This document shows positions 1 to 64,000 of a DNA stretch of 64,000 bases, piece by piece (within the stretch, counting starts at the first letter, position 1; every line of letters starts with the position of its first letter). The position numbers and the translations under genes are program-made. Source of the stretch: Picocystis sp. L7 (taxonomy: Eukaryota > Chlorophyta > Picocystophyceae > Picocystales > Picocystaceae); assembly GCA_020975725.1 (NCBI GenBank), contig QXJR01000003.1:930001-994000 (forward strand), written 5' to 3'. Below the pieces are notes generated by a model that made no database searches, was not told the DNA's origin, and was given only the letters and a program-made list of their open reading frames with translations.

Positions 1-472
1 TCCTTTTCGAAACGTAAGGGTTTGGTCGCCGGTGCCAAGCGCCTCGCACACCGGTGCCCACTCCTTCAGCGCCTTCCCGACCCTTGGAGCGGTGCTTGCA
101 TCCCTTCCTGCAGTCGCGCGGCAGATGTTCTTGGGCGAACTCGCACGCCTATCTGCCTTCCATTCCCTCGGAACACCTGTACAGCAATGCTGCAACGCGT
201 CCATCCAGGTTTCGCGCGATGCAGTCTCGACTGCGCGCCGATTCCACCACGGGTGCCTTGGGTCAGAAACGGACATGAACCCAACTGGAAACGGGTTCGA
301 TTGGAAACGTGCCTGGTTTCGAAGCGGACAGACCCGGTCGCTCGGCTTCGGTCCAAGACCCGCGAGGAGGGAGACCCGAAGCGAATTCATCGATATCTCT
401 GCCGGAGATATCGATGAGAAAAGGTAAGATGTCGATGGATGTGCGGATGGTCCAGATCGGCAGACGTGCGAG
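1..472. other. Intergenic, no gene recognised
   Basis: Several overlapping short open frames occur on both strands, but none has a recognisable domain and they overlap each other. The stretch holds the inverted repeat at 387-417 and presumably the promoter of the sirtuin gene that follows. Confidence 0.5.
387..417. repeat. 13-bp inverted repeat with 5-bp loop
   Basis: The arms TCATCGATATCTC (387-399) and its exact reverse complement (405-417) flank a 5-bp spacer. It lies about 55 bp upstream of the sirtuin start and resembles the GAGATCTCGAT-type motifs seen before other genes in this window. It could be a dimeric protein-binding site in the promoter. That role is inference. Confidence 0.6.
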
Positions 473-1567
473 ATGGAGATGTCGGAAAGACGCGATGGCA
501 TTACGCCAAACGGAAAGAAGGAAGACCATGAAGAGCGGTCCATAAAAAGTACGAGATATCCAATGCGAAAACGGGCCAGAACGACCGTCGGAAATCTTCC
601 CAGAGTGGATGGTCTCACAGCGCTGTTGAGTGACCAACTGGGGAAGCTGCTCATCTTTACAGGGAGCGGAATTTCCTCTTCCTCAGGTAAGGAAACGAAT
701 CGAGCGGCACCGAGGTTCAGGTTTCTAGGTTGAGAGACTGATGAGAAGGAGATTCCGACGGTAGGAATGTCGACTTTTTCGCAAAAGGGAGGGCTGTACG
801 ATCGTGCAAAGTCGAGGTTTGGTGTTTCGGATGGCATACGCCTCTTTCACTGGGATTTCTATCAGAAAAGGCGACGAGATGCAGAAGCGTTCTTCGCCGA
901 TTTCTACGTCGAATGCACCAAGGCAAGACCGACATCTACACACGAAGGGTTGGCACAACTGGCATTGCAGGGCAGGGTGCAGCGCCATTACACGCTGAAC
1001 ATCGATGATCTGGCCACTCAGGTCGGCATCGATACCTGGCATCCCATACACAATCCTGCAGGTGTGACCATCGAGATGCATGGGAACATCAAAGAGCTGG
1101 TTTGTCCAAAGTGCAAGGTAAGACTTCCCCTCACACCTGCTCATGCGAAGCGTTTGAAGTCCAAGCGTGGAATCTGCTGCCCCTGCGACGAGTGTAAGGG
1201 CACTGATATGCGCCCAAGGATCATGCTCTACGACGATAAGCAGTGTGAACTCATAGTTGCAGGCAGTGATGATGAGAAGCTGTGGGAGACCATGGAGTTG
1301 GACGTTGCTTCCGCCGATACTATCCTTTGGGTGGGCATTTCTTTCAAGCAATCTGCAAGCACAGAATATTTCAAGAAAGTACGGAAGATGCTTGTGAGCT
1401 GCGGTAAACAAGAGCACACTCGCCACTTTGTCATCAACCCAGACAGCCAAACCTGCTTTAACATCCAGACGGCATTGAGCAACTTTTCAGGCTTGCATGT
1501 TGTGGAAGTGCTTGAGAGGGCAGATGCGGTGATTCCACTGCTGGCTCGAATGTCCACACCTGAATAA
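473..1567 (+). CDS. Sirtuin (NAD-dependent protein deacylase, Sir2 family)
   Basis: Two exons are proposed: 473-686 and about 735-1567, with a donor at CCTCAG|GTAAGG. The acceptor is the only one I found that keeps the frame, and it gives a roughly 48-bp intron. Exon 1 ends in the NAD-binding motif FTGSGISSSSG (family usual: GAGIS..SG). Exon 2 carries GGLY, the NAD-site motif TLNID, the catalytic histidine in EMHGN, and a zinc ribbon CPKC...CCPCDEC. A Rossmann half follows with ILWVGISF and FVINPD. The family removes acyl groups from lysines using NAD. The histidine and zinc ligands look intact, but the usual TQNIDGLH reads TLNIDDLA. The basic N-terminus (RKRAR) suggests the nucleus. The extra residues created by the proposed acceptor leave the splice site uncertain. 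Confidence 0.85.
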
Positions 1568-2090
1568 ATCCCAGCACATCGAGATTCGAATGGATGGCAT
1601 CCGTTTGTTGCTGGGTGGATTGCGTCTTCCTTGACTGTCCAAATTCGGTCTCGTCTGTCCTAGGTCCGCACCGCCCGAGGGCGGGACGCTCCTCTCCTCG
1701 TCGGCATATGGGCGTCGATGTGCACCTCCTGACCAAAACCTGACGATAGAGTCCCGATCGGGTCGTCGCCCGAAGGGGGACCCCTCCCCTAGGATGCGGC
1801 CTCCACTCCCTCGTCCCTGCCTGTCCTCCTGCCACGTGGCGGCCGATGGTGCGTCCTCACTCGCCCCCCCTGTTCCTCGCTGGAGAGCTTCTCCCGACCC
1901 CCCGGAGAATATTCTCTCTCCGGGAGCGTCCCTCGGACGCAGGATCTCCCCTTTCCATTTCCGGGTTCGGATGGGAACAGACCCGAAGGCTTGATTGGGA
2001 GCCGTCCTTTCAGGATCGGGTCATCCGAACCATCACGTCGACGGTTCGGACCACAACTTCGACGTGCTTCGCGACGCCACCACCATCGCC
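1568..2090. other. Intergenic spacer / promoter of CotH gene
   Basis: No gene seen. The second half contains GCCACGTGGC (about 1835) and GGGTTCGGATGGG (about 1964), a weak variant of the TTCGAAAGG motif found near other gene starts. Confidence 0.5.
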
Positions 2091-4187
2091 ATGGCGCGGA
2101 GATGGAACGCCTCCTCGACCTTGGTATCCCTGCTCTTGATCGGTGTAGGAGCTCTGGAAGACAGTAACAATGGGAGGGATCTCCTGGAGGCACGACCCAT
2201 GGCCACACAGGCTACGGACGAAAGGACAACGGCACTCGGACAATCCTGCACGTTCCCGTTCGAGTTCGAAGGATCTCTAGCGAACGACTGTGTGGAATTC
2301 AATGGCCAAGAGTGGTGCGTCGTTGCCAATGGACAATGGGCCGTGTGCGATCCAGCATCGCCGGAACAGACGTCCATCCAGAATGGAGAACCCAAACCAG
2401 TTGTCATCAACGAGGTCGTCCATGCACCTGACCAAATCTCGAACGATAAGGATTGGATCGAACTCAAAAACATGGGCAAACAAGACCTAGACCTCACGGG
2501 ATATGTGGTCAAAGACGACAAACTCGATGAATTGGGTTTCGTCATCGGAAGCACTCCCCTCTGCAAAGGAAGAGGAAGATCCATTGTGCCAGCCAATGGC
2601 TACCTCCATCTCATCCGCGATGCTGAATGTGGGTTCCCCTTTGGCCTTGCATCCGACGAGGAAGTTTCCCTTTTTGATCCAGAAGGCATACTGGTGGACA
2701 GTGTGTCCTGGAACGAGGGAGATGCACCCAAAGGACTCTCCTGGGGGCGCCTTCCCGATGGAACCGGGGAGTTCACAAATACTGTGCCCACGCCCCTCCA
2801 GCCAAACGTGGAAGGATCCTTGCCCGCAACCACGGAGGGAGACTGTTGCGCACGCATCCAAGAGGAACTCCCAACTTTCTTCACCGACCATCCTGTTGTG
2901 GTAATTGATACCTTTGGCCAGGAGTTGATCAAGGCAAGCAGGGCCAAGTCACACGTTTGCTCATGCACTTGCACTGGAGCCTTTGGTTGCGCAGCAACAG
3001 AATCCAAGGATGTCAACAGCACTGCGGCCGTGCGTGTGCGAGGTAACTCCAGTGCGCGCGACCACATTAAGAAATCTTTCGCAGTGGAATTCCAGGATGA
3101 ACAGGGCAATGCAATAGATGCCAATTGGTTCGGACTATCCAAGGATGATGACTGGGTCCTGTATGGACCAGAGCCAGATGTGACCTTCATGCGTAATTTC
3201 GTCACCTACCACTTGGGGCGCGAGTCAGGCGAATATGCTGCTAACACCAAGTTTGTGGAGGTTTTTCTGAATACTGACAACAGCAAAAAACTCGACTATG
3301 ACAAACATTACCATGGCCTATATGTAGCTATGGACCGAATTGAAAGAGGGTCAGACCGTGTGAATGTAACAAAACTTGACCCCCAGGTCGACCCCAGCGG
3401 TGGATATATCTTCAAGTACGACAATGACAACATTGATGCTGATGACATCGTGTTCCGAACCAAGGCCACAGATCTTGAAATGGTGCTGGTGTATCCGAAA
3501 GGGGACGGCGTGTGGGTGGAAGATCTGCAGCCTTTGATAAGCTATGTAGATGATTTTGAGGCTGCACTCTTTGCCGATAATTTCCAAGACCCTGTAAATG
3601 GCTATGTGCAGTACATGGACAAGGCTGCGTTCATAAACTACCTATTGGTGGTGGAAATTTCAAAGAATCCTGATGGATACCGAGGGTCTACGTTCATCCA
3701 CAAGGATAGTGGTGGTCCGTTGGCCATGGGCCCCCTGTGGGACTACAATGAAGCCTTTGGCATCTGCTGTGGATTTCCTCTGAGAGGATGGAACCCAGAA
3801 GAGGCAGACAGTGAGGAACGTCGAGAGCGTACCATTGGGCCGGCCGGCTGGCGCTTTGATGTCTGTATCGAGGAAGATGGACCGTGGTGCATCGATGATC
3901 CCGTCGATGGAATGTCCCAGTGGTACCAGCGCCTTTGGCAGGACCCAGCTTTCCGACTTGCAACCGCAGAACGCTGGCAAGAGCTCCGTGCAGGTTCCTT
4001 CAGCAATGCAGCAGTGAGCACGTTCTTGTCAGAACAATCACAGCTTATTCGAGTTGCTGCGGAACGCGACTACGAGCGGTGGCCTGAAAAGGTCCAAGGG
4101 CCGTTTGCACAGGAAATCCAAATCATGCGCAACTGGATCATCCAACGCATGGAATGGATGGACGAAGAACTTTCGAAGGAATTCTAA
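2091..4187 (+). CDS. Secreted FN2-like / lamin-tail / CotH-kinase protein
   Basis: A single exon encodes 698 residues. The ATG at 2091 is chosen because a signal-peptide-like segment (MARRWNASSTLVSLLLIGVG) follows directly, while the longer open frame upstream lacks one. Next comes a short cysteine module (about residues 50-90; CTFPFEFEG...C...WC...WAVC) resembling fibronectin type II. It is followed by a lamin-tail domain from about 103 (VVINEVVHAP, DWIELKN, GYVVKDD, SWGRLPDGTG) and then a CotH kinase domain from about 300. Matching CotH motifs are RVRGNSS, FMRNF, GLYVAMDRIE, GGYIFKYDND and GPLWDYNEAFG. CotH proteins are atypical secretory-pathway kinases, known from spore coats. The order secretion signal, FN2-like, LTD, kinase suggests an extracellular or wall role (inference). 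A shorter paralogue lies at 5482-6219. Confidence 0.85.
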   Translation: MARRWNASSTLVSLLLIGVGALEDSNNGRDLLEARPMATQATDERTTALGQSCTFPFEFEGSLANDCVEFNGQEWCVVANGQWAVCDPASPEQTSIQNGEPKPVVINEVVHAPDQISNDKDWIELKNMGKQDLDLTGYVVKDDKLDELGFVIGSTPLCKGRGRSIVPANGYLHLIRDAECGFPFGLASDEEVSLFDPEGILVDSVSWNEGDAPKGLSWGRLPDGTGEFTNTVPTPLQPNVEGSLPATTEGDCCARIQEELPTFFTDHPVVVIDTFGQELIKASRAKSHVCSCTCTGAFGCAATESKDVNSTAAVRVRGNSSARDHIKKSFAVEFQDEQGNAIDANWFGLSKDDDWVLYGPEPDVTFMRNFVTYHLGRESGEYAANTKFVEVFLNTDNSKKLDYDKHYHGLYVAMDRIERGSDRVNVTKLDPQVDPSGGYIFKYDNDNIDADDIVFRTKATDLEMVLVYPKGDGVWVEDLQPLISYVDDFEAALFADNFQDPVNGYVQYMDKAAFINYLLVVEISKNPDGYRGSTFIHKDSGGPLAMGPLWDYNEAFGICCGFPLRGWNPEEADSEERRERTIGPAGWRFDVCIEEDGPWCIDDPVDGMSQWYQRLWQDPAFRLATAERWQELRAGSFSNAAVSTFLSEQSQLIRVAAERDYERWPEKVQGPFAQEIQIMRNWIIQRMEWMDEELSKEF

Positions 4188-5481
4188 TCTTGAGCACAGG
4201 GCTGTGCGTTTCGCAATTCCCATGATTCACAGTCCAACTAGAAAGCGTTAACCATCGCATTCGCTTTGATCTGCAATAGAAATGCCAGATGCCATGCTCC
4301 TTCAAGGAAACGATGTATTGTCGTATCCCCTTTCTGAGATAGCTGCAAGTACGAAGTGTGCTGTTGCTTCTCCACGCCCATACTAGGCATGCAATTCAAA
4401 TTTGTATACACTGCACACCTGTACCCTCGAGTATCCTCGGCAGCAACGCAGACAGTGGCAAAGCATCCATGGCCTGAACGACCAATGCTCCTGCTACAAC
4501 CAAGGTCCAATTGAGCCCAAAGCGACTTTCTGGCAATAGCCCTTGCGAACAGACCCCACCTCAAGCCCTTGAACAAGCCCGTGCAGGTCCTGTCGGCAGT
4601 GGAAACTCAGAGCATGGGCATCGTGGTGGAATAGCCATGCCGATCTCGATCCTTGCCTTCATCCACCCACAGCCATAGGTTCTGGTATAAAAGTCAGGCA
4701 CTTTCTGCACGACTTCCATTTGTTCTGTAGCTGAGCACGTCCTTCTGGCGACGGACTCGACAATGGAAGACGCCAATGCGACACCGGGCAAGGACAGGCA
4801 CCTCGTCCGTCCCTTTATGTTCCAGAGGAATTCGAGCATTTGCTTCGTTCGTCGTCAAGACCTCGCACCCTTCTTAGGAAACGGCTTGCACCGGCACAAG
4901 CGGCAGCGTTGACCTCTTCTAGCGAATTCCTTCGTCTCTCTCGAGCCACCATCTTTCACCTCCTGCACCGCTCCCAGCCATGTTTCTGCGTTCCGCACAC
5001 GTGCAGGAGACCATTTGTGCGTGGTACCATCTGCTGTGGGATGTCCTGTATGCCACCTCGTGTTCCTACCACGCCCCAACGCCCCTCTCCACCACAGGTT
5101 TCGACCCCCGTCTCCACCGCCTGCCACGTGGCGATGCCTCAGGGCCTCGTACCTGCATCGGCTGGGGCGGATTGGGGCGTTTCGAACTCGCCCCCCCCCC
5201 CCTGCTTCCCCCAGCATTCGACCGTTGGGACACCACGGGGGGAACAGCCTCGGGAGATCGCCCCATTCGAACGCACAAGCCGATGGAGACACGTGTCGAA
5301 GCTTCGCCAGGCCGGCATGGCTGCATCGGACCATGCCTGAGGCCAGCATCACGAGGGAGGGCGAACGTGGGGAGGATTTGCACAGCACGTGGGGGCAGAA
5401 ACGGGCGGCATACCATCCATCGCCACCTCGCCAAAGGGTCAGAACCAGGTGTGAAAACCAAGCATACATCGCAAGAACACC
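4188..5481. other. Intergenic, no gene recognised
   Basis: About 1.3 kb between the two FN2/LTD paralogues. Open frames on both strands overlap and show no domain. A TATAAAAG sits at about 4685 but is roughly 800 bp from the next start, so I do not link it to a gene. A CCACGTGG-like G-box (about 5107) is present nearer the second gene. Confidence 0.5.
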
Positions 5482-6219
5482 ATGGGAAAAAACGCAGCCA
5501 TCGCAGCAGTGACCTTGTGCATCCTTAAGCTGGGTGCCGAGGCAAGCAGAGTGGATGCCCGATCCATGCAAGAAACAGCGCCACAGCAGGCACCGATGGA
5601 TGGAGAACGAATGACCATCTTCGGAGAACCCTGTGCGTTCCCGTTCGAGTTTGAAGGAGAGGAACTCAACGACTGCCTTCTCTTTGATGAAGAAGAGTGG
5701 TGCATTCTGCCCTCCGGAGAGTGGGCTCCTTGTGTGCCAGTTGGCGGAGACCTGATCGAAGCACCGATGAGTCCTCAGACGACCTCTGACATTGTGATCA
5801 ATGAGATCGTGCACAAGCCCATCCCAGAATATCACAACAAGGATTGGATCGAGCTGAAGAATCTAGGAAATGAAGACAAAGATCTACAGGGTTATGTGCT
5901 GAAGGATGATAAGCTCGACCGACCGGGCTTTGTGATCGGAGAAACCTCCGAGTGCAGGGGCATGGGGAAATCCATCATCCCGGCAAATGGATACCTACTC
6001 GTAATCCGAGATGATGACTGTGGGTTCACTTTCGGTCTTGCATCAGATGAGGAGGCTCATCTGTTTGATCCTGAAGGCAATCTTGTGGATACTTTGAATT
6101 GGGAGATGGGCGATGCACCCCGAGGCATATCGTGGGGACGGATCCCTGACGGAACGGGGGCATTCACCAACAACTTTCCCACTCCTCTTGAAGCAAACCG
6201 ATTGCTGGAGGGAGCATAG
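5482..6219 (+). CDS. Secreted FN2-like / lamin-tail protein without kinase
   Basis: A single exon encodes 245 residues, starting at a good ATG (AACACCATGG). An N-terminal signal-like segment (MGKNAAIAAVTLCILKLGA) is followed by the FN2-like cysteine module (CAFPFEFEG, WCILPSGEWAPC). The lamin-tail domain (IVINEIVHKP, DWIELKNLGN, GYVLKDDKLD, SWGRIPDGTG) runs to near the C-terminus. It aligns motif for motif with residues about 45-245 of the upstream CotH protein and stops where that protein begins its linker to the kinase. A tandem duplication followed by loss of the kinase part, or partial duplication, is the simplest explanation. Function is unknown. It could be a decoy or partner of the kinase-bearing copy (inference). 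Confidence 0.8.
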   Translation: MGKNAAIAAVTLCILKLGAEASRVDARSMQETAPQQAPMDGERMTIFGEPCAFPFEFEGEELNDCLLFDEEEWCILPSGEWAPCVPVGGDLIEAPMSPQTTSDIVINEIVHKPIPEYHNKDWIELKNLGNEDKDLQGYVLKDDKLDRPGFVIGETSECRGMGKSIIPANGYLLVIRDDDCGFTFGLASDEEAHLFDPEGNLVDTLNWEMGDAPRGISWGRIPDGTGAFTNNFPTPLEANRLLEGA

Positions 6220-7327
6220 TCAGGGATTTTCCAAGCCGCCATCTTTGAGGCATCTCCGTTCAAGACCCCAAGGGAATGCCTCGTTTGTTTTGAACTGTGA
6301 GGGTGACAACTGTGTTACAATTGTATCCAGACCTCTGTAGCCGTCGCTTCTGTGGAAGAGAAGTTCGCACATAAACGCGTGCTTTGCAGGCTCGAGCATT
6401 GTCATCTTCTAATAGTCGATGGCTGGCAACTTGCCAATGATAGCTTTGCTTGCAAACGATGTGAACGTTCCAAGGGAAACTCGTACGTGTAATCAATCTT
6501 CTTGCTCTTGGCACGACAAATCCCTTACGAAAATTGCATTGAAGGTGAATGACTGAGCCAACAAAAGCGATAGAAATTGTCGTTCGAGGGCTGGCCGTTG
6601 GTGAGGTACAACTCCAAAGCTATCCGTTGCATAATGGATGGTCTTTCCTGGATGGATTCGGCCAGGTTCTTCCCAAATAGCCCAAAATCAAGCACATCTT
6701 CCACACCCAAGCAGCATCGCTGCACTCACTCGAATGTTAGCAGCAAACAAGACGGCATGTTTTACCTGCATTACATCGATGAAAGTTGGTTGTCATCGCA
6801 GTAGGTCGTGTGCGACAAAAGCCTCCGTTGCATCCCTCTTGGCGAGTGTGAGCAGTCCATACATATGGACTGCAACTCCATGCATGGCCTCTCCTTTTAT
6901 GAGAGGCGGATCCCGTATCCACCGCTAGGACGTGTGCCCTTTGCAAGGCCTGGGCCTCGTTCGACTTCCCGGTTGGTCTGTTTTCAATGCATGGACTTCC
7001 CGCATCCGACCAAGGCATTGGTAGAACATTGAAGGGGACCATGGTGTGTCACGCTCCATGGCGGTGTTTGGTCGCGTGTCCTTTCTTCCAACCTCTGCTT
7101 GTGACCATGTGGGTGGGTCTCCTCCTCCTCCCACCCCTCCTCCTGGTCTTCCTGGTGATGGGTGCATCTCCTCCGTCTTGGATGGTGTTGCACTTGCATC
7201 CTGTTTCCCCCCTTGTGTGTGGGGATGGAGGGGCAGGAAGGGATGGAATCCACCAGGCATACGATTCCCATCCTGGAATTGTGCAGGAAAGCGTCGGATC
7301 CGATCGCGTCCACGAAGGAGATCGGCG
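6220..7327. other. Intergenic, no gene recognised
   Basis: Short overlapping frames only, with no domain seen. The last 280 bp are open in frame with the ubinuclein gene but precede its likely ATG and read as 5' leader. Confidence 0.45.
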
Positions 7328-8764
7328 ATGGCACACTGCCGACGCATGGTGGTGAACCTGGAGGAGGTGGAGGGATGCGTGAGCTACCGCAACTTGTGCC
7401 GAGCGGCCACGGGAGGCGCGACGGTGCACAAGGACGGACCGGTGCCAGGCGGTGGAACGGCCTTGACGCAGGTGATCCAACGCATTTCGGAAATGTACGC
7501 GAACGGCGTGGAGGCCAGCAGCGAAGAGGAGGACGTGGGAGAGAAGGAAAAGCCATCCGAAGATGCAGGGAAGAAAAAACGGAGGCGTGCGCCGCGTTCC
7601 GACGCGGAAGATTGGTACGACATCGACGATGCGTTCATTGATGACGCCGACCAAGACGCATACTTCAGCAAAGAGAATCGAACGACCAAGCACGGTGGTT
7701 TCTACATCAACAAAGGATTGATTGAAAACGCCGAAGGCGACCAGCAGGAGCCTGGGTCACCAACGCCGAAGAAGAAGAAGACTGGCGGGAAGAAGGTGTC
7801 CAACAAACCTGCAGATGCCAGAGGAGGGGATGACAAAAGCGATGCAATGCGGAAGAAAGCCAGCAGTGGAAATGCAGGACAAAGAGCGGGACAGAAGGAA
7901 AAGAGGCAACGCGCCATCCTGCATAGTCAACCCTATAACATGTCCACCACCCTTCTGGATCTCGTCGAATCCGTCAGGCAGGAAGCGGTGCAGACAGACA
8001 AACCGGATGAGGATGCCAAGCGCAAACGCCTGCCCAAAGCAGTCGTGGAAAAGCTCAAACTCGTAGCCATGCAGTGCGCAGTAGAGTGTCCTAGAGGAGC
8101 AAAGCAGAAGGAAGTCATCCAAGTGCTCATGACCTTCCTCGAGCCCTTGACCACAGAGGTCAATCTTTCCATGAAACTCAAGCAGCTTGCCAACGAACAC
8201 AAGCTTTCTGTCAGCGAAGCACTCGTAGAGAAGCAAGAAGCAGACCTCAAGGCAAGGGTGGAACAGAGGCTGCAAGAACTTCCACAGGAGGAGGCACCCA
8301 CAACCTCCGGACAGCCCCCTGGAGATGGGCAGGGAACGATGGCGGAAGGTGAGGAGCAAACAAAGCAAGGAGAGAAGGTATTCGATCGAGACATGGAAAT
8401 GCTCTTGCTGTCCATCTGGTCCAACGTTTGCCAGCGAGAGGACAGATTCAAGGAGGTCTCTGCTCTCTACAAGAGGGTGTGTTCATTTTGGCCAGAAGGG
8501 TGTATGGATGCGAAAACACTTCAGAAGGTCTTGAAGAGGGCTAAGGCTCGTAGGGAAAAGCAAGGGCTTCCTGCTGGACCTCCCAAGCGCAGGAAAGTCA
8601 CTTCTCCAGAGACCACAGTCAGTTCACCACCCGCTGCCGACGAAGATGCGCAGCCAGCGGTCGATGCAGCCCCTGTTCCAGAGGAGCCTTCTGCACCCCC
8701 TCCACCGATCGATTCCCCAGCACAAGAAAGGCACGGAGAAGAAGCCATTGTTATTTCGGAGTGA
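7328..8764 (+). CDS. Ubinuclein / HPC2-related histone H3.3 chaperone subunit
   Basis: A single exon of 478 residues. The start at 7328 is the first ATG leading into well-formed protein; the frame is open further upstream but reads as low-quality leader. The diagnostic part is the Hpc2-related (HUN) domain at about residues 95-130. It reads DWYDIDDAFIDDAD, then TTKHGGFYINKG, the pattern that binds histone H3.3 in UBN1/UBN2 and yeast Hpc2. A basic Lys-rich stretch follows (KKKKTGGKK, probable nuclear signal). A helical middle region (about 205-375, including SMKLKQLANEHKLSVSEALVEK) may be the ubinuclein middle domain. The family acts with HIRA and ASF1 in replication-independent H3.3 deposition. 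The C-terminus is Pro/Ala/Glu-rich. Confidence 0.85.
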   Translation: MAHCRRMVVNLEEVEGCVSYRNLCRAATGGATVHKDGPVPGGGTALTQVIQRISEMYANGVEASSEEEDVGEKEKPSEDAGKKKRRRAPRSDAEDWYDIDDAFIDDADQDAYFSKENRTTKHGGFYINKGLIENAEGDQQEPGSPTPKKKKTGGKKVSNKPADARGGDDKSDAMRKKASSGNAGQRAGQKEKRQRAILHSQPYNMSTTLLDLVESVRQEAVQTDKPDEDAKRKRLPKAVVEKLKLVAMQCAVECPRGAKQKEVIQVLMTFLEPLTTEVNLSMKLKQLANEHKLSVSEALVEKQEADLKARVEQRLQELPQEEAPTTSGQPPGDGQGTMAEGEEQTKQGEKVFDRDMEMLLLSIWSNVCQREDRFKEVSALYKRVCSFWPEGCMDAKTLQKVLKRAKARREKQGLPAGPPKRRKVTSPETTVSSPPAADEDAQPAVDAAPVPEEPSAPPPPIDSPAQERHGEEAIVISE

Positions 8765-9389
8765 CGGGTCGGTTTTTCCTCACACTGCACCGATTGGATT
8801 GCACATCTGCCTCGCGGATCTGCAAAGGGCAGCTCGAATGGGCGTTGCACAGTTCACAAGCATCCGTGCAGAAGATTTGAGCCGCCTCACGAGAGTACAA
8901 GTGCAATCAGGAGCACAGATCCAGGCACGGTACGCCTTGGTCTCCATGCCTTGACCTTTTTGGAGGGATGCCCAGTCATGATTCAAGCACTCCACTCCTC
9001 GCTGTCCCTCGTCCCTTTTTCCTTCGGCAATCCATTGCTGGTGAGCGCCTTGTCCTCTGCATCGTTCGAATTCATCCCTGCACCACGTCCACCAAGGCGT
9101 GGGCCGTTTCTCACGTGTCGACTTGGACGTGGTTGCTCGGACGAACGCCTTCGCCGTGCCTTTCTCGCGGATCCCACACGTGGAAGTGCGGTCGCGCACA
9201 CGTGGGTGGCTTCCAGTCGGCACCCTTTCGCGTTCTCAGCTCTCCGTTCGGGAGCGCAGGGTGCGTCTCGTCGCTCGATTCGTCGAAACGCAGGAAGAGA
9301 TCGAGCGCGACGTCTCCACCAAGCGCCTCTTTTCGTTACATTTCTGGGCAGATTCCCGTCGCCGTCGCTTCCTTCTGTCACGCCAACCT
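8765..9389. other. Convergent intergenic spacer
   Basis: This lies between the 3' ends of ubinuclein (+) and cystatin (-). Open frames here are overlapping shadows with no domain. Nothing else was seen. Confidence 0.5.
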
Positions 9390-9680
9390 TCAGAGCGCGT
9401 CTTCCAAGGTCTTGTCCCAGTCCACGGCCGTGAGCTTGGGACCTTGTTGCGTGTAAGGAAGCGGCACGAAGACCGCCAAGTGGCAGTAGACGTCCTCGCC
9501 ACACTGCACTTTGATGCGGTAGTTGGTGCCGGCCACCACTTGGGACGTGTATTTCACCGCCTTCCAAGGCGTCGCGTCGCGTCCACCTGCGGCTTCTTCG
9601 CGAACGGCGTCCACCAGCTGCTGAACGCCATCGTCTGCGTCTTTGATTCCCCCATAACCGCCGCACAACGTCTCCGACAT
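9390..9680 (-). CDS. Stefin-type cystatin (cysteine protease inhibitor)
   Basis: A single exon of 96 residues, close to the 98 of human cystatin B. The ATG at 9680 gives the expected N-terminus MSETLCGGYGG, with the conserved glycines that enter the protease cleft. The central loop QVVAGTNYRIKV is an exact family signature. The second hairpin is represented by VFVPLPYTQ. There is no signal peptide and no disulfide pair, as in intracellular stefins, so a cytosolic role against papain-like proteases is likely. The next gene (SAP30-like) ends its own reading on the same strand about 250 bp upstream of this start. Confidence 0.93.
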   Translation of the reverse strand: MSETLCGGYGGIKDADDGVQQLVDAVREEAAGGRDATPWKAVKYTSQVVAGTNYRIKVQCGEDVYCHLAVFVPLPYTQQGPKLTAVDWDKTLEDAL

Positions 9681-9934
9681 GCCGACCTCGACGTGTCGAT
9701 CGAACCGTGCAAGCCTTCTGGAGACCTGTGCCCGTTTGGTCACCGCATCGAGGACGGTGAATGGATGCCAACGGATGGTATGATAAAGGACACACTCAAC
9801 TACACAGGTCGGTGGAAACACCTCAATACAAAAACAAAAGGGTATATCTGACGGATACTATGGTACGTGGCACCTGGTTCCAACTGTACAAGTCCAGGGC
9901 CTACTCATGGAAAGGACGCAATATGGTAACACAC

Positions 9935-11032
9935 TTAGACAGCGTTGACGCGCTTGGCAGCTTCCACAAATGCAGAGATGATCTTGTTCTCCTCCACTGC
10001 CTGGGACGTGAAATGCTTCTCCACGGCCAAGACAAGCTGATCTCTCGTCGAATCCGGGCCCACGTCAGGCAGCTGAAAATGGCGGCGGTACTTGCCCAGT
10101 GCACTCGTGTTCAATTTGTTGAAATTCACCCTCTGTGAAGCAGAACGGGGGTCAGCAATCAACACCATGCAAACAAAACTCGCAACTGCCGAGCTCAACG
10201 ACGTACCATTCCAAACGTGGGACCTGGAGGAGGTCTTCTTTTGTAGGGCCTGGAGTACGCATTCATGTTGCTGGTGGTGTCACGGTGCCTGCGGCGGGAC
10301 CCGCCTCTTTTCAGATCATCTGACATCGGGAGGATCTGGGTCAGCCAAAGCAAATAATGGCAGAAGCGTCGCCCGTGAACAAAAACTAGACCTGTACTCA
10401 CCTGTATTCTCTGTGCGCAAGGTCTCGTCGTCGTCGTCCTGCAGATCCGAAGACAACATTCCACACGGTTAGCTCGTTGCCAGCACGTCGACATTGGCTG
10501 TGGGACCCTCCTTTCCATGCATTGTCGCACCTCTTCGTATCCCGAGGGTGCCTCCAGCACACTCAATGCGTTCCTTTGAAGTTTCACCTCTTTCCCGTTG
10601 GACAGCACCTGTAGAGCAATGGCGTCAGCACGAGTTCTTCGCCTTGTAGCAACGCGCATCAAATCTCTCTGCATCTATGATCTGGATTACGTCCAGATCT
10701 AAAGGAACGATCCGACCGACGGGACGATCACGTACCAACCAGTGCCATCCTCCCAGGCCCACGGCTTTCTTGACGTATCCCTCGAGTCCCACGAGCGAGC
10801 TTTTGGTTCGATTGTTTCCCGTGACCAGCACTTTGGTGCGCCTTGGCAGCAGGGGTGCGGATTCGTCGCTCGGTCCTTCTTCTCCTCCTTCCGATCCGGT
10901 CCCCGACGGATGCTTCTCTCGCGTGTCCCCTTCGGTGACGTCGACTTCTTCTGGTTCCGTCTCTTCTTTTTGCACGTGTTCTTCCGTCACGGCATCCATC
11001 CCATCCGTATCCGGGCTTTTGTCTTGGCTCAT
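9935..11032 (-). CDS. SAP30-like co-repressor subunit (plant AFR type)
   Basis: Five exons are read on the minus strand: 11032-10736, 10608-10531, 10438-10402, 10319-10207 and 10132-9935. All junctions are GT-AG and in phase, with introns of 74-127 bp. After an acidic, Ser/Thr-rich N-terminus comes a conserved block (VTGNNRTKSSLVGLEG, KKAVGLGGWHWL joined to VLSNGKEVKLQRNALSVLE). An Asp-rich linker and a basic stretch (RGGSRRRHRD) follow. The C-terminus is the Sin3-binding domain (LNTSALGKYRRHF, LPDVGPDSTRDQLV, FVEAAKRV). This order matches Arabidopsis SAP30 FUNCTION-RELATED proteins (AFR1/AFR2), subunits of histone deacetylase co-repressor complexes. The frame is open upstream to 11230, so the start may be earlier (ATG also at 11095 or 11230). 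Confidence 0.88.
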
Positions 11033-13325
11033 GTCGTCTCTACTTCGGAACGGTTCCGTTCGGTCAACCTTCTGCGTCTTTTTTTTTTCCACCATCGCGC
11101 GTCGTTCCTCCCTCCTTCGATCCCCTTGTCCTTTCTTTCGATCTTTTCCACGCAATTCTCGCCTCGCATCGATCCGAACCGATCCCACGGCATCGCAGAG
11201 GCGATCGGATCGCGTGCGTTCCACGTCCATCCTTCGTTACGTTCCCTCGCCTCGACCCCTCTTTTGCGTCTCCTCCCGCCCTCCGTTCCTTCGTCCGAGG
11301 TGCGTCCCGGTCGTCCTGGGCCCTCCTTCGCGTCTCCACGCACCTCCAGATCCCTTCGGAGGCCGCGAACGGCGGCGTGAGGCGCGCACGTGCGCCTCGC
11401 TCGTGCTTCGGAATGTCGCGAACTGGAAGCACGAAGTTCCGAAGGACGTCTCCTGGGACCCCCTGGACGCGGGGAGGGTTCGAAGGGCTGCGAGGAACGG
11501 ACGGATGGGAGGGAAGGGACCGGGGAAGGAGGGGGAGAATCGGGGAGGGAAAGCGAGGAGCGTGGAGGAACAACGCCTCCGCGGGGTGCGGTTCGAGACC
11601 GGGAGGGATGGGGCCGAGAGGGAGGCGGATCCGAGGGAGGGAAAACAAGGACCGAAGAGGAGGCGTACGGGGTGGGAAGGACGAGCGACACCCCCGGACC
11701 CACGAGGACCGTGTGGACCGATCCGAACCTCCTACGCGAATGAGACACGTGGATCGTGAGGACCGCTGTCCATGGCCGTTGGATCGAGTACACCCCCACC
11801 CCTGGATCGCACGTGATCTCGGGGTCGACCAGCCACGAACCCACGAGGGAGGCGTGGGTTCCATCACCAGGGAACGCTTCGAGCTCCACAAGAAGGAAGG
11901 TTCCTTCCATCCACGTCCGTCCGACCGGCAGACGTGGATAGAAGAGCCGGCGACAGAGCACGTGGGTGGATCCGCGATGCAGTAACACGAACCAAAGCAT
12001 GGAGGAAGGGGGAGGGGGGACCGAAAGGGATAGGACCAAACCGCCGTTAGGGACGTCGATGGAAGGGTTGAACGAGACCCACGAAGGTGCATCGAGGTAG
12101 GGCTCGAAGAGCACGATCCTGCCAATCACGTGCGCGTTCACGGGAGAGGAAGGGTGACACCCGACGTGGAGCGGATCGATGGGATGGCCAACGAGATTGG
12201 GATTTCCACGTCGCCCCCACGGTACCCGAACGATCGATTTGGTTCCCTCGTGACGAAGTGATCCATACCAAGGTCTTACGACCCCGGCATACGTTGAAGT
12301 GGAGAGGAGAATGAACTTACGGCAGCCAGAGTGCATGGTGAGCGCAACGTTCATCTACGTGCGCGTGTGGGATGTCGTCGACGACCCTCGGTCTCGGCAC
12401 GGATGGGATGTCATGAGCGTGTCCAATCTGCATAGACGAGGACCTGTAAGTCAAATTGTTTGAGGGCAACCACGCTGTTCAGACATCGGGAGAATATTCT
12501 CCTAAAGGGATTGGACGGTTTGATAGCCGATTAAACCAACGTGTCCGCGACGCGTCGATAGCAACCCGTGCCGCGCTCCCCCCAGCCTGTCCCTGTGGTT
12601 CGAAAGGCGGCGCGGGGGGTATTGAAGAGGCTGATGCTCTGTAATAGAATTAGTGTGATTGTGAAGAGCGCTTGTTGCATGGTGTCGGATTTGCGTCGGT
12701 AGGACCGAAAGCAACGGGAGGCGACGAACGCGTGACGACCGTGGAGAATCGGGGTCGTTGACGTAGGCAAGTGCGAACGGAGTGTCTGAATTGACGGAAT
12801 TGCTGTTCGTGAACGGGTCGAACACAGTCATACGGTTGGAGGTCGAACCTATTTGGACAACGGGACCCCGTCCATCCAACCACACCCCTCCATGTTTCGC
12901 ATGAACGCTTGTTTACCCCTCCCACCCCCCCTCCGGTCGAGAAGAAACTCCTTGTTCGTTCGTCCCCCACCCTCGATCCCGGTTCCCAACCGGAGGCGTC
13001 CCGGGTTCCCAAGGGGAGGCGTCCGGGACTGAACCGGATGGCGATTCGGGTTCGAACGAGGGGGAAGCCGGGGACGTGGTGGAGGGTCTGTTCGGCGCCA
13101 AACGCGCACTGCAAAGCCGACACCGCAGCGTGCGACGGAGGCCGATCGCCATGTGCGTTTCGAAAGCGTGGAGAAGGACGTCGTGAAACGTGGAAGAGGC
13201 ATGCGTGCCGTTGCGAACGGATCGGGAAGGATGGATCGACGTTCCAAGGAAAGACTAGGGTTCTGACGACAACACGACCACGTCGAACGCGCGACGCGTA
13301 CAGGTCGATCAATCGGACCAGCAAG
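11033..13325. other. Long intergenic tract, possible extra gene
   Basis: About 2.3 kb between the SAP30-like and SmB genes, GC-rich, with long frames open on both strands because stop codons are rare. GGTTCGAAAGG occurs at 12597-12607. A coding-like minus-strand stretch is listed separately at 11700-12447. The remainder shows nothing recognisable. Confidence 0.4.
11700..12447 (-). other. Possible unrecognised protein-coding stretch
   Basis: On the minus strand an acceptor-like CTTACAG leads into a frame containing ATG CAG ATT. It reaches CTGCC|GTAAGTTC, and an in-phase acceptor about 50 bp on (GTCGTAAG) continues an open frame. That frame has non-repetitive, GC3-rich codons (for example WMEGTFLLVELEAFPGDG and ITCDPGVGVYSIQ). 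The splice phases agree, which favours a real gene. I recognise no domain, and the frame later runs into low-complexity Ser/Pro/Arg sequence with no clear end. A competing plus-strand frame over about 12310-12430 also ends at a GTAAGT. Strand and limits are uncertain. Confidence 0.25.
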
Positions 13326-14250
13326 ATGGCGAACTACATCAACTACCGAATCAAAGTCACCGTGACCGACGGTAGGCAGATGGTCGGAAGGTACGGGCAC
13401 AAGAACGCGTCTGTCCTCGTCTGAACCGGAACGACGGCAACGGACTTCTGACGTAGCTCGCGCGTCACGTCGACAGGTTTCTGGCGTTCGACAAACACAT
13501 GAATTTGGTCATTGCAGATTGCGTAGAGACGAGAAAAATTCCGCCGAAAAAAGGAGGTGAAGAGGTAAGAACCGCCGCTTCGATCGCACGCTCGCCTGCG
13601 CCCTCGACGAACGCGTGCTGACCGTCGACGGCTGAGCGCTTGCAGAAAGAAGAGAAAAGAGTCCTGGGTTTATTGCTTTTGAGGGGTGAAGAAATAGTGT
13701 CACTTACAGTCGAAGGTCCACCACCGGTGGACAAAGCTCGCGCGAAAGCGGCACAAGCTGCCAAGGTGAGTTTAGAAAGTGCTTCCCTTCGTTGCTCAGT
13801 CGTCAAGTCCAAAGCGGTGCGTGGTGCGTGCGAAGCAACTAACGATGTGTTTTTTTGCAGACTGGTCCTGGTCTTGGGAAGGCAGCTGGTAGGGGGGTAG
13901 CAGTAGCGGCACCGGCGATGCATGCACCACAGGGTCTTGCAGGTCCAGCAATGGGAGTGGGAGGACCCGCACCTGGTGCGATGCAGCCTAGGCCCCAAGG
14001 GGTTGGAGGTATGCATCCATACCCTGTGCGTCCTGGAATGCCACCTCCAGCTGCCGGAGGGCCAAGGCCTGGGATGCCACCACCCATGCGGCCTCCAATG
14101 GGTCCACCACCAGGTCGCCCAGGTATGCCTCCACCAGGCATGCCGCCGGGAATGCGTCCTCCCATGGGAATGCCGGGAATGCCCCCTCGTCCTGGCGGCC
14201 CACCCCCAGGAGGACCACCAGGCGGAGGGCCTCCTCGACCGCAGCAGTGA
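13326..14250 (+). CDS. Spliceosomal core protein SmB/B'
   Basis: Four exons, 13326-13390, 13477-13564, 13646-13765 and 13861-14250, all GT-AG and in phase, give 220 residues. The Sm1 motif spans the first junction ([17 protein letters not shown] then [12 protein letters not shown]). Sm2 follows as [20 protein letters not shown]. Then come GRAAGRG-like (GKAAGRG) and [12 protein letters not shown], typical of plant and animal SmB, and a proline/methionine/glycine tail of repeated PPGM and RPGMPPP units. SmB is one of seven proteins forming the ring on U1, U2, U4 and U5 snRNAs. Introns are 81-95 bp. No oddity seen. Confidence 0.95.
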
Positions 14251-14373
14251 GGTACATTTATGGTGCTGAAGTGGATGGAAGAATAATTCACGGCGTGCAT
14301 CTTCAGAAGGGTGCGTGCAAGTCTCACGTATGGTAGTTGACTTTCCTCAACGCTTCTTGTTCCGTCGTTTTCC

Positions 14374-14964
14374 TTACTTTTTGACTCGTTTGCTTGCTGG
14401 TTTTGTAGATGCATACAATCCTTCCACCCCCCTATGGTCCACGCCTGTCCCTGTTGTTTCCTCTTCCAATCGCTCCAATCGCTCATTGTAAAGCAAGAGC
14501 AGATTTTCCACCTTCAGAAGCTGCTCCTCCACCTGCGCCATGCGCTCTTCGATCTGATGCTCTTCTCTGGTCTCCACTTGCCCATTTTCTGGTAGATCTT
14601 CTCCGAGCGTGAGTTCGTGTTCTCCCAGGACGTAGTTTTTCAAGCGGTCAGAATCGAGCGAGAATGCGTCTCGCATGAGGTCCAGCGCCCGGGGTGTGGT
14701 GAGATACACCTTGCCTACTTGCGCATCGCAACCAGAACATTTGACGGCGAAGAAAGTGCTACCTGCATCGACGCCTTCCTTGGAAGTCTCCGGTTCGTCG
14801 TCCAGCACTCGCACGTGGCTGGCGGCCCTCAGGGAGATGGTCCTCAGCCCTGCGTGGCTACACGCGAAAGCAGAAGAGTCTCCCAGCACGGCCGCACACC
14901 CCAGGCACTGGAAAACCACCGCAGAAGACGGCGGCTGTGTGCGGAGTTGCGCTTCTTCCGCCAT
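14374..14964 (-). CDS. Mis18-domain protein (centromere CENP-A licensing family)
   Basis: A single exon of 196 residues. The ATG at 14964 is chosen because the much longer open frame upstream is only the tandem repeat. The Yippee/Mis18 zinc fold has two CxxC pairs (CLGCAAVLG near residue 20, CSGCDAQVG near 75). These are followed by VYLTTPRALDLMRDAFSL and LKNYVLGEHEL, which align with human MIS18A. The C-terminus is a predicted coiled coil (ERMAQVEEQLLKVENLLLLY), the oligomerisation part in Mis18. In animals and fission yeast the complex primes centromeres for new CENP-A loading. The basic tail (KPASKRVKK) fits nuclear entry. It is transcribed away from RPB5 across the 104-bp repeat array. 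Confidence 0.85.
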   Translation of the reverse strand: MAEEAQLRTQPPSSAVVFQCLGCAAVLGDSSAFACSHAGLRTISLRAASHVRVLDDEPETSKEGVDAGSTFFAVKCSGCDAQVGKVYLTTPRALDLMRDAFSLDSDRLKNYVLGEHELTLGEDLPENGQVETREEHQIEERMAQVEEQLLKVENLLLLYNERLERLEEETTGTGVDHRGVEGLYASTKPASKRVKK

Positions 14965-14998
14965 CTCGACCTTCCCGTGGGTTTGCCTTCCCCTCCTT

Positions 14999-15010
14999 CC
15001 TTTCGAACCC
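14999..15010 (-). promoter_or_regulatory. GGGTTCGAAAGG promoter motif, Mis18 side
   Basis: Read on the minus strand this is GGGTTCGAAAGG, 35 bp upstream of the Mis18 ATG and just before the repeat array. The same or nearly the same word occurs near other gene starts (12597, 28971, 41302, 48530, 59057). A core-promoter or transcription-factor role is inference from recurrence and position. Confidence 0.4.
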
Positions 15011-15013
15011 GAT

Positions 15014-15845
15014 ACATCCCCGATCGATCGTCTCCGATGGAAAGGACCATGGGTCCGATCGATCCCCGAGGTAGACCCGGGTAGGTGCCCAGGAACCCGA
15101 AGGAAGGGAAGAGAGGGACATCCCCGATCGATCGTCTCCGATGGAAAGGACCATGGGTCCGATCGATCCCCGAGGTAGACCCGGGTAGGTGCCCAGGAAC
15201 CCGAAGGAAGGGAAGAGAGGGACATCCCCGATCGATCGTCTCCGATGGAAAGGACCATGGGTCCGATCGATCCCCGAGGTAGACCCGGGTAGGTGCCCAG
15301 GAACCCGAAGGAAGGGAAGAGAGGGACATCCCCGATCGATCGTCTCCGATGGAAAGGACCATGGGTCCGATCGATCCCCGAGGTAGACCCGGGTAGGTGC
15401 CCAGGAACCCGAAGGAAGGGAAGAGAGGGACATCCCCGATCGATCGTCTCCGATGGAAAGGACCATGGGTCCGATCGATCCCCGAGGTAGACCCGGGTAG
15501 GTGCCCAGGAACCCGAAGGAAGGGAAGAGAGGGACATCCCCGATCGATCGTCTCCGATGGAAAGGACCATGGGTCCGATCGATCCCCGAGGTAGACCCGG
15601 GTAGGTGCCCAGGAACCCGAAGGAAGGGAAGAGAGGGACATCCCCGATCGATCGTCTCCGATGGAAAGGACCATGGGTCCGATCGATCCCCGAGGTAGAC
15701 CCGGGTAGGTGCCCAGGAACCCGAAGGAAGGGAAGAGAGGGACATCCCCGATCGATCGTCTCCGATGGAAAGGACCATGGGTCCGATCGATCCCCGAGGT
15801 AGACCCGGGTAGGTGCCCAGGAACCCGAAGGAAGGGAAGAGAGGG
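15014..15845. repeat. Eight tandem copies of a 104-bp unit
   Basis: The unit starts at 15014, 15118, 15222, 15326, 15430, 15534, 15638 and 15742, a strict 104-bp spacing; 8 x 104 = 832 bp. I saw no difference between copies by eye. Each unit holds CCCCGATCGATCG, GGACCATGGGTCC, CCGATCGATCCCC, GACCCGGGT and a purine-rich end (GAAGGAAGGGAAGAGAGGG). The array occupies most of the spacer between divergent Mis18 and RPB5, ending 31 bp before the RPB5 ATG. Since 104 is not a multiple of 3 and the unit has no stop in any frame, it creates long false open frames on both strands. Confidence 0.97.
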
Positions 15846-15876
15846 ACGACGACGGCGGAGGGTGTGTGGAACGACG

Positions 15877-16509
15877 ATGGCGGACGCACCGCCGGATCCC
15901 ACGCGCCTGTTCCGTGTCAGGAGGACCGTGGCGCAGATGCTGGACGATCGAGGATACCTGGTGCCAAAGAAGGAGCTGGAAATGACGAGAGAGGAGTTCG
16001 TGCAACCGCCGCCCGAAGGGTTTGGACTCGCTCCGCGAAGCGAAGACCTCACCATCCTCGTGCCCAGGAGAGACGGATCCTCCGAACAGATGTTCGTTTT
16101 TTTCCCGGAAGAGGTGAAAGTGGGGGTCAAAACCATCAAAACGTACGCAGAAAGGATGAAATCCGAAAACGTGGCCAGAGCCATCCTCGTGGCCAAGTCG
16201 GCGCTCACACCGTTTGCCAAACAGTGCCTCCAAGAAATGCAGCCCAAGTACATTGTGGAGCTCTTCCTGGAGTCGGAGCTGTTGGTGAACATCACGGAGC
16301 ACACCCTCGTCCCCAAGCACCAGCTGCTGACCGGTGAGGAGAAAAGGGCCCTCCTCAACCGTTATAAGGTCAAAGAATCTCAACTTCCAAGGATACAAAT
16401 TTCGGATCCTGTTGCAAGGTACTATGGCCTGCAGCGTGGTCAAGTGGTGCGTATTGTGCGTCCTAGTGAAACTGCAGGTAGATACGTCACCTATCGCCTG
16501 TGCATATGA
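15877..16509 (+). CDS. RNA polymerase subunit RPB5 (RPABC1)
   Basis: A single exon of 210 residues, the same length as human RPB5. The ATG at 15877 follows the last repeat directly and gives MADAPPDPTRLFRVRRT. The N-terminal jaw domain (TVAQMLDDRGYLV, FFPEEVKVGVKTIKTY) is followed by the conserved C-terminal assembly domain. That domain includes HTLVPKHQLLTGEEKRALL, PRIQISDPVARYYGL, GQVVRIVRPSETAG and YVTYRLC. RPB5 is shared by RNA polymerases I, II and III. The reading frame is open far upstream only because of the repeats. Expression from a promoter made of 104-bp repeats would be unusual for a housekeeping gene. Confidence 0.96.
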   Translation: MADAPPDPTRLFRVRRTVAQMLDDRGYLVPKKELEMTREEFVQPPPEGFGLAPRSEDLTILVPRRDGSSEQMFVFFPEEVKVGVKTIKTYAERMKSENVARAILVAKSALTPFAKQCLQEMQPKYIVELFLESELLVNITEHTLVPKHQLLTGEEKRALLNRYKVKESQLPRIQISDPVARYYGLQRGQVVRIVRPSETAGRYVTYRLCI

Positions 16510-16624
16510 ATCAATTACCCCCCCCCCCCCCCTTCCCCCGACCTTGCTTCGGAACCAAGCTGCGTGTCAGGAGTCAAGTAGGATGTTGAAGACCGAGCTT
16601 GGCTTTTCTGGCAGCATCTACTGT

Positions 16625-16630
16625 AATAAA
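16625..16630 (+). terminator. Possible polyadenylation signal of RPB5
   Basis: AATAAA in the context TGTAATAAAG, 116 bp after the RPB5 stop. The same TGTAATAAA context follows DGAT2. Most genes here lack AATAAA, so this is only suggestive. Confidence 0.35.
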
Positions 16631-17644
16631 GTGAAGACATGCACAGATACAACCTCTCGTATACCTCTGCACGGCTGGAGCGGACTATCCAAATTGGGCA
16701 GTTGGATTGTGTGCGCCCTCCACGTGCAAGGATGCTCGCGGCATGGGTTCTATGGAAGCCTGTTGAAGCGTGCCGAATCATCACGCATCGAGCAACGCTG
16801 GATTGCCAGGCCTTGCTCCAAACCTGAGCAATCCATGGCTGACAGGCTTGTGTGTGTGGGGGGGGTGACTAGGGAATCGGGGAAAGGCAGCGTCGAATCG
16901 CCTCGCCAGGTCCACAGCATCTCGGGTTGGTGGGTAGCTATGACATTCATCCGGCTTCATCGAATCGTTTCTAGTTCTGGGGGTCATACGAGGGCACACG
17001 TTTTCCGACGCGGCATCGCTCTGGTTTCGTCTCCACTTGCGAGCACCAAGTGACGCGAGGGATCGATGGGGTACCTCCCTTGATTTACCACGTCTTCACG
17101 TGCTCCTTTCTCAACCGGATCCATTCCCACCCTCGAAAGGCATATTCCACCTATCGAATCGGCGTTGCTTTCGAGTTCGATCCGTCTTGAAGGCGTCGGT
17201 ACAGAGCCACACGTCTCGTCCATGGGACCCCCCCACCGGGGCGTCTGCCCCAGGAGAACCCATGCCGTGATGTGGCTGTAGCATGTGACGGTCGAAGGTG
17301 CGTGTGCTTCCTGCTGTCCCTTGGCCTGGCCTCGAGGAGTGGAACGGGGGTGGGGTTGCTACAGCCCTCCTTTTCTGGTCGAAGGTGACGCCACGTGTGA
17401 CTGGTCACGTCGAACGGACGCCGTTCCGTGTCCCATGGAACTCCCTGGGCTTCGTAAGCCTTATCCCCGACCCGAGGAGGCTCGGGTGAGCCCTGGAGGC
17501 GTCCCTCTGGAAGGTTCCCGAGGCTGCAGCAGGTCCGCCACGTGCCCCTCACAACTCCTTTCGACACTGGTGCGTCCACGTAATCTGGATCACGACACCT
17601 GGTGGATCCTTCCCAGAAAATTCCCTCGGGCGCCCCTGTGGTGC

Positions 17645-17667
17645 CCCGTAGGATTGTCCAAGAAAAA
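17645..17667 (+). promoter_or_regulatory. Element shared by both fasciclin promoters
   Basis: CCCGTAGGATTGTCCAAGAA with a further run of A lies about 240 bp before the first fasciclin ATG. The copy at 19381 before the second gene differs at one base over 22, and a CGCCCCTG block precedes both. It is either a conserved regulatory site or residue of the tandem duplication. Confidence 0.5.
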
Positions 17668-17885
17668 ACCCGGAGCCCACCCGGGAGGCCAACCGACGTC
17701 CACGCATCCGGACCTTCAACGCAAAGGAATCGACAGAGGGAAGCAGGGAAATCCTCGACGGGGCTGGATGATGGCATCTTCGATCGGGGTATGAAACGGC
17801 GCGGGTTGCAGAGTTCCACATCAGTTCTCGCTTGCTTCGCTCGACCACGCGTGCAGCTTTCTCCCCTTCCAACACAAGAAACACC

Positions 17886-18452
17886 ATGTTCCGCAAAGCC
17901 ATCGCCGCAATCCTGATCGGAGCCGCCGCACTGGCCTCCCCCGTCTTCGGCGCCGGACATTGCCAGACCATCGTGGAAGTGGCCAGCGGGACTGAAGAAC
18001 TCTCCACTCTCGTTGCCGCCGTTCAGGCTGCTGGGCTGGTGGATGCCCTCAATGACAGTGAGGCAGAGTACACTGTGTTCGCACCCACCAATGATGCGTT
18101 CGACGAAATCCTGGTAGCATTGGGGCTCACCCTGGAGGAGCTTGTGGCAGACACCGACCTGCTCACCAATGTGCTGCTGTACCATGTGGTCCCAGTGGCA
18201 GTGGAGTCAACGGAGACCGAAGAGTATCCCGATGGATCTGTGGTCCCCACGCTGTTGGAGGGAGAATCTCTGGAGTTGAACTTGGAGAGTGGTACAGTGG
18301 TGCCAGCATACCCATCCCCGGCCAACATCATCCAGACGGACATTGAGGCATGCGAGTCTTTCGTGCATGTGATCGACACGGTTTTGATCCCATTTGTGCC
18401 TGGAGAGGCTGAAATGGCAGACGCACCAGCGCCTGAATACTATGATGAATAG
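17886..18452 (+). CDS. Secreted fasciclin (FAS1) domain protein 1
   Basis: A single exon of 188 residues. The start at 17886 gives a clear signal peptide (MFRKAIAAILIGAAALASP, cleavage likely after VFGA). One FAS1 domain fills the rest: TIVEVASG and LSTLVAAVQAAGLVDAL, the H1 motif YTVFAPTNDAFDEI, the YH motif LLYHVVP, then VHVIDTVLIP at the end. The acidic tail (APAPEYYDE) lacks a membrane anchor or GPI-type hydrophobic end. FAS1 proteins mediate adhesion or matrix binding at the cell surface. The tandem paralogue lies 1.2 kb downstream. Confidence 0.92.
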   Translation: MFRKAIAAILIGAAALASPVFGAGHCQTIVEVASGTEELSTLVAAVQAAGLVDALNDSEAEYTVFAPTNDAFDEILVALGLTLEELVADTDLLTNVLLYHVVPVAVESTETEEYPDGSVVPTLLEGESLELNLESGTVVPAYPSPANIIQTDIEACESFVHVIDTVLIPFVPGEAEMADAPAPEYYDE

Positions 18453-19631
18453 ATAACATGGCATTAATACAAGTGATCTAGTCAACAGCCCTCAGAGGGC
18501 ACGGCTTGCACGTTTATGCCACCAATATCCTTTGTATACCTAACAGTAGTCCCATTCCCTACCCTTGTTGCAAGCAAGCACTAGGGCAAGACCACACGTG
18601 TGAGCTTCGATAGATCACCTCGTACTCAGTGCTGCTGTTGTGAATGTTCCGCATTTCCATCACAGCAGGTGTGCCCATACTTTCAGTACACTCTACATGC
18701 AGTGGCCCCCATGCAGAAACAGGGCTACGGCATGACTCAAAAGATTGAAGTTTCTTTGCTCCCTTGGTAAAGCTTGGTCCCAATGCTTCAAGCCTGGAGT
18801 CACCGTATTCTAGTGTGGCAATTTAGATCCTAAACTGTGTTGGACCCAAATTCGCCACCCAGACGTTCACGCGTAGCAATAGATACAACTTGGGGCTACG
18901 GTTGCATCGTTCACTTACGTCTCCCTGGGATTTCTGTTAGCAACTATGCCATAGTTGCACAACTTTTTGCATGATCAAATACGGTGAGTTCGGGAAAGCA
19001 ACGTAAGTCTTGCTTCCTTGACTATTGACGGGTGGGATCTTTTTTCCGTTTGAAGCAAGACCTTGGATTTTCGAAATCGTGCGGCAGTCAACAGCGCCTT
19101 CAAGATAGACGTCACCTTCATTGTGTCGAAAGGGATGGTAGTGACTTGCCAAGAGAGATAAGTTCCTCGAACTTTTCTAAGAGCAGCGACGAATGCCGGC
19201 GGTCGTGCACTCCTTTGACGAGCCGTACCACAGGCTGCCTGATTGTGACGTTGTATTTTGCAGTTCTGGTCTGTTAGGCCACGTCGCTTTGACCAACCAT
19301 GCGATCGACGTGTCGGAACAAGGCAGGCGACGTCATCTCGTAACCTCCAGATCGGATGCCGATTCGCCCCTGCGTTGTATCCCGTAGGATCGTCCAAGAA
19401 AACGATCTGGGGCGCCCTCCATCACTCTGATGGTGAAAGACATCGACCGTCGTCGGGAATGCCTACCAATGCCGCAGAGGACCTTCTTGAGAGCATGTGA
19501 TATCCTCGACGAACGCAGGCGGTTGGCATTCACCACGTGCATGAGTCCACGATGGGGTCGATGGATGGCCTCATTCCATCGATCCGCTCGAACGAGCCTG
19601 CCTCTTGTGTCTTGCAACGCCAACAGACCTC
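18453..19631. other. Spacer between fasciclin paralogues
   Basis: About 1.2 kb, no gene seen. Only short frames of 60-140 codons without domains. The last 250 bp share blocks with the promoter of the first fasciclin gene. Confidence 0.5.
19381..19402 (+). promoter_or_regulatory. Second copy of fasciclin upstream element
   Basis: CCCGTAGGATCGTCCAAGAA lies about 250 bp before the second fasciclin ATG, nearly the same distance and sequence as the copy at 17645. Confidence 0.5.
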
Positions 19632-20156
19632 ATGTTACGCACCGTTCTGGCGACAATTGTAGCGGGTGCAGCTGTCTTGCCCTGCCCTGTATTTGCAGAT
19701 GGAGCGTGCAAGACGGTCCTGGAGGTACTTAGCGAGAACGAAGAACTTTCCACATTGCTCGAGGTGGTCGAAAGCACAGGTCTTGCCGATGCACTTAACG
19801 ACAAAGAGGCCGAGTATACCTTGTTTGCCCCTGTGAACGAAGCCTTTGACCAGCTCTTGGTTGCAATGGAACAAACTTTGGAAGAACTTCTCGAAGACAC
19901 TGAAATGGTCAGGAATGGGACCCTTTACCATGTAGTGAATGGTACCATTAAATCAACAGATGTTGCCGCGTATCCGGATGGAATCGTTGTGAATACTCTT
20001 CTGGAGGGTGGGACCCTAGTCTTGAATCTGGACAGTCTGACTGTCGTTCCCACCTTTCCATACCCAGCCAACATGATCGACACGGACGTGGAGGCCTGCG
20101 GTTCTATTGTGCACACAATCGATACGGTTATGCTCCCCATTGTCCTCGAAGGATAA
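19632..20156 (+). CDS. Secreted fasciclin (FAS1) domain protein 2
   Basis: A single exon of 174 residues. The ATG at 19632 starts a signal peptide (MLRTVLATIVAGAAVLPCP). A codon earlier in the frame would put nine residues before it and is less likely. The single FAS1 domain parallels that of the first copy: LSTLLEVVESTGLADAL, YTLFAPVNEAFDQL, LYHVVNG, then VHTIDTVMLPIV. Unlike the first copy it ends directly after the domain with no acidic tail. The two have clearly diverged, so the duplication is not recent. Likely an extracellular matrix or adhesion protein. Confidence 0.9.
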   Translation: MLRTVLATIVAGAAVLPCPVFADGACKTVLEVLSENEELSTLLEVVESTGLADALNDKEAEYTLFAPVNEAFDQLLVAMEQTLEELLEDTEMVRNGTLYHVVNGTIKSTDVAAYPDGIVVNTLLEGGTLVLNLDSLTVVPTFPYPANMIDTDVEACGSIVHTIDTVMLPIVLEG

Positions 20157-21084
20157 TCAGAGCAGTCGTAAACCCGAAAGCTTTGAGGCAGAACCTCCAC
20201 CCTCACATACATAATCAATATCCTTGCATTAGTCAACCATTCATATCCAATCATGGAGTCGAACAAAGCAGTCAATCTGGAAAGAAAAGCCGGCTGTAGT
20301 CAAGCATTGAGTGCCTTGTTTGTTTTTGCCTGCACACTTGGCACTCCCCTCACCACCAAAGGTTACCCACGGTCTTTACAAACTCGCAAATTCCTTTGAT
20401 GCGCTTCCTCGTGATTACTTAGCATGGTCGGGGTGTTTCCTGTTGAAGCTCACATGAAAAGATCTTAGGATTCCTCGGAAGTGCATGCGAGGGTTGTCAG
20501 CAAACTTTAAGGGGGGTGCATTGAGGTCCAGGCCAACCTTCGTGTAGGAAAACCAGCAATATGCCTGTGGCCAAGCTCGGTACTTTTTTGTCCTATACTT
20601 GCAGATGTTGCAGTATCAGGGGTGTATCATCAATGCCGCACTCAGTGCAAATTGAGAACTTATCATTTTCAGCGGTATGGCCGTGGCAAACACAATCCAG
20701 TACTCGAATTGTTGAGTTGCCAGAATGCTGGGTAGAGGATGAATGATCTTTTACTTCTGTGGCAACGGGTTCTTGATTGTTACAAATATTCAAGGAAGGA
20801 CAGACGATGAAAATTTAAGCCAGGTAGACAAAACCTTGCGCACCAAAGAAATCCAGTCCCTGAACAAAGATGAGAGCATGACTCAATCTGAGCTTGACAA
20901 AAGGGCTATCATTGCTAGCGTCATTTGAACAGCCTGGCTCGGTGCGTCGACTCCATCCAACACTGCTCCAATCTCCACATTTTTCACACCCCCAGCCACA
21001 GGAGAAAAGCAAAAGCACATGTGCTTGGTTGAGCAAGTATCTGTACAAAACTGTTGGACGTGGCCCAGTCTGAAAAGCCAACGT
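20157..21084. other. Convergent intergenic spacer
   Basis: Between fasciclin 2 (+) and serine acetyltransferase (-). AT-richer than the genes. No frame above about 90 codons and no domain seen. Confidence 0.5.
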
Positions 21085-22339
21085 TTAAATGATGTAATCG
21101 GACCAATCTTCAATGAACGAGATTTGATCCATCTCCAGTGCTGGATCCACAAAGGGAGCAGTTGGACTTGTATCTTTCCTCTTCAGAAGCCTTACAGGGA
21201 CACCAACTGCAGTGGAATGAGGAGGTACGCTGGTAAGTACAACAGAGCCAGCTCCAATTTTGGACCCATCACCCACTTTGACGTCTCCAAGCACAACTAC
21301 GCCGGCACCAATCAAAACGCCATTACCGATCTTAGGATGACGATCCCCAGTTCCTGTCCCACTGCCGCCAAGGGTAACATGATGAAGGATTGAACAATTG
21401 TCCCCGATCACTGCTGTCTCTCCAATGACGATCCCAGTAGCGTGGTCAAACATGACACCTCTACCGATGCGAGCGCCAGGGTGAATGTCTACATGGAATA
21501 TATCGCTAATGCGGCTCTGCAAGGCCATTGCCAAGGTCTTCCTCCCATGTGTCCATAACCAATGGGCGATTCGGTGAGCCTGGATTGCATGGAAACCCTT
21601 GAAATAGAGCAAGCACTGACAGTATTTGTCGCATGCTGGATCCCGGTCGAAGACTGCGAGCATATCGCACAGCATATCCTCAGCCAACCCTGGTTCACTC
21701 TTTAACACGCTGGTGAACAGTTCCATCAGCTGAGTGCTCAGCAATGTGCTACTTGCTAGCTTGTTTGCTAAAAGAAAGCAAATGCTCTGCTCCAGGGAGG
21801 AGTGTCCCAGAATGGTAGAGTATAAGAAGCTTGCTAGAGCTGGCTCCGCCAACGAATCTGCTGTAGCTTCACTACGCACCATCTCCCACAGCTGCTGTGG
21901 AGACTTGTGATACTGCTCAGGTGTCCAAGCACAGGAAGGACCCTGTTCCTGCAGTTCCTTCTCCGCATCCGCTTCTCGTACTGCAAAATAGTCAGATGGG
22001 GTACTCGGCTTTCCCTCTTCGTCTCCAGCCCATCTATGAACTGGAATGCTGCAGACACGGCAAGATACACAATGCATTGCGTTGTGTCAGTTCAGTGTTT
22101 GTTATCTTGCCCTTCCATTCCTCGTGGTCCAAGAGCTACGTAGACGATATTACTCCATCACCCACCACATTCACTTACCGTTCGGTGGACTGATTGGTCC
22201 GTTCGGAGGCGTACGATTGCAAGGACGATGCGCTGTCTATCTTTTTCTTCGGTCTGTGTAATGGACTTCGTTCGGACAACGCTCCACTCGTTCCACAAGG
22301 GACGCGTCTCGACGAGGCGAGCCGTCCGGAAACAGCCAT
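21085..22339 (-). CDS. Serine O-acetyltransferase, organellar
   Basis: Two exons, 22339-22179 and 22049-21085, with donor CG|GTAAGTG and acceptor CTGCAG; phases agree. Exon 1 encodes an Arg/Ser-rich presequence (MAVSGRLASSRRV) like a plastid or mitochondrial transit peptide; an upstream ATG at 22372 is possible. The mature part has the helical N-terminal domain, then FKGFHAIQAHRIAHWLW. The left-handed beta-helix hexapeptides follow (DIHPGARIG, GVMFDHATGIVIGETAVIG, HHVTLGGSG, GAGSVVL). The enzyme makes O-acetylserine for cysteine synthesis. The C-terminus ends WSDYII, the tail ending in Ile that docks into O-acetylserine (thiol) lyase to form the cysteine synthase complex. Confidence 0.95.
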
Positions 22340-22804
22340 CACTCGTGGTCTAGACACGTAGCAACTGTTCATCACCACCGCTGTTTTTCGCGTCACTTGG
22401 TTGTGCACCTGCGGACGAACGAGGGACGTTGGACGAAAACGTCCACGTTGTGCCAGACCTGGTTCGGACCGACGCGTGCGACCGCGTTTTCCACGTACCA
22501 CGCGCTGTTTTTCGATCCAGCGGTTGCAGCACCACTTTTTCCTTCTCCTTCAGGTTTCGACGGCACGTTCGAAGCTTCTGGACGCGGCGAATCGCGCGCT
22601 TCGCGAGTCGCAAGACGCGCGTCTGTGGGTTCACGAGCCCAGCACGAGCACGTCCACCCCTCCTTTTCGCGTCCCTTCTCTTCCGGTTCAAATCTCGGAT
22701 AGACCCGGGATCCGTCCGATCGATTGTCCGGTTCCAAAGGAGACGGACCGGGGTGTCGGTTCGTTCGGAGCGAGGACCCAGGAGGGTCCACAGGCACCCC
22801 CCCT
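22340..22804. other. Spacer upstream of serine acetyltransferase
   Basis: Contains an intron-like acceptor (CTTCTCCTTCAG near 22550) followed by a helical-looking plus-strand frame (LLDAANRALRESQDARLW). It also holds GGTTCCAAAGG near 22732. This may be a 5' exon of the small plus-strand gene that follows, but I could not join it with confidence. Confidence 0.3.
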
Positions 22805-23164
22805 ATGGGTGTGCTACAGGGGCGGAGAGAAGCCCTAGCAGGTACGGGTGGTGCTGGAAAGGGACACGTCGCAGGGGAGGGCCCAGGAAGGGGAAAGGAG
22901 ACCTTGGTGGATGGATGGAGGCAACCCAAGAGGGGTTGCAAGCAGGACAGTGGCAAGGGGATCCTCACCTAGGAGACAGGGAGAGAGGGAAGGTTGGAAA
23001 GCGAACCAATAGATGCCGAGGTTCCAGGGGTCTTGCCAAGCCCAGATTGGTGGGACGGAGATTCCAGTCCAATGAAAAAGATCGATACACTGGGTATGGA
23101 TGGGGACGTGCAATGGGCACGGCGCAGGAACATCATAGATCTCCTCATCCCCACCGAGAACTAG
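22805..23164 (+). CDS. Possible small unrecognised protein (~73 aa)
   Basis: Two exons proposed: 22805-22841 (donor GCAG|GTACGG) and about 22980-23164 (acceptor GGAGACAG), with phases agreeing. The second exon encodes a dense, non-repetitive stretch with many Trp, Asp and Pro residues: IDAEVPGVLPSPDWWDGD, MKKIDTLGMDGDVQWARRRN and IIDLLIPTEN, then stop. That composition is unlike the shadow frames around it and looks selected. I do not recognise the family. The N-terminus is the weak point, and further 5' exons (for example near 22550) are possible. Confidence 0.35.
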
Positions 23165-23501
23165 CAGACCCCATAGCAGACAAACCGAAACCAATCATGG
23201 GCTGGATCGAGACCACCGCAAACTCTAAGAGTGTACAGGCAGAGCCATTCGGATCACTTGCTGCCAACGTTCTTCCTCCAACTTCTGCTACAGTGTCATT
23301 CCTGTACCACGCTAACGGTCCTGAAAGAAGCTGGGTAGTGGCCTCCGTGCACTACGATAGCTCATTTGCAGGTGCTGGACGAAAATCGGTATGTAATTCC
23401 GAGATGGCATGGCCATGTGCAGGGTAAAGCAACACCGGCTGGTACACGGTGTATCGAAACGAGTGCAACTTCACGGTTCAGTGCAGATGAAGGCCAACAA
23501 G
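23165..23501. other. Spacer between small gene and S1/P1 nuclease 3' end
   Basis: Overlapping frames without domains. Probably the 3' ends of both neighbours. Nothing else seen. Confidence 0.45.
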
Positions 23502-24745
23502 CTACGTGGCCTCTGATCGAACTCGTAAAAGAGGGTCCTCCAGCCTTTCTTGAGCATCCTCATACAGACTGTGGGGAGATCCAGATGGTTGCTCCGAAAG
23601 TTCAGGCGAAGACCTCTGTACTGCTGAATCTCTCTCAAACACCGAGTAAACGAATAGGACTGCTGTCAAGGCAAGGAAAATCGCAACCACAACTGCCGTG
23701 ATCATGGAAGGCATGCTTACGCAAAGGCCCCCGTGCAGACATCCGACAGCCCTACAATGTTTGGGAATGCCACCAAAGTGCAGTAGAAGATTGGACAGAC
23801 GGTACCCAGCTAGTGCCAGCTGCTGACGCGTGATATTGCGTGCTCTTGCTTGATACACTTCGTCTAGCATTGTGTCCTCGTACCTATACACTATTTCAAC
23901 AGCAAGCTTGTATCCTTCCATGGCCCAATCCTGGAAGCTGTGCAGCCTGAATTCATCGTAATGCAAGGGTGGGTACTCTTCCATCAGCCGATCAACCCAT
24001 CCCTGCAGGTAAGCGTCTCCTTGAGCATTCAATGGCCGCTGTATGGAATCAAACTGTCCGGCAGCCCCGTCCCAGTACTCGTGAAGGCTGACACGCATTC
24101 CATCCACATCCACCACTTCCAACTTTCCGTGCGAATCGCCGTTGGGATTTTTTTCCGTATATCGAGTGACACAATGCAGCGGGGAGTGAATCTCTGCCAC
24201 AAGATGGACTACCCAATGCAGGCCGAACGACAGCTCGAAGGTCTTGTTGGCGCTGCACCCGTCTGGCATCCCGTCGCACTGTCGCAAGGTCGCATGCATA
24301 TCGTAGAGTATATTGACCAAGTTGTTTTTCGATCGCAAGACATGTTCGTTCGACACGTTGAGCGGTATGGCTTGTGGATTGTACGCGAGATCGATCACGT
24401 GCCAGTCTTCCATGGCGTGCACCTGGTTTCGTTTCAGATCGTCGGGCCAGCAAGCGGACGCGGCGAAGGTGTTGTCTTGCTTTCCAGATATTGCGTTGAT
24501 CAGTTCCATCACTCTCTCGACCTCTGCCCTGTCTTTCCGCGGCAGGTTTCTCATCGCGACCTCTGTTCACTCCTGTGCCGTCAGCACTTGTCTTCGCTTC
24601 ACTCCGCCTCTCCTTCTCCTCTGCATCCCTCACCGGCGACGACCATGTGTGCAGGGCACACCCATGCGTTTCCCACCATCCACGTGGCCGAGACGGCGAT
24701 CGCAAGGAGCGCTCTACGCATCGCCGCACGTGTTTCGTTCGACAT
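23502..24745 (-). CDS. S1/P1-family nuclease with C-terminal membrane anchor
   Basis: Two exons, 24745-24634 and 24562-23502, donor GCCG|GTGAGG and acceptor GAACAG, in phase, give 390 residues. Exon 1 carries a signal peptide (MRRALLAIAVSATWMVGNA). It is followed directly by AWVCPAHMVVA, where the family has W at the mature N-terminus and GH..VA; the first Trp is a zinc ligand. Further ligands appear as WPDD, MEDWHVIDL, HWVVHLVAEIHSPLHC, NGDSHGK and LHEYWDG. The family hydrolyses single-stranded DNA and RNA using three zinc ions, in secretory or extracellular space. Unusually, a hydrophobic helix (SMITAVVVAIFLALTAVLFV) and a short cytosolic tail follow the domain, so the enzyme is probably anchored with its active site outside. 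It diverges from RPN8. Confidence 0.88.
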
Positions 24746-24800
24746 GTCGCCACGTTCCTTCGCTTTTCCGACACGTGCATGTCCCCTCCCCTCCTCTCCC

Positions 24801-24846
24801 ATCGATACCTCTTCCGATCCCATCGATACCTCGACCGAGATCTCGA
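24801..24846. promoter_or_regulatory. CATCGATACCTC x2 plus GAGATCTCGA cluster
   Basis: Between the divergent S1/P1 nuclease and RPN8 genes, CATCGATACCTC occurs twice (about 24800 and 24821), then GAGATCTCGA at 24837-24846. Related words stand near the RAP gene (29241-29271), the MYND/CS gene (51745-51801) and the sirtuin (387-417). A bidirectional-promoter role is inference. Confidence 0.4.
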
Positions 24847-25012
24847 ACCCCGTCCTTCCCTCGCCCGCCCGGACCGAGTTAAGTGCGACGTTAAGCGATC
24901 TTGAAGTTAAGTACAAGATTAACCCTTTCGTCCCCTCGAGGCGCATTGCGTTTTCGCGTTCGACGATCGTGCGCACTTGACTTGGCTTGTGTCGCGCTTG
25001 GACGCGTCTGGG

Positions 25013-26125
25013 ATGGCGCCTGGACCTCCGAAGCAGGTGGTGGTGCACCCTCTGGTGCTGCTGAGCGTGGTGGACCACTACAACCGGGTCGCCAAGGACA
25101 CCAGGAAGCGTGTGGTCGGCGTGCTCCTCGGCGAAACCTCGCGTGGAAGGCTCGACGTCACCAACAGCTATGCTGGTGCGCGACGAAAACCTGCGTGGAA
25201 CGGGACGATGCGAACGGAAAAGGATAGGTCTGGGTGATGCGGATCCTCCCAGACCATCGGATCGTTGCCGGACGTCGGAAGCTGACGCCTGTGGTGCTTC
25301 GCAGTGCCTTTCGAAGAGGACGAGAACGATCCCACCATCTGGTTCCTCGACCACAACTACCACGAGAACATGTATCGCATGTTCAAGAAGATCAACGGTG
25401 CGTGAAAGGAGGCATCCACGTACACACAAGAGGCGCACAACGTCGAATGGAAGCGGACGAGCTGACGGACGGAAACGCGTGGAAATGCGACAGCCAAGGA
25501 ACACGTCGTGGGATGGTACAGCACGGGACCCAAGATCAAAGAGTCGGACATGAACATCAACGATCTCATCGGAAACTACTGCTCGAATCCGGTGCTCGTC
25601 ATCGTCGACGTCCAACCGCAAGAGATCGGGATCCCCACCAAAGCCTACGTCGTCGTCGAAGAATTGGGAGGCAAGGACGTGATGAAAAGCCAACAGGTAT
25701 TCGCACACGTGCCCTCGGAGATCGGCGCTTACGAACCCGAGGAAATAGGAGTGGAACACCTGCTTAGGGATGTGAAAGATGCAAGTGTCAGCACCCTGGC
25801 CACAGAAGTGAGCAGGAAACTGGCATCCCTGAAAGGTCTCAACTCGCAAATGGGAGACATCAAGAAGTACCTGAAACTCGTGGCAGATGGAACTCTGCCT
25901 ATCAACCACGAAATCCTCAATTACCTGCAGGAGATACTCAACCTGATGCCGAATCTAGACCTAGAAGAGATGATCAAGTCCTTCGCAATCGAGACCAACG
26001 ATATGATGCTGGTCATCTACCTGGCTTCCATGATCCGCAGCGTTGCTGCACTTCACAACCTCATAAATAACAAGATGGAGCGTCTTCAATCCAAGGAGAG
26101 TACGGCTATTGCCACGGCAACGTGA
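25013..26125 (+). CDS. 26S proteasome lid subunit RPN8 (PSMD7)
   Basis: Three exons, 25013-25175, 25305-25397 and 25494-26125, introns 129 and 96 bp, all GT-AG and in phase, give 295 residues. The MPN domain begins [17 protein letters not shown] and RVVGVLLGE. It crosses the splices as [33 protein letters not shown] and [11 protein letters not shown]. The rest matches the family: [61 protein letters not shown] and [12 protein letters not shown]8 is the catalytically inactive MPN partner of RPN11. The Lys/Glu-rich tail of animal orthologues is absent, and the protein ends soon after the last conserved helix. Confidence 0.95.
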
Positions 26126-26185
26126 GGCGATGTGGTCGATTTCCGGTCGGGGAGGCAAAAGTGCCCCGTTTGTAAAACAACGAGA

Positions 26186-27145
26186 TCAAGCGAGGTTCTC
26201 CCATTGCTCGTAAAGGCCAGTCTTACGATGGAGGTGGACGGGCATCCTTTCGCGTATTGAGCGAAGCGACTCGAGGTCGATCGTGCACGTCGCAATGCCA
26301 GTGGCTGTCGGGTCGTCCAGCTTGGCCACAACTTCCCCCCATGGATTCACGACCATCGAGTGCCCATAAGATTCCCGCTTTGCGTTGTGTTTTCCTGCTT
26401 GCGCAGATGCGACCACGTAGCATTGAGTCTCGATCGCTCTTGCACGCAAGAGCACCTCCCAGTGGGCAGCTCCGGTGACTTTCGTGAATGCCGATGGAAC
26501 GGTCAACAACTGCACGTTGTGTTTGTGCCTTAGGATCTGATACATGAGTGGAAACCGTACGTCGTAGCAGGTTGTCAACCCCATCTTCCCGGCCGGAGTG
26601 TCACACGTGACGAGCTGTTCTCCTGGGGTCGTGGTCTTGCTTTCCATCAGCACTGGCCCATTGGGAACATTGACGTCAAAGAGATGTACCTTACGGTAGG
26701 TTGAAACGATCTCTCCACCATCATCCAGCAGCAGCTGCGTGTTGAATATCTTCCCTGGCGCGTTCCCCACCTCATGGAAACCACCAAGGTTCAACCAAAC
26801 CTTCCATTTCTTCGCTAATTCTTGGTACTTCTGCATTAATGGTCCAGTGATGGCCTGTGCCTGTTCGACTGCATCGGTCGGTTTCTCGCCGATGTATGCG
26901 AAACATTCGGGCAGGAACAACACACGACACCTTTCTGCAGCAGCTTGTTCCACGAGATCCGAGATCGTCTTCAGATTGCCTTCCTTGCTGCTCGTGGAAG
27001 TCATCTGCGCGACAGCCACGCGTGTCGGTTCAGCAGCGTCTCCGTGCAACGATGCGTGGCGCGGCATTCGTTCGGCAGGATTCATCCTTCGCACGACACG
27101 GTACAGGTGCGGTGCGTGTCGAAACCAGGCGGCGCGTCTCGCCAT
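26186..27145 (-). CDS. NIT1-type nitrilase-family amidase
   Basis: A single exon of 319 residues, converging with RPN8 (60 bp between stops). The ATG at 27145 begins an Arg-rich presequence (MARRAAWFRHAPHLYRVVRR), suggesting mitochondrial or plastid import. Internal ATGs shortly after could give a cytosolic form. The nitrilase triad is visible: Glu in LFLPECF (about 80), Lys in YRKVHLFDV (about 155), Cys in TTCYDVRFP (about 193). VPSAFTKVTGAAHWEVLLRA and GKHNAKRESYGHSMVV are typical of the NIT1 branch. NIT1 hydrolyses deaminated glutathione, a metabolite-repair step. That substrate is inferred from the subfamily motifs. Confidence 0.92.
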   Translation of the reverse strand: MARRAAWFRHAPHLYRVVRRMNPAERMPRHASLHGDAAEPTRVAVAQMTSTSSKEGNLKTISDLVEQAAAERCRVLFLPECFAYIGEKPTDAVEQAQAITGPLMQKYQELAKKWKVWLNLGGFHEVGNAPGKIFNTQLLLDDGGEIVSTYRKVHLFDVNVPNGPVLMESKTTTPGEQLVTCDTPAGKMGLTTCYDVRFPLMYQILRHKHNVQLLTVPSAFTKVTGAAHWEVLLRARAIETQCYVVASAQAGKHNAKRESYGHSMVVNPWGEVVAKLDDPTATGIATCTIDLESLRSIRERMPVHLHRKTGLYEQWENLA

Positions 27146-27307
27146 ACACGAGCGTTGCAACCACGTCCAAACGCGTCGCTGCAACAGTGAGGCAATCCGC
27201 GGATCTGACCGAGGAAAGGAGGAGAGGGCAAGAAAAGTTGGAAAAGGATAAAGGTGTAACATGCAAATGCAAGCAGTTCGTTACATCTCCTGTTGGGGGC
27301 ACAAGGC

Positions 27308-28664
27308 CTACATGTTGGGAGGAGGCCAGCGCTTCTTCACGATCGTAACAAGGTCAGCACGAGAAGTGGCCAGGGACTTGATGCCCTGCACAAGTAGCTC
27401 TTGGCCGGCCTCGTCCATCTTCGCCTCAAAGACATCTTTGTCCACCAACTGCTTTTCCCAATCCTTGAACTCATCCTCGCTGGCCATGTCCACGGACATG
27501 GAAGGATTCACGCTATCAAACTGTATAGAACCGTCCGTGATACTTAGGGAATCGTTGTATCCAGAGGCCGTATCGGAGCTCGCAAGTTCTTTCAGCACTT
27601 TCTCACCCAGAACTATGAAATCGCAGCCTGCACAGTTGAGCGCATCAGATTTTTTCCGAATTCCTGATGCCATGATCCTCGTTTTGGGATGAAAACAACG
27701 TGTGTAGTTGTAAGCCTTTTTGACCAATGCAAGACCTGGGTCATACTCACTCTCAAATCCACTGTCTTCACGAGGCCCGTTTGGATCACGAATCGCACCG
27801 GGATGTTGCCTGTACCAGTCGCGAATACGACCGATCGAAATTTGGATCACCGAAGCTCCTGCCTGAGCAGCAGCAGCAACCTGGACGAAGCTACTCACGA
27901 GATGCACAAGGCAGTTGGTTCCTTCCTGCTCCAGTACTCTTACTGCCCTAATTCCAGCATAGGTCGCAGGAAATTTCAAGAGAATTTTCTCTTTGTCCAC
28001 ACCACACTCCTTGTACATATCAAGAAGCCGATGCGCATTCTGCACCATGGCTTCTGCGTTGGTGGCCAGTGTCGGGTCAACCTCGGTGGTCACCTTCCCA
28101 GTCACACGGCTGGCAAAAGATGCTCCAATGTTGACCACGGCTCTGTCTGCAAAGCAGCTGAACCTTTCTTCTCCATCCTCCTGCGTGCACCCCCCTGACG
28201 ACAGCGCTGCATGCACCATTCCTTCCACCTCGCGCAGATCGGCGTTTCCTGCATACCGTGTCCAAAGCAAGGTCAGCTGCAGGCTCGATAGGTCCAATGA
28301 TCGAACGCTCGGTTTTTCGAAGGTTACCTTGCATCAAGCTGCAAAGGACGGCGCTGCCAGCCGAGGCAGCTGCTGGTGATTCATTGAAGTATCCCAGATG
28401 GGAGTCGGGTACCACCACGGACAGGCGCTGCAGTGCTTCCAATTCACTCGCGGACGTTTGGTACGACGGCGGCTTGTCTTTTTGCTCGGACGCACGCACT
28501 GCCCAGCATTGGTTCCTGCTGGACGCCGTCTGGGAGGGCCGGCTTCTCCAATCGAACGAAGGCGAGGCTGTCCTTTGGCTCGATCGTTTCCTGTTCGTTT
28601 TTTCGTTCGAGGGGCGGCATCCCACGCGTCCTGGGCTCGTGACCACCACGTTCATCGTGGACAT
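27308..28664 (-). CDS. Transaldolase, plastid-targeted plant type
   Basis: Two exons, 28664-28328 and 28248-27308, donor CAAG|GTAACC, acceptor TATGCAG, in phase, give 425 residues. Exon 1 starts with a basic Ser/Thr-rich presequence (about 60 residues). It then enters the enzyme at SELEALQRLSVVVPDS. Exon 2 has the family core: VNIGASFASRVTGKVTTEVDP, LLKFPATYAGIRAVRVLE (Schiff-base Lys in LLKFPAT), NCLVHLVSSFVQVAAAAQAG, then RIRDWYR. Transaldolase moves a dihydroxyacetone unit between sugar phosphates in the pentose phosphate route. The long C-terminal part (MSVDMASEDEFKDWEK, LLVQGIKSLATSRADLV) matches the longer bacterial/plant class. It diverges from the RAP gene. Confidence 0.93.
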
Positions 28665-29518
28665 TGAGCCTTCTGTATCGTTTCGGAGCGTCGGTCAGCC
28701 TCGCTTCCCACCTCCAACTCCGCACGTGCTTCGACCGTCGGTCCTTGTTCCAACCTTTTCTCCTCTCGCCGGTGTTCCCGTCTTTCTTTCCTGCACCTTC
28801 TGTTTCCTTTCGAGACCCTGGCACGTCCTTCGGGCCGTCTTGTTCGTCGCTTTTCGCGGCTGCAAAGGCGTCGCGCACCACGTGCTCCGAGACGTGCAGT
28901 TCACGTGTCGTGATGGATTCGGTTGGTGCCTGGGATCGCACCAACGACAGGTAGACCCGAACCGATTCCCGGTTCGAAAGGAAAACGGTCCCCGATCGAA
29001 GCGGGAAGGCGATCGGGTTCGTGGAAGCATTCGTCCTCTGCGGGACCGGGGAGAGACGGGACGACAGAAACCGAGGGATGCCCGAATGTACGGGTCAGGG
29101 GTCGGGTGCGCGTCGAGTCCTCGAAGCGACATGCACGCGAACGGGGATCGACCGAGGTGCATCCTCTGCAGGAGCTCGTGCTACCCTCCGTCTCGCAGAG
29201 GATCCATCCGACCACGGCCCCGTCTCCTCGAAACCTCTCCGAGATCTCGATACCTTTCGAGAGATCTCGATCAGCGATAGCCGATCGCTCCCTTGCAGGT
29301 TTTTCGATCCGTCGATCTTCACGTCCCCTTGCATCTTACGGTAAACTCGACAGGATCTGCACCCAGGTCGTGTGGCAGAGAGATCCATCCCGTCAGATTG
29401 AGCGAAGCCGACGGTCTCACGAAGGCGATGGAACTGCGCTCCAGCTAGCACACGCAGCAGGACGAACCCGAAGCGGACCGACCGGTCGAGAAGGGTCCCG
29501 AAGAGAGGAAGAGGGGAA
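28665..29518. other. Divergent promoter region, transaldolase/RAP
   Basis: No gene supported. Long overlapping frames on both strands are low-complexity. Contains GGTTCGAAAGG (28971-28981) and the GAGATCTCGAT pair at 29241-29271. Confidence 0.5.
29241..29271. promoter_or_regulatory. Paired GAGATCTCGAT palindromic motif
   Basis: GAGATCTCGAT occurs at 29241-29251 and again at 29261-29271, 20 bp centre to centre, about 250 bp before the RAP gene start. See the related cluster at 24801-24846. Confidence 0.4.
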
Positions 29519-32206
29519 ATGAGGCCCGTGGAAGCGCACGGACGAACGTGCGGAGGTGCAGCGGGAGGATCGTCCGCCCTTGCCCCCACGAGAGGAAAGG
29601 ATCCTGCTCGAGGCGTTCGGAGACGTGTTCCCATCGCTAATGGACGTCCGTTGGATTGTAGGAAGCTTCGAACAAGGCACGTGAAACGGTGCTTCGGAAG
29701 AAAGGTCGTGTGCGAAGCCGATCCGAGGTTCACAAGCTCGTTCCGAGACGCCAAGAGCCTGAACCAGCAGATCCTCTCCTGCTGGTCGAGCTCGCAGGTT
29801 TTCTCGTTGTGGCAAGCCTGGAGGGATCATTTCAACGACGTCAACATCGTCACGGCGTACTATACATTGGCAAAGGTTTGCCTGAATAGGCACGAGTGCA
29901 AGAACGTGTTGGCGAGGCTCGAATCGAGCGAGCTTGCAGAGGCCTTGATTGAGGTGTTGCCCCACTGTGGATGCCAATCCATTGCCAACATCACGTTCGC
30001 AATGGCCAAGCTGGGGCATGGCGATAGAAAACTGGCTGCAAAGATTGTTACAATTGTCAAGAGGGGTTTGAGCAAGGGTATTTTCGCTGGTGCACCCATC
30101 CGGGCAAACAAGAAGGGTGGGGGGATACGAACACAGTTTTATGCACGAGAAGTTGCTAGCATACTCACCTCCATAGCAAAAATGCAGCACGTTTTTACTG
30201 CCGAGGATGTGAGAGAAGTTTTCGGTATGGCCTCTGATTCGATTCAGTGGATGGTGCACGCGGAGCAATTTACTGAACTACGCCCTCGTGTCTTGGTAAA
30301 TCTCAGCTGGTCATTTGCCACTGTGAACGACGTGTACAGGAACCCTGCCATCATGGATGTTCTTGCAACAGCAGCGGCATACACTTTACGCACAGAAGAT
30401 CTTGCCTGTGACCTCAGTGTGGAGCTGGGAATGCCGTCAGACAGGTACTTCAGCCCCCAAGGGCTTGCGAATTTGGCGTGGAGCTTTGCCAAAGTGAGCC
30501 ACAATTCCTGGGACCAGAAAGACCCCGTCCCTCTTGATATGACAGATGGCTGGGCTGGATGTTCGGGACCATACAAGGAGCTCTACCACCTGCTTGGTAA
30601 TGTGGTTGCTCAGCAGCTAACCTTCTTGAAGAAAAATGCTGCAGAAGGTAGGGCCATTCCAAGAGGGCAGTGGAAACCGATTGACTTTGCCCACCTGGCC
30701 TGGAGTTTTGCACGAGTCGGCCATCGCCATCCGGACATGTACCCGGTGCTTGTAGAGACGGCACTGGAATCAAGCAGGACCGGACACACGTTCATTGATC
30801 AGTTTGATGAACGCTCACTTGCTATGTTTGCTTGGGGAAACAATGCAGCAGTGGGTTGCTACTCCTCTACATTCTTTGATACTGTAGCTGCTAGATACTT
30901 GAACCTTCTCTCAGAAAGTGCGTTGAAAGACTGCAACGTCTCCATAGACTCTGCTTCCATGATATTGGGGGCTTTTGCTGCATCCTCGCACTTCTCCAGG
31001 GAACTGTTCATTCAAGTCGCGGACTTCTTGCGTTCCATGCTGGAGATGGAAGTGCAAGCGTCACCAGAGTTTTTGTCGCGAATATCCCTTTCTTACGCTG
31101 TTGTAGGTCTGCATGCCCAGGACGGTTCAAGAAGAGGGAGGATGGTCAAGGCCTTGTTTGAGGTGATCGGAGACTCCTTCAATAAGAGAGTGTGGGAATT
31201 TGCTCCTGGGGCGCTCGCCAGCATTGGTTGGTCCTTTGCCATCATGGGTTTACTTGAGGAGGATTGGGGTCACAGACAACGAGAGTTTTTCCAGCACTGG
31301 AGAGCTGCTGTGGCTGTCTTGTCACACGAGCGGGGGGCCTTCTCGACGGAGTCGCTGAGCAAAGTGTACCAGACTGAGCTTGTCGTTCGCATGCACATAC
31401 CAGAGTTGTACACTGGGGCAGACATTGCAGAGTCTGCCTTCCTCACGTCCTACTTGGAAGGACTTTATCAGGCTGGCGCCGTGGTCAATCTCAGTCAGCA
31501 GGCCTGGTCGAAGGGTCTACTTTACGGTCCTCGTCACATGACCTACTTCCACACGGACGTTGCAGAGGTCTTGAGCAGCATGGAAATCCCTTTCCTGGTG
31601 GAAGTGGACGGTGGTGCTTTGCTGCCCAGTGGGGAAGATGATATTTTGGACCTCCCCCTGCCTTTGCCGTACTCGGTGGACCTGGCCATCGTCATTCCAG
31701 GCATCCCTCCGGTGGCTGTGGAGGTCGATGGTCCAGCCCATTTCACCCGGAATTGTACGCCTCCACTTCCGCTGGGTCGGACGTTGCTCAAGCATGAAGT
31801 GCTTCGTAAGCTGGGTTGGAAAGTCGTCTCGGTCCCCTTTTTCGTGTGGGATCACTTGCCAGTGCGAGAGGAAAAGGCCGCATACCTGCGCCATCACTTG
31901 GAGCACGTCTTGGGCGTTCGCATCGGCGACGTGGTGGCGGCTGCTCGTTCTGGAGCGTCGCACCCGCACGATTCGTTCGGGCACGTGACAGTTCCAAAGG
32001 AGGAGACGAAGCCTTCTTCGGATGCGGTCGAGGACGTCCATGGCACTTGTGCTTCGTCCACCGACGGTTTGCCTCGCGAGGTGTTTCAGGATCGCCTCGA
32101 GCGGTTGGACGCGTTGCGTTCGCGTCGTGGCGCGGTTCCTTTGGACGCCTTGCGTCGGGCTGCGATTCGACGTGGACTTTCTCCGCCTTCGTCCACGGAT
32201 TCCTAA
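29519..32206 (+). CDS. RAP-domain organelle RNA-binding protein
   Basis: A single exon of 895 residues. The start gives an Arg-rich N-terminus (GVRRRVPIANGRPLDC) compatible with an organelle presequence. The middle is built of FASTK/RAP-type helical repeats recognisable by LVNLSWSFATVNDVY, LANLAWSFAKVSH, FAHLAWSFARVGH, LAMFAWGNNAAVG and LASIGWSFAIMG. The RAP domain lies at about residues 725-790: VAVEVDGPAHFTRN, RTLLKHEVLRKLGWKVVSVPFFVWDHL. In algae such proteins process, stabilise or edit specific chloroplast or mitochondrial transcripts. The target here is unknown. About 90 residues of polar tail follow the RAP domain. Confidence 0.88.
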   Translation: MRPVEAHGRTCGGAAGGSSALAPTRGKDPARGVRRRVPIANGRPLDCRKLRTRHVKRCFGRKVVCEADPRFTSSFRDAKSLNQQILSCWSSSQVFSLWQAWRDHFNDVNIVTAYYTLAKVCLNRHECKNVLARLESSELAEALIEVLPHCGCQSIANITFAMAKLGHGDRKLAAKIVTIVKRGLSKGIFAGAPIRANKKGGGIRTQFYAREVASILTSIAKMQHVFTAEDVREVFGMASDSIQWMVHAEQFTELRPRVLVNLSWSFATVNDVYRNPAIMDVLATAAAYTLRTEDLACDLSVELGMPSDRYFSPQGLANLAWSFAKVSHNSWDQKDPVPLDMTDGWAGCSGPYKELYHLLGNVVAQQLTFLKKNAAEGRAIPRGQWKPIDFAHLAWSFARVGHRHPDMYPVLVETALESSRTGHTFIDQFDERSLAMFAWGNNAAVGCYSSTFFDTVAARYLNLLSESALKDCNVSIDSASMILGAFAASSHFSRELFIQVADFLRSMLEMEVQASPEFLSRISLSYAVVGLHAQDGSRRGRMVKALFEVIGDSFNKRVWEFAPGALASIGWSFAIMGLLEEDWGHRQREFFQHWRAAVAVLSHERGAFSTESLSKVYQTELVVRMHIPELYTGADIAESAFLTSYLEGLYQAGAVVNLSQQAWSKGLLYGPRHMTYFHTDVAEVLSSMEIPFLVEVDGGALLPSGEDDILDLPLPLPYSVDLAIVIPGIPPVAVEVDGPAHFTRNCTPPLPLGRTLLKHEVLRKLGWKVVSVPFFVWDHLPVREEKAAYLRHHLEHVLGVRIGDVVAAARSGASHPHDSFGHVTVPKEETKPSSDAVEDVHGTCASSTDGLPREVFQDRLERLDALRSRRGAVPLDALRRAAIRRGLSPPSSTDS

Positions 32207-32625
32207 CCATCACGTGCTTGGATTCGCCTTGTACGTTTCCCTCCTGTCCTTGTCCCGTATCCGAAGCGTCGCGTCTCGTCGGGAGGTCCCTCCCGTCGGC
32301 TTGTGTTTTCGTTCCCCTTGCCGAACGAAAGGTCTCCTCCTTCCCGCCTCCAACCCCTCCCTGCCTTCCCTTGCTCGCTTCCGAAAGCCATCGACGCTTG
32401 CGACGCGACGACGAAAGCCGCCATGCCACCGCCGACGACCCCACGTGTCGGAGATCGGAGAAGAAACTCCCTCCTCGGTGGGGTGGAGGGTGGACCCCTG
32501 GGCTCTCGGTCGGGTTGGGGGGGGGGGGCCAATCCCGACACGAAAGGCGTTCAACACATCGTTCGAGTTCGCAGGAACGGGATCCTCGTGCAGAAGCAAG
32601 CCGACGCTCGACGAAGGGGGGGAGG
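32207..32625. other. Intergenic, promoter of CENP-S gene
   Basis: GC-rich, frames open on both strands but without domains. Nothing else seen. Confidence 0.45.
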
Positions 32626-32949
32626 ATGGCGGACGAGAGAGAAGGAACGCGTCCTGGTGGAGGTCCGGAAGGACGCGCGCGGCTGGAAGAGAAGGTGGCG
32701 GCGCGGTGGGGGGAGCTGGCGAGGCGCACGGCCGAACGACAGGAATGGACGCTTTCTCCCGAGCTGGAGGCGTCGATCTGCGCGGCGACCATGTCCGCGG
32801 TGCGAGACGCGGCACGTGACGTGCGCCAGTTCGCTCGACACGCCGGACGGGACGTCGTGCAGGTGGAGGACGTGTCCCTCTGTGCACGTCGGAATCCGTC
32901 CCTTCGGCAGGCCTTGGAGGATCGCTTGCACGTCCATCCATCCCTTTGA
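32626..32949 (+). CDS. CENP-S / MHF1 histone-fold protein
   Basis: A single small exon of 107 residues. The ATG at 32626 is the only one that gives a compact protein; the frame is open upstream by chance. The histone fold aligns with human CENP-S: WTLSPELEASICAATMSAV, RDAARDVRQFARHAGRDVVQ, VEDVSLCARRNPSLRQAL (human: ENFAKDLEMFARHAKRTT, EDVKLLARRSNSLLKYI). CENP-S pairs with CENP-X (MHF2) in the kinetochore CENP-T complex and with FANCM in fork repair. It lacks the long C-terminal tail of vertebrate CENP-S. No CENP-X gene is in this window. Confidence 0.88.
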   Translation: MADEREGTRPGGGPEGRARLEEKVAARWGELARRTAERQEWTLSPELEASICAATMSAVRDAARDVRQFARHAGRDVVQVEDVSLCARRNPSLRQALEDRLHVHPSL

Positions 32950-33369
32950 ACCGTGCTTGGGTCCCTTTGTACCGTCTCCCGCGCCATGCATGGACGTGCG
33001 CGGTCCAAACCCGCGTGGTTGGACGTGGAAACGCCATGGATGCGCCGCCATGCATGTCCATGCAACCTGGGCTGTGGGTCTTGGATCGGTCTCCTTCCCC
33101 CTTTCGGACGGGTCCACGTGGATCCTTTCCACCGGTTATTGGATCGGGCGTAGAAGGGAAGGACCTCCCTTCTCCTCTCCCTACTTACTTTCTCTCCGAT
33201 CAAAGCCAGGGGTGGAAAGGAGGAAGCAGCGGGGTCGTGCTCCAGTTGAAAGGGGAAGGATCCACCCACAAAGGGGGGCCACTCCGTCTGGTGCCATCGC
33301 GCATTTCCATCGCGCACTCGGCCGCGTTGCGGTGGCCACATCCGACGCGTTTGGGATCGCGACACGGCC
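32950..33369. other. Intergenic spacer
   Basis: No gene seen. A CCCTTTCGGACGGGTCCACGTGG stretch (from about 33104) combines weak TTCGAAAGG-like and G-box words upstream of the next gene. Shadow frames only. Confidence 0.45.
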
Positions 33370-34752
33370 ATGGCGAGCGGATGGGTGTATTTGCGCGCAG
33401 CAGGAGGACTGGTGCTCCATCGTGCACCCGCCTGGGCACCCGCTGCGGCACGTGGGACGTCGGCCAGGAAGGAAGCGCGCGCCGCCTGGGCCGCAGCCAA
33501 ACGGACCCTGCCGACGGATGCGCCGCTTTCGCGCGTGGTCCTGCTCCGAGACGCCTCGCCTTCTCCGCCACCTCTGCGCCAGGAGATCCGCGAGGAACAC
33601 GCCCACCACGGGATGGTCGCTTCGGCGGCTTTGGCGTGGCCAGAACGAGCGCAGGTGGTGGACGCCTTTCGACACGTGCGTGGTCGGATGCAAATCGAAG
33701 CGGAAGACCGCGAACTGATGCGGTTCCTGCGCCATCTGGACGTGGACGTGCGACTGAGCGCACCCGAAAACCTCCAGGACGCCGCCGCGGCGAAGGAGGG
33801 CCGACAGTCCACCGACGAGGTGTGGATGGTGTCGCCGACGTCCTTTGGATTCAACGCCGAAGCGGCGAAGGACAACGCCTTCATGCACGACGTCGAAGAG
33901 AAGGAAGGAGGCGGTGGTGGCGCGGAAGACGTGCGAAACCGCGCAGTGATGGAACACGCCGGACTGGTGCACGTCCTGCGCGAACAAGCGGGCATGCGGG
34001 TGCGGCTGTTCGCCCACGACCAAGAACACGACACGCCAGACGCGGTGTTTCCGAACAACTGGTTCAGCACGCACGGATGGGAAGAAGCAGGTGCACGCAC
34101 GTTGGTGACCTACGCGATGAAATCGCCCAGCCGGAGACGAGAGAGGCGGAAGGACGCGATGCGACTGCTCCTGGAAGGACTGGACGTCGAGCGACACGTG
34201 GACATGGCCGTGGACGAGAGGAAGGAACCGCCCAGGATACTCGAAGGGACGGGATCGCTCGTGTTGGATCGCGTGCGACGCGTGGCTTACGTCGCCGTGT
34301 CGGAACGATCGGACGTGAAGGCCGCGGAAGAGTGGTGTGAAGCATTGGGATACGAACGGCTGGTTACGTTTCACGCCACCGATGCCCTTGGAAGGCCCAT
34401 CTACCACACCAATGTGCTCATGGCGGTGGGCACAAGCATGGCCGTGGTGTGCACGGAGAGCGTGGAGGATCCCAAAGAACGGCAACATCTCCTGGCCACG
34501 CTGGAAGAATCACACCAAGTGGTGGAAATCACCCGGGAACAGATGAACGCCTTCTGCGGGAACGTGATCGAGGTCCAAGACCACCGAAGGTTGCCCTGCC
34601 TTGCCCTGTCCACAGGGGCCATGAAAGCTTTCACCTCCGATCAAGTCAAGACCATGAAACGGCACCTGGCTGCTTTCTACCATGCGCCCTTTGGCACCAT
34701 CGAACGCGTGGGAGGAGGCGGTGTACGCTGTGCCATTGCGGAAATCTTCTAA
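33370..34752 (+). CDS. CtlX-type amidinotransferase-superfamily hydrolase
   Basis: A single exon of 460 residues. The N-terminal about 140 residues are Ala/Arg-rich, possibly a transit peptide plus linker. The core follows the arginine-deiminase-related CtlX family: WMVSPTSFGFNAEAAKDN, DAVFPNNWFSTH, TYAMKSPSRRRERR, LEGTGSLVLDR, YVAVSERSD. After these come GRPIYHTNVLMAVGTSMAV (catalytic His), FCGNVIEVQ and, at the C-terminus, GGGGVRCAIAEIF with the nucleophilic Cys. The best-studied bacterial member is linked to citrulline use. The exact substrate (guanidino or ureido compound) here is not determined. Confidence 0.9.
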   Translation: MASGWVYLRAAGGLVLHRAPAWAPAAARGTSARKEARAAWAAAKRTLPTDAPLSRVVLLRDASPSPPPLRQEIREEHAHHGMVASAALAWPERAQVVDAFRHVRGRMQIEAEDRELMRFLRHLDVDVRLSAPENLQDAAAAKEGRQSTDEVWMVSPTSFGFNAEAAKDNAFMHDVEEKEGGGGGAEDVRNRAVMEHAGLVHVLREQAGMRVRLFAHDQEHDTPDAVFPNNWFSTHGWEEAGARTLVTYAMKSPSRRRERRKDAMRLLLEGLDVERHVDMAVDERKEPPRILEGTGSLVLDRVRRVAYVAVSERSDVKAAEEWCEALGYERLVTFHATDALGRPIYHTNVLMAVGTSMAVVCTESVEDPKERQHLLATLEESHQVVEITREQMNAFCGNVIEVQDHRRLPCLALSTGAMKAFTSDQVKTMKRHLAAFYHAPFGTIERVGGGGVRCAIAEIF

Positions 34753-34950
34753 AACTGACGGCCAACGCACTTGTTAACTTGTCTGCTTCAACAACAGTCC
34801 TTCAGACCCACCCATTCTACATCCCTATCAAAATCATATAAGAAATCACCTGTCTACATGCTTGTACCCGTTCTCGGACCTGTTCAACATTGTCAATATC
34901 ACGCCATGCCGCGGCAAGAACCGTGTGGCTCTTGCCAGTCACGGAGTAGA

Positions 34951-37899
34951 TCACGTGTAACCCAGGCCTGCTCCCACGAGCAGCTCCCTTGTTCGAGGAT
35001 CATCCGAGATGTCTTGGGATTCTGCTTGCGTACCCACTTCCTGATACAGGCCGTTGGGGTCGTACTGGTAGTCGTTGTCCTCCCTCAACATGCTCTGACC
35101 CAGGCCGGGTATGGATCCCGCGCCAACAAAGGGCCCGGGCTGGATCGCACTGCCTTGCTGCGCTGCAGGCGGGACAAAAAACCCTTCTGGTACCGCCATA
35201 GGATGGGCCTGTCCCATCGCATAGTTGTACATGGGAGGCGCAAAAGCTGGTGCGGCTGAAATCGGACCAGGTTGGAATGTCACTGGAAGTCCAAAGTGAG
35301 CAGTTCCAGAACCAGTATAGGGGCTGTGGTACTGGAAAGCTGATCGCTTCTTGGATGTGTACATCTGTCTTGGCTTGGAGAACTGCACCATGGATTGCTT
35401 CAGATTGTTCAATGGTCCCTCCACAAGGCATTCTGCCTCCTTGAAATGCACGAGCAAGCTGTTCCACAATGGCTCTGTTGAGAGAAGTTTGGGATTACCC
35501 AGAATGATCAGCCCATACTTTGCACGCGTAAGAGCCACGTTCAATCGGCGTGGATCTGAAAGGAAGCCGATTCCTGATTTTTCGTTGGAACGGACACAGC
35601 TCAGAATTATGATGTCTTTCTCGCGCCCTTGAAATGCATCCACGCTCGCAACCTCCACGTCCATGTAAACATCCCGGTGCAGAACACCATGGGTGGTCAT
35701 GTGGTTTACGATGTAGGCTCTTTGGCCTTCATACGGCGTGATCACTCCAAGTTGATCAGGTTTCATGCCTGAGTTCAGAAACATGGTCACCAGCTTTTCA
35801 ACATTCGCAGCTTCCATTCGATTGAGGTAACTGGTGCCACTTGCGCTGATCTCTTCCTGACCCAGCTGGACATAGAACATCATGGGCCGATTTGAAACAG
35901 GCCATTGCAAATGTGTTTGCTTGATGTTTCTATCCAAGTCAGTTACCCCGTTCTGCAGGCTGCCGTCGTAGAATGCATTAGACGGGAACTCTGACAAGCT
36001 TGGGTGCATGCGGTACTGCACAGTCAGACGGATTGGCTTGATACCCAAGCAGATGAGTCGTTCAAACAAGCTCTTTCCTAGACCGGCGCGCTCAGAAGCC
36101 TTGCACATGATCACAGGTCCAAGTTGGCAATGATCGCCTACAAGGACCACTTGTTTCGCGCCCTTTACCACAGGAATGAGGCATTCGGGTTCTGTTGCTT
36201 GAGTTGCTTCATCAATCAAGATTCGCTTGAACTTGAACTTTCTGAGCCTGGGATCACCTGCCCCAACACAAGTGGTGCAAATGACATCCGCACTGCTAAG
36301 CACCTCCCTCTCTGCGGCAAACCTAGCAGAGCGGTAACGTTTGTCATCTGCCATGCTAAGTTCGCCTTGTTCCTCCCTGAGCTGTTTTAGCTTGGTAAGG
36401 TTTGTATGTCCAGGTAGATCTAAATTGTCCACTTGGTAGTGAAGGGTAAGATGCCCAACTGATGTCACGACATCCTCCCTTGACTTGGCACTCAAGCGCA
36501 CAACTTTCAACCCAGTCTTGCTGATTCTCTCAGCAAGTTGGTCAACTGCAATATTTGATGGAGCACAAACCAACACCTGCCCTGTCCCTGATTTGACCAA
36601 GTGGTACACGATGGTGGAGCTTGTGACAGTTTTACCGGTTCCAGGGGGACCTTGGATCAAAGTGAGCGGTGATCTCAGAACCTGCTTCACAGCTTCGACC
36701 TGCGGATGGTTAAGCTCAGGGAGTCCAGGTGCATGAAACTTCTTGGGCATCTTGTTCGAGCTGATGGGCTTCATCTTGATGTGGTGGCCACAGAGCTGAT
36801 GATAGAGGCAGCTGCTCATACTGTTCTTATCGCGAGCAAACACGTTCATGGCCATCTGCATACGATCGTAGGAGGTCGATTTCCAGATATATTCCACATG
36901 AAAGCCTGTGGTGATGTCAGTCGGTGCTCCCACATTGCTTCTTAGTTCCAGGGCAACTTCCTCCGCGGCCGTCATTTTGATGACGATCCCATTGGCCTTG
37001 AAAGGCTTCCCATCTTGTCCACGTGGGTGTGAAAGCTCCAGCTCGTCTCCCAGCATGAGTCGCAGTTCATCGTCGTTGAGGGGAACACGGAAGTAGGCCA
37101 CCCTTTTCTTGTTGAGCCCCACGTCCCATCTGACGCTCACGCCACTCTTGGATTGCGACTCTTTGGTTGCCTTGTCGTAGTCCGCTTCGAGCTTGAGCAA
37201 GGGGGAGAAGACGCTGATGTAGCTGTATGCATCTTCGTACGCCAGGCTGACCGGAGCGACATCTTGATCATGCTCCTTCTGTTCGGTGTCCTCCAACGTA
37301 GCGCTTGGGTTGGTTTTCCAAAGCTCTTCGAGTGCATTCGCCTGCGCTGCCGTGATGTGCCTGGCCCTGAGTTTTTCCGCTTCGCTAGGGACTTTGACGA
37401 GCCAAGGCAGGAACTGTTTGTCTTGGATGAGGGCTTGCCACTGGCTGAGGTCCCAGTCGAGTGTGTCTCGTCCGGCAATGAACGTCTCTGGATCCCTGGC
37501 CAGGAGCACCACGACGTTTTCGGTGCCGGACTGCACAGGTACGAATCCCAGCTGGAACACGTTGCGGATGCCGGTGACATAGCACTCGAGCACGGTCTCT
37601 CCAAGGGGGCTGTCTCGATGCAGGGTCACCTCTTTGTTTTTGGAGCGCACGAGATGGTAGACGATGCAGGAGGCGGGCAGCGTGCCGCTCCTCGCGTTGC
37701 AGAACCACTTCCCGGTCTTGTTGCAACGCACGATGCACGCGGGGTTGTGCACGCCGCAGTAGGCGCAGCTCTGCGTCGGCAGGTTCCCTTCTCGCAGCAG
37801 CTCTTCCTCGTCCTCTTCCAAGGCCAGTTCCGAGACCCCCTCCGCCAGCGCCTGCGCCTCTTCCGCGCTTCGTTCCAGCGCGGCAAGTGCGTCTTCCAT
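34951..37899 (-). CDS. UPF1: UPF1 RNA helicase (nonsense-mediated decay)
   Basis: A single exon of 982 residues. The ATG at 37899 ([16 protein letters not shown]) is chosen although the frame is open 296 codons further, because the extension overlaps the pterin dehydratase gene and has no conserved content. The Cys/His-rich UPF2-binding domain runs from about 45 ([23 protein letters not shown]-like NKEVTLH). The SF1 helicase core follows: GPPGTGKT at about 415, [13 protein letters not shown] at about 560, [56 protein letters not shown], then [16 protein letters not shown]. The C-terminal tail is Pro/Gly/Gln-rich with an SQD site for SMG1-type phosphorylation. Confidence 0.97.
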
Positions 37900-38130
37900 C
37901 ACACCGCCGCCACGCTCGCAATGGCGTCGATGCCACCTGGCGCGTCTTCCCCTTTTCGACTGGGGACAGTCGGGGAACCTTAGTCCCATTGCATCCCTTT
38001 CGACCCGCTTTTGTCCCGTGGGAAGGCGCCCTTGACCCGATCCATCCAGGAAGGAAGGGGGAGAAAGAGACAGACAGACAAGGGGATGGTGTGTGGGAAA
38101 AGAAGACCAGTCAGGCGCCGAACCGTAGGA

Positions 38131-38136
38131 TTTATT
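38131..38136 (-). terminator. Possible polyadenylation signal of pterin dehydratase
   Basis: TTTATT on the plus strand (AATAAA on the minus), 48 bp past the stop of the pterin dehydratase gene. Confidence 0.35.
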
Positions 38137-38183
38137 GCACCAAAAGATGTGCAGGTGGTGATTGGGATGGACGCAAGCATGGA

Positions 38184-38875
38184 TCAGGCCCACAAGCGCA
38201 TCTTCCGCTTGGGAACCAAATCGCTGAAATCCAACTCGTTCAGCTTGAAGGCCAGGATGAAATCGTTCTCCGTCAGACCACCAGCTGCGTGAGTGTAGAG
38301 CTCCACACGCACCTGGTTGTAACTCGTCAGATGGAGGTCCGGATGGTGGCCTTCCGTTTCTGCCACCTCCCCGACTCGCTGGAAACAAGTCAACGCACTG
38401 GCGAAGTCCTTCATCTTCCATTCTTGGTACAAAGAAAGCTTGTCTGCGGAGGATTTTCCCAAACGCCATCCAGGAACTTGGTTCCTCAACCTTTCCACGT
38501 CTTTCTCGCTCAGTATCGGGGTGTTGGCATCGCAAGGAACACACTTCTTCGTCCCCAAACCCACAAGGTTCGCAATGGCATCCGGTGCACGGATTTGATG
38601 TTCCGTGTCTGCGTTTCCCAGCGGCTTGTTGCCGAAGCCGGTTTCTATTTCGGCTTCGAATGGATCGCGAGCACCGATATCCTGCAGCAATACGTAAATT
38701 CCGGGAGATGGTGTCAGCTCTGGCGATTCTTTCGACTACGGCGAAGGTCGAACAAGCGCTGGGTCCGTCCTGCGCCACGTACTCCACCGATCATTTCCGA
38801 ACCACGCGCGAGAACGCTCCTCGTCGGAGGCTTGGTTCTCACACGCAGGGGAAAGCTCGACGTCCTGAACGACAT
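38184..38875 (-). CDS. Pterin-4a-carbinolamine dehydratase (DCoH/Raf2-like)
   Basis: Two exons, 38875-38783 and 38681-38184, donor GGTGGA|GTACGT, acceptor GCTGCAG, in phase, give 196 residues. Exon 1 is a basic Ser/Thr-rich presequence ([20 protein letters not shown]), likely organellar. An ATG at 38929 would lengthen it. The enzyme part has [25 protein letters not shown], the active-site EGHHPDLHL and [26 protein letters not shown]. Members recycle oxidised pterin cofactor. In plants a plastid relative (RAF2) instead aids Rubisco assembly, and the C-terminal [10 protein letters not shown] plus ELDFSDL pattern does not exclude that. The gene is codirectional with UPF1, 285 bp upstream of its start. 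Confidence 0.9.
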
Positions 38876-40072
38876 CCGGGGTGCGTTATGAACAGCGTTC
38901 GTGCGCACACGCGCGAAGCAGGCGTCCATGACGTCGGTCGAAACGCGCGAAGCCTCTGGCGCCGCCTCGACTGCGTCTCGAAGGTTCTGTCCGATTCTAT
39001 CCGGACCGTACCCGGGTTCGATCGACGTTCCTGTGCTGGGTTGAAAGGGATAGTGTCCGGGTTCAGATCGGGTTGGAACCGGCCTCCCCGATGGGATGCT
39101 TCCTCACCACAACTTCAGGCACGTGATGGAGAAGCCTGGAACAACAGGGTCGCATCGATGGACTGCAGAATCATCCAACGGTTGGAGGGTCTGGGACGAT
39201 GCAAGTGGTTTCCTGAGAACCCGAATTGGATTTCCAAGGATACAGAACGGGTAGGACGGGGCGGTACGAACACGGATATCTCCATGAGGACCGTCGCCAA
39301 CCTAGCGGTGGAACGGTCGAGTATAAATGGGTTGTGCAGCAGTATTCTCGCCACCCCAGACTCTCTATAATATGGGCGAATGCTTTGCCTCGACAATGCT
39401 CTCTCTCGTTCCTTTGCAACGTGCAACACATAGAAGTATATCCCGATATTGTGATGTTAAGAAGGTGGAAGATGCCTCGAAGCTCGTGCCAAATCCGACC
39501 TCTGGGGCTCGATTCCATGGGAATGGAAGCTCTGAGCTTACAGGACCTAAAGCAGCAAGGGATTCAACGATCTACGTGGTAGGAAACGCTTGGGATGAAG
39601 ATATCTTGATGTGAAACACGCCATGTGGTCCTCGCCAACAATTGCAAGAAGTGAATTCGGGTCATTGGAATGTCCATGGAGAGCATGGTAGCAACGTTAC
39701 GAGCATTCTTCGGATGAATACTAGCAAATTGCGCTGCTACAGAGTTGCTCCGACTCCGATGTTCCAATCTAAATGTGCCAGGGGGTGCACACATGGAAGG
39801 AAATGATAGAGCGGGCCAGGCATGCGTTCCGCTTTGCATCGACACAGCCTGCTTCGCATGAAGGTGCTTTGGAATAGAAGGCAATGTGCAGGACATTCGA
39901 TGACCAAGTTGTGAAGAACAATGAAATGAGATGGAGAAGCACCATTGTCCACCATATCAAGCATTCCAAAGCAAGACACTCAAAGTTACAGAAAGAACGA
40001 GTGATTGATGCACTCTGAAAACCCTGAAAAACAAGAGGGCAACATTGTACAAAGAGGGACCAAAGCACGAGC
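38876..40072. other. Intergenic, no gene recognised
   Basis: About 1.2 kb. The 5' half has CCCGGGTTCGATCGACG (about 39007) and GGGTTGAAAGGGA (about 39039), loosely related to the TTCGAAAGG motif. A TATAAAT is at about 39322. No coding frame with a domain. Confidence 0.5.
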
Positions 40073-40696
40073 TCAGCCGTTGCCTTCGCTGACACCAACA
40101 GCCATGTTGTTGCTCAACAATCGGCCCTCGTCATCTAATGTTGGTGGATTTTCTACAAGTACAGTCTGTGGGGCAGGGTGGCCATGCTGTTGTTGCTGCT
40201 GTTGCTGTTGCTGCGAGTGTGTCTGGTTGTTATTTCCAGAACCAACTTGCGTGATGTAATTGCAAACTGAACATTTCACAGAATGTGCACCATGACTATA
40301 AGCTAACATTGTTTGACAACCTCCACAGTTCACATGTGCCAGTGGATGGTTTTGTATTCCCACATAGTTCAGCGTATGGCACACAGAGCACTGCACGTTG
40401 GTTGCACCACGAAGGTACATGAGCAATGTGCGACAATGACCGCACACCAGTTGTGCCATATCTGTAGCACTCTGCACCGGTGTTACATGACTGCAGAGTG
40501 CACAACGAACGTTCTGAGCACCGTGCGGATGCAGAAGCAAGGTCCTGCAACCACCACACACAATTTGTCCTTGGTTGGGTGGACTGTGGTATCGCCCACC
40601 GCCGTTCGAGGTGGAAGGTTGCATTCCTTGCGGCCGGGAGCCGCCAACTTCACTCTGATTCAAATAACTACCTGAATGAGACGCGTGTGATGTCAT
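40073..40696 (-). CDS. LSD1-type zinc-finger protein (plant LSD1/LOL family)
   Basis: A single exon of 207 residues. The ATG at 40696 ([11 protein letters not shown]) is the first true ATG of the frame. There are three LSD1 zinc fingers: [38 protein letters not shown] and [19 protein letters not shown], each with CxxC pairs and ..YxxGAxxVxC. A Gln run ([10 protein letters not shown]) is followed by [19 protein letters not shown] and MAVGV. This closely follows the Arabidopsis LSD1 C-terminus (TVVVENPMSVDESGKLVSN). In plants LSD1 restrains cell death by binding bZIP and catalase partners. Conservation of the tail points to true orthology and to the green lineage. Algal function is unknown. Confidence 0.93.
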
Positions 40697-41939
40697 ATGC
40701 AACCCCGTCGGTCGGTCTCGAACACAACTAGGAGGTTCGACACGAAGCACCTATGGTGTTCCTAGTGTCGACTCGGCTCCTTCCACGACCGGTTTCAGGC
40801 TCCACAACCGGTCGCCGACCAGTTTTCCAACGACTTGGTCTCGATGCCAGGCCTGACGGACGTTTTTCCTTCCTACTCGTTGCGCCACTTGCGCGTCTTT
40901 GGTTCCCACTTGGTCCGCCTGTCTGGTTCGGGCTGCTGCGTTGCCTTCGACCCTCTTCGTTTTCGCTTCCGTTCGTGTCGAGTCTCGCTCGCGGGTCCAC
41001 GCAGTTTCTCCTCTCAATCTTCCCGAGGGGACGGTGTCGCGGATGCAGTGCTTTTCGGCGGCGCAGTCGGCTTCGTCAACTGCGGCACGCGCGTGGAAGC
41101 GGACTCGTCCTTCGTGTCCAATCTTCCAATCCCACGGATTCTGTTCCTCGGGCCACGTGGATGGAACTCGGGAGGGACGGGCTGTGTCCCCAGGAAATGG
41201 GAGTCGGAGGGCGGATGGCGCAGAGGATCCCCGGACGGGATGGTGGATCTGTCCGTCCTTTCTCGTCCGGAAGGGATCGGTCAGGATCCCATGGGAATGC
41301 CGGTTCGAAAGGGAAGAAGCTGGGGTTCGATCGGAGATCGCGCTGGGGTTCGATCGAATCCATAGAAAGGGGGGAAGACCGCCTTTTCCTCGAAGGCCGT
41401 GCAAAAGACCACCGGCAGACCGAGGCATGCATCCCACAACTTCCCGCTCGTCGGTCGGAGCTCGCAGAGGCTGCCCCTGAGGCTGTCGTTCCGAAGAAGC
41501 TTCGATCCTTCACGAGAGCACCGAAAACCCCTCCATTGAAGATTCTGGATAAAGCCCTTGGTGAACCACATCCCCCAACCTGTTCCCCAAGCTGTGACTT
41601 ACAAACAGGACACGATATTGCAACGTGCAAACGGATGCAGACCTAGCGCACCAGGTCGAGAAAGCGGACGTTTCAGTCTTGCTGGACGTGGAAGGATCGC
41701 GGGGGGGAGGGTTTGCGCCATGGGTGCTTGGCACAAGCCACATGTCTTCCCTGGAGAAGCTTCAAGAGTGAACGCTTGTCCTCCCACCCCGAGTAAGGGA
41801 AGAGGGTTGGTGAGTCGTCGTTGTGTTCTACTCGCCTTTCTCCACGATTCTTTGGCACCCCCCCCTCCTGAACAGGGGCCACTGCTCTTCTCATACCCAC
41901 AGTTGATCCCATCGATTTCGTGGGCAGAAAAAGTAGCGA
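40697..41939. other. Spacer before the copia element, possible small ORF
   Basis: GGTTCGAAAGGG is at 41302-41313, followed by repeated GGGGTTCGATCG words. A plus-strand frame ending at 41646 has coding-like sequence (VVPKKLRSFTRAPKTPPLKI, LDKALGEPHPP) but no clear start and no domain. It may be the 3' part of a small gene whose first exon I cannot place. The rest shows nothing recognisable. Confidence 0.35.
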
Positions 41940-41944
41940 CACCC

Positions 41945-42394
41945 TGTTAGTCAATTGGTTGTATCTCGGTACAATCATGATGGTTCACTCGAGTCACCCC
42001 AGTTCGGAGAAGATACTCCCACCCCGATGGTTTCGAGTCTCGGAAGGGATCGAAGGGACTGGGTCACCCCGTCACAGAAGACTGCAGTGGTAGGTAGCCT
42101 GTAGTGCATGGGACTGTAGCACTGCCCCCCACCTGATATACTCCAGTGGAGTGTCAGAAGGGACTGGTAGAGAGAAGTGTGGACGCTTGCTGCTGTGTTG
42201 GACTCGTGAGCCTACGAGAAGACCTGAAGAGCACGGCAACTGGAACCGTTGGAACACACGTACAGTCAAACTTGGAACCTGGTTTGTGACTCGCACGCTC
42301 GTGAGTTGAACTGTAATACTAGGTAGTGAATTACTGGTGATAATTATCGATCTCTCTCACCCAAAACCCACTGAGAAAGACTATTCGGACAACA
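41945..42394 (+). repeat. 5' LTR of the copia element
   Basis: 450 bp, TG...CA ends. It matches the copy at 46503-46952 almost base for base. A GGTTAAGAGCC stretch directly after it is the likely primer-binding region. It differs from the common TGGTATCAGAGC copia form. Confidence 0.95.
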
Positions 42395-42413
42395 GGTTAA
42401 GAGCCTTGACAGA

Positions 42414-45400
42414 ATGGCAGAAGCTGCAGGAGCAGCAGAGGTGTTTGAAGACACACCGACGATGAGCGCAAGCTCAGGACCACAAGTGGTGTCCTACAGG
42501 ATAGATTTATCCAAGGTACCTGAGTTGGACCATTCCAACTGGATTTGTTGGAAGGAAAGGATGATGAATGTGTTGGTTGTCGCTGGCTTGCGAGATACTC
42601 TCGATGCCACGGAGGACGGACCAACAGGCATGAAGAGGAGCCTGGTAGCAAGAGGCGCTATCATGCAGACCTTGAGATCTGAGGACTTGCTGTCCCTCAG
42701 AAATCTGCAGGAAGCCAAAGATGTATGGCAGAAACTGAACAGAAAGTATGATCTCCATACTGAAGTAAGTGCACAGGCAGCCCTCGACGTGTACGATGGA
42801 GTTGCGATGCATGCTGGTGAAAAGATCAGCAAGTTCATGGAGAGGGTGGAATCACTTGCCAATCTGGTGATGAACACTGGAAGAGTGGTTTCAGAGGAGG
42901 ACATGTGCAGGAAGGTGAAAAGAGGATTGCCGTCCGAGTATCGGCCTGTCCAGTTGTCGATACAGGCGTCCGGAGTCCCGCTCACGATGGATTACTTGAG
43001 AGCTCAGTTGTTGGCATTTGAGATGACTTTGGACAGCAAGCCCAAAGGCTTGAAAGCTTCTTTGAAGAAGGGCAAAAACAGAAAGCCCAAGAAAGGGCCT
43101 GGCAACAAGACAGCAGTTTGCTGGCATTGTGGAGAGGCTGGGCACATCAAGCCCCACTGCCCCAGGAAGAATGAGGACATCAGTAAAGGAACTGATGCTG
43201 GACATGAAAAAGCAAATCATACTGCTTTCATGGCATCAGCCATTGAACAGGATGTTCAGCTGTCCAGTTGGATCGTGGACAGCGGTGCCACCGAGCACAT
43301 GACAGGATGCAGAAAATTCTTTGATGACACCCTGGAGAGTGTCAATGGTAAAGAGATCAGTACTGCAGGTGGGAACCTTCCCATTGCAGGTTCTGGAGAT
43401 GTGTATCTCTCCAGAGGAGGACACAACATTGTCCTCACTGGTGTACTCTTTGTGCCTGGACTGAAATACAATCTGTTTTCAGTACCCAAGGCAATTTCTG
43501 CAGGAGCCAGTGTCACATTTGATGACACAGGCTGCACCATCAAGAAAGGTGAAGTAGAGCTGCTGGCACAGACTCTACAGGATGGATCAATGGCACTGCT
43601 GACAGATGCAGAACTGTGGCATGCCAGGCTTGGTCATCCAAGTTTGTTTGTGTTGAAGAGCATGGGACTGCCAAGTCAGCTTCCCAAGCCATGTGTGGTG
43701 TGTCCTCAGGCCAAGATGACACAGAAACCACACCAAGCCATCAAGCAGACTTACAAGCCACTGGATAGGATCTCATTTGATCTTATGGGACCAGTAGAAC
43801 CTGAAGCACTGGGAGGTCACAGGTATGTTGTGACTGCAGTGGATGCTGCCACCAAAGCCTGCAAAGTGCACCTGGCACCAAGCAAAGATGCAGCAGCAGG
43901 ATTTGTGAAGGAGACTATCAGTTGGTTTGAGCAACGTGGAGGTTGTTCTGTCAAAGCCATCAGAACAGATAGAGGCAGTGAGTTCCTGAACAAGGAACTG
44001 ATGGAGTGGCTGAAGGACCGTGGAATCATCCATGAGAAGACTGCTGGATATGAACCTCAGCAGAATGGACAAGCAGAACGGTTAAACAGAACACTTATGG
44101 AGGGCACAAGAGCCCTGCTGATACAAAGCAACATGCCCCATTCATTGTGGGGTGAAGCAGTCAGGACTGTTGCTTATGTGAGGAACCTGGTACCTGCAAA
44201 AGGTACTGGTGATAAAAGTCCTGCTGAAATGCTGACAGGCAGCAGTATAGACCTAAATCTGTTGAAGGTATGGGGTTGCAAAGCCCTGGTGCATGTTCCT
44301 GAAGAGAAAAGGTCAGGAAAGTTGGCTCCAAGAGCCCAGGAAGCTGTCTTCATTGGTTATGAAAACAGCAGCACATACAGATTTTTGGTGAATGGACAGT
44401 TGGTGCTGTCCAGGACAGCAGAATTCTTCGAAAGTGAGCCAGGTAAGCTACATGGTTCATTTGGAACACAAGAATTGGTTATACCTGATCTGCTTGTTGA
44501 ACCTGGAAATCGCCCGTTGAGCGATGTTTCCGAAAAAGCAGAAAATCCCCCTCAGCTCCTGGAGAGCGGTAAAAGCAGTGATCAGATGGTCACAGGTGGT
44601 CAAACCAGTGTGGAAAGTGTTGTTGGTGATGGTATAGCTGATACCACAGTACAGGAAAACCTGGAAGGAACAGCACCACATGACCTGGAAAATGACAATG
44701 TGAAAAATGCAGGAATTATTTCAGATTCTGATGCAGAAAGTCGTTTTGATGAGGAAACCGACTTAACGGATCAGAATGAACAAAATAAAACGTCAAGCGA
44801 AACAAGAGAACTTCAAAGTACAGAAAAATATCATTTAAGGCAACGACAAGACGTTGACTACAGGAAACTTGCTCTTGGTTTGAAGGCTGACGTGGAATCT
44901 GAAAAGCTCCCTGCAGATTTTTCTGGTTATGAAGAAGCTATGGAAAGATCTGACGCTGATCTTTGGAAAATGGCTGTCGAAGATGAAATCAGATCGTTGT
45001 ATGAGTCTGATACATGGAAAGTTGCGGATCTCCCTGCCGGAAGAAAAGCGCTGGAGACCAAGTGGGTCTTCAAGATCAAGAAAGATGCCGCCGGTAACGT
45101 TGAACGCTACAAGGCGAGGCTGGTGATCAAAGGTTTTCAGCAAAGGGAAGGCATTGATTTTGCTGAAATATATGCACCTGTTGTGAGTAAAACAGCACTC
45201 AGAATGTTCTTGACAGTAGCAGCTGTGCAAGACCTGGAACTTGAACAACTGGATATCAAGACTGCTTTTCTGAATGCAGATCTTGTGGAAGACATCTACA
45301 TGAAGTTTCCAGAAGGGGTACAACCTGTACCAGGAAAGGTGTTGAAGCTTAAGAAAAGCTTGTATGGCCTGAAGCAAGCACCAAGGATGTGGAACAAGCT

Positions 45401-46484
45401 ACTGACCACTACCCTGAAAGAGGTGCTGGGCTGTGCGTGCAACGGTGTTGAAGAATCTGTGCTGCTCTGCAGGTCAGATACTTCAGTGTGCTACATATGT
45501 GTGTATGTGGATGATATCCTGCTGGCTTCAAGTGACAAAACATTACTGCAGAAGGTCATTGATGGACTGTGTAGTAAGTTTGATGCAAGACACTTGGGGC
45601 CTGCTCACTTGTTCTGTGGTATGGTCATGACCAGGAACAGAAAAAGCAGGATGATGCACTTGTCAGAAACTGCAAAGATAGACAAGATGCTGGAAAAGTT
45701 TGGAATGGAGAATGCAAAGGAGAGTAGAGTACCACTCTCTGAATGCATGAAACAAGGAAAGGTAGAAAGTGATGAGGAATTGGTTGTGCAGTACCAGCAG
45801 TTGGTTGGACAATTGCTTTATTTGTCAACAACGGTACGGCCTGATATTGCCCATGCAGCAGCGGTGCTATCCAGATACATGAGCAAGCCTGCTCAGGAAC
45901 ACTGGAAGGCAGCACAAAGAGTATTGAAGTACTTGAAAGGAACCAGAACACATGGTCTGTGTCTTGGTCAGCATGAACCTGTATCAGCAAATGCAGAAAT
46001 GGGTTTGGAGTTGACAGGATACTGTGATTCTGATTTTGGAACCGATGTGGACACAAGGAGGTCCAGGACTGGTTTCTTGTTCCTGCTGAATGGAAGCCTG
46101 GTGGCATGGTATAGCAAGTTGCAGAAGACTGTTGCCACTAGCACTGCAGAAGCAGAATACATGGCTGTGAGTGCTTGCGTGAAAGAAGCACTGTGGATCA
46201 GAAACTTCTTGGGAAGTTTGATGAACGGTACTTGGGATGGCATCCCAATACTGAATGACAACCAAGCTACTTTGAGGATGATCAATGATCTGAATTCAGT
46301 TTCCAGATCAAAGCACATTGACATCCAGCATCACTTTGTACGAGAACGTGCAGTGCGTGGTGAAGTGAAATTTCACTACTGTCCCACGGACATCATGTTG
46401 GCAGATTATCTCACGAAGATATTGCCATCATCAAGATTTGAAGAGATCAGAGATGCTCTTCATGTTGTGAAGAAACAAGAGTGA
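42414..46484 (+). CDS. Copia gag-pol polyprotein
   Basis: One 1,356-codon frame. The gag region (about 1-215) is followed by the zinc knuckle CWHCGEAGHIKPHC near 234. The aspartic protease motif WIVDSGATEHMTG lies near 285. The gag-pre-integrase and integrase core follow (ISFDLMGP, IRTDRGSEFLN near 519, QQNGQAERLNRTL). Reverse transcriptase has KWVFKIKKD, KARLVIKGF and YVDDILLAS near 1030. RNase H has CDSDFG near 1205, STAEAEYMA, then DYLTKIL. The integrase-before-RT order places it in Ty1/copia (Pseudoviridae). It looks whole in reading. Whether it is active cannot be judged from sequence alone. Confidence 0.96.
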   Translation: MAEAAGAAEVFEDTPTMSASSGPQVVSYRIDLSKVPELDHSNWICWKERMMNVLVVAGLRDTLDATEDGPTGMKRSLVARGAIMQTLRSEDLLSLRNLQEAKDVWQKLNRKYDLHTEVSAQAALDVYDGVAMHAGEKISKFMERVESLANLVMNTGRVVSEEDMCRKVKRGLPSEYRPVQLSIQASGVPLTMDYLRAQLLAFEMTLDSKPKGLKASLKKGKNRKPKKGPGNKTAVCWHCGEAGHIKPHCPRKNEDISKGTDAGHEKANHTAFMASAIEQDVQLSSWIVDSGATEHMTGCRKFFDDTLESVNGKEISTAGGNLPIAGSGDVYLSRGGHNIVLTGVLFVPGLKYNLFSVPKAISAGASVTFDDTGCTIKKGEVELLAQTLQDGSMALLTDAELWHARLGHPSLFVLKSMGLPSQLPKPCVVCPQAKMTQKPHQAIKQTYKPLDRISFDLMGPVEPEALGGHRYVVTAVDAATKACKVHLAPSKDAAAGFVKETISWFEQRGGCSVKAIRTDRGSEFLNKELMEWLKDRGIIHEKTAGYEPQQNGQAERLNRTLMEGTRALLIQSNMPHSLWGEAVRTVAYVRNLVPAKGTGDKSPAEMLTGSSIDLNLLKVWGCKALVHVPEEKRSGKLAPRAQEAVFIGYENSSTYRFLVNGQLVLSRTAEFFESEPGKLHGSFGTQELVIPDLLVEPGNRPLSDVSEKAENPPQLLESGKSSDQMVTGGQTSVESVVGDGIADTTVQENLEGTAPHDLENDNVKNAGIISDSDAESRFDEETDLTDQNEQNKTSSETRELQSTEKYHLRQRQDVDYRKLALGLKADVESEKLPADFSGYEEAMERSDADLWKMAVEDEIRSLYESDTWKVADLPAGRKALETKWVFKIKKDAAGNVERYKARLVIKGFQQREGIDFAEIYAPVVSKTALRMFLTVAAVQDLELEQLDIKTAFLNADLVEDIYMKFPEGVQPVPGKVLKLKKSLYGLKQAPRMWNKLLTTTLKEVLGCACNGVEESVLLCRSDTSVCYICVYVDDILLASSDKTLLQKVIDGLCSKFDARHLGPAHLFCGMVMTRNRKSRMMHLSETAKIDKMLEKFGMENAKESRVPLSECMKQGKVESDEELVVQYQQLVGQLLYLSTTVRPDIAHAAAVLSRYMSKPAQEHWKAAQRVLKYLKGTRTHGLCLGQHEPVSANAEMGLELTGYCDSDFGTDVDTRRSRTGFLFLLNGSLVAWYSKLQKTVATSTAEAEYMAVSACVKEALWIRNFLGSLMNGTWDGIPILNDNQATLRMINDLNSVSRSKHIDIQHHFVRERAVRGEVKFHYCPTDIMLADYLTKILPSSRFEEIRDALHVVKKQE

Positions 46485-46502
46485 ATCATGATTGAGGGGG
46501 AG

Positions 46503-46952
46503 TGTTAGTCAATTGGCTGTATCTCGGTACAATCATGATGGTTCACTCGAGTCACCCCAGTTCGGAGAAGATACTCCCACCCCGATGGTTTCGAGTCTCG
46601 GAAGGGATCGAAGGGACTGGGTCACCCCGTCACAGAAGACTGCAGTGGTAGGTAGCCTGTAGTGCATGGGACTGTAGCACTGCCCCCCACCTGATATACT
46701 CCAGTGGAGTGTCAGAAGGGACTGGTAGAGAGAAGTGTGGACGCTTGCTGCTGTGTTGGACTCGTGAGCCTACGAGAAGACCTGAAGAGCACGGCAACTG
46801 GAACCGTTGGAACACACGTACAGTCAAACTTGGAACCTGGTTTGTGACTCGCACGCTCGTGAGTTGAACTGTAATACTAGGTAGTGAATTACTGGTGATA
46901 ATTATCGATCTCTCTCACCCAAAACCCACTGAGAAAGACTATTCGGACAACA
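46503..46952 (+). repeat. 3' LTR of the copia element
   Basis: 450 bp, same ends as the 5' LTR, followed directly by the target duplication CACCC. Confidence 0.95.
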
Positions 46953-46957
46953 CACCC

Positions 46958-47312
46958 CCGGTTACCCCGAGTAATGTTTCCTTTCGACCCGCATCAAGGG
47001 CGGGTTGGAACCAGGAACGAAACCAGGACAAACCGAGCGAATGTCCACTCCACGTCACGTAAACACGATGCGTGGCTGCGCGACCTCGAGGCAGCCGACC
47101 GCGAAGGCAGAATCGCGATGCTGGACGTCCGAGTGCGTGAAAAGAAGGAATTGGAAGCACACCACCTCGGCAAGGGGAAGGCGCTTCGAAGCCAGTGTCG
47201 GTGGCTCACCTGTCGGCGGACGTAGCCACAGGACTTGGGCCGTCTCGGCGAAGGGGCAAGGAGATGTGGAAGGTAATGCCTTCGAAGGATAAGAGCGACT
47301 CAATGCGTGCAG
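46958..47312. other. Spacer or 5' exon of the SirB1-like gene
   Basis: CCTTTCGACCC at about 46978 is a variant of the TTCGAAAGG motif. Two overlapping frames follow. One is Ser/Thr/Arg-rich like a transit peptide and reaches a donor-like GAAG|GTAATG at 47272. I could not make the phase agree with the downstream exon, so the 5' end is unresolved. Confidence 0.35.
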
Positions 47313-48422
47313 CGATATGATTTCGTACGACTGACTTTGTGTGGTGCCCGACGGAAAGAAAAAATTGTGTTCGGGAAGCCGTCCGCCCCTCGCGAGATGT
47401 ACCAGAAATATGCCGACGCGGCGAGGACTGCCTTGCTCGAGAACTTGCAAGCGGACGAATTCGACGTGCTCGAAGCAGCTTTGCAAGTTGCTGCGGAGGA
47501 CGACGCCGTGAAGACGCAGTCGGTTGTGCAACTTCCCGTTCAGTCCTACGTGCGCAGAAGAGACCGAATGGCAGACGAGTTCGCGAAGTTCTACCTTCCG
47601 GATGATAGAAGCTCCGAGAACATTCTGAAGGCTCTAGAAGAGTACATGTTTGATACAATGAAGTATAAACTTGCCGTGATCGAACTGGAAGTTTTCAGCA
47701 GCTACCGCACCTATGCGCACCACGTGCTAGCACAGAAATGCGGCAACAGTGTTGGCCTTTCGATTGTGCTGGGGGGAATGGTTTACAAGCTGCAGGAGAA
47801 GGGGGTGATAGATTTCGATGTATCATACGTGGTGCCAAACTATGGAGCGGTACCAATGCTAGTTTTGGGCGCCGACAATGACCCGTTGGGATCTGAGTTT
47901 TCCTCTGTGTCATCGTGCTTCAACCGGCCAGTTACGGATAGGACACTGATATACATGCTGTTGGATTCCTTGAAGAAGTTTTTCTGGCCTTGGGATTGGC
48001 CAAGTGGTAGCGAATCCGGGTTTTTGCCCGCAGCAGAGGCTGCTGTCTCCAACAGCAGGGTCGGCACAGCTGCAGCTGGGACTGGTATTATCCAAGCTTC
48101 AGGAAGACCTTTTGGAGACTTGGAGCGGGCTTTGCTTTCCACCGAGAGACTGGTTGATTGTGGTGCTTCCTCGACCCAGATGAAGGACAAAGGGGTCCTT
48201 CTGTACCACTTGAAACGTTACGAAGAATCTTACCATGCGTTTCAGGAATATGTGGGCAAGCGGTCCTCCGAGGCATCGGCCGCACTTTCCCCTGAGCACG
48301 TTGATCTGGGCTCCGATCACTTTGAAGAGGGGGGACGGGAGGCGACCCTCCTACGAGACATGTTAGCTCGTCTTCCCTTGTTGATCACGGAGAGCCAATG
48401 GTCCGAGTCCATGGATCCTTGA
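47313..48422 (+). CDS. SirB1-like transglutaminase-fold/TPR protein, 5' end uncertain
   Basis: The frame runs from an acceptor-like GTGCAG (47312) to the stop. The first ATG inside is at 47397 (MYQKYADAARTALLENLQ), so a targeting exon upstream is likely. Matching the SirB1 N-terminal family (transglutaminase-like fold) are LEEYMFDTMKY, TYAHHVLAQKCGNSVGLSIV and VSYVVPNYGAVPMLV. The region corresponding to RCGNPVALA in bacteria reads KCGNSVGLS, keeping the Cys. The C-terminal part has a TPR-like unit (KDKGVLLYHLKRYEESYHAFQEY). Plant plastid proteins have the same two-part design. Enzymatic activity is not established for the family. Confidence 0.75.
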   Translation, partial: RYDFVRLTLCGARRKEKIVFGKPSAPREMYQKYADAARTALLENLQADEFDVLEAALQVAAEDDAVKTQSVVQLPVQSYVRRRDRMADEFAKFYLPDDRSSENILKALEEYMFDTMKYKLAVIELEVFSSYRTYAHHVLAQKCGNSVGLSIVLGGMVYKLQEKGVIDFDVSYVVPNYGAVPMLVLGADNDPLGSEFSSVSSCFNRPVTDRTLIYMLLDSLKKFFWPWDWPSGSESGFLPAAEAAVSNSRVGTAAAGTGIIQASGRPFGDLERALLSTERLVDCGASSTQMKDKGVLLYHLKRYEESYHAFQEYVGKRSSEASAALSPEHVDLGSDHFEEGGREATLLRDMLARLPLLITESQWSESMDP

Positions 48423-48873
48423 TCTTCCATCCTTGGTCAAGTTCTGGTTTCGCATACCTTCACCCCCTTCTCTTTCCTTCCTCCCCTTCTGGATCGGTCC
48501 CTTGCCCCTACTGTCCCCCCGGGTCCCTCGGGTTCGAAAAGGACCAAGCACGTGCTTGTCCACACCCCAGTGGATGGGGCACAGCCCTTGAGCACGTGAT
48601 CAGGGGAGTCTCGATCCCCATTCCGAACGACGGTTGGCGGCGCATCTTTCGACAGGCTGGAACCGAGAGGGGGATCCCATTTCCCTCCCGAGGGTTTCTG
48701 GCCCCGGCCCGGCCGCCTTCCTGCGGCATCTGTTCCCGTTCGCCCCATCCTTCGAGGCGTTTCTCCTTCCTGATTCTCCCACGTGGTCGCCACCCGTCGA
48801 GGAGGAGGTCGGACTGGGAGGGGGACGCCTGGCCTCTCGGACGAGCGTCTCTTCAGAACGAGGAACCAACGCC
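48423..48873. other. Promoter region of the ATP-grasp gene
   Basis: Contains GGGTTCGAAAAGGACC (about 48530-48545), 330-340 bp upstream of the start, and a CACGTG pair around 48550-48597. The frame is open into the gene but reads as low-complexity leader. Confidence 0.5.
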
Positions 48874-50667
48874 ATGGCACGCTCAGCATTGAGCGAAGCG
48901 CTGAAGCAAAGCGGCTCGAAGGATGGAGACAGTGCATCCGGGGACGAGGAGATCCGACTGGAACGCAGGAGCTCCTCGGTGGTCCTCACGCCGAGGATGT
49001 CCACACTCGCGGAAAAACAGGAGACCGGAGCCTTCTCCCTCGAACGGATGAGCTCGCTCTCCCAAAGCCTACAAACCAGGCGTAGAGGCGGTGACGAAGA
49101 AACCTACCTGCTGCGGGAAAATTCGCTGCCTGTGGACGAAGGGGTTGTGGCGTCTCTCAAGAGTAACTTCCTCAGCGAAGCTGCCATTGATGCACTGCCC
49201 CCGCCCAACAGCAGCCTCCAGAGGGAGCGCATCCTGAGGGAGACGCCTCAAAGCCCGACCTTTGAAGTTTTGAATCGCATTTCGTTCCAGAAATTGACGG
49301 ATCAGAGTGCAAAGGGGCAGCAGCTGCGTCTCAAGCTGCTCCGAGGATCAGTGATCGTGTTCTTCCTTGCTGGATATGAAGGGAAGCGCTTCGTGTACGA
49401 GACTGCAAAAAAACTGGGGGTGCGATGTGTAGTGGTGGATGGCCCAGACTGCTGGGTAAGCCAGCTTGAGGAGGAGGGGATCATTGAGAAGTTTATTCCA
49501 CTGGATATGACAGAGGCCGAAACTGTCTTTGAGAGAACGCTGGAGGCTATCAAGTCTATGGGTGTGGACCCAGATGGTATCTGCACCTTCTGTGAAGTTG
49601 CTGTACCAGTCGTTTCCCGCTTGAGCGAGCAGCTTGGACTTCCTGGAAATCCGCCAGCGGCAGTAGATATGGCAAGGGACAAGCATGCTACCAGAGAGGC
49701 CATGAGGAAAGCCGGCCTGCCTTCGCCAAAGTGTTGCCTCATTGAGTCTGAAGCAGACTTTCCAAGGGCTGTAGAGGCGGTGGGATTTCCAGCGGTGATT
49801 AAGCCCATTAATGGCGCTGCATCGATCGGTGTGGTGCGTGTAGACAGCGAAGAGGATCTTCGTAAGCAGTACAAAAAGGTGAGAGCAGAAATGAAATACG
49901 CGGTTGTCAAGTCCGGAGCTTTGACTCAAGGAAAGTACGATGAAGAGGAAGAGTCCCAAGACAACAATCAAGGTCCCCAGAATAGTGTGCTGCTGCACAT
50001 GCTGATGGAAGAGTACCTGGATGGTGTCGAAATCGACTGTGATGTGATTCTGTCGGACGGACTCAGTGTTTATTCTAAAGTGACAGATAACTGGCCAACT
50101 TATGAGCCGTGGTTCAACGAGACGGGTGACAATTGTCCCTCCATCCTGCCAGCTTATCAGATTGATGAGATGGAGAAGTTGTGTGTGGGCACAGTGAAGG
50201 CTCTTGGGCTTACCACTGGAGTCCTTCATGTTGAGGCCAAGTACACGAGTAGGGGCCCGAGGCTGATTGAAGTCAATTGCAGAATGGGAGGTGGCCAAGT
50301 ACACAGCAACAATCTTGCTGTATGGGGTGTCGATCTCGTGGTGGAGCATCTCCTCACAACGATTGGAGTGCCATCACGCCCCCCAGTGCCGGAGAAGCCG
50401 AAGATATGCCGCAGCAATTTGGCTATCAACTCTAATATGACAGGTATAATGGGACCTGGAGACTGGATCAGCAAGTGGAATGACTTTCCTGGGGTCATCC
50501 GTGCAGAATCGCTTGTGAAGGAGGGCGATCACGTGGTCGGTCCTAGCGATGGTTTGCCATCATGGTTGGCTGAAATTTGGTGTGAGGCTGACACCGTGGA
50601 GGATGCTATTGCCTTGGTGAAGAAGATCGAGGCAGATGTCGTGCCTCCAATTATTCCTAAGAAGTGA
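48874..50667 (+). CDS. ATP-grasp ligase, carnosine-synthase-like
   Basis: A single exon of 597 residues. The ATG at 48874 (MARSALSEALKQSG) is in good context (ACGCCATGG). The upstream open frame is leader. The N-terminal about 150 residues are polar and Ser/Arg-rich. A pre-ATP-grasp Rossmann-like part follows (VIVFFLAGYEGKRFVYETA, VVVDGPDCWVSQLEEEG). The ATP-grasp fold has MARDKHATREAMRKAGLP, FPAVIKPINGAASIGVVRV (about 307), LMEEYLDGVEIDCDVIL (about 377) and the metal-binding LIEVNCRMGGGQVHSNN (about 464). The same order occurs in CARNS1, which joins beta-alanine to histidine. The true substrates here are unknown. A peptide or amino-acid ligase is as far as the sequence goes. Confidence 0.85.
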   Translation: MARSALSEALKQSGSKDGDSASGDEEIRLERRSSSVVLTPRMSTLAEKQETGAFSLERMSSLSQSLQTRRRGGDEETYLLRENSLPVDEGVVASLKSNFLSEAAIDALPPPNSSLQRERILRETPQSPTFEVLNRISFQKLTDQSAKGQQLRLKLLRGSVIVFFLAGYEGKRFVYETAKKLGVRCVVVDGPDCWVSQLEEEGIIEKFIPLDMTEAETVFERTLEAIKSMGVDPDGICTFCEVAVPVVSRLSEQLGLPGNPPAAVDMARDKHATREAMRKAGLPSPKCCLIESEADFPRAVEAVGFPAVIKPINGAASIGVVRVDSEEDLRKQYKKVRAEMKYAVVKSGALTQGKYDEEEESQDNNQGPQNSVLLHMLMEEYLDGVEIDCDVILSDGLSVYSKVTDNWPTYEPWFNETGDNCPSILPAYQIDEMEKLCVGTVKALGLTTGVLHVEAKYTSRGPRLIEVNCRMGGGQVHSNNLAVWGVDLVVEHLLTTIGVPSRPPVPEKPKICRSNLAINSNMTGIMGPGDWISKWNDFPGVIRAESLVKEGDHVVGPSDGLPSWLAEIWCEADTVEDAIALVKKIEADVVPPIIPKK

Positions 50668-50733
50668 TTTCGGAGGACCGATTACATGGTGCCTCCCTTC
50701 ATTTGAAAAGAGATGCACCCCTCATATTTTAAT

Positions 50734-51657
50734 TTACCTCCTTTCTTTTGAACGGTCGATCATCGGTCTGTTTGACGACTTGGGAAATTTCATGTTATCT
50801 GTTTCTTTGTCGTATTCTGTTGCATAATACGACGAAGGTGGGTAGTCCACCTGCAACGTTTCTTGCTCTGGTGCTCCCTGAAGTATGCTTCGCCAGAATG
50901 TATCAGCATTCGTTTTTCCGCTTTCGTACAATCCTCTTCGATACCGTTTCAGGAGGGTGATTTCTAGCACCCCATCTTGAATGATCCATGTGGACATGTC
51001 CTGCTTTATGGGTGCAAAGAGTGTCCCATGGAGGACCTTTTCTCCTTCGACCACGATGGTCAGCTTTTGGGGTGCGAGCTCCACCTTCACTCGGTGGGCT
51101 CTCACGTTCGTTGGCAATCTGTAATAGATCTCCACGTAGGATTGGTTTTGTAGCCACTTGCACCGTTCCTGTTGCATGCCTAGCATGTCTGGGACCTCTA
51201 TTGCATTCCAAGATTTCTCTTGTGGACCTTCGATCCTTTGAACCCTGGCTTCCTCCTCTTCTCTCAAGGCCATCTTCCTCAGATCGTCTGCGTTGTACTT
51301 GGGTCGGATAGCGATGGGATTTGCGTTGCCATACATCGATTGCATGACTTCGTCTCGGCTGTATCCCGACGTTGCTTTTCCGGCTCTTTCGATCCGTTCC
51401 ACTTCGTCGTCTTTGAGCACGGCCACTTTCCCGTGTCTTCGGATGAACCTCGCAAACTTTGGCTCGTCCTGTTCGATCATGTCTGCGAAGTCGTTCCTCC
51501 TGCAGAACTCCTTGTGGAACGGCCAGTACGCCTTCTGGCACTTTTTCGAGCAGAAGTACGCGCTGTGACAGCGGCTGCAGAGGCCCAAGCCTTGGGTCTC
51601 TCCACAGTTGACGCATTCTTTGCCTTCTTTGGGTTCTTCTTCGTGCATCGCAGCCAT
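50734..51657 (-). CDS. MYND zinc-finger + CS (p23/NudC-like) domain protein
   Basis: A single exon of 307 residues. The ATG at 51657 (MAAMHEEEPKEGKE) directly precedes the MYND finger: CVNCGETQGLGLCSRC and CSKKCQKAYWPFHKEFC. A charged linker (about 60-175) is followed by a CS domain: YVEIYYRLPTNVRAHRVKVEL, KLTIVVEGEKVLHGTLFAPI and STWIIQDGVLEITLLK. Its C-terminal lobe (TFWRSILQGAPEQETLQV) resembles NudC-type proteins. CS domains bind HSP90 or act as chaperones, and MYND fingers bind proline-rich peptides. A co-chaperone adaptor role is inference. It converges with the ATP-grasp gene, with 66 bp between stops. Confidence 0.88.
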   Translation of the reverse strand: MAAMHEEEPKEGKECVNCGETQGLGLCSRCHSAYFCSKKCQKAYWPFHKEFCRRNDFADMIEQDEPKFARFIRRHGKVAVLKDDEVERIERAGKATSGYSRDEVMQSMYGNANPIAIRPKYNADDLRKMALREEEEARVQRIEGPQEKSWNAIEVPDMLGMQQERCKWLQNQSYVEIYYRLPTNVRAHRVKVELAPQKLTIVVEGEKVLHGTLFAPIKQDMSTWIIQDGVLEITLLKRYRRGLYESGKTNADTFWRSILQGAPEQETLQVDYPPSSYYATEYDKETDNMKFPKSSNRPMIDRSKERR

Positions 51658-52654
51658 GTCGATGTTTCCTTTCCCGCGCTTCGAAGTCGGCACCGACGGA
51701 AGCTTCGCGCGTCGATTCACAAGGACTCGACCGTCGTTTCCACTTATCGAGATCTTTCCCTTACGTATCGATAGAAAGCCTCCCTTTTCATCGAGATCTC
51801 TGTCCAAGCGATCGATGGGGGTTCGGGCGGGGTCCCTCGGTCCTGGTGGTTTCGGGTGGGAAAGGACCTTCCTTCGGGTCTGAAAGGGCGTTCGGTTTCC
51901 TTCTCCAAAGGGAATGGCATCGGGGGAAGACGAACGATCCCCTCGGGAGACGACGAGGCCACACCTTCGCCCCAAATGGGTGTGAACGGATCCCTTCAGT
52001 TCGATCGTGTGGGGGTGACCGAGAGGGAGAGAGCGAGAGCCACTGTGGGTGTGGATGGCAAGGGGAGTTTGAGGGAGGGGGGAACAGAGGGTCAACTTCC
52101 CATTGTTCCGACACGTAGTGGAGGATGTACACGTGCACGTCGTCGATTCGTGCCATCCCAGGGAAAGAGAGGACCAAATGGACATGCCAGGCGTCGGAGA
52201 GTCGGAACACCAAAGCCAGGAAGAGACCAAGGAAGGGAAACAAGAGCCACGAGAGAGATCGCGCGACCAACAACGGGGACAAGGACCAACCAACCACACA
52301 ACAGCAAGACAAGACGGTCACGGATGCGGAGGGTTCCTCGCGGGATGATAAGATCAGTTGCGAAGAAACAAGCATGTCGAAATATAGTACGGATGAAAAT
52401 GACATGGACAGCGATAGGTTGCGGCTGTGCGCCAGGACGCTATACGGTTCAAACGCACGCCTGCAGGCCAGGTAGGCCGAGCTGTGCTGGATAGCACAAC
52501 AAAAGCCGATGTGGAAAGAGACAGCGCAGCCAACGCCGTGACGTTCCGTCCCACACGGAGGCTCATTGCATAGATGGATGCACCATGTCTTGAAGAAAAA
52601 ACGGCCGTGTTTGCGGTTATTTCTGCATGAATGAAGTTTAGGGACTACTGCCCT
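51658..52654. other. Spacer upstream of the MYND/CS gene
   Basis: About 1 kb. Long shadow frames on both strands, no domain. It contains TATCGAGATCTTT and TCATCGAGATCTC (listed separately) and GGGTTCGGGCGGGG. Confidence 0.5.
51745..51801. promoter_or_regulatory. Two ATCGAGATCT motifs and CGTATCGATAG
   Basis: TATCGAGATCTTT (from 51745), CGTATCGATAG (about 51764) and TCATCGAGATCTC (51788-51800) cluster 90-145 bp upstream of the MYND/CS start. They resemble the clusters at 24801 and 29241. Confidence 0.4.
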
Positions 52655-55266
52655 TCAATTCCCTCCACCTAGTGCCATCAACGAAAGATCCGTAAAAGCC
52701 ACACTAGTCATCCCTGACTTTTTCTTACTGGACAGCTTGGGATCCTCTGGCTGGGGCGGAGTGACCCTTGTTTGGCCATACGGCTGCCCGTACGGCATGC
52801 CTCCATATGCTGGAGTCCCAGGAGGTCCACCATATGGCATGGACTGCTGCTGATACTGCGCTCCAGGGTTAGGTGCCTGACCCCCATACAGACCTTGGTA
52901 ATACGCATTGCCGGGTTGTCCAACACCTGCTTGTCCATACTGCTGTTGGAAAGATTGGCCATATCCGTATTGCTGGTGGTGCTGGCCTTGTGGAAGGTAT
53001 CCCTCCTGCTGGAATTGCTGTGGGTACCCGCCCTGCATTGGATACATACCTTGCCCTCCAAGGCCCTGCTGGGCATATCCCTGCTGTTGGTATTGATCTT
53101 GTTGATATCCTGCTTGTCCATACGATTGCTGCGGAAATCCTTGCTGGCTCACGGATGGGTCTTGGTATCCCTGCTGCTGAACAAATGGACCCGGAGCACC
53201 AGCAAGATAGTTTTGAATGTTCTGTGCCATATCAGGAGGTCCATTGGGATCGTTCATGTGCTTTTCATGGCCAGCAATATTTTGGAAGACTGCCTCTTGA
53301 GGTACCGCTGATTCCGCATTGTTGTCCTCCTCATCGTCGCCAAAATCAAGCAGTGGTGGCATGTAAGCAACCAATTCATGCTGCTGTGACTCACTGTTAC
53401 CCTTCTGTTCACCCTCTTCTTCATCACTGTTATTGGCTTGATGATCTGGCTGTGCAATCCCCTGTACATCTCCAATATTCTCGTATTCGTCTTCCTCCTC
53501 CTCCTCTTCTTCCTCTTCGTCCTCTTCCTCTTCTTCCTCTTCCTCTTCCTCTTCCTCCTCTTCGTCATACTCCTCATCGTTATCATCATACTCCTCCTCC
53601 TCATCATCATCATACTCCTCAAGATATTCTTGTTCGAATTCTTCTTCGCTTAAGATCTCTGGCGAGTAGGATCTCTCTTCTTCTTCTGAATAATCTTCTT
53701 CTACTGTATTTCTGGGTGCAGGTAGTTGCAGTAGCTTTCGTGGAGGGGGTGCCCTGCGTCCACGAAGAACCAGTGTCTTGTTTGTCTTTGCTACTTCCTT
53801 CTCTGCAGGTTGGAAACGCTCCAGACGATCTCTCAGCTTCAACTTAGACAAGTCCTCTTCGACAGGTGCTCGCCTGCTTTTCATATCTTTCCTGATGGAG
53901 GCAGTGATTCCTTCTCCAGTGTTTCCACGCTGGCTACTACTGCTGTAGTATGTCAACTGGGGTACTGACCTACCTGTCATAGGTCCTGGTGCTGGATTAT
54001 GCTCTCGCTGCAAGATTTCACTTCTATATCGACGGATTTCTTCATCCCTGGGGTCACCCCCTGTCATCCTTGGATCGCTACCAAACTGCCCAAATCTGCG
54101 CATTTCAGCCTCAGCGCCATACAATCCACTTGGTTGGGCGTTCAATGCACCACCAGACTGCTCCTGCCTGTAACCGGATAATCCACCAGTGTATGGCCCT
54201 GGTCCACGGTCCTGCACCATTCCTCCGTACCGGGATTCCGCACGATTGTACTGTGCATGTTCAGGAGGTCCATAGCCCTGGGGTCCCGCACCTCCTCCAT
54301 ATGCACTGGTCGAATGCAATCCAGGCAGTTCGCCATAACGACCAGGCGCTGCTTGTCTTGGCTCTTGTGGTGGTTGTCCATATCCTGCTGTTTGGTTGTA
54401 TGGACCTGTAGATAAACCTGCCCCACGAAGAGTTGGAGCTTCGTAACCTCCTGTGGTTGAGATGTTTTTCCTGGCACGTCGGTAGGTCCTTCCAACTTTG
54501 TCCTCACGGCGTCCAAGGTCAGCTGCCCATTCCTCTATCAAAGCAGAGGCCATGGCTATCATCTCTTTCTCTTCTGGATCAAGGGACTTCCTGTACTCGG
54601 GTACATGAAGTGCGCATGAGACCACCTATAGCAAGCGAAACAATGAAAAAATATGGCGATCGTCAGTAAAGATATTTTTGCGGTTGCCGAGACACAGGCC
54701 TGTCCATTTGGTACGAGGAAACTTACATCTTCAAGCAGACCTTCTGCAACGGCTGCGACCCATTCTTCGGTGCAGTTCATCATCGTCGCGCGCAAAATTT
54801 GGAGGGCAGCCTTTTTCTTTCTTACAGCCGTCTTGACCTTCATTCGAGAGTGCAATGCTTCAACTGCTCCTTGGATTTCTTCTTCGTTTGCCTCGTTGAT
54901 CATATCGACTATTTCTTCCAGAAGCGCTTGTCCCACGACCTGGTGCTCTGCTCCAGTCACTCGTAAGATGAGCTGACCCACGGCAGGATCTTCACCGCTG
55001 GAAGGCATACGCCTGTCTAGGGTTGGTTTCCCGCGGCCCATGCTGCTAGAACGGCTCCCATATGCGGGTGGAGCAGCTACAGGTTCCCGGTACACAGGCA
55101 CATCCCTGTTGCGCCCAGCACCTCTCAAGCTGCTGCTTTTCAGTTTGGTTGTTCGTTCCAGATGTGACACGTCGTGTTCAGGCTCTTCGGCGACGCGGGC
55201 CCTGGTTCCTGCGGGACGCCTGGGTCGGTTTCCATCCTGGGGTCGTCGACCGTCCGTCCTTCCCAT
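52655..55266 (-). CDS. VHS-domain protein with acidic and Q/Y/G-rich tail
   Basis: Two exons, 55266-54727 and 54625-52655, donor GAAGAT|GTAAGT, acceptor CTATAG, in phase, give 836 residues. A VHS-type superhelix spans about residues 90-225: VGQLILRVTGAEHQVVG, EEIVDMINEANEEEIQGAVE, RKKKAALQILRATMMNCTEEW and, over the splice, GLLEDVVSCALHVPEYRKS. VHS domains act in endosomal sorting and bind ubiquitin or acidic-dileucine signals. The rest is disordered: Tyr/Gly/Pro-rich, a patch KLKLRDRLERF, a long Asp/Glu run (about 53480-53660) and a Gln/Tyr/Gly prion-like segment. No GAT domain is recognised, unlike TOM1 or GGA proteins. An endocytic adaptor able to condense is a guess. Confidence 0.75.
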
Positions 55267-58200
55267 GGCACGTAGATGTTTCAGATGTCGCCTTCAGCCG
55301 ACGTAAATTTCGATGAAGGTGCGGTTGCAGGTGTTTCGGAACGAAGCTCAGGTGCACCAACAATGGCGTCACGTACAAACCTCCAGGGTCACGTCAAGGG
55401 GTATCCTGTGCCCCCACCCCCGGCGACAGGGAACGGCCCCCGTCGAGGACCAAGGGACAAGAAGGAAACCGTCCTCTGCGGGGCAAGCACGATCCAGGGC
55501 CGCAGCGGGGGGCGTGAGAGGCGCGTGCCTGCCGGGGCGTTGCTACAGGGGCGGTTTAGGACGTCCTGGAGTCGCTCCACGTGTGAGCCCACACTGTCCG
55601 GGTGCTCTTGAAACATGTCGGTGAAGCCCAAGGAGGCACACGTGCGGGCTGCATCCTCCTGCACCGTAAGAGAAGGTTGAAGAGGAATGTTGACAACGGA
55701 TGCTGTCCAAAAACACGAAAACGCATGGGTTGAAAGGTATGCAAATCACTGCAGAAAGAAAATGGACCGCCTGGTTGGGAATCGTTGCGGAAGTCCTCAA
55801 TCCAACCGGTCATACAAGGCATCTGAATTAGGGGGAAATCCAATGCATACCTGTAACAGCATGTGTCGAACACATTGGCATTCTCGGAGACACTACTGAT
55901 CGTCTCGGAAGCGCGATAGCAAGCCTACGCACTTTGTACGAAACTGGTCGTATGAAACTCAATGACACTAGTGTGGACGTGGAGAATGTTCTAACAACAT
56001 GCCACTGGGCTTATCCTGACAATTGTAGATGACAAGCACCTGGATCTGGAGAAAAACCCGTGTACTCCCTTCAATCTTTAGGGCAGGGAGCTTGTGAAAT
56101 TTTCTATGGTGCGATTTACTCTTTGCCTGACCTTGCTCGACTGTGAATTACGCTCTTCCTTCTAAGATCTACCTGTCCTTTACAGAAAGGTATCATTTAG
56201 ATAGTGGTATATCCATACTCGCAGTGCAGGAATAGTTCCCAAGACCTGCTGGCTTTCTTGAGACCGGTATGGTATCCTATTTGTGACATAACCTTTCAGA
56301 GTGTGTACTACAACCCTGGGTATTCATACTCTGGATTCATCTCCATGTAAATTAGGAGTCAAAATTACACTGATCATCGTAATTGAATGATGGAGCGCAG
56401 TTGAATTTTCCATGGCGGCCATGATGTGCTCAGCGTTGCTGATATGTGCTGTGGGAATTGAGAAATGACAGCCGATGAAGAGTTGATTCTGTATCCGTTC
56501 ATTGAACAAATGGTAGTGCAAAATGTTGGCCTGGCTGTTCTGAAGCTTGATGTATCGCCTCAGATTCTGTTAAGTTGAGAGCATCAAAGAAGCTATTCTC
56601 ACTACCATGGTAGACCGTTTCCATCGTGAATGCACATAATAAAGCATTGCTCCAGTGCACAGGATCGATTTCCAGTTAGAAGAATGTGCTACTTGTCCTC
56701 CTGGACCCAAGAGGGACAAACTGTCTTCTGAAGTCTATTCCAGAAGCATTGCCAGCTACTACAATTTTGCTCTTTCGACACACGTGTAGAACGCGAAAAA
56801 AGGCAAAAGGAAAATGTTGCAAGTGTCATCATGCCAACGTTGAGCACGACTCTGCTTCTTTGCTGTTAGTTGAGTGACAACTCATACTTTCAGCAATTGC
56901 AGTTTGAGGGATAGTAACAGGGCTGCACAAAGCAGCGTGTTTGCCAAAGTATAGATGCTCAAAAAAGTGGGGACTAGTGGGCTGTGCAACTTAGATCTGT
57001 ATGGACAATGCTAGCGGCACTACTCCAGACATTGGTTGATAGCATCTTTTGGATGAACGGTATACAGAATGGTTCGGTTTGCCACATCTTCTTTTCTTCC
57101 TTTGCTTTTCCCAGCTGCAAGTGTTTCCGATTTTCAAAGCCACGTTGGAGGATGATGATGCTCACTTGGAATATGGCAAGAAGGCGCCACGAAGTTGCTT
57201 GATTGGTGCAAAAATCAATGGGTCATGCTGTGGTGAGATTTTGTCCGAGCTGGGCTGATGGGTGTATGCTGTGCTGGGCCTTCTCCAGGTTCTATGAATA
57301 CACATTGCAGTGATGTAGAAGAACAGCACGCAGTGCTGAAAGATCATTGATGTGTTGTCTGAGGCTTGTTTGGCGGCGACGGAAGCACCAAAAGCTCTAC
57401 TTCAAAAAATTCACCATGACAGAATCTACGAAAAGGTTTGAGTGATTCAGCACTTTGGTCAGGGGTTGGACAGAGCAGTGTAAAAGCTTATCAGCTGACA
57501 CAGATACAATAGAACGGACCAAACCGGCCGAATGATGATGAGAAAGAGGAAGAAGAGGTCCAGCCTGCATCTTTCCTTTTTGACATTTAAAAGGTACCAA
57601 GGAACCCATAGAGATTATTGCAAAGTTGCGGGAAAATGAGGTACAAAGTTTCAAAGAGGGCGTGTAGTCCTCTTTCTGCGACCCTGTACTGACTTGCCTG
57701 ACAACTAAAGTTTACGCTCCCAGATACTTGGTGCAGCAGTAGGGGCTGAAGGGCTTTCGGCATTCAACGTTGCATCTACTACTCTGGCACAAGTGTCCAG
57801 GACAAATGAGCTAGTATTATTACCGTCCTTCGCATCAACTCAAAGAAAGTCGAGTGCAATAGACACTTTCTATCATTCTGTGGAGCTGTCGCGAAATATA
57901 AAGCGGCATCTTTTGAAATTGGTTCATCCTCAGAATGCTTCCACGGTCTGGGCTATTTGTGCTCCACAGAAAAAAAACGCAGTCTCTGCCCCTGCTTTCC
58001 TTGCTGACTTCTATGGGTTGTGGTTGCAAACAGATTGATAGCAGAAGCTTCGTTTGGTAATCCTTGCATGACTGATGTCTATCCTATTGGTGCTCGATTC
58101 TGTCAAGTACCTCTGGTAGGATTAGAAGCCTGCGCACAAGATGCCCATTTTCTCTCAGCATTGGGCATGATATGGGACCATGATGTTGCTGTTTGTGAAC

Positions 58201-58370
58201 ATTGGGGAGTCTGATCATGCAGCGAGCTAGGCCGCCGCTTCCTGAGTGCGGGTAGAGCTGAGGAGACTAGAGCTACCTGCGAAGCACACACGGTCTTTTG
58301 CAGGATGTCTCATGCAAAGCCCTTCCTGCTGAAATCTTGGATGAGTCGAATGTCTTTCCCTGGCTTTGGA
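55267..58370. other. 3-kb AT-richer tract, gene content unresolved
   Basis: No long frame. Clearly lower GC than the flanks. Many short plus-strand pieces between splice-like signals read as protein (see 55687-57840). The first 400 bp (shared promoter with the VHS gene) are GC-rich with frames but no domain. Confidence 0.4.
55687..57840 (+). other. Exon-like fragments of an unassembled multi-exon gene
   Basis: Short open pieces, each next to an AG or GT signal, have natural amino-acid composition. Examples are CVEHIGILGDTTDRLGSAIA (about 55862), SVYYNPGYSYSGFIS (about 56300), DEELILYPFIEQMVVQNVGL (about 56470), EECATCPPGPKRDKLSSEVY (about 56685), FPIFKATLEDDDAHLEYGK (about 57125), KEPIEIIAKLRENEVQSFKE (about 57595) and LGAAVGAEGLSAFNVASTTL (about 57725). 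All are on the plus strand. I could not chain them with consistent phases and recognise no family. A gene much richer in introns than its neighbours, or a decayed one, would fit. Confidence 0.35.
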
Positions 58371-58943
58371 TCATCCAACCTTTGGCTTTCTCGGGCGCAG
58401 TATGGAGTAGAGGTATAAACAGTTGAACAGCAAAAGTCCAACTTGACATCCATAGACATTGATCTTGTCCCCGAGGCCATGTCCTTGCAATAACTGCGGG
58501 CACATTCCCATAACCACAGGGAAGACAACTATCCTAGTTGGCACGAAGGTGGCCCAGAAAAAGAAGTTCATGATTTTGGAGGCACACTTGAACTGCCTTC
58601 TGGCAATCAGAAAGAAAGTATTGTACTCGCACATCCCCTCGTAGCAGGCATAGACTGCGTGTTCTGGATAGCGAAGCGGGTGAAGGAGCAGTAGAAGGGT
58701 GATGAGGTGATGTATCTGAATGACGGCAGCCCATCTTGGTAGAGCTTCTGGTTTCCAAGTGATCCAGACCGTGTCGAAGAGGATGTGTCCAAAGAGTGCA
58801 GCACAAGAGTACCAACCGTCCATCGCTCCGACCGCACCTGCCGTGCAGAGCACCAGCACCAGTGGCAACGAGCAAAGATTGAACGCCTCGTGCCATCGGT
58901 ATTGGTTGCATCTTCCTGTCTCTTCCGGCACTTGTTCGCGCAT
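58371..58943 (-). CDS. TLC-like multi-pass membrane protein
   Basis: A single exon of 190 residues from the ATG at 58943 (MREQVPEETGRCNQYRWHEAF). An ATG at 59054 would add 37 polar residues. About five hydrophobic segments are visible: FNLCSLPLVLVLCTAGAV, YSCAALFGHILFDTVWIT, IQIHHLITLLLLLHPL, IMNFFFWATFVPTRIVVFPV, VGLLLFNCLYLYSI. The HHLIT motif followed by YEGMCEYNTFFLIARRQ recalls TLC/TRAM-LAG1-CLN8 proteins, in which a conserved His and an acidic residue sit in similar places. The family includes ceramide synthases and lipid-sensing proteins. This one is too short and divergent to assign a reaction. Confidence 0.6.
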   Translation of the reverse strand: MREQVPEETGRCNQYRWHEAFNLCSLPLVLVLCTAGAVGAMDGWYSCAALFGHILFDTVWITWKPEALPRWAAVIQIHHLITLLLLLHPLRYPEHAVYACYEGMCEYNTFFLIARRQFKCASKIMNFFFWATFVPTRIVVFPVVMGMCPQLLQGHGLGDKINVYGCQVGLLLFNCLYLYSILRPRKPKVG

Positions 58944-60252
58944 GCCTGACGTCGCCAATCCTGCCACCCGTCGGTTCTGTCGATGCAGTCGTGGATCCAG
59001 GCTGTATGTTCCCGGTTCATTCCCGAAGCCTTCCCGCTCGGGATCGGAATTCATGGTCCCTTTCGAAAAGGAGAACTCGTTCCCTTTCGTCGGGTCTGTC
59101 CCGGATTTCCCGCTCGTGTGGGGAATCTCAAGAGCACCTTCGCACACAATCAAACGCCTCAGCATGTGGTCACCAGGGTCGCCACCGGGGTCGAACAGAT
59201 ACGGTGGCCACAACAGCCGACCGTATTGGTACCGTTAACAAGGCCCCACTTGACGATTGAATTAGGTGCTTCCCACATAGTGACACGTGCGTGGCGTGGG
59301 AGAGGTTCTGGTGCTATGAGCATGTCTCCAACTCCGACTACCACCAAGAAAGCATGTCCATACATGGACAAACCAACACGGAACCGCCACAAGTGAAGAA
59401 CACGAGGAAATGCGAATTTCACTTGGCTTTCATCTCTGTATCTTGTGCAAGTAACGACAGTGGTTTCGATTGGTTTTAGTCATGCAATTCACGACACTCC
59501 TCTCTTTCCGGCTGATCGAAACTCGGGCACCTTAATATCCGTGCCTCTGCGCACGGTGGTGTTACGGACAGATTGGAGTAGAAGTGCAACCATTCAATCC
59601 AGACGATTAGATGCTGCTTTGGAATCGCAAGCGTTTTCCCACTAGCAGCGCGCGCAATGCGACGGTTGACGCCGCCGAATGTTCTGGGTCGGATGCGTTA
59701 CAACTTGGTTTCTTGACCCGCAAGACCCTTGGATTTGGATCCTTCTGTCGATTCCCATTCGTACGGTGGCTTGTTTGGTCCGGTGGCCGAATTGGTTGAG
59801 ACCGGACAAATGACTGGGGTCGGAACCCATGATCCTCTATGTGCATCTCACTTCCATTCGGGGTCGAAGAGGACACGAGATCCGGGAGGATTTGTATGAT
59901 GGTCAACCCGTTGGTAGATCCCTTTTCCCATGGTTCTGGTCACTTTACTGCGTCTTCATTCGCCATTCGACCCGCCTCTCACGTCCATGGCTCGTCTTTC
60001 GAACCTGTCCACCCGTGATCGTTGTCTTGTCCGCACCTCTGTCTCCACTTGGATCCCACCCTCCTTCGTTCCACCATGGGCTGGGGGTGGGGAGCTCAGC
60101 CATGCTTTTTTCCATCACGTGGGGGGGCACTCGAGGTCGGATGCCCAGGTGATGGGGGGGTGGTTGGGGTTGGTCCAGACACCCGACACCAAGGAAAACC
60201 GACGTGGTGGAAGACGGACGAGAAGGAAGGGTTGGTGAAAAAAACACGCACC
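58944..60252. other. Divergent spacer, TLC-like / PIN-like genes
   Basis: About 1.3 kb, no gene recognised. GGTCCCTTTCGAAAAGGAG at 59056-59073 is a two-sided form of the recurring motif, about 115 bp from the chosen TLC-like start. Frames are short shadows. Confidence 0.5.
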
Positions 60253-61998
60253 ATGTCCACACCCGACGCACAGATGGAGATGCTCAAGCAGTCCCTGCAA
60301 GCCGCCTTCCAAGCCAACGCGGTGGTGGTCATCCTGGTGCTGCTGGGTGTGGCCGCCACGCTCAAAGGGGTCTTCGATTCTCGTGGGATCTCCGACCTTG
60401 GTAGGCTGGTGTACCACGTCTCCCTGCCTTCACTGCTGTTCTACAACATCATGTACGAAGTCACCTGGGACAGGCTCAAGCAGCTCTGGGTGCTGCCGCT
60501 CTTCTGCACACTCCACATATTTACAGGAGCAGCCTTCTCCTGGATGCTCTCCACCCTCTGTGGACTGGAAACCATCCAGAGGAGGGCTACCACAGCAACG
60601 GTCACTTTTGGCAACGCCGGAGCCCTTGCCATTGCAGTCATCGTGTCATTGTGTGAATGCGAACCCATGAAAGGGATCGAAAACTGCAGGGTACAAGGGG
60701 TGGCCTACATTGCTTTCTACCTCATCACACAGAACGTATGGCTCTTCACCTTTGGACAGATGCTGCTATTCGGAGGGAAGAAAGCGCCACCTCCGCCTGA
60801 AGCCGTGTCTGAGGAGGAGCAAGAAGAAGGAGAACAAGAAGGAGACAAGGGAGAAGAGGAAGGACAAGAAGATTCCCAGCCCTCCGAATGGAGCTTCGAA
60901 GCCCCAGGTGTTGTACCTATACCCTCCTTGATGGGGGGACTGGATGAGCAAATACCGATGACGCCTCGTAGAGGAACAGAACATCTTTCACTGATGCGGC
61001 GATCTTATGACGGCCACGCATTGGGAAGAGGATTCCTGCCCAGGACTTTCTCCCACTCACAGGTTGGCAACTTGGACCGGTTAGAGCATTCAGTGCGTCC
61101 TATTTCAAGATCTGTCTATGGGAGAATGATGGCTGATCATGAAGAGGGTGGGAGTTTTTCACCAAGGATGCACACCAATTATGCCCATGAACGGTTGACC
61201 ATCCCAGCCATCAAGGATGCAGCGTCTTACTTGCCTTTAGAGGTGAGGGCGTTTCTTCCAGAGCACCATGGTTTCTATGGAGACTCCAGCGATGAGAGTT
61301 ATGAGGACAGCGACTTTGAAAGGTATGATACTTTAACAGCACCGTTTGTAGATGAGAGGAAACCTCGCAGGTATTTGCGCCTTGTGAGAAAGGGTATCAA
61401 GAAAGTAGTAAAGCGAACATGGGGCTTCATTTCGGGTCTGTTGAAGAACCCCCCCTTGCAAGCAGCTATACTTGCCATGGCACTCGGTCTTGTACCTCAA
61501 ATCAAAAGTGCTTTTGTGGAATCGGATGGGGCATTGCACAGTGTATATATGGCTATCAATACTTTAGGCCGAGCACAAGTGCCAGTATCCATGCTTATGC
61601 TCAGTGGATCTGGGACGTTGCGGTATTTGGAAAAGGTCCGTGAAAAAGCAGAGATAGAAGCAGGCATTGAGTGTGCAGGCTTCTCGTTTTCTTGGATTGC
61701 AATTGCGATCATGATCTTTGGCAGGATAATTGCCATGCCTTTGTTTGGCTACTTTTGGCTCCAGATGGCCGAAGGCTTGGGCATCTTTCCCGATTCTCGT
61801 CTGATGATGTTCGTGGTTTTGCTGGAAGCCGCTGTACCATCTGCTCAGAACGTTGTTATGATGCTCCTGGTTCATGGCGAGCTCGCTCAAGGTGCGGCCA
61901 TGGCAGAGATCATATTGTGGCAGTATGGATTTGCGGTTCCTTGCTTCATCATCTGCGTGGCATTCTTCCAGTACGTTTCCTTCGGGGCTGCCAATTGA
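60253..61998 (+). CDS. Auxin-efflux-carrier-like membrane transporter (PIN/PILS superfamily)
   Basis: A single exon of 581 residues. The ATG at 60253 (MSTPDAQMEMLKQSL) leads directly into the first membrane segment. Five hydrophobic segments lie in the N-terminal 175 residues, including VVVILVLLGVAATLKGVF, FYNIMYEV and TVTFGNAGALAIAVIVSL, the conserved FGNxGxLP-like site of the family. A long acidic, Ser-rich cytosolic loop (about 175-390) follows, then five more segments (AAILAMALGLVPQIKS, VPVSMLMLSGSGTL, FGRIIAMPLFGYFWL, VVLLEAAVPSAQNVVMMLL). Two halves around a loop are typical of PF03547 transporters, found from bacteria to plants. The substrate may be auxin-like acids, but algae use is unproven. 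Confidence 0.88.
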   Translation: MSTPDAQMEMLKQSLQAAFQANAVVVILVLLGVAATLKGVFDSRGISDLGRLVYHVSLPSLLFYNIMYEVTWDRLKQLWVLPLFCTLHIFTGAAFSWMLSTLCGLETIQRRATTATVTFGNAGALAIAVIVSLCECEPMKGIENCRVQGVAYIAFYLITQNVWLFTFGQMLLFGGKKAPPPPEAVSEEEQEEGEQEGDKGEEEGQEDSQPSEWSFEAPGVVPIPSLMGGLDEQIPMTPRRGTEHLSLMRRSYDGHALGRGFLPRTFSHSQVGNLDRLEHSVRPISRSVYGRMMADHEEGGSFSPRMHTNYAHERLTIPAIKDAASYLPLEVRAFLPEHHGFYGDSSDESYEDSDFERYDTLTAPFVDERKPRRYLRLVRKGIKKVVKRTWGFISGLLKNPPLQAAILAMALGLVPQIKSAFVESDGALHSVYMAINTLGRAQVPVSMLMLSGSGTLRYLEKVREKAEIEAGIECAGFSFSWIAIAIMIFGRIIAMPLFGYFWLQMAEGLGIFPDSRLMMFVVLLEAAVPSAQNVVMMLLVHGELAQGAAMAEIILWQYGFAVPCFIICVAFFQYVSFGAAN

Positions 61999-62196
61999 AT
62001 TTTGTGTACATTTCTCTCCTCCCTACTTGTCTCTACCCATCCTCCTACCTCATCCCATCCTGCATTCTGTGTGGTGGAACATCCCTGATCCAGGAGATTG
62101 TGGTCCAGTTGGACTTGACCGACCGACGTGTCGACGTATCAAACGAGCGGAAGAGCAGGACATTCCAACGCGCAGGAAGGGAGTTGCGGAAGGCAG

Positions 62197-63204
62197 ATGG
62201 GAAGGAAAGATGCGAAGAACTGCGAGGAATGCGCCGAGGAGGCGACAGTGGAGCGGGAGGGCGCGAACCCGAGGAGGATCACCGTGCTCTGTGGAATGTT
62301 CGTCTGGCTCGGTGGTGTCCACCTCACCATGTTCTTGCTGATCGCAAGCGCACTCACCCTGTCCTGGAGGATCTTCCTCACTTGCTTCGCTCTGCTGGTG
62401 AGCCTGCTCTTCGTCCCGCTTTTCGACACCGACGGTTGGAAGAAGAAGTTCTCCACTTTCATCGTCAAGTGTGCCTTGGCTTACTTTCCCATCACTTTCG
62501 AACAAGAAGAGGATTTGGACGAAGAAGAAAGGTACATCGTGGCGTTCTTTCCGCATTCAGCATTGCCAGTTGGGATATCAGTGCTGCATCCGAGCTCTCC
62601 ACTCTGCCCGAAAAACTTCAGGAACGGGAGGCTTGTTGGCTGTGGGTCTTCTGCCATTAGCTGGTGTCCTTTCGTCCGACACGTGTGGAGTTGGCTCTCC
62701 ATTGAGTCTTGTTCCCGACCTCATGTCAGCAAACGGCTGGAGGAAGGTAAGAGTGTCATTTTGATACCAGGAGGGGTGAGAGAGTGCATGCTGCTGCAGG
62801 AGGACAGCGAGAACATTTTTCTCAGCACGAGAAAAGGATTCATCAAATTGGCGCTGCAGCAAGGTGTTTCCATCGTACCTGCCTTTGCGTTTGGACAAAG
62901 CAGTGCATACCACTATGCCCGCTTGGGCCCACCACTGTTGCCGAGGAGAGCAGTGGATATGATTGCAAGGGCAGTTGGATTTCTGCCGATGTACATCTGG
63001 GGAGCACATGGGTCTCCCCTTCCACGTCCAGTTCCCATCCACGTAGTGTTGGGAAAGCCGATCCGCATCAAGGGAAAGGTTGCGAATCCCACCTACGCAC
63101 AGTTGAACGAAATCCACGCGGTGTACGTGGAAGAACTCAAGGCCTTGTTTCATCGACACGTGGGAAAAGTCCCCGATGCCAAGCCGACCTTGGTCATCCA
63201 CTGA
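62197..63204 (+). CDS. DGAT2-family acyltransferase
   Basis: A single exon of 335 residues. The ATG at 62197 (MGRKDAKNCEECAEEA) is the first in frame after the PIN-like gene, whose stop is 198 bp upstream. Two N-terminal membrane segments (VLCGMFVWLGGVHLTMFLLI, LTCFALLVSLLFVPLF) form the usual hairpin. The catalytic block reads FFPHSALPVG, where most DGAT2 enzymes have HPHG. Then come IPGGVRECMLL, RKGFIKLALQQGVSIVPAFAFGQ and HVVLGKPI. The family esterifies diacylglycerol, monoacylglycerol or alcohols at the endoplasmic reticulum. The changed HPHG motif makes the substrate class open. Confidence 0.9.
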   Translation: MGRKDAKNCEECAEEATVEREGANPRRITVLCGMFVWLGGVHLTMFLLIASALTLSWRIFLTCFALLVSLLFVPLFDTDGWKKKFSTFIVKCALAYFPITFEQEEDLDEEERYIVAFFPHSALPVGISVLHPSSPLCPKNFRNGRLVGCGSSAISWCPFVRHVWSWLSIESCSRPHVSKRLEEGKSVILIPGGVRECMLLQEDSENIFLSTRKGFIKLALQQGVSIVPAFAFGQSSAYHYARLGPPLLPRRAVDMIARAVGFLPMYIWGAHGSPLPRPVPIHVVLGKPIRIKGKVANPTYAQLNEIHAVYVEELKALFHRHVGKVPDAKPTLVIH

Positions 63205-63278
63205 GGAGGATCTGCCTCTTGCAACTCACCTGCACCTGCATGGAATCGTTGCACCTCTTTTTCTTCCATCAGGCATGT

Positions 63279-63284
63279 AATAAA
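63279..63284 (+). terminator. Possible polyadenylation signal of DGAT2 gene
   Basis: AATAAA in the context TGTAATAAAT, 75 bp after the stop, matching the context after RPB5. Confidence 0.4.
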
Positions 63285-63470
63285 TCGTTCTCACAGTCCT
63301 CATGGGTGCCGACCACCGTTCCCTGTTGGACCCAAGTGGTAGAATCCAATGGGAAAGCCATGGAGTGGTGGTCTGGTCCCATGAATTCTTGTGTACAGAC
63401 GGGGAGTGACATTCGAATGCCTCTTCAGCATCCGCGACCAGCAGGATTGAAACAAGTGCGTGCTGCACCA

Positions 63471-64000
63471 TGTTCCGACAACGCCTTTGTACGTTGGCGT
63501 CGATGTCCGACGCTTTGGGATGGACAAATGCAAGCTTGAGCTTGGGACCGTCGGTGTGGTTGCAGCTGGAGAAACAAGGATACGCAGTGGTGGAAGGCTT
63601 TGTGGGAAGAAATGCGTGCGAGCAGCTGCGTTCTGCAATCGATCGACTCAAAGGCGATCGATTGGTCCCCAATGCCACACATTTCGTGGCTGGTGATGGC
63701 AGCCGAGAGCTCCTGGTGAAATCTCAGATATTCGAAACAGAGACGCACGTGAAAGGGATCGTGGAGCAAGCTCCATGCTTGTCCGTGCTGCACAACGATA
63801 CAACACTCCAGGAAAGGATCAATCGAGGCATGCCCGCGCTTGGGTTGCAGTCTCGGAGCATCAAGCTGCAATACAATGCAGGCAAAGGAGGGTGTTTCCC
63901 AATGCATTTTGACAGCGAAGAAACCGTTGATGGAAGGGTCCTCACTGCCATTCTATACCTAAATGAAGAATGGACTCAGAGCTACGGAGGGCAATTGCGT
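63471..64000 (+). CDS. 2OG-Fe(II) oxygenase, prolyl-hydroxylase type (partial)
   Basis: The frame is open from the ATG at 63471 (MFRQRLCTLASMSDALG) to the window end, 176 codons plus two bases, so the C-terminus lies outside. After an N-terminal helix (LEKQGYAVVEGFVGRNACEQL) the double-stranded beta-helix begins. RSIKLQYNAGKGGCFPMHFDSEE supplies the first iron ligands, H and D of HxD. Then VLTAILYLNEEWTQSYGGQLR is the conserved strand before the second histidine, which lies beyond the window. The pattern is that of prolyl 4-hydroxylase/EGL-9-like oxygenases. Substrate unknown. No intron signals are needed within the visible part. Confidence 0.88.

Follow-up and report, generated by a model that had tools for sequence, protein, structure and literature searches.

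In the compact genome of the green alga Picocystis sp. L7, a gene for a Mis18-like protein and the gene for the RNA polymerase subunit RPB5 lie in divergent orientation, and almost all the DNA between their start codons consists of eight head-to-tail copies of one 104-bp sequence. How could such an array have arisen, and is the number of its copies likely to matter for the expression of the two genes? We analyzed the locus within a window of 64,000 nucleotides (the whole stretch of DNA under study) and compared it with a sample of 264 kb, composed of this window and 20 stretches of 10 kb.

Structure of the array and its flanking genes

A single tandem array was reported by TRF between the two genes, at 15014-15847, with a period of 104, 8.0 copies, 100% matches, no indels and a score of 1668. 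The repeat extends 0 bp to the left of the eight units and 2 bp ('AC') to the right of them, up to 15847, so the phase of the array is ambiguous by 2 bp. When the eight units were compared base by base, 0 of 832 positions differed. An earlier note on this DNA had described eight 104-bp units free of copy-to-copy differences, ending 31 bp before the ATG of RPB5; this description proved exact, coordinates included (Table 1). The note had also called for a genome-wide search for the unit. One-unit and three-unit queries against the Picocystis sp. L7 assembly (20.5 Mb, 30 contigs) revealed no locus beyond the array, and the single-unit search returned eight places, all within it, and no diverged copy at E <= 10; in these searches the best candidates alone were scored and very common words were skipped. 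Within that scope, the unit is confined to the Mis18/RPB5 locus.

In the wide sense of the term, covering head-to-tail units of more than 10 nt, as given in a passage of PMC3899988, the array (8.0 x 104 bp) is a minisatellite. It falls outside the narrow sense, with unit lengths of 10-60 or 10-100 bp according to a passage of PMC3887541, as its unit has 104 bp. Situated between the starts of two genes, it is confirmed as a minisatellite of unusual perfection.

Table 1. Positions of the array, of the motifs in its first unit and of the adjoining genes within the window
Feature	Positions	Strand	Remarks
Mis18-alpha-like CDS, 196 aa + stop	14374..14964	-	ATG at 14964
Single-copy spacer, Mis18 ATG to array, 49 bp	14965..15013	-	purine-rich in Mis18 sense
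Array of eight identical 104-bp units	15014..15845	.	TRF and direct comparison
Unit 1 of 8, 61.5% GC	15014..15117	.	direct comparison
Palindrome CGATCGATCG, unit 1	15021..15030	.	8 in window, every one inside the array
Inverted repeat GGACC-ATG-GGTCC, unit 1	15044..15056	.	CCATGG nested
Palindrome GATCGATC, unit 1	15057..15064	.	second GATCGATC within CGATCGATCG
Palindrome CCCGGG, unit 1	15076..15081	.	
Purine run of 20 nt over the unit 1/2 junction	15099..15118	+	
Units 2-8, start positions	15118, 15222, 15326, 15430, 15534, 15638, 15742		
Single-copy spacer, array to RPB5 ATG, 31 bp	15846..15876	+	
RPB5 (RPABC1) CDS, 210 aa + stop	15877..16509	+	both Pfam domains

The identities of the genes, given in the earlier note as Mis18 on the minus and RPB5 on the plus strand, were upheld by domain and solved-structure matches. 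The Mis18-side protein contains the Yippee-Mis18 domain PF03226 (9.6e-25). Among solved structures it is best matched by Mis18-alpha 7sfz (2.9e-15) and the kinetochore protein mis18 (5j6p, 5hj0), which supports Mis18 over Yippee. Among the relatives of this protein are P0001 (99% identity, source jgi), P0002 (85%) and P0003 (65%). RPB5 has a relative of 95% identity (P0007, source lgn); among the best 120 of 2897, the named relatives that rank highest come from green algae (identity of about 63-70%), followed by those of land plants. Judged by protein identity, P0001 and P0007 show that close relatives of this genome have already been sequenced. A related DNA locus was found neither with Mis18 or a 21-bp word of the unit in viral_contigs, nor with RPB5 in genome_contigs, collections that may omit records of or near the source genome.

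A separate observation is the presence of a Mis18-alpha-like protein, judged by its match to 7sfz, in a green alga. Its relative P0004, presumably from the charophyte Chlorokybus, likewise has a match to solved mis18 (6.2e-15). A 2022 paper states, in the portion available to us, that Mis18-alpha and -beta were not yet identified in plants (PMC9210943).

The array lies directly upstream of both gene starts. From ATG to ATG the spacer now measures 912 bp; it would measure 184 bp with one unit and 80 bp with none. Within the 70 bases that precede the ATG, purines in the sense of the gene make up 73% for Mis18 and 76% for RPB5, the mean for 55 other genes being 55%; six of these 55 are as purine-rich as Mis18 and five as RPB5. 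Further along the window, two neighboring genes with fasciclin domains (17832-18452 and 19605-20156, both on the plus strand) are probably a tandem gene duplicate.

Sequence content of the unit

The palindromic words and the purine-rich end of each unit, to which the earlier note drew attention, were recovered as constant per-unit counts. Each unit has one copy of CGATCGATCG, of GGACC-ATG-GGTCC and of CCCGGG and two copies of GATCGATC, and each unit junction is crossed by a 20-nt purine run, the last of which adjoins the RPB5-proximal spacer; purine or pyrimidine runs of at least 20 are present in 1.0% of 2527 genomic 104-bp windows. When nested palindromes are included, each unit has 11 that are 6, 8 or 10 bp long, versus a mean of 3.0 in dinucleotide shuffles; 3 of 1000 shuffles and 2 of the 2527 genomic windows attain 11. 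Two-fold symmetry of the unit as a whole is marginal, involving 50 of 104 positions versus 43.6 in shuffles, of which 47 in 1000 have at least as many. Between the unit and the left flank, an 8-bp direct word and a 13-nt inverted pair, 92% complementary, were noted; these are short or of low complexity.

Similarity to other upstream regions was assessed with 55 of the 61 predicted genes; those left out were Mis18, RPB5 and any gene with less than 400 bp of upstream DNA. CCCGGG is enriched upstream of the 55 genes (7 versus 1.3 expected), and four of the top 30 hexamers enriched in their upstream 150 bp are present in the unit; as it contains 92 of the 2080 hexamers, about 1.3 are expected. A k-mer classifier, run with the focal spacer masked, found the unit upstream-like in comparison with CDS (AUC 0.80; the unit scored above 98% of CDS windows) and gave no separation between the unit and other unassigned DNA (44th percentile of upstream, 75th of unassigned windows; AUC 0.73). 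The hexamers most strongly enriched upstream of the 55 genes were AAAAAA/TTTTTT (27 versus 6.9 expected) and GGTTAA/TTAACC (9 versus 0.9), possible core-promoter elements of this alga; both are absent from the focal unit.

Upstream ATGs and predicted transcription starts

Each unit contains two ATGs on each strand. A full-length leader toward RPB5 would include 16 upstream ATGs on the plus strand, each followed by a frame that closes again after 11-15 codons. None of the 16 frames opened by ATGs on the minus strand closes before the Mis18 ATG; 4 share the reading frame of Mis18 and the other 12 do not. Because ATGs occur in every unit and on both strands, a leader containing the array should impede the translation of both genes. 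These ATGs suggest that transcription starts at the edges of the array, at a predicted distance of no more than about 50 nt from the Mis18 ATG and about 100 nt from that of RPB5. All eight units would thus be DNA upstream of both transcription starts, outside either leader. There was no Rfam match at the gathering score in the window, and the 255-aa translation across the array (15125-15889, minus strand) had no protein match at E <= 10 among 7996 candidates scored in a search where a positive control was absent.

Tandem arrays near gene starts

TRF arrays with a period of at least 10 and a score of at least 50 were merged and counted in the 264-kb sample, which gave 20 arrays, two of them in CDS and set aside. 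The focal array, with its score of 1668, stands apart from the rest of the 20, which score at most 291. It has 8.0 copies at 100% identity, versus at most 3.3 copies in the other non-CDS arrays; the two short-unit CDS arrays have 5.0 and 5.9 copies. The position of each array was judged by its midpoint relative to gene starts taken from rough models (codon-usage predictions of 61 ORFs, introns ignored). As many as 11 of the 18 non-CDS arrays are found in the 300 bp preceding a predicted gene, versus 2.6 expected (0 of 5000 permutations); the count is 12 of 18 versus 4.0 within 500 bp (0 of 5000), the class from which the focal array enters, and 14 of 18 versus 7.0 within 1 kb (4 of 5000). The downstream 1-kb control showed a deficit (1 of 18 versus 4.5 expected). 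The upstream excess was also found in a reduced set of 13, without the focal array, three T-rich arrays of one stretch (L019) and a probably coding one (L024:816): 8 of 13 within 300 bp versus 1.8 expected (0 of 5000), 8 of 13 within 500 bp versus 2.8 (5 of 5000) and 9 of 13 within 1 kb versus 4.9 (62 of 5000).

This 5' concentration in the Picocystis sample is the opposite of the pattern described, in the portion of PMC3887541 available to us, for Chlamydomonas and Volvox, where the lowest genic repeat density is in 5'-UTRs and intergenic density climbs away from genes, in a count that spans all repeat sizes. Tandem duplication thus seems common near gene starts in this sample, which favors a mutational cause, and the focal array, though striking, is an ordinary type of repeat near gene starts. 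Its eight copies lie far outside the other sampled non-CDS arrays, and the locus may have a special cause. Two-copy duplications of CGAT/TCGA-rich words of 19-21 bp were also seen at 24797-24838 and 29227-29271, each in another predicted divergent spacer.

Mobile elements in the window and elsewhere

The window contains the ORF of a copia-type LTR retrotransposon (42414-46484, plus strand) with RVT_2, rve and gag domains. Elsewhere in the genome we came upon an inverted-repeat element of about 3.8 kb (G000:C3:600994-604773; positions 95-3874 of the fetched locus L041), whose 664-bp arms are 99.7% identical and which encodes a 708-aa ORF. We had assumed it to be Mutator-like, a label dropped because the ORF has no Pfam family match at E <= 0.001. 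The word at its ends, or one differing slightly from it, was found at 14 places, among them four pairs in opposite orientation separated by about 3.5 kb.

Discussion

The array is probably a young minisatellite that originated by tandem duplication of sequence from the Mis18/RPB5 spacer and was expanded by unequal exchange or slippage. The 104-bp unit would represent the middle of a once shorter spacer of 184 bp, common to the two divergent genes and presumably serving as promoter region for both. The first tandem duplication may have taken place at the 2-bp 'AC' match at the array edge. Such edge microhomology fits end joining or template switching; as evidence of origin a 2-bp match is weak, being frequent by chance. 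Growth to eight copies could then have proceeded by unequal recombination or replication slippage, either too recently for point mutations to have accumulated or with identity maintained through the same exchange. In this way the array would multiply upstream sequence and lengthen the spacer, leaving the transcripts unchanged in length. Nine other predicted divergent spacers in the sample measure 263 and 995-5513 bp, values of which some may be inflated by undetected genes. The present 912 bp is a more usual size for a divergent spacer than 184 bp, and spacer length thus gives no support to the 184-bp ancestor. From the orientation and spacing of the genes, the spacer can be read as a divergent promoter, and we infer that the unit is part of a bidirectional one.

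The absence of differences at 832 sites limits divergence to about 0.4% per site (95% upper bound, Poisson), and supports the alternative put forward in the earlier note, recent expansion or strong gene conversion: the array is young or strongly homogenized. For comparison, the arms of the L041 element differ at 2 of 664 sites.

Several other explanations of the array were weighed against a young expansion of spacer sequence. The 834 bp of perfect identity could be taken as a sign of misassembly, the true locus having one or another number of copies. Assemblers, though, collapse tandem copies more often than they create them, the same assembly keeps the two nearly identical arms of the L041 element separate, and the edges of the array are clean against single-copy flanks, so that an artefact appears rather improbable. 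The unit might instead stem from a terminal repeat belonging to a mobile element that is multicopy in the genome. This would account for an 18-bp word that the unit shares without mismatch with a variant element end (L047); in the other eight fetched loci the element ends differ from this word at one position (element ends were fetched in part, as nine stretches). By composition, such 18-bp matches would arise by chance about 0.07 times per genome. An overlapping 18-bp piece occurs, with up to 3 mismatches, at 34 places outside the array, 14 of which are element ends, versus 6 for the reversed control pattern. Against this origin, the match stops at 18 bp and depends on one palindromic word, and the whole-genome search found no further homology of the unit. 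Moreover, its longest exact match in the 263-kb sample (focal array masked) is 16 bp, a length equaled by 3 and exceeded by 3 of 57 control upstream windows from which Mis18 and RPB5 were excluded. One 18-bp word of borderline significance, with no extension, does not make a convincing case for a transposon-derived repeat, and we give this origin very little credence. Equally little can be said for the view that the array is transcribed, either as a coding repeat that extends Mis18 or as a structured RNA leader. On the minus strand none of the three frames meets a stop within the array, and one of them joins Mis18. However, stretches of 104 bp that lack stops on one strand are frequent (13% of sampled windows), and the Mis18 relatives P0001 and P0002 begin at the same methionine. 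Since the period of 104 is no multiple of 3, the frame rotates from unit to unit and the unit is unlikely to code; on this ground, and despite the open minus strand, the coding repeat was rejected. The structured RNA element was rejected on account of the predicted fold of the unit, which is no better than that of shuffles (z of -0.62 and -0.86).

Another possibility, in line with the suggestion of the earlier note that copy number may tune both genes together, is that the array is a selected regulatory device, with palindromic sites for a dimeric factor and a copy number that sets the output of RPB5 and Mis18. The unusual palindrome density of the unit speaks for it, as does the location of the array in the divergent spacer, so close to two conserved genes. 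Promoter repeats that change expression are also known in yeast and bacteria, according to passages of PMC3899988 and PMC3516485. On the other hand, homogeneity is explained by recent neutral expansion, with no need of selection. As tandem arrays are common in the sampled 5' regions, position is by itself a weak sign of function. In a genome-wide test of natural promoter repeats in Aspergillus, moreover, 4.3% of the tested relationships between repeats and expression were significant, as stated in the part of PMC3516485 available to us. We consider a selected device unlikely. A broader proposal, in which gene starts are hot spots of tandem duplication and a bidirectional core promoter has been made eight-fold, its copy number setting a joint dose of RPB5 and Mis18, seems to us likewise unlikely. 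Among the titles listed in a literature search, none indicated a tandem-repeat locus between RPB5 and Mis18.

The young minisatellite that we favor can be compared with several known systems. Promoter repeats of yeast were reportedly described by Vinces et al. in 2009. Like such promoter minisatellites or VNTRs, the present array consists of tandem non-coding units beside gene starts; its copy number is expected to be unstable and could in principle alter factor sites, spacing or nucleosomes. It differs from them in its long 104-bp unit, perfect across eight copies, and in its location between two divergent, conserved nuclear genes of an alga, known from a single assembly. Spacer promoters of rDNA belong to a multicopy locus and are used by RNA polymerase I, whereas the present locus is single-copy and carries two protein genes. 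The resemblance to the duplicated core promoters of the rDNA intergenic spacer, as presented in a passage of PMC1215480, lies in tandem, here putative, promoter material upstream of a transcription unit. A TA repeat in the bidirectional promoter of hifA and hifB of Haemophilus influenzae affects two divergent genes, according to a passage of PMC3899988, and likewise resides within one spacer of two divergent genes; that bacterial dinucleotide repeat shifts the -10/-35 spacing, in contrast to the eukaryotic 104-bp unit described here.

Located between two conserved genes, the array offers a natural test of the role of repeat number upstream of housekeeping genes, and it is a candidate marker for strain typing. 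The 5' concentration of tandem arrays, if genome-wide, would mark gene starts as sites prone to recombination or replication events. Were copy number to set the output of both genes, one reversible type of mutation would determine the joint dose of an RNA polymerase subunit and a centromere-licensing protein.
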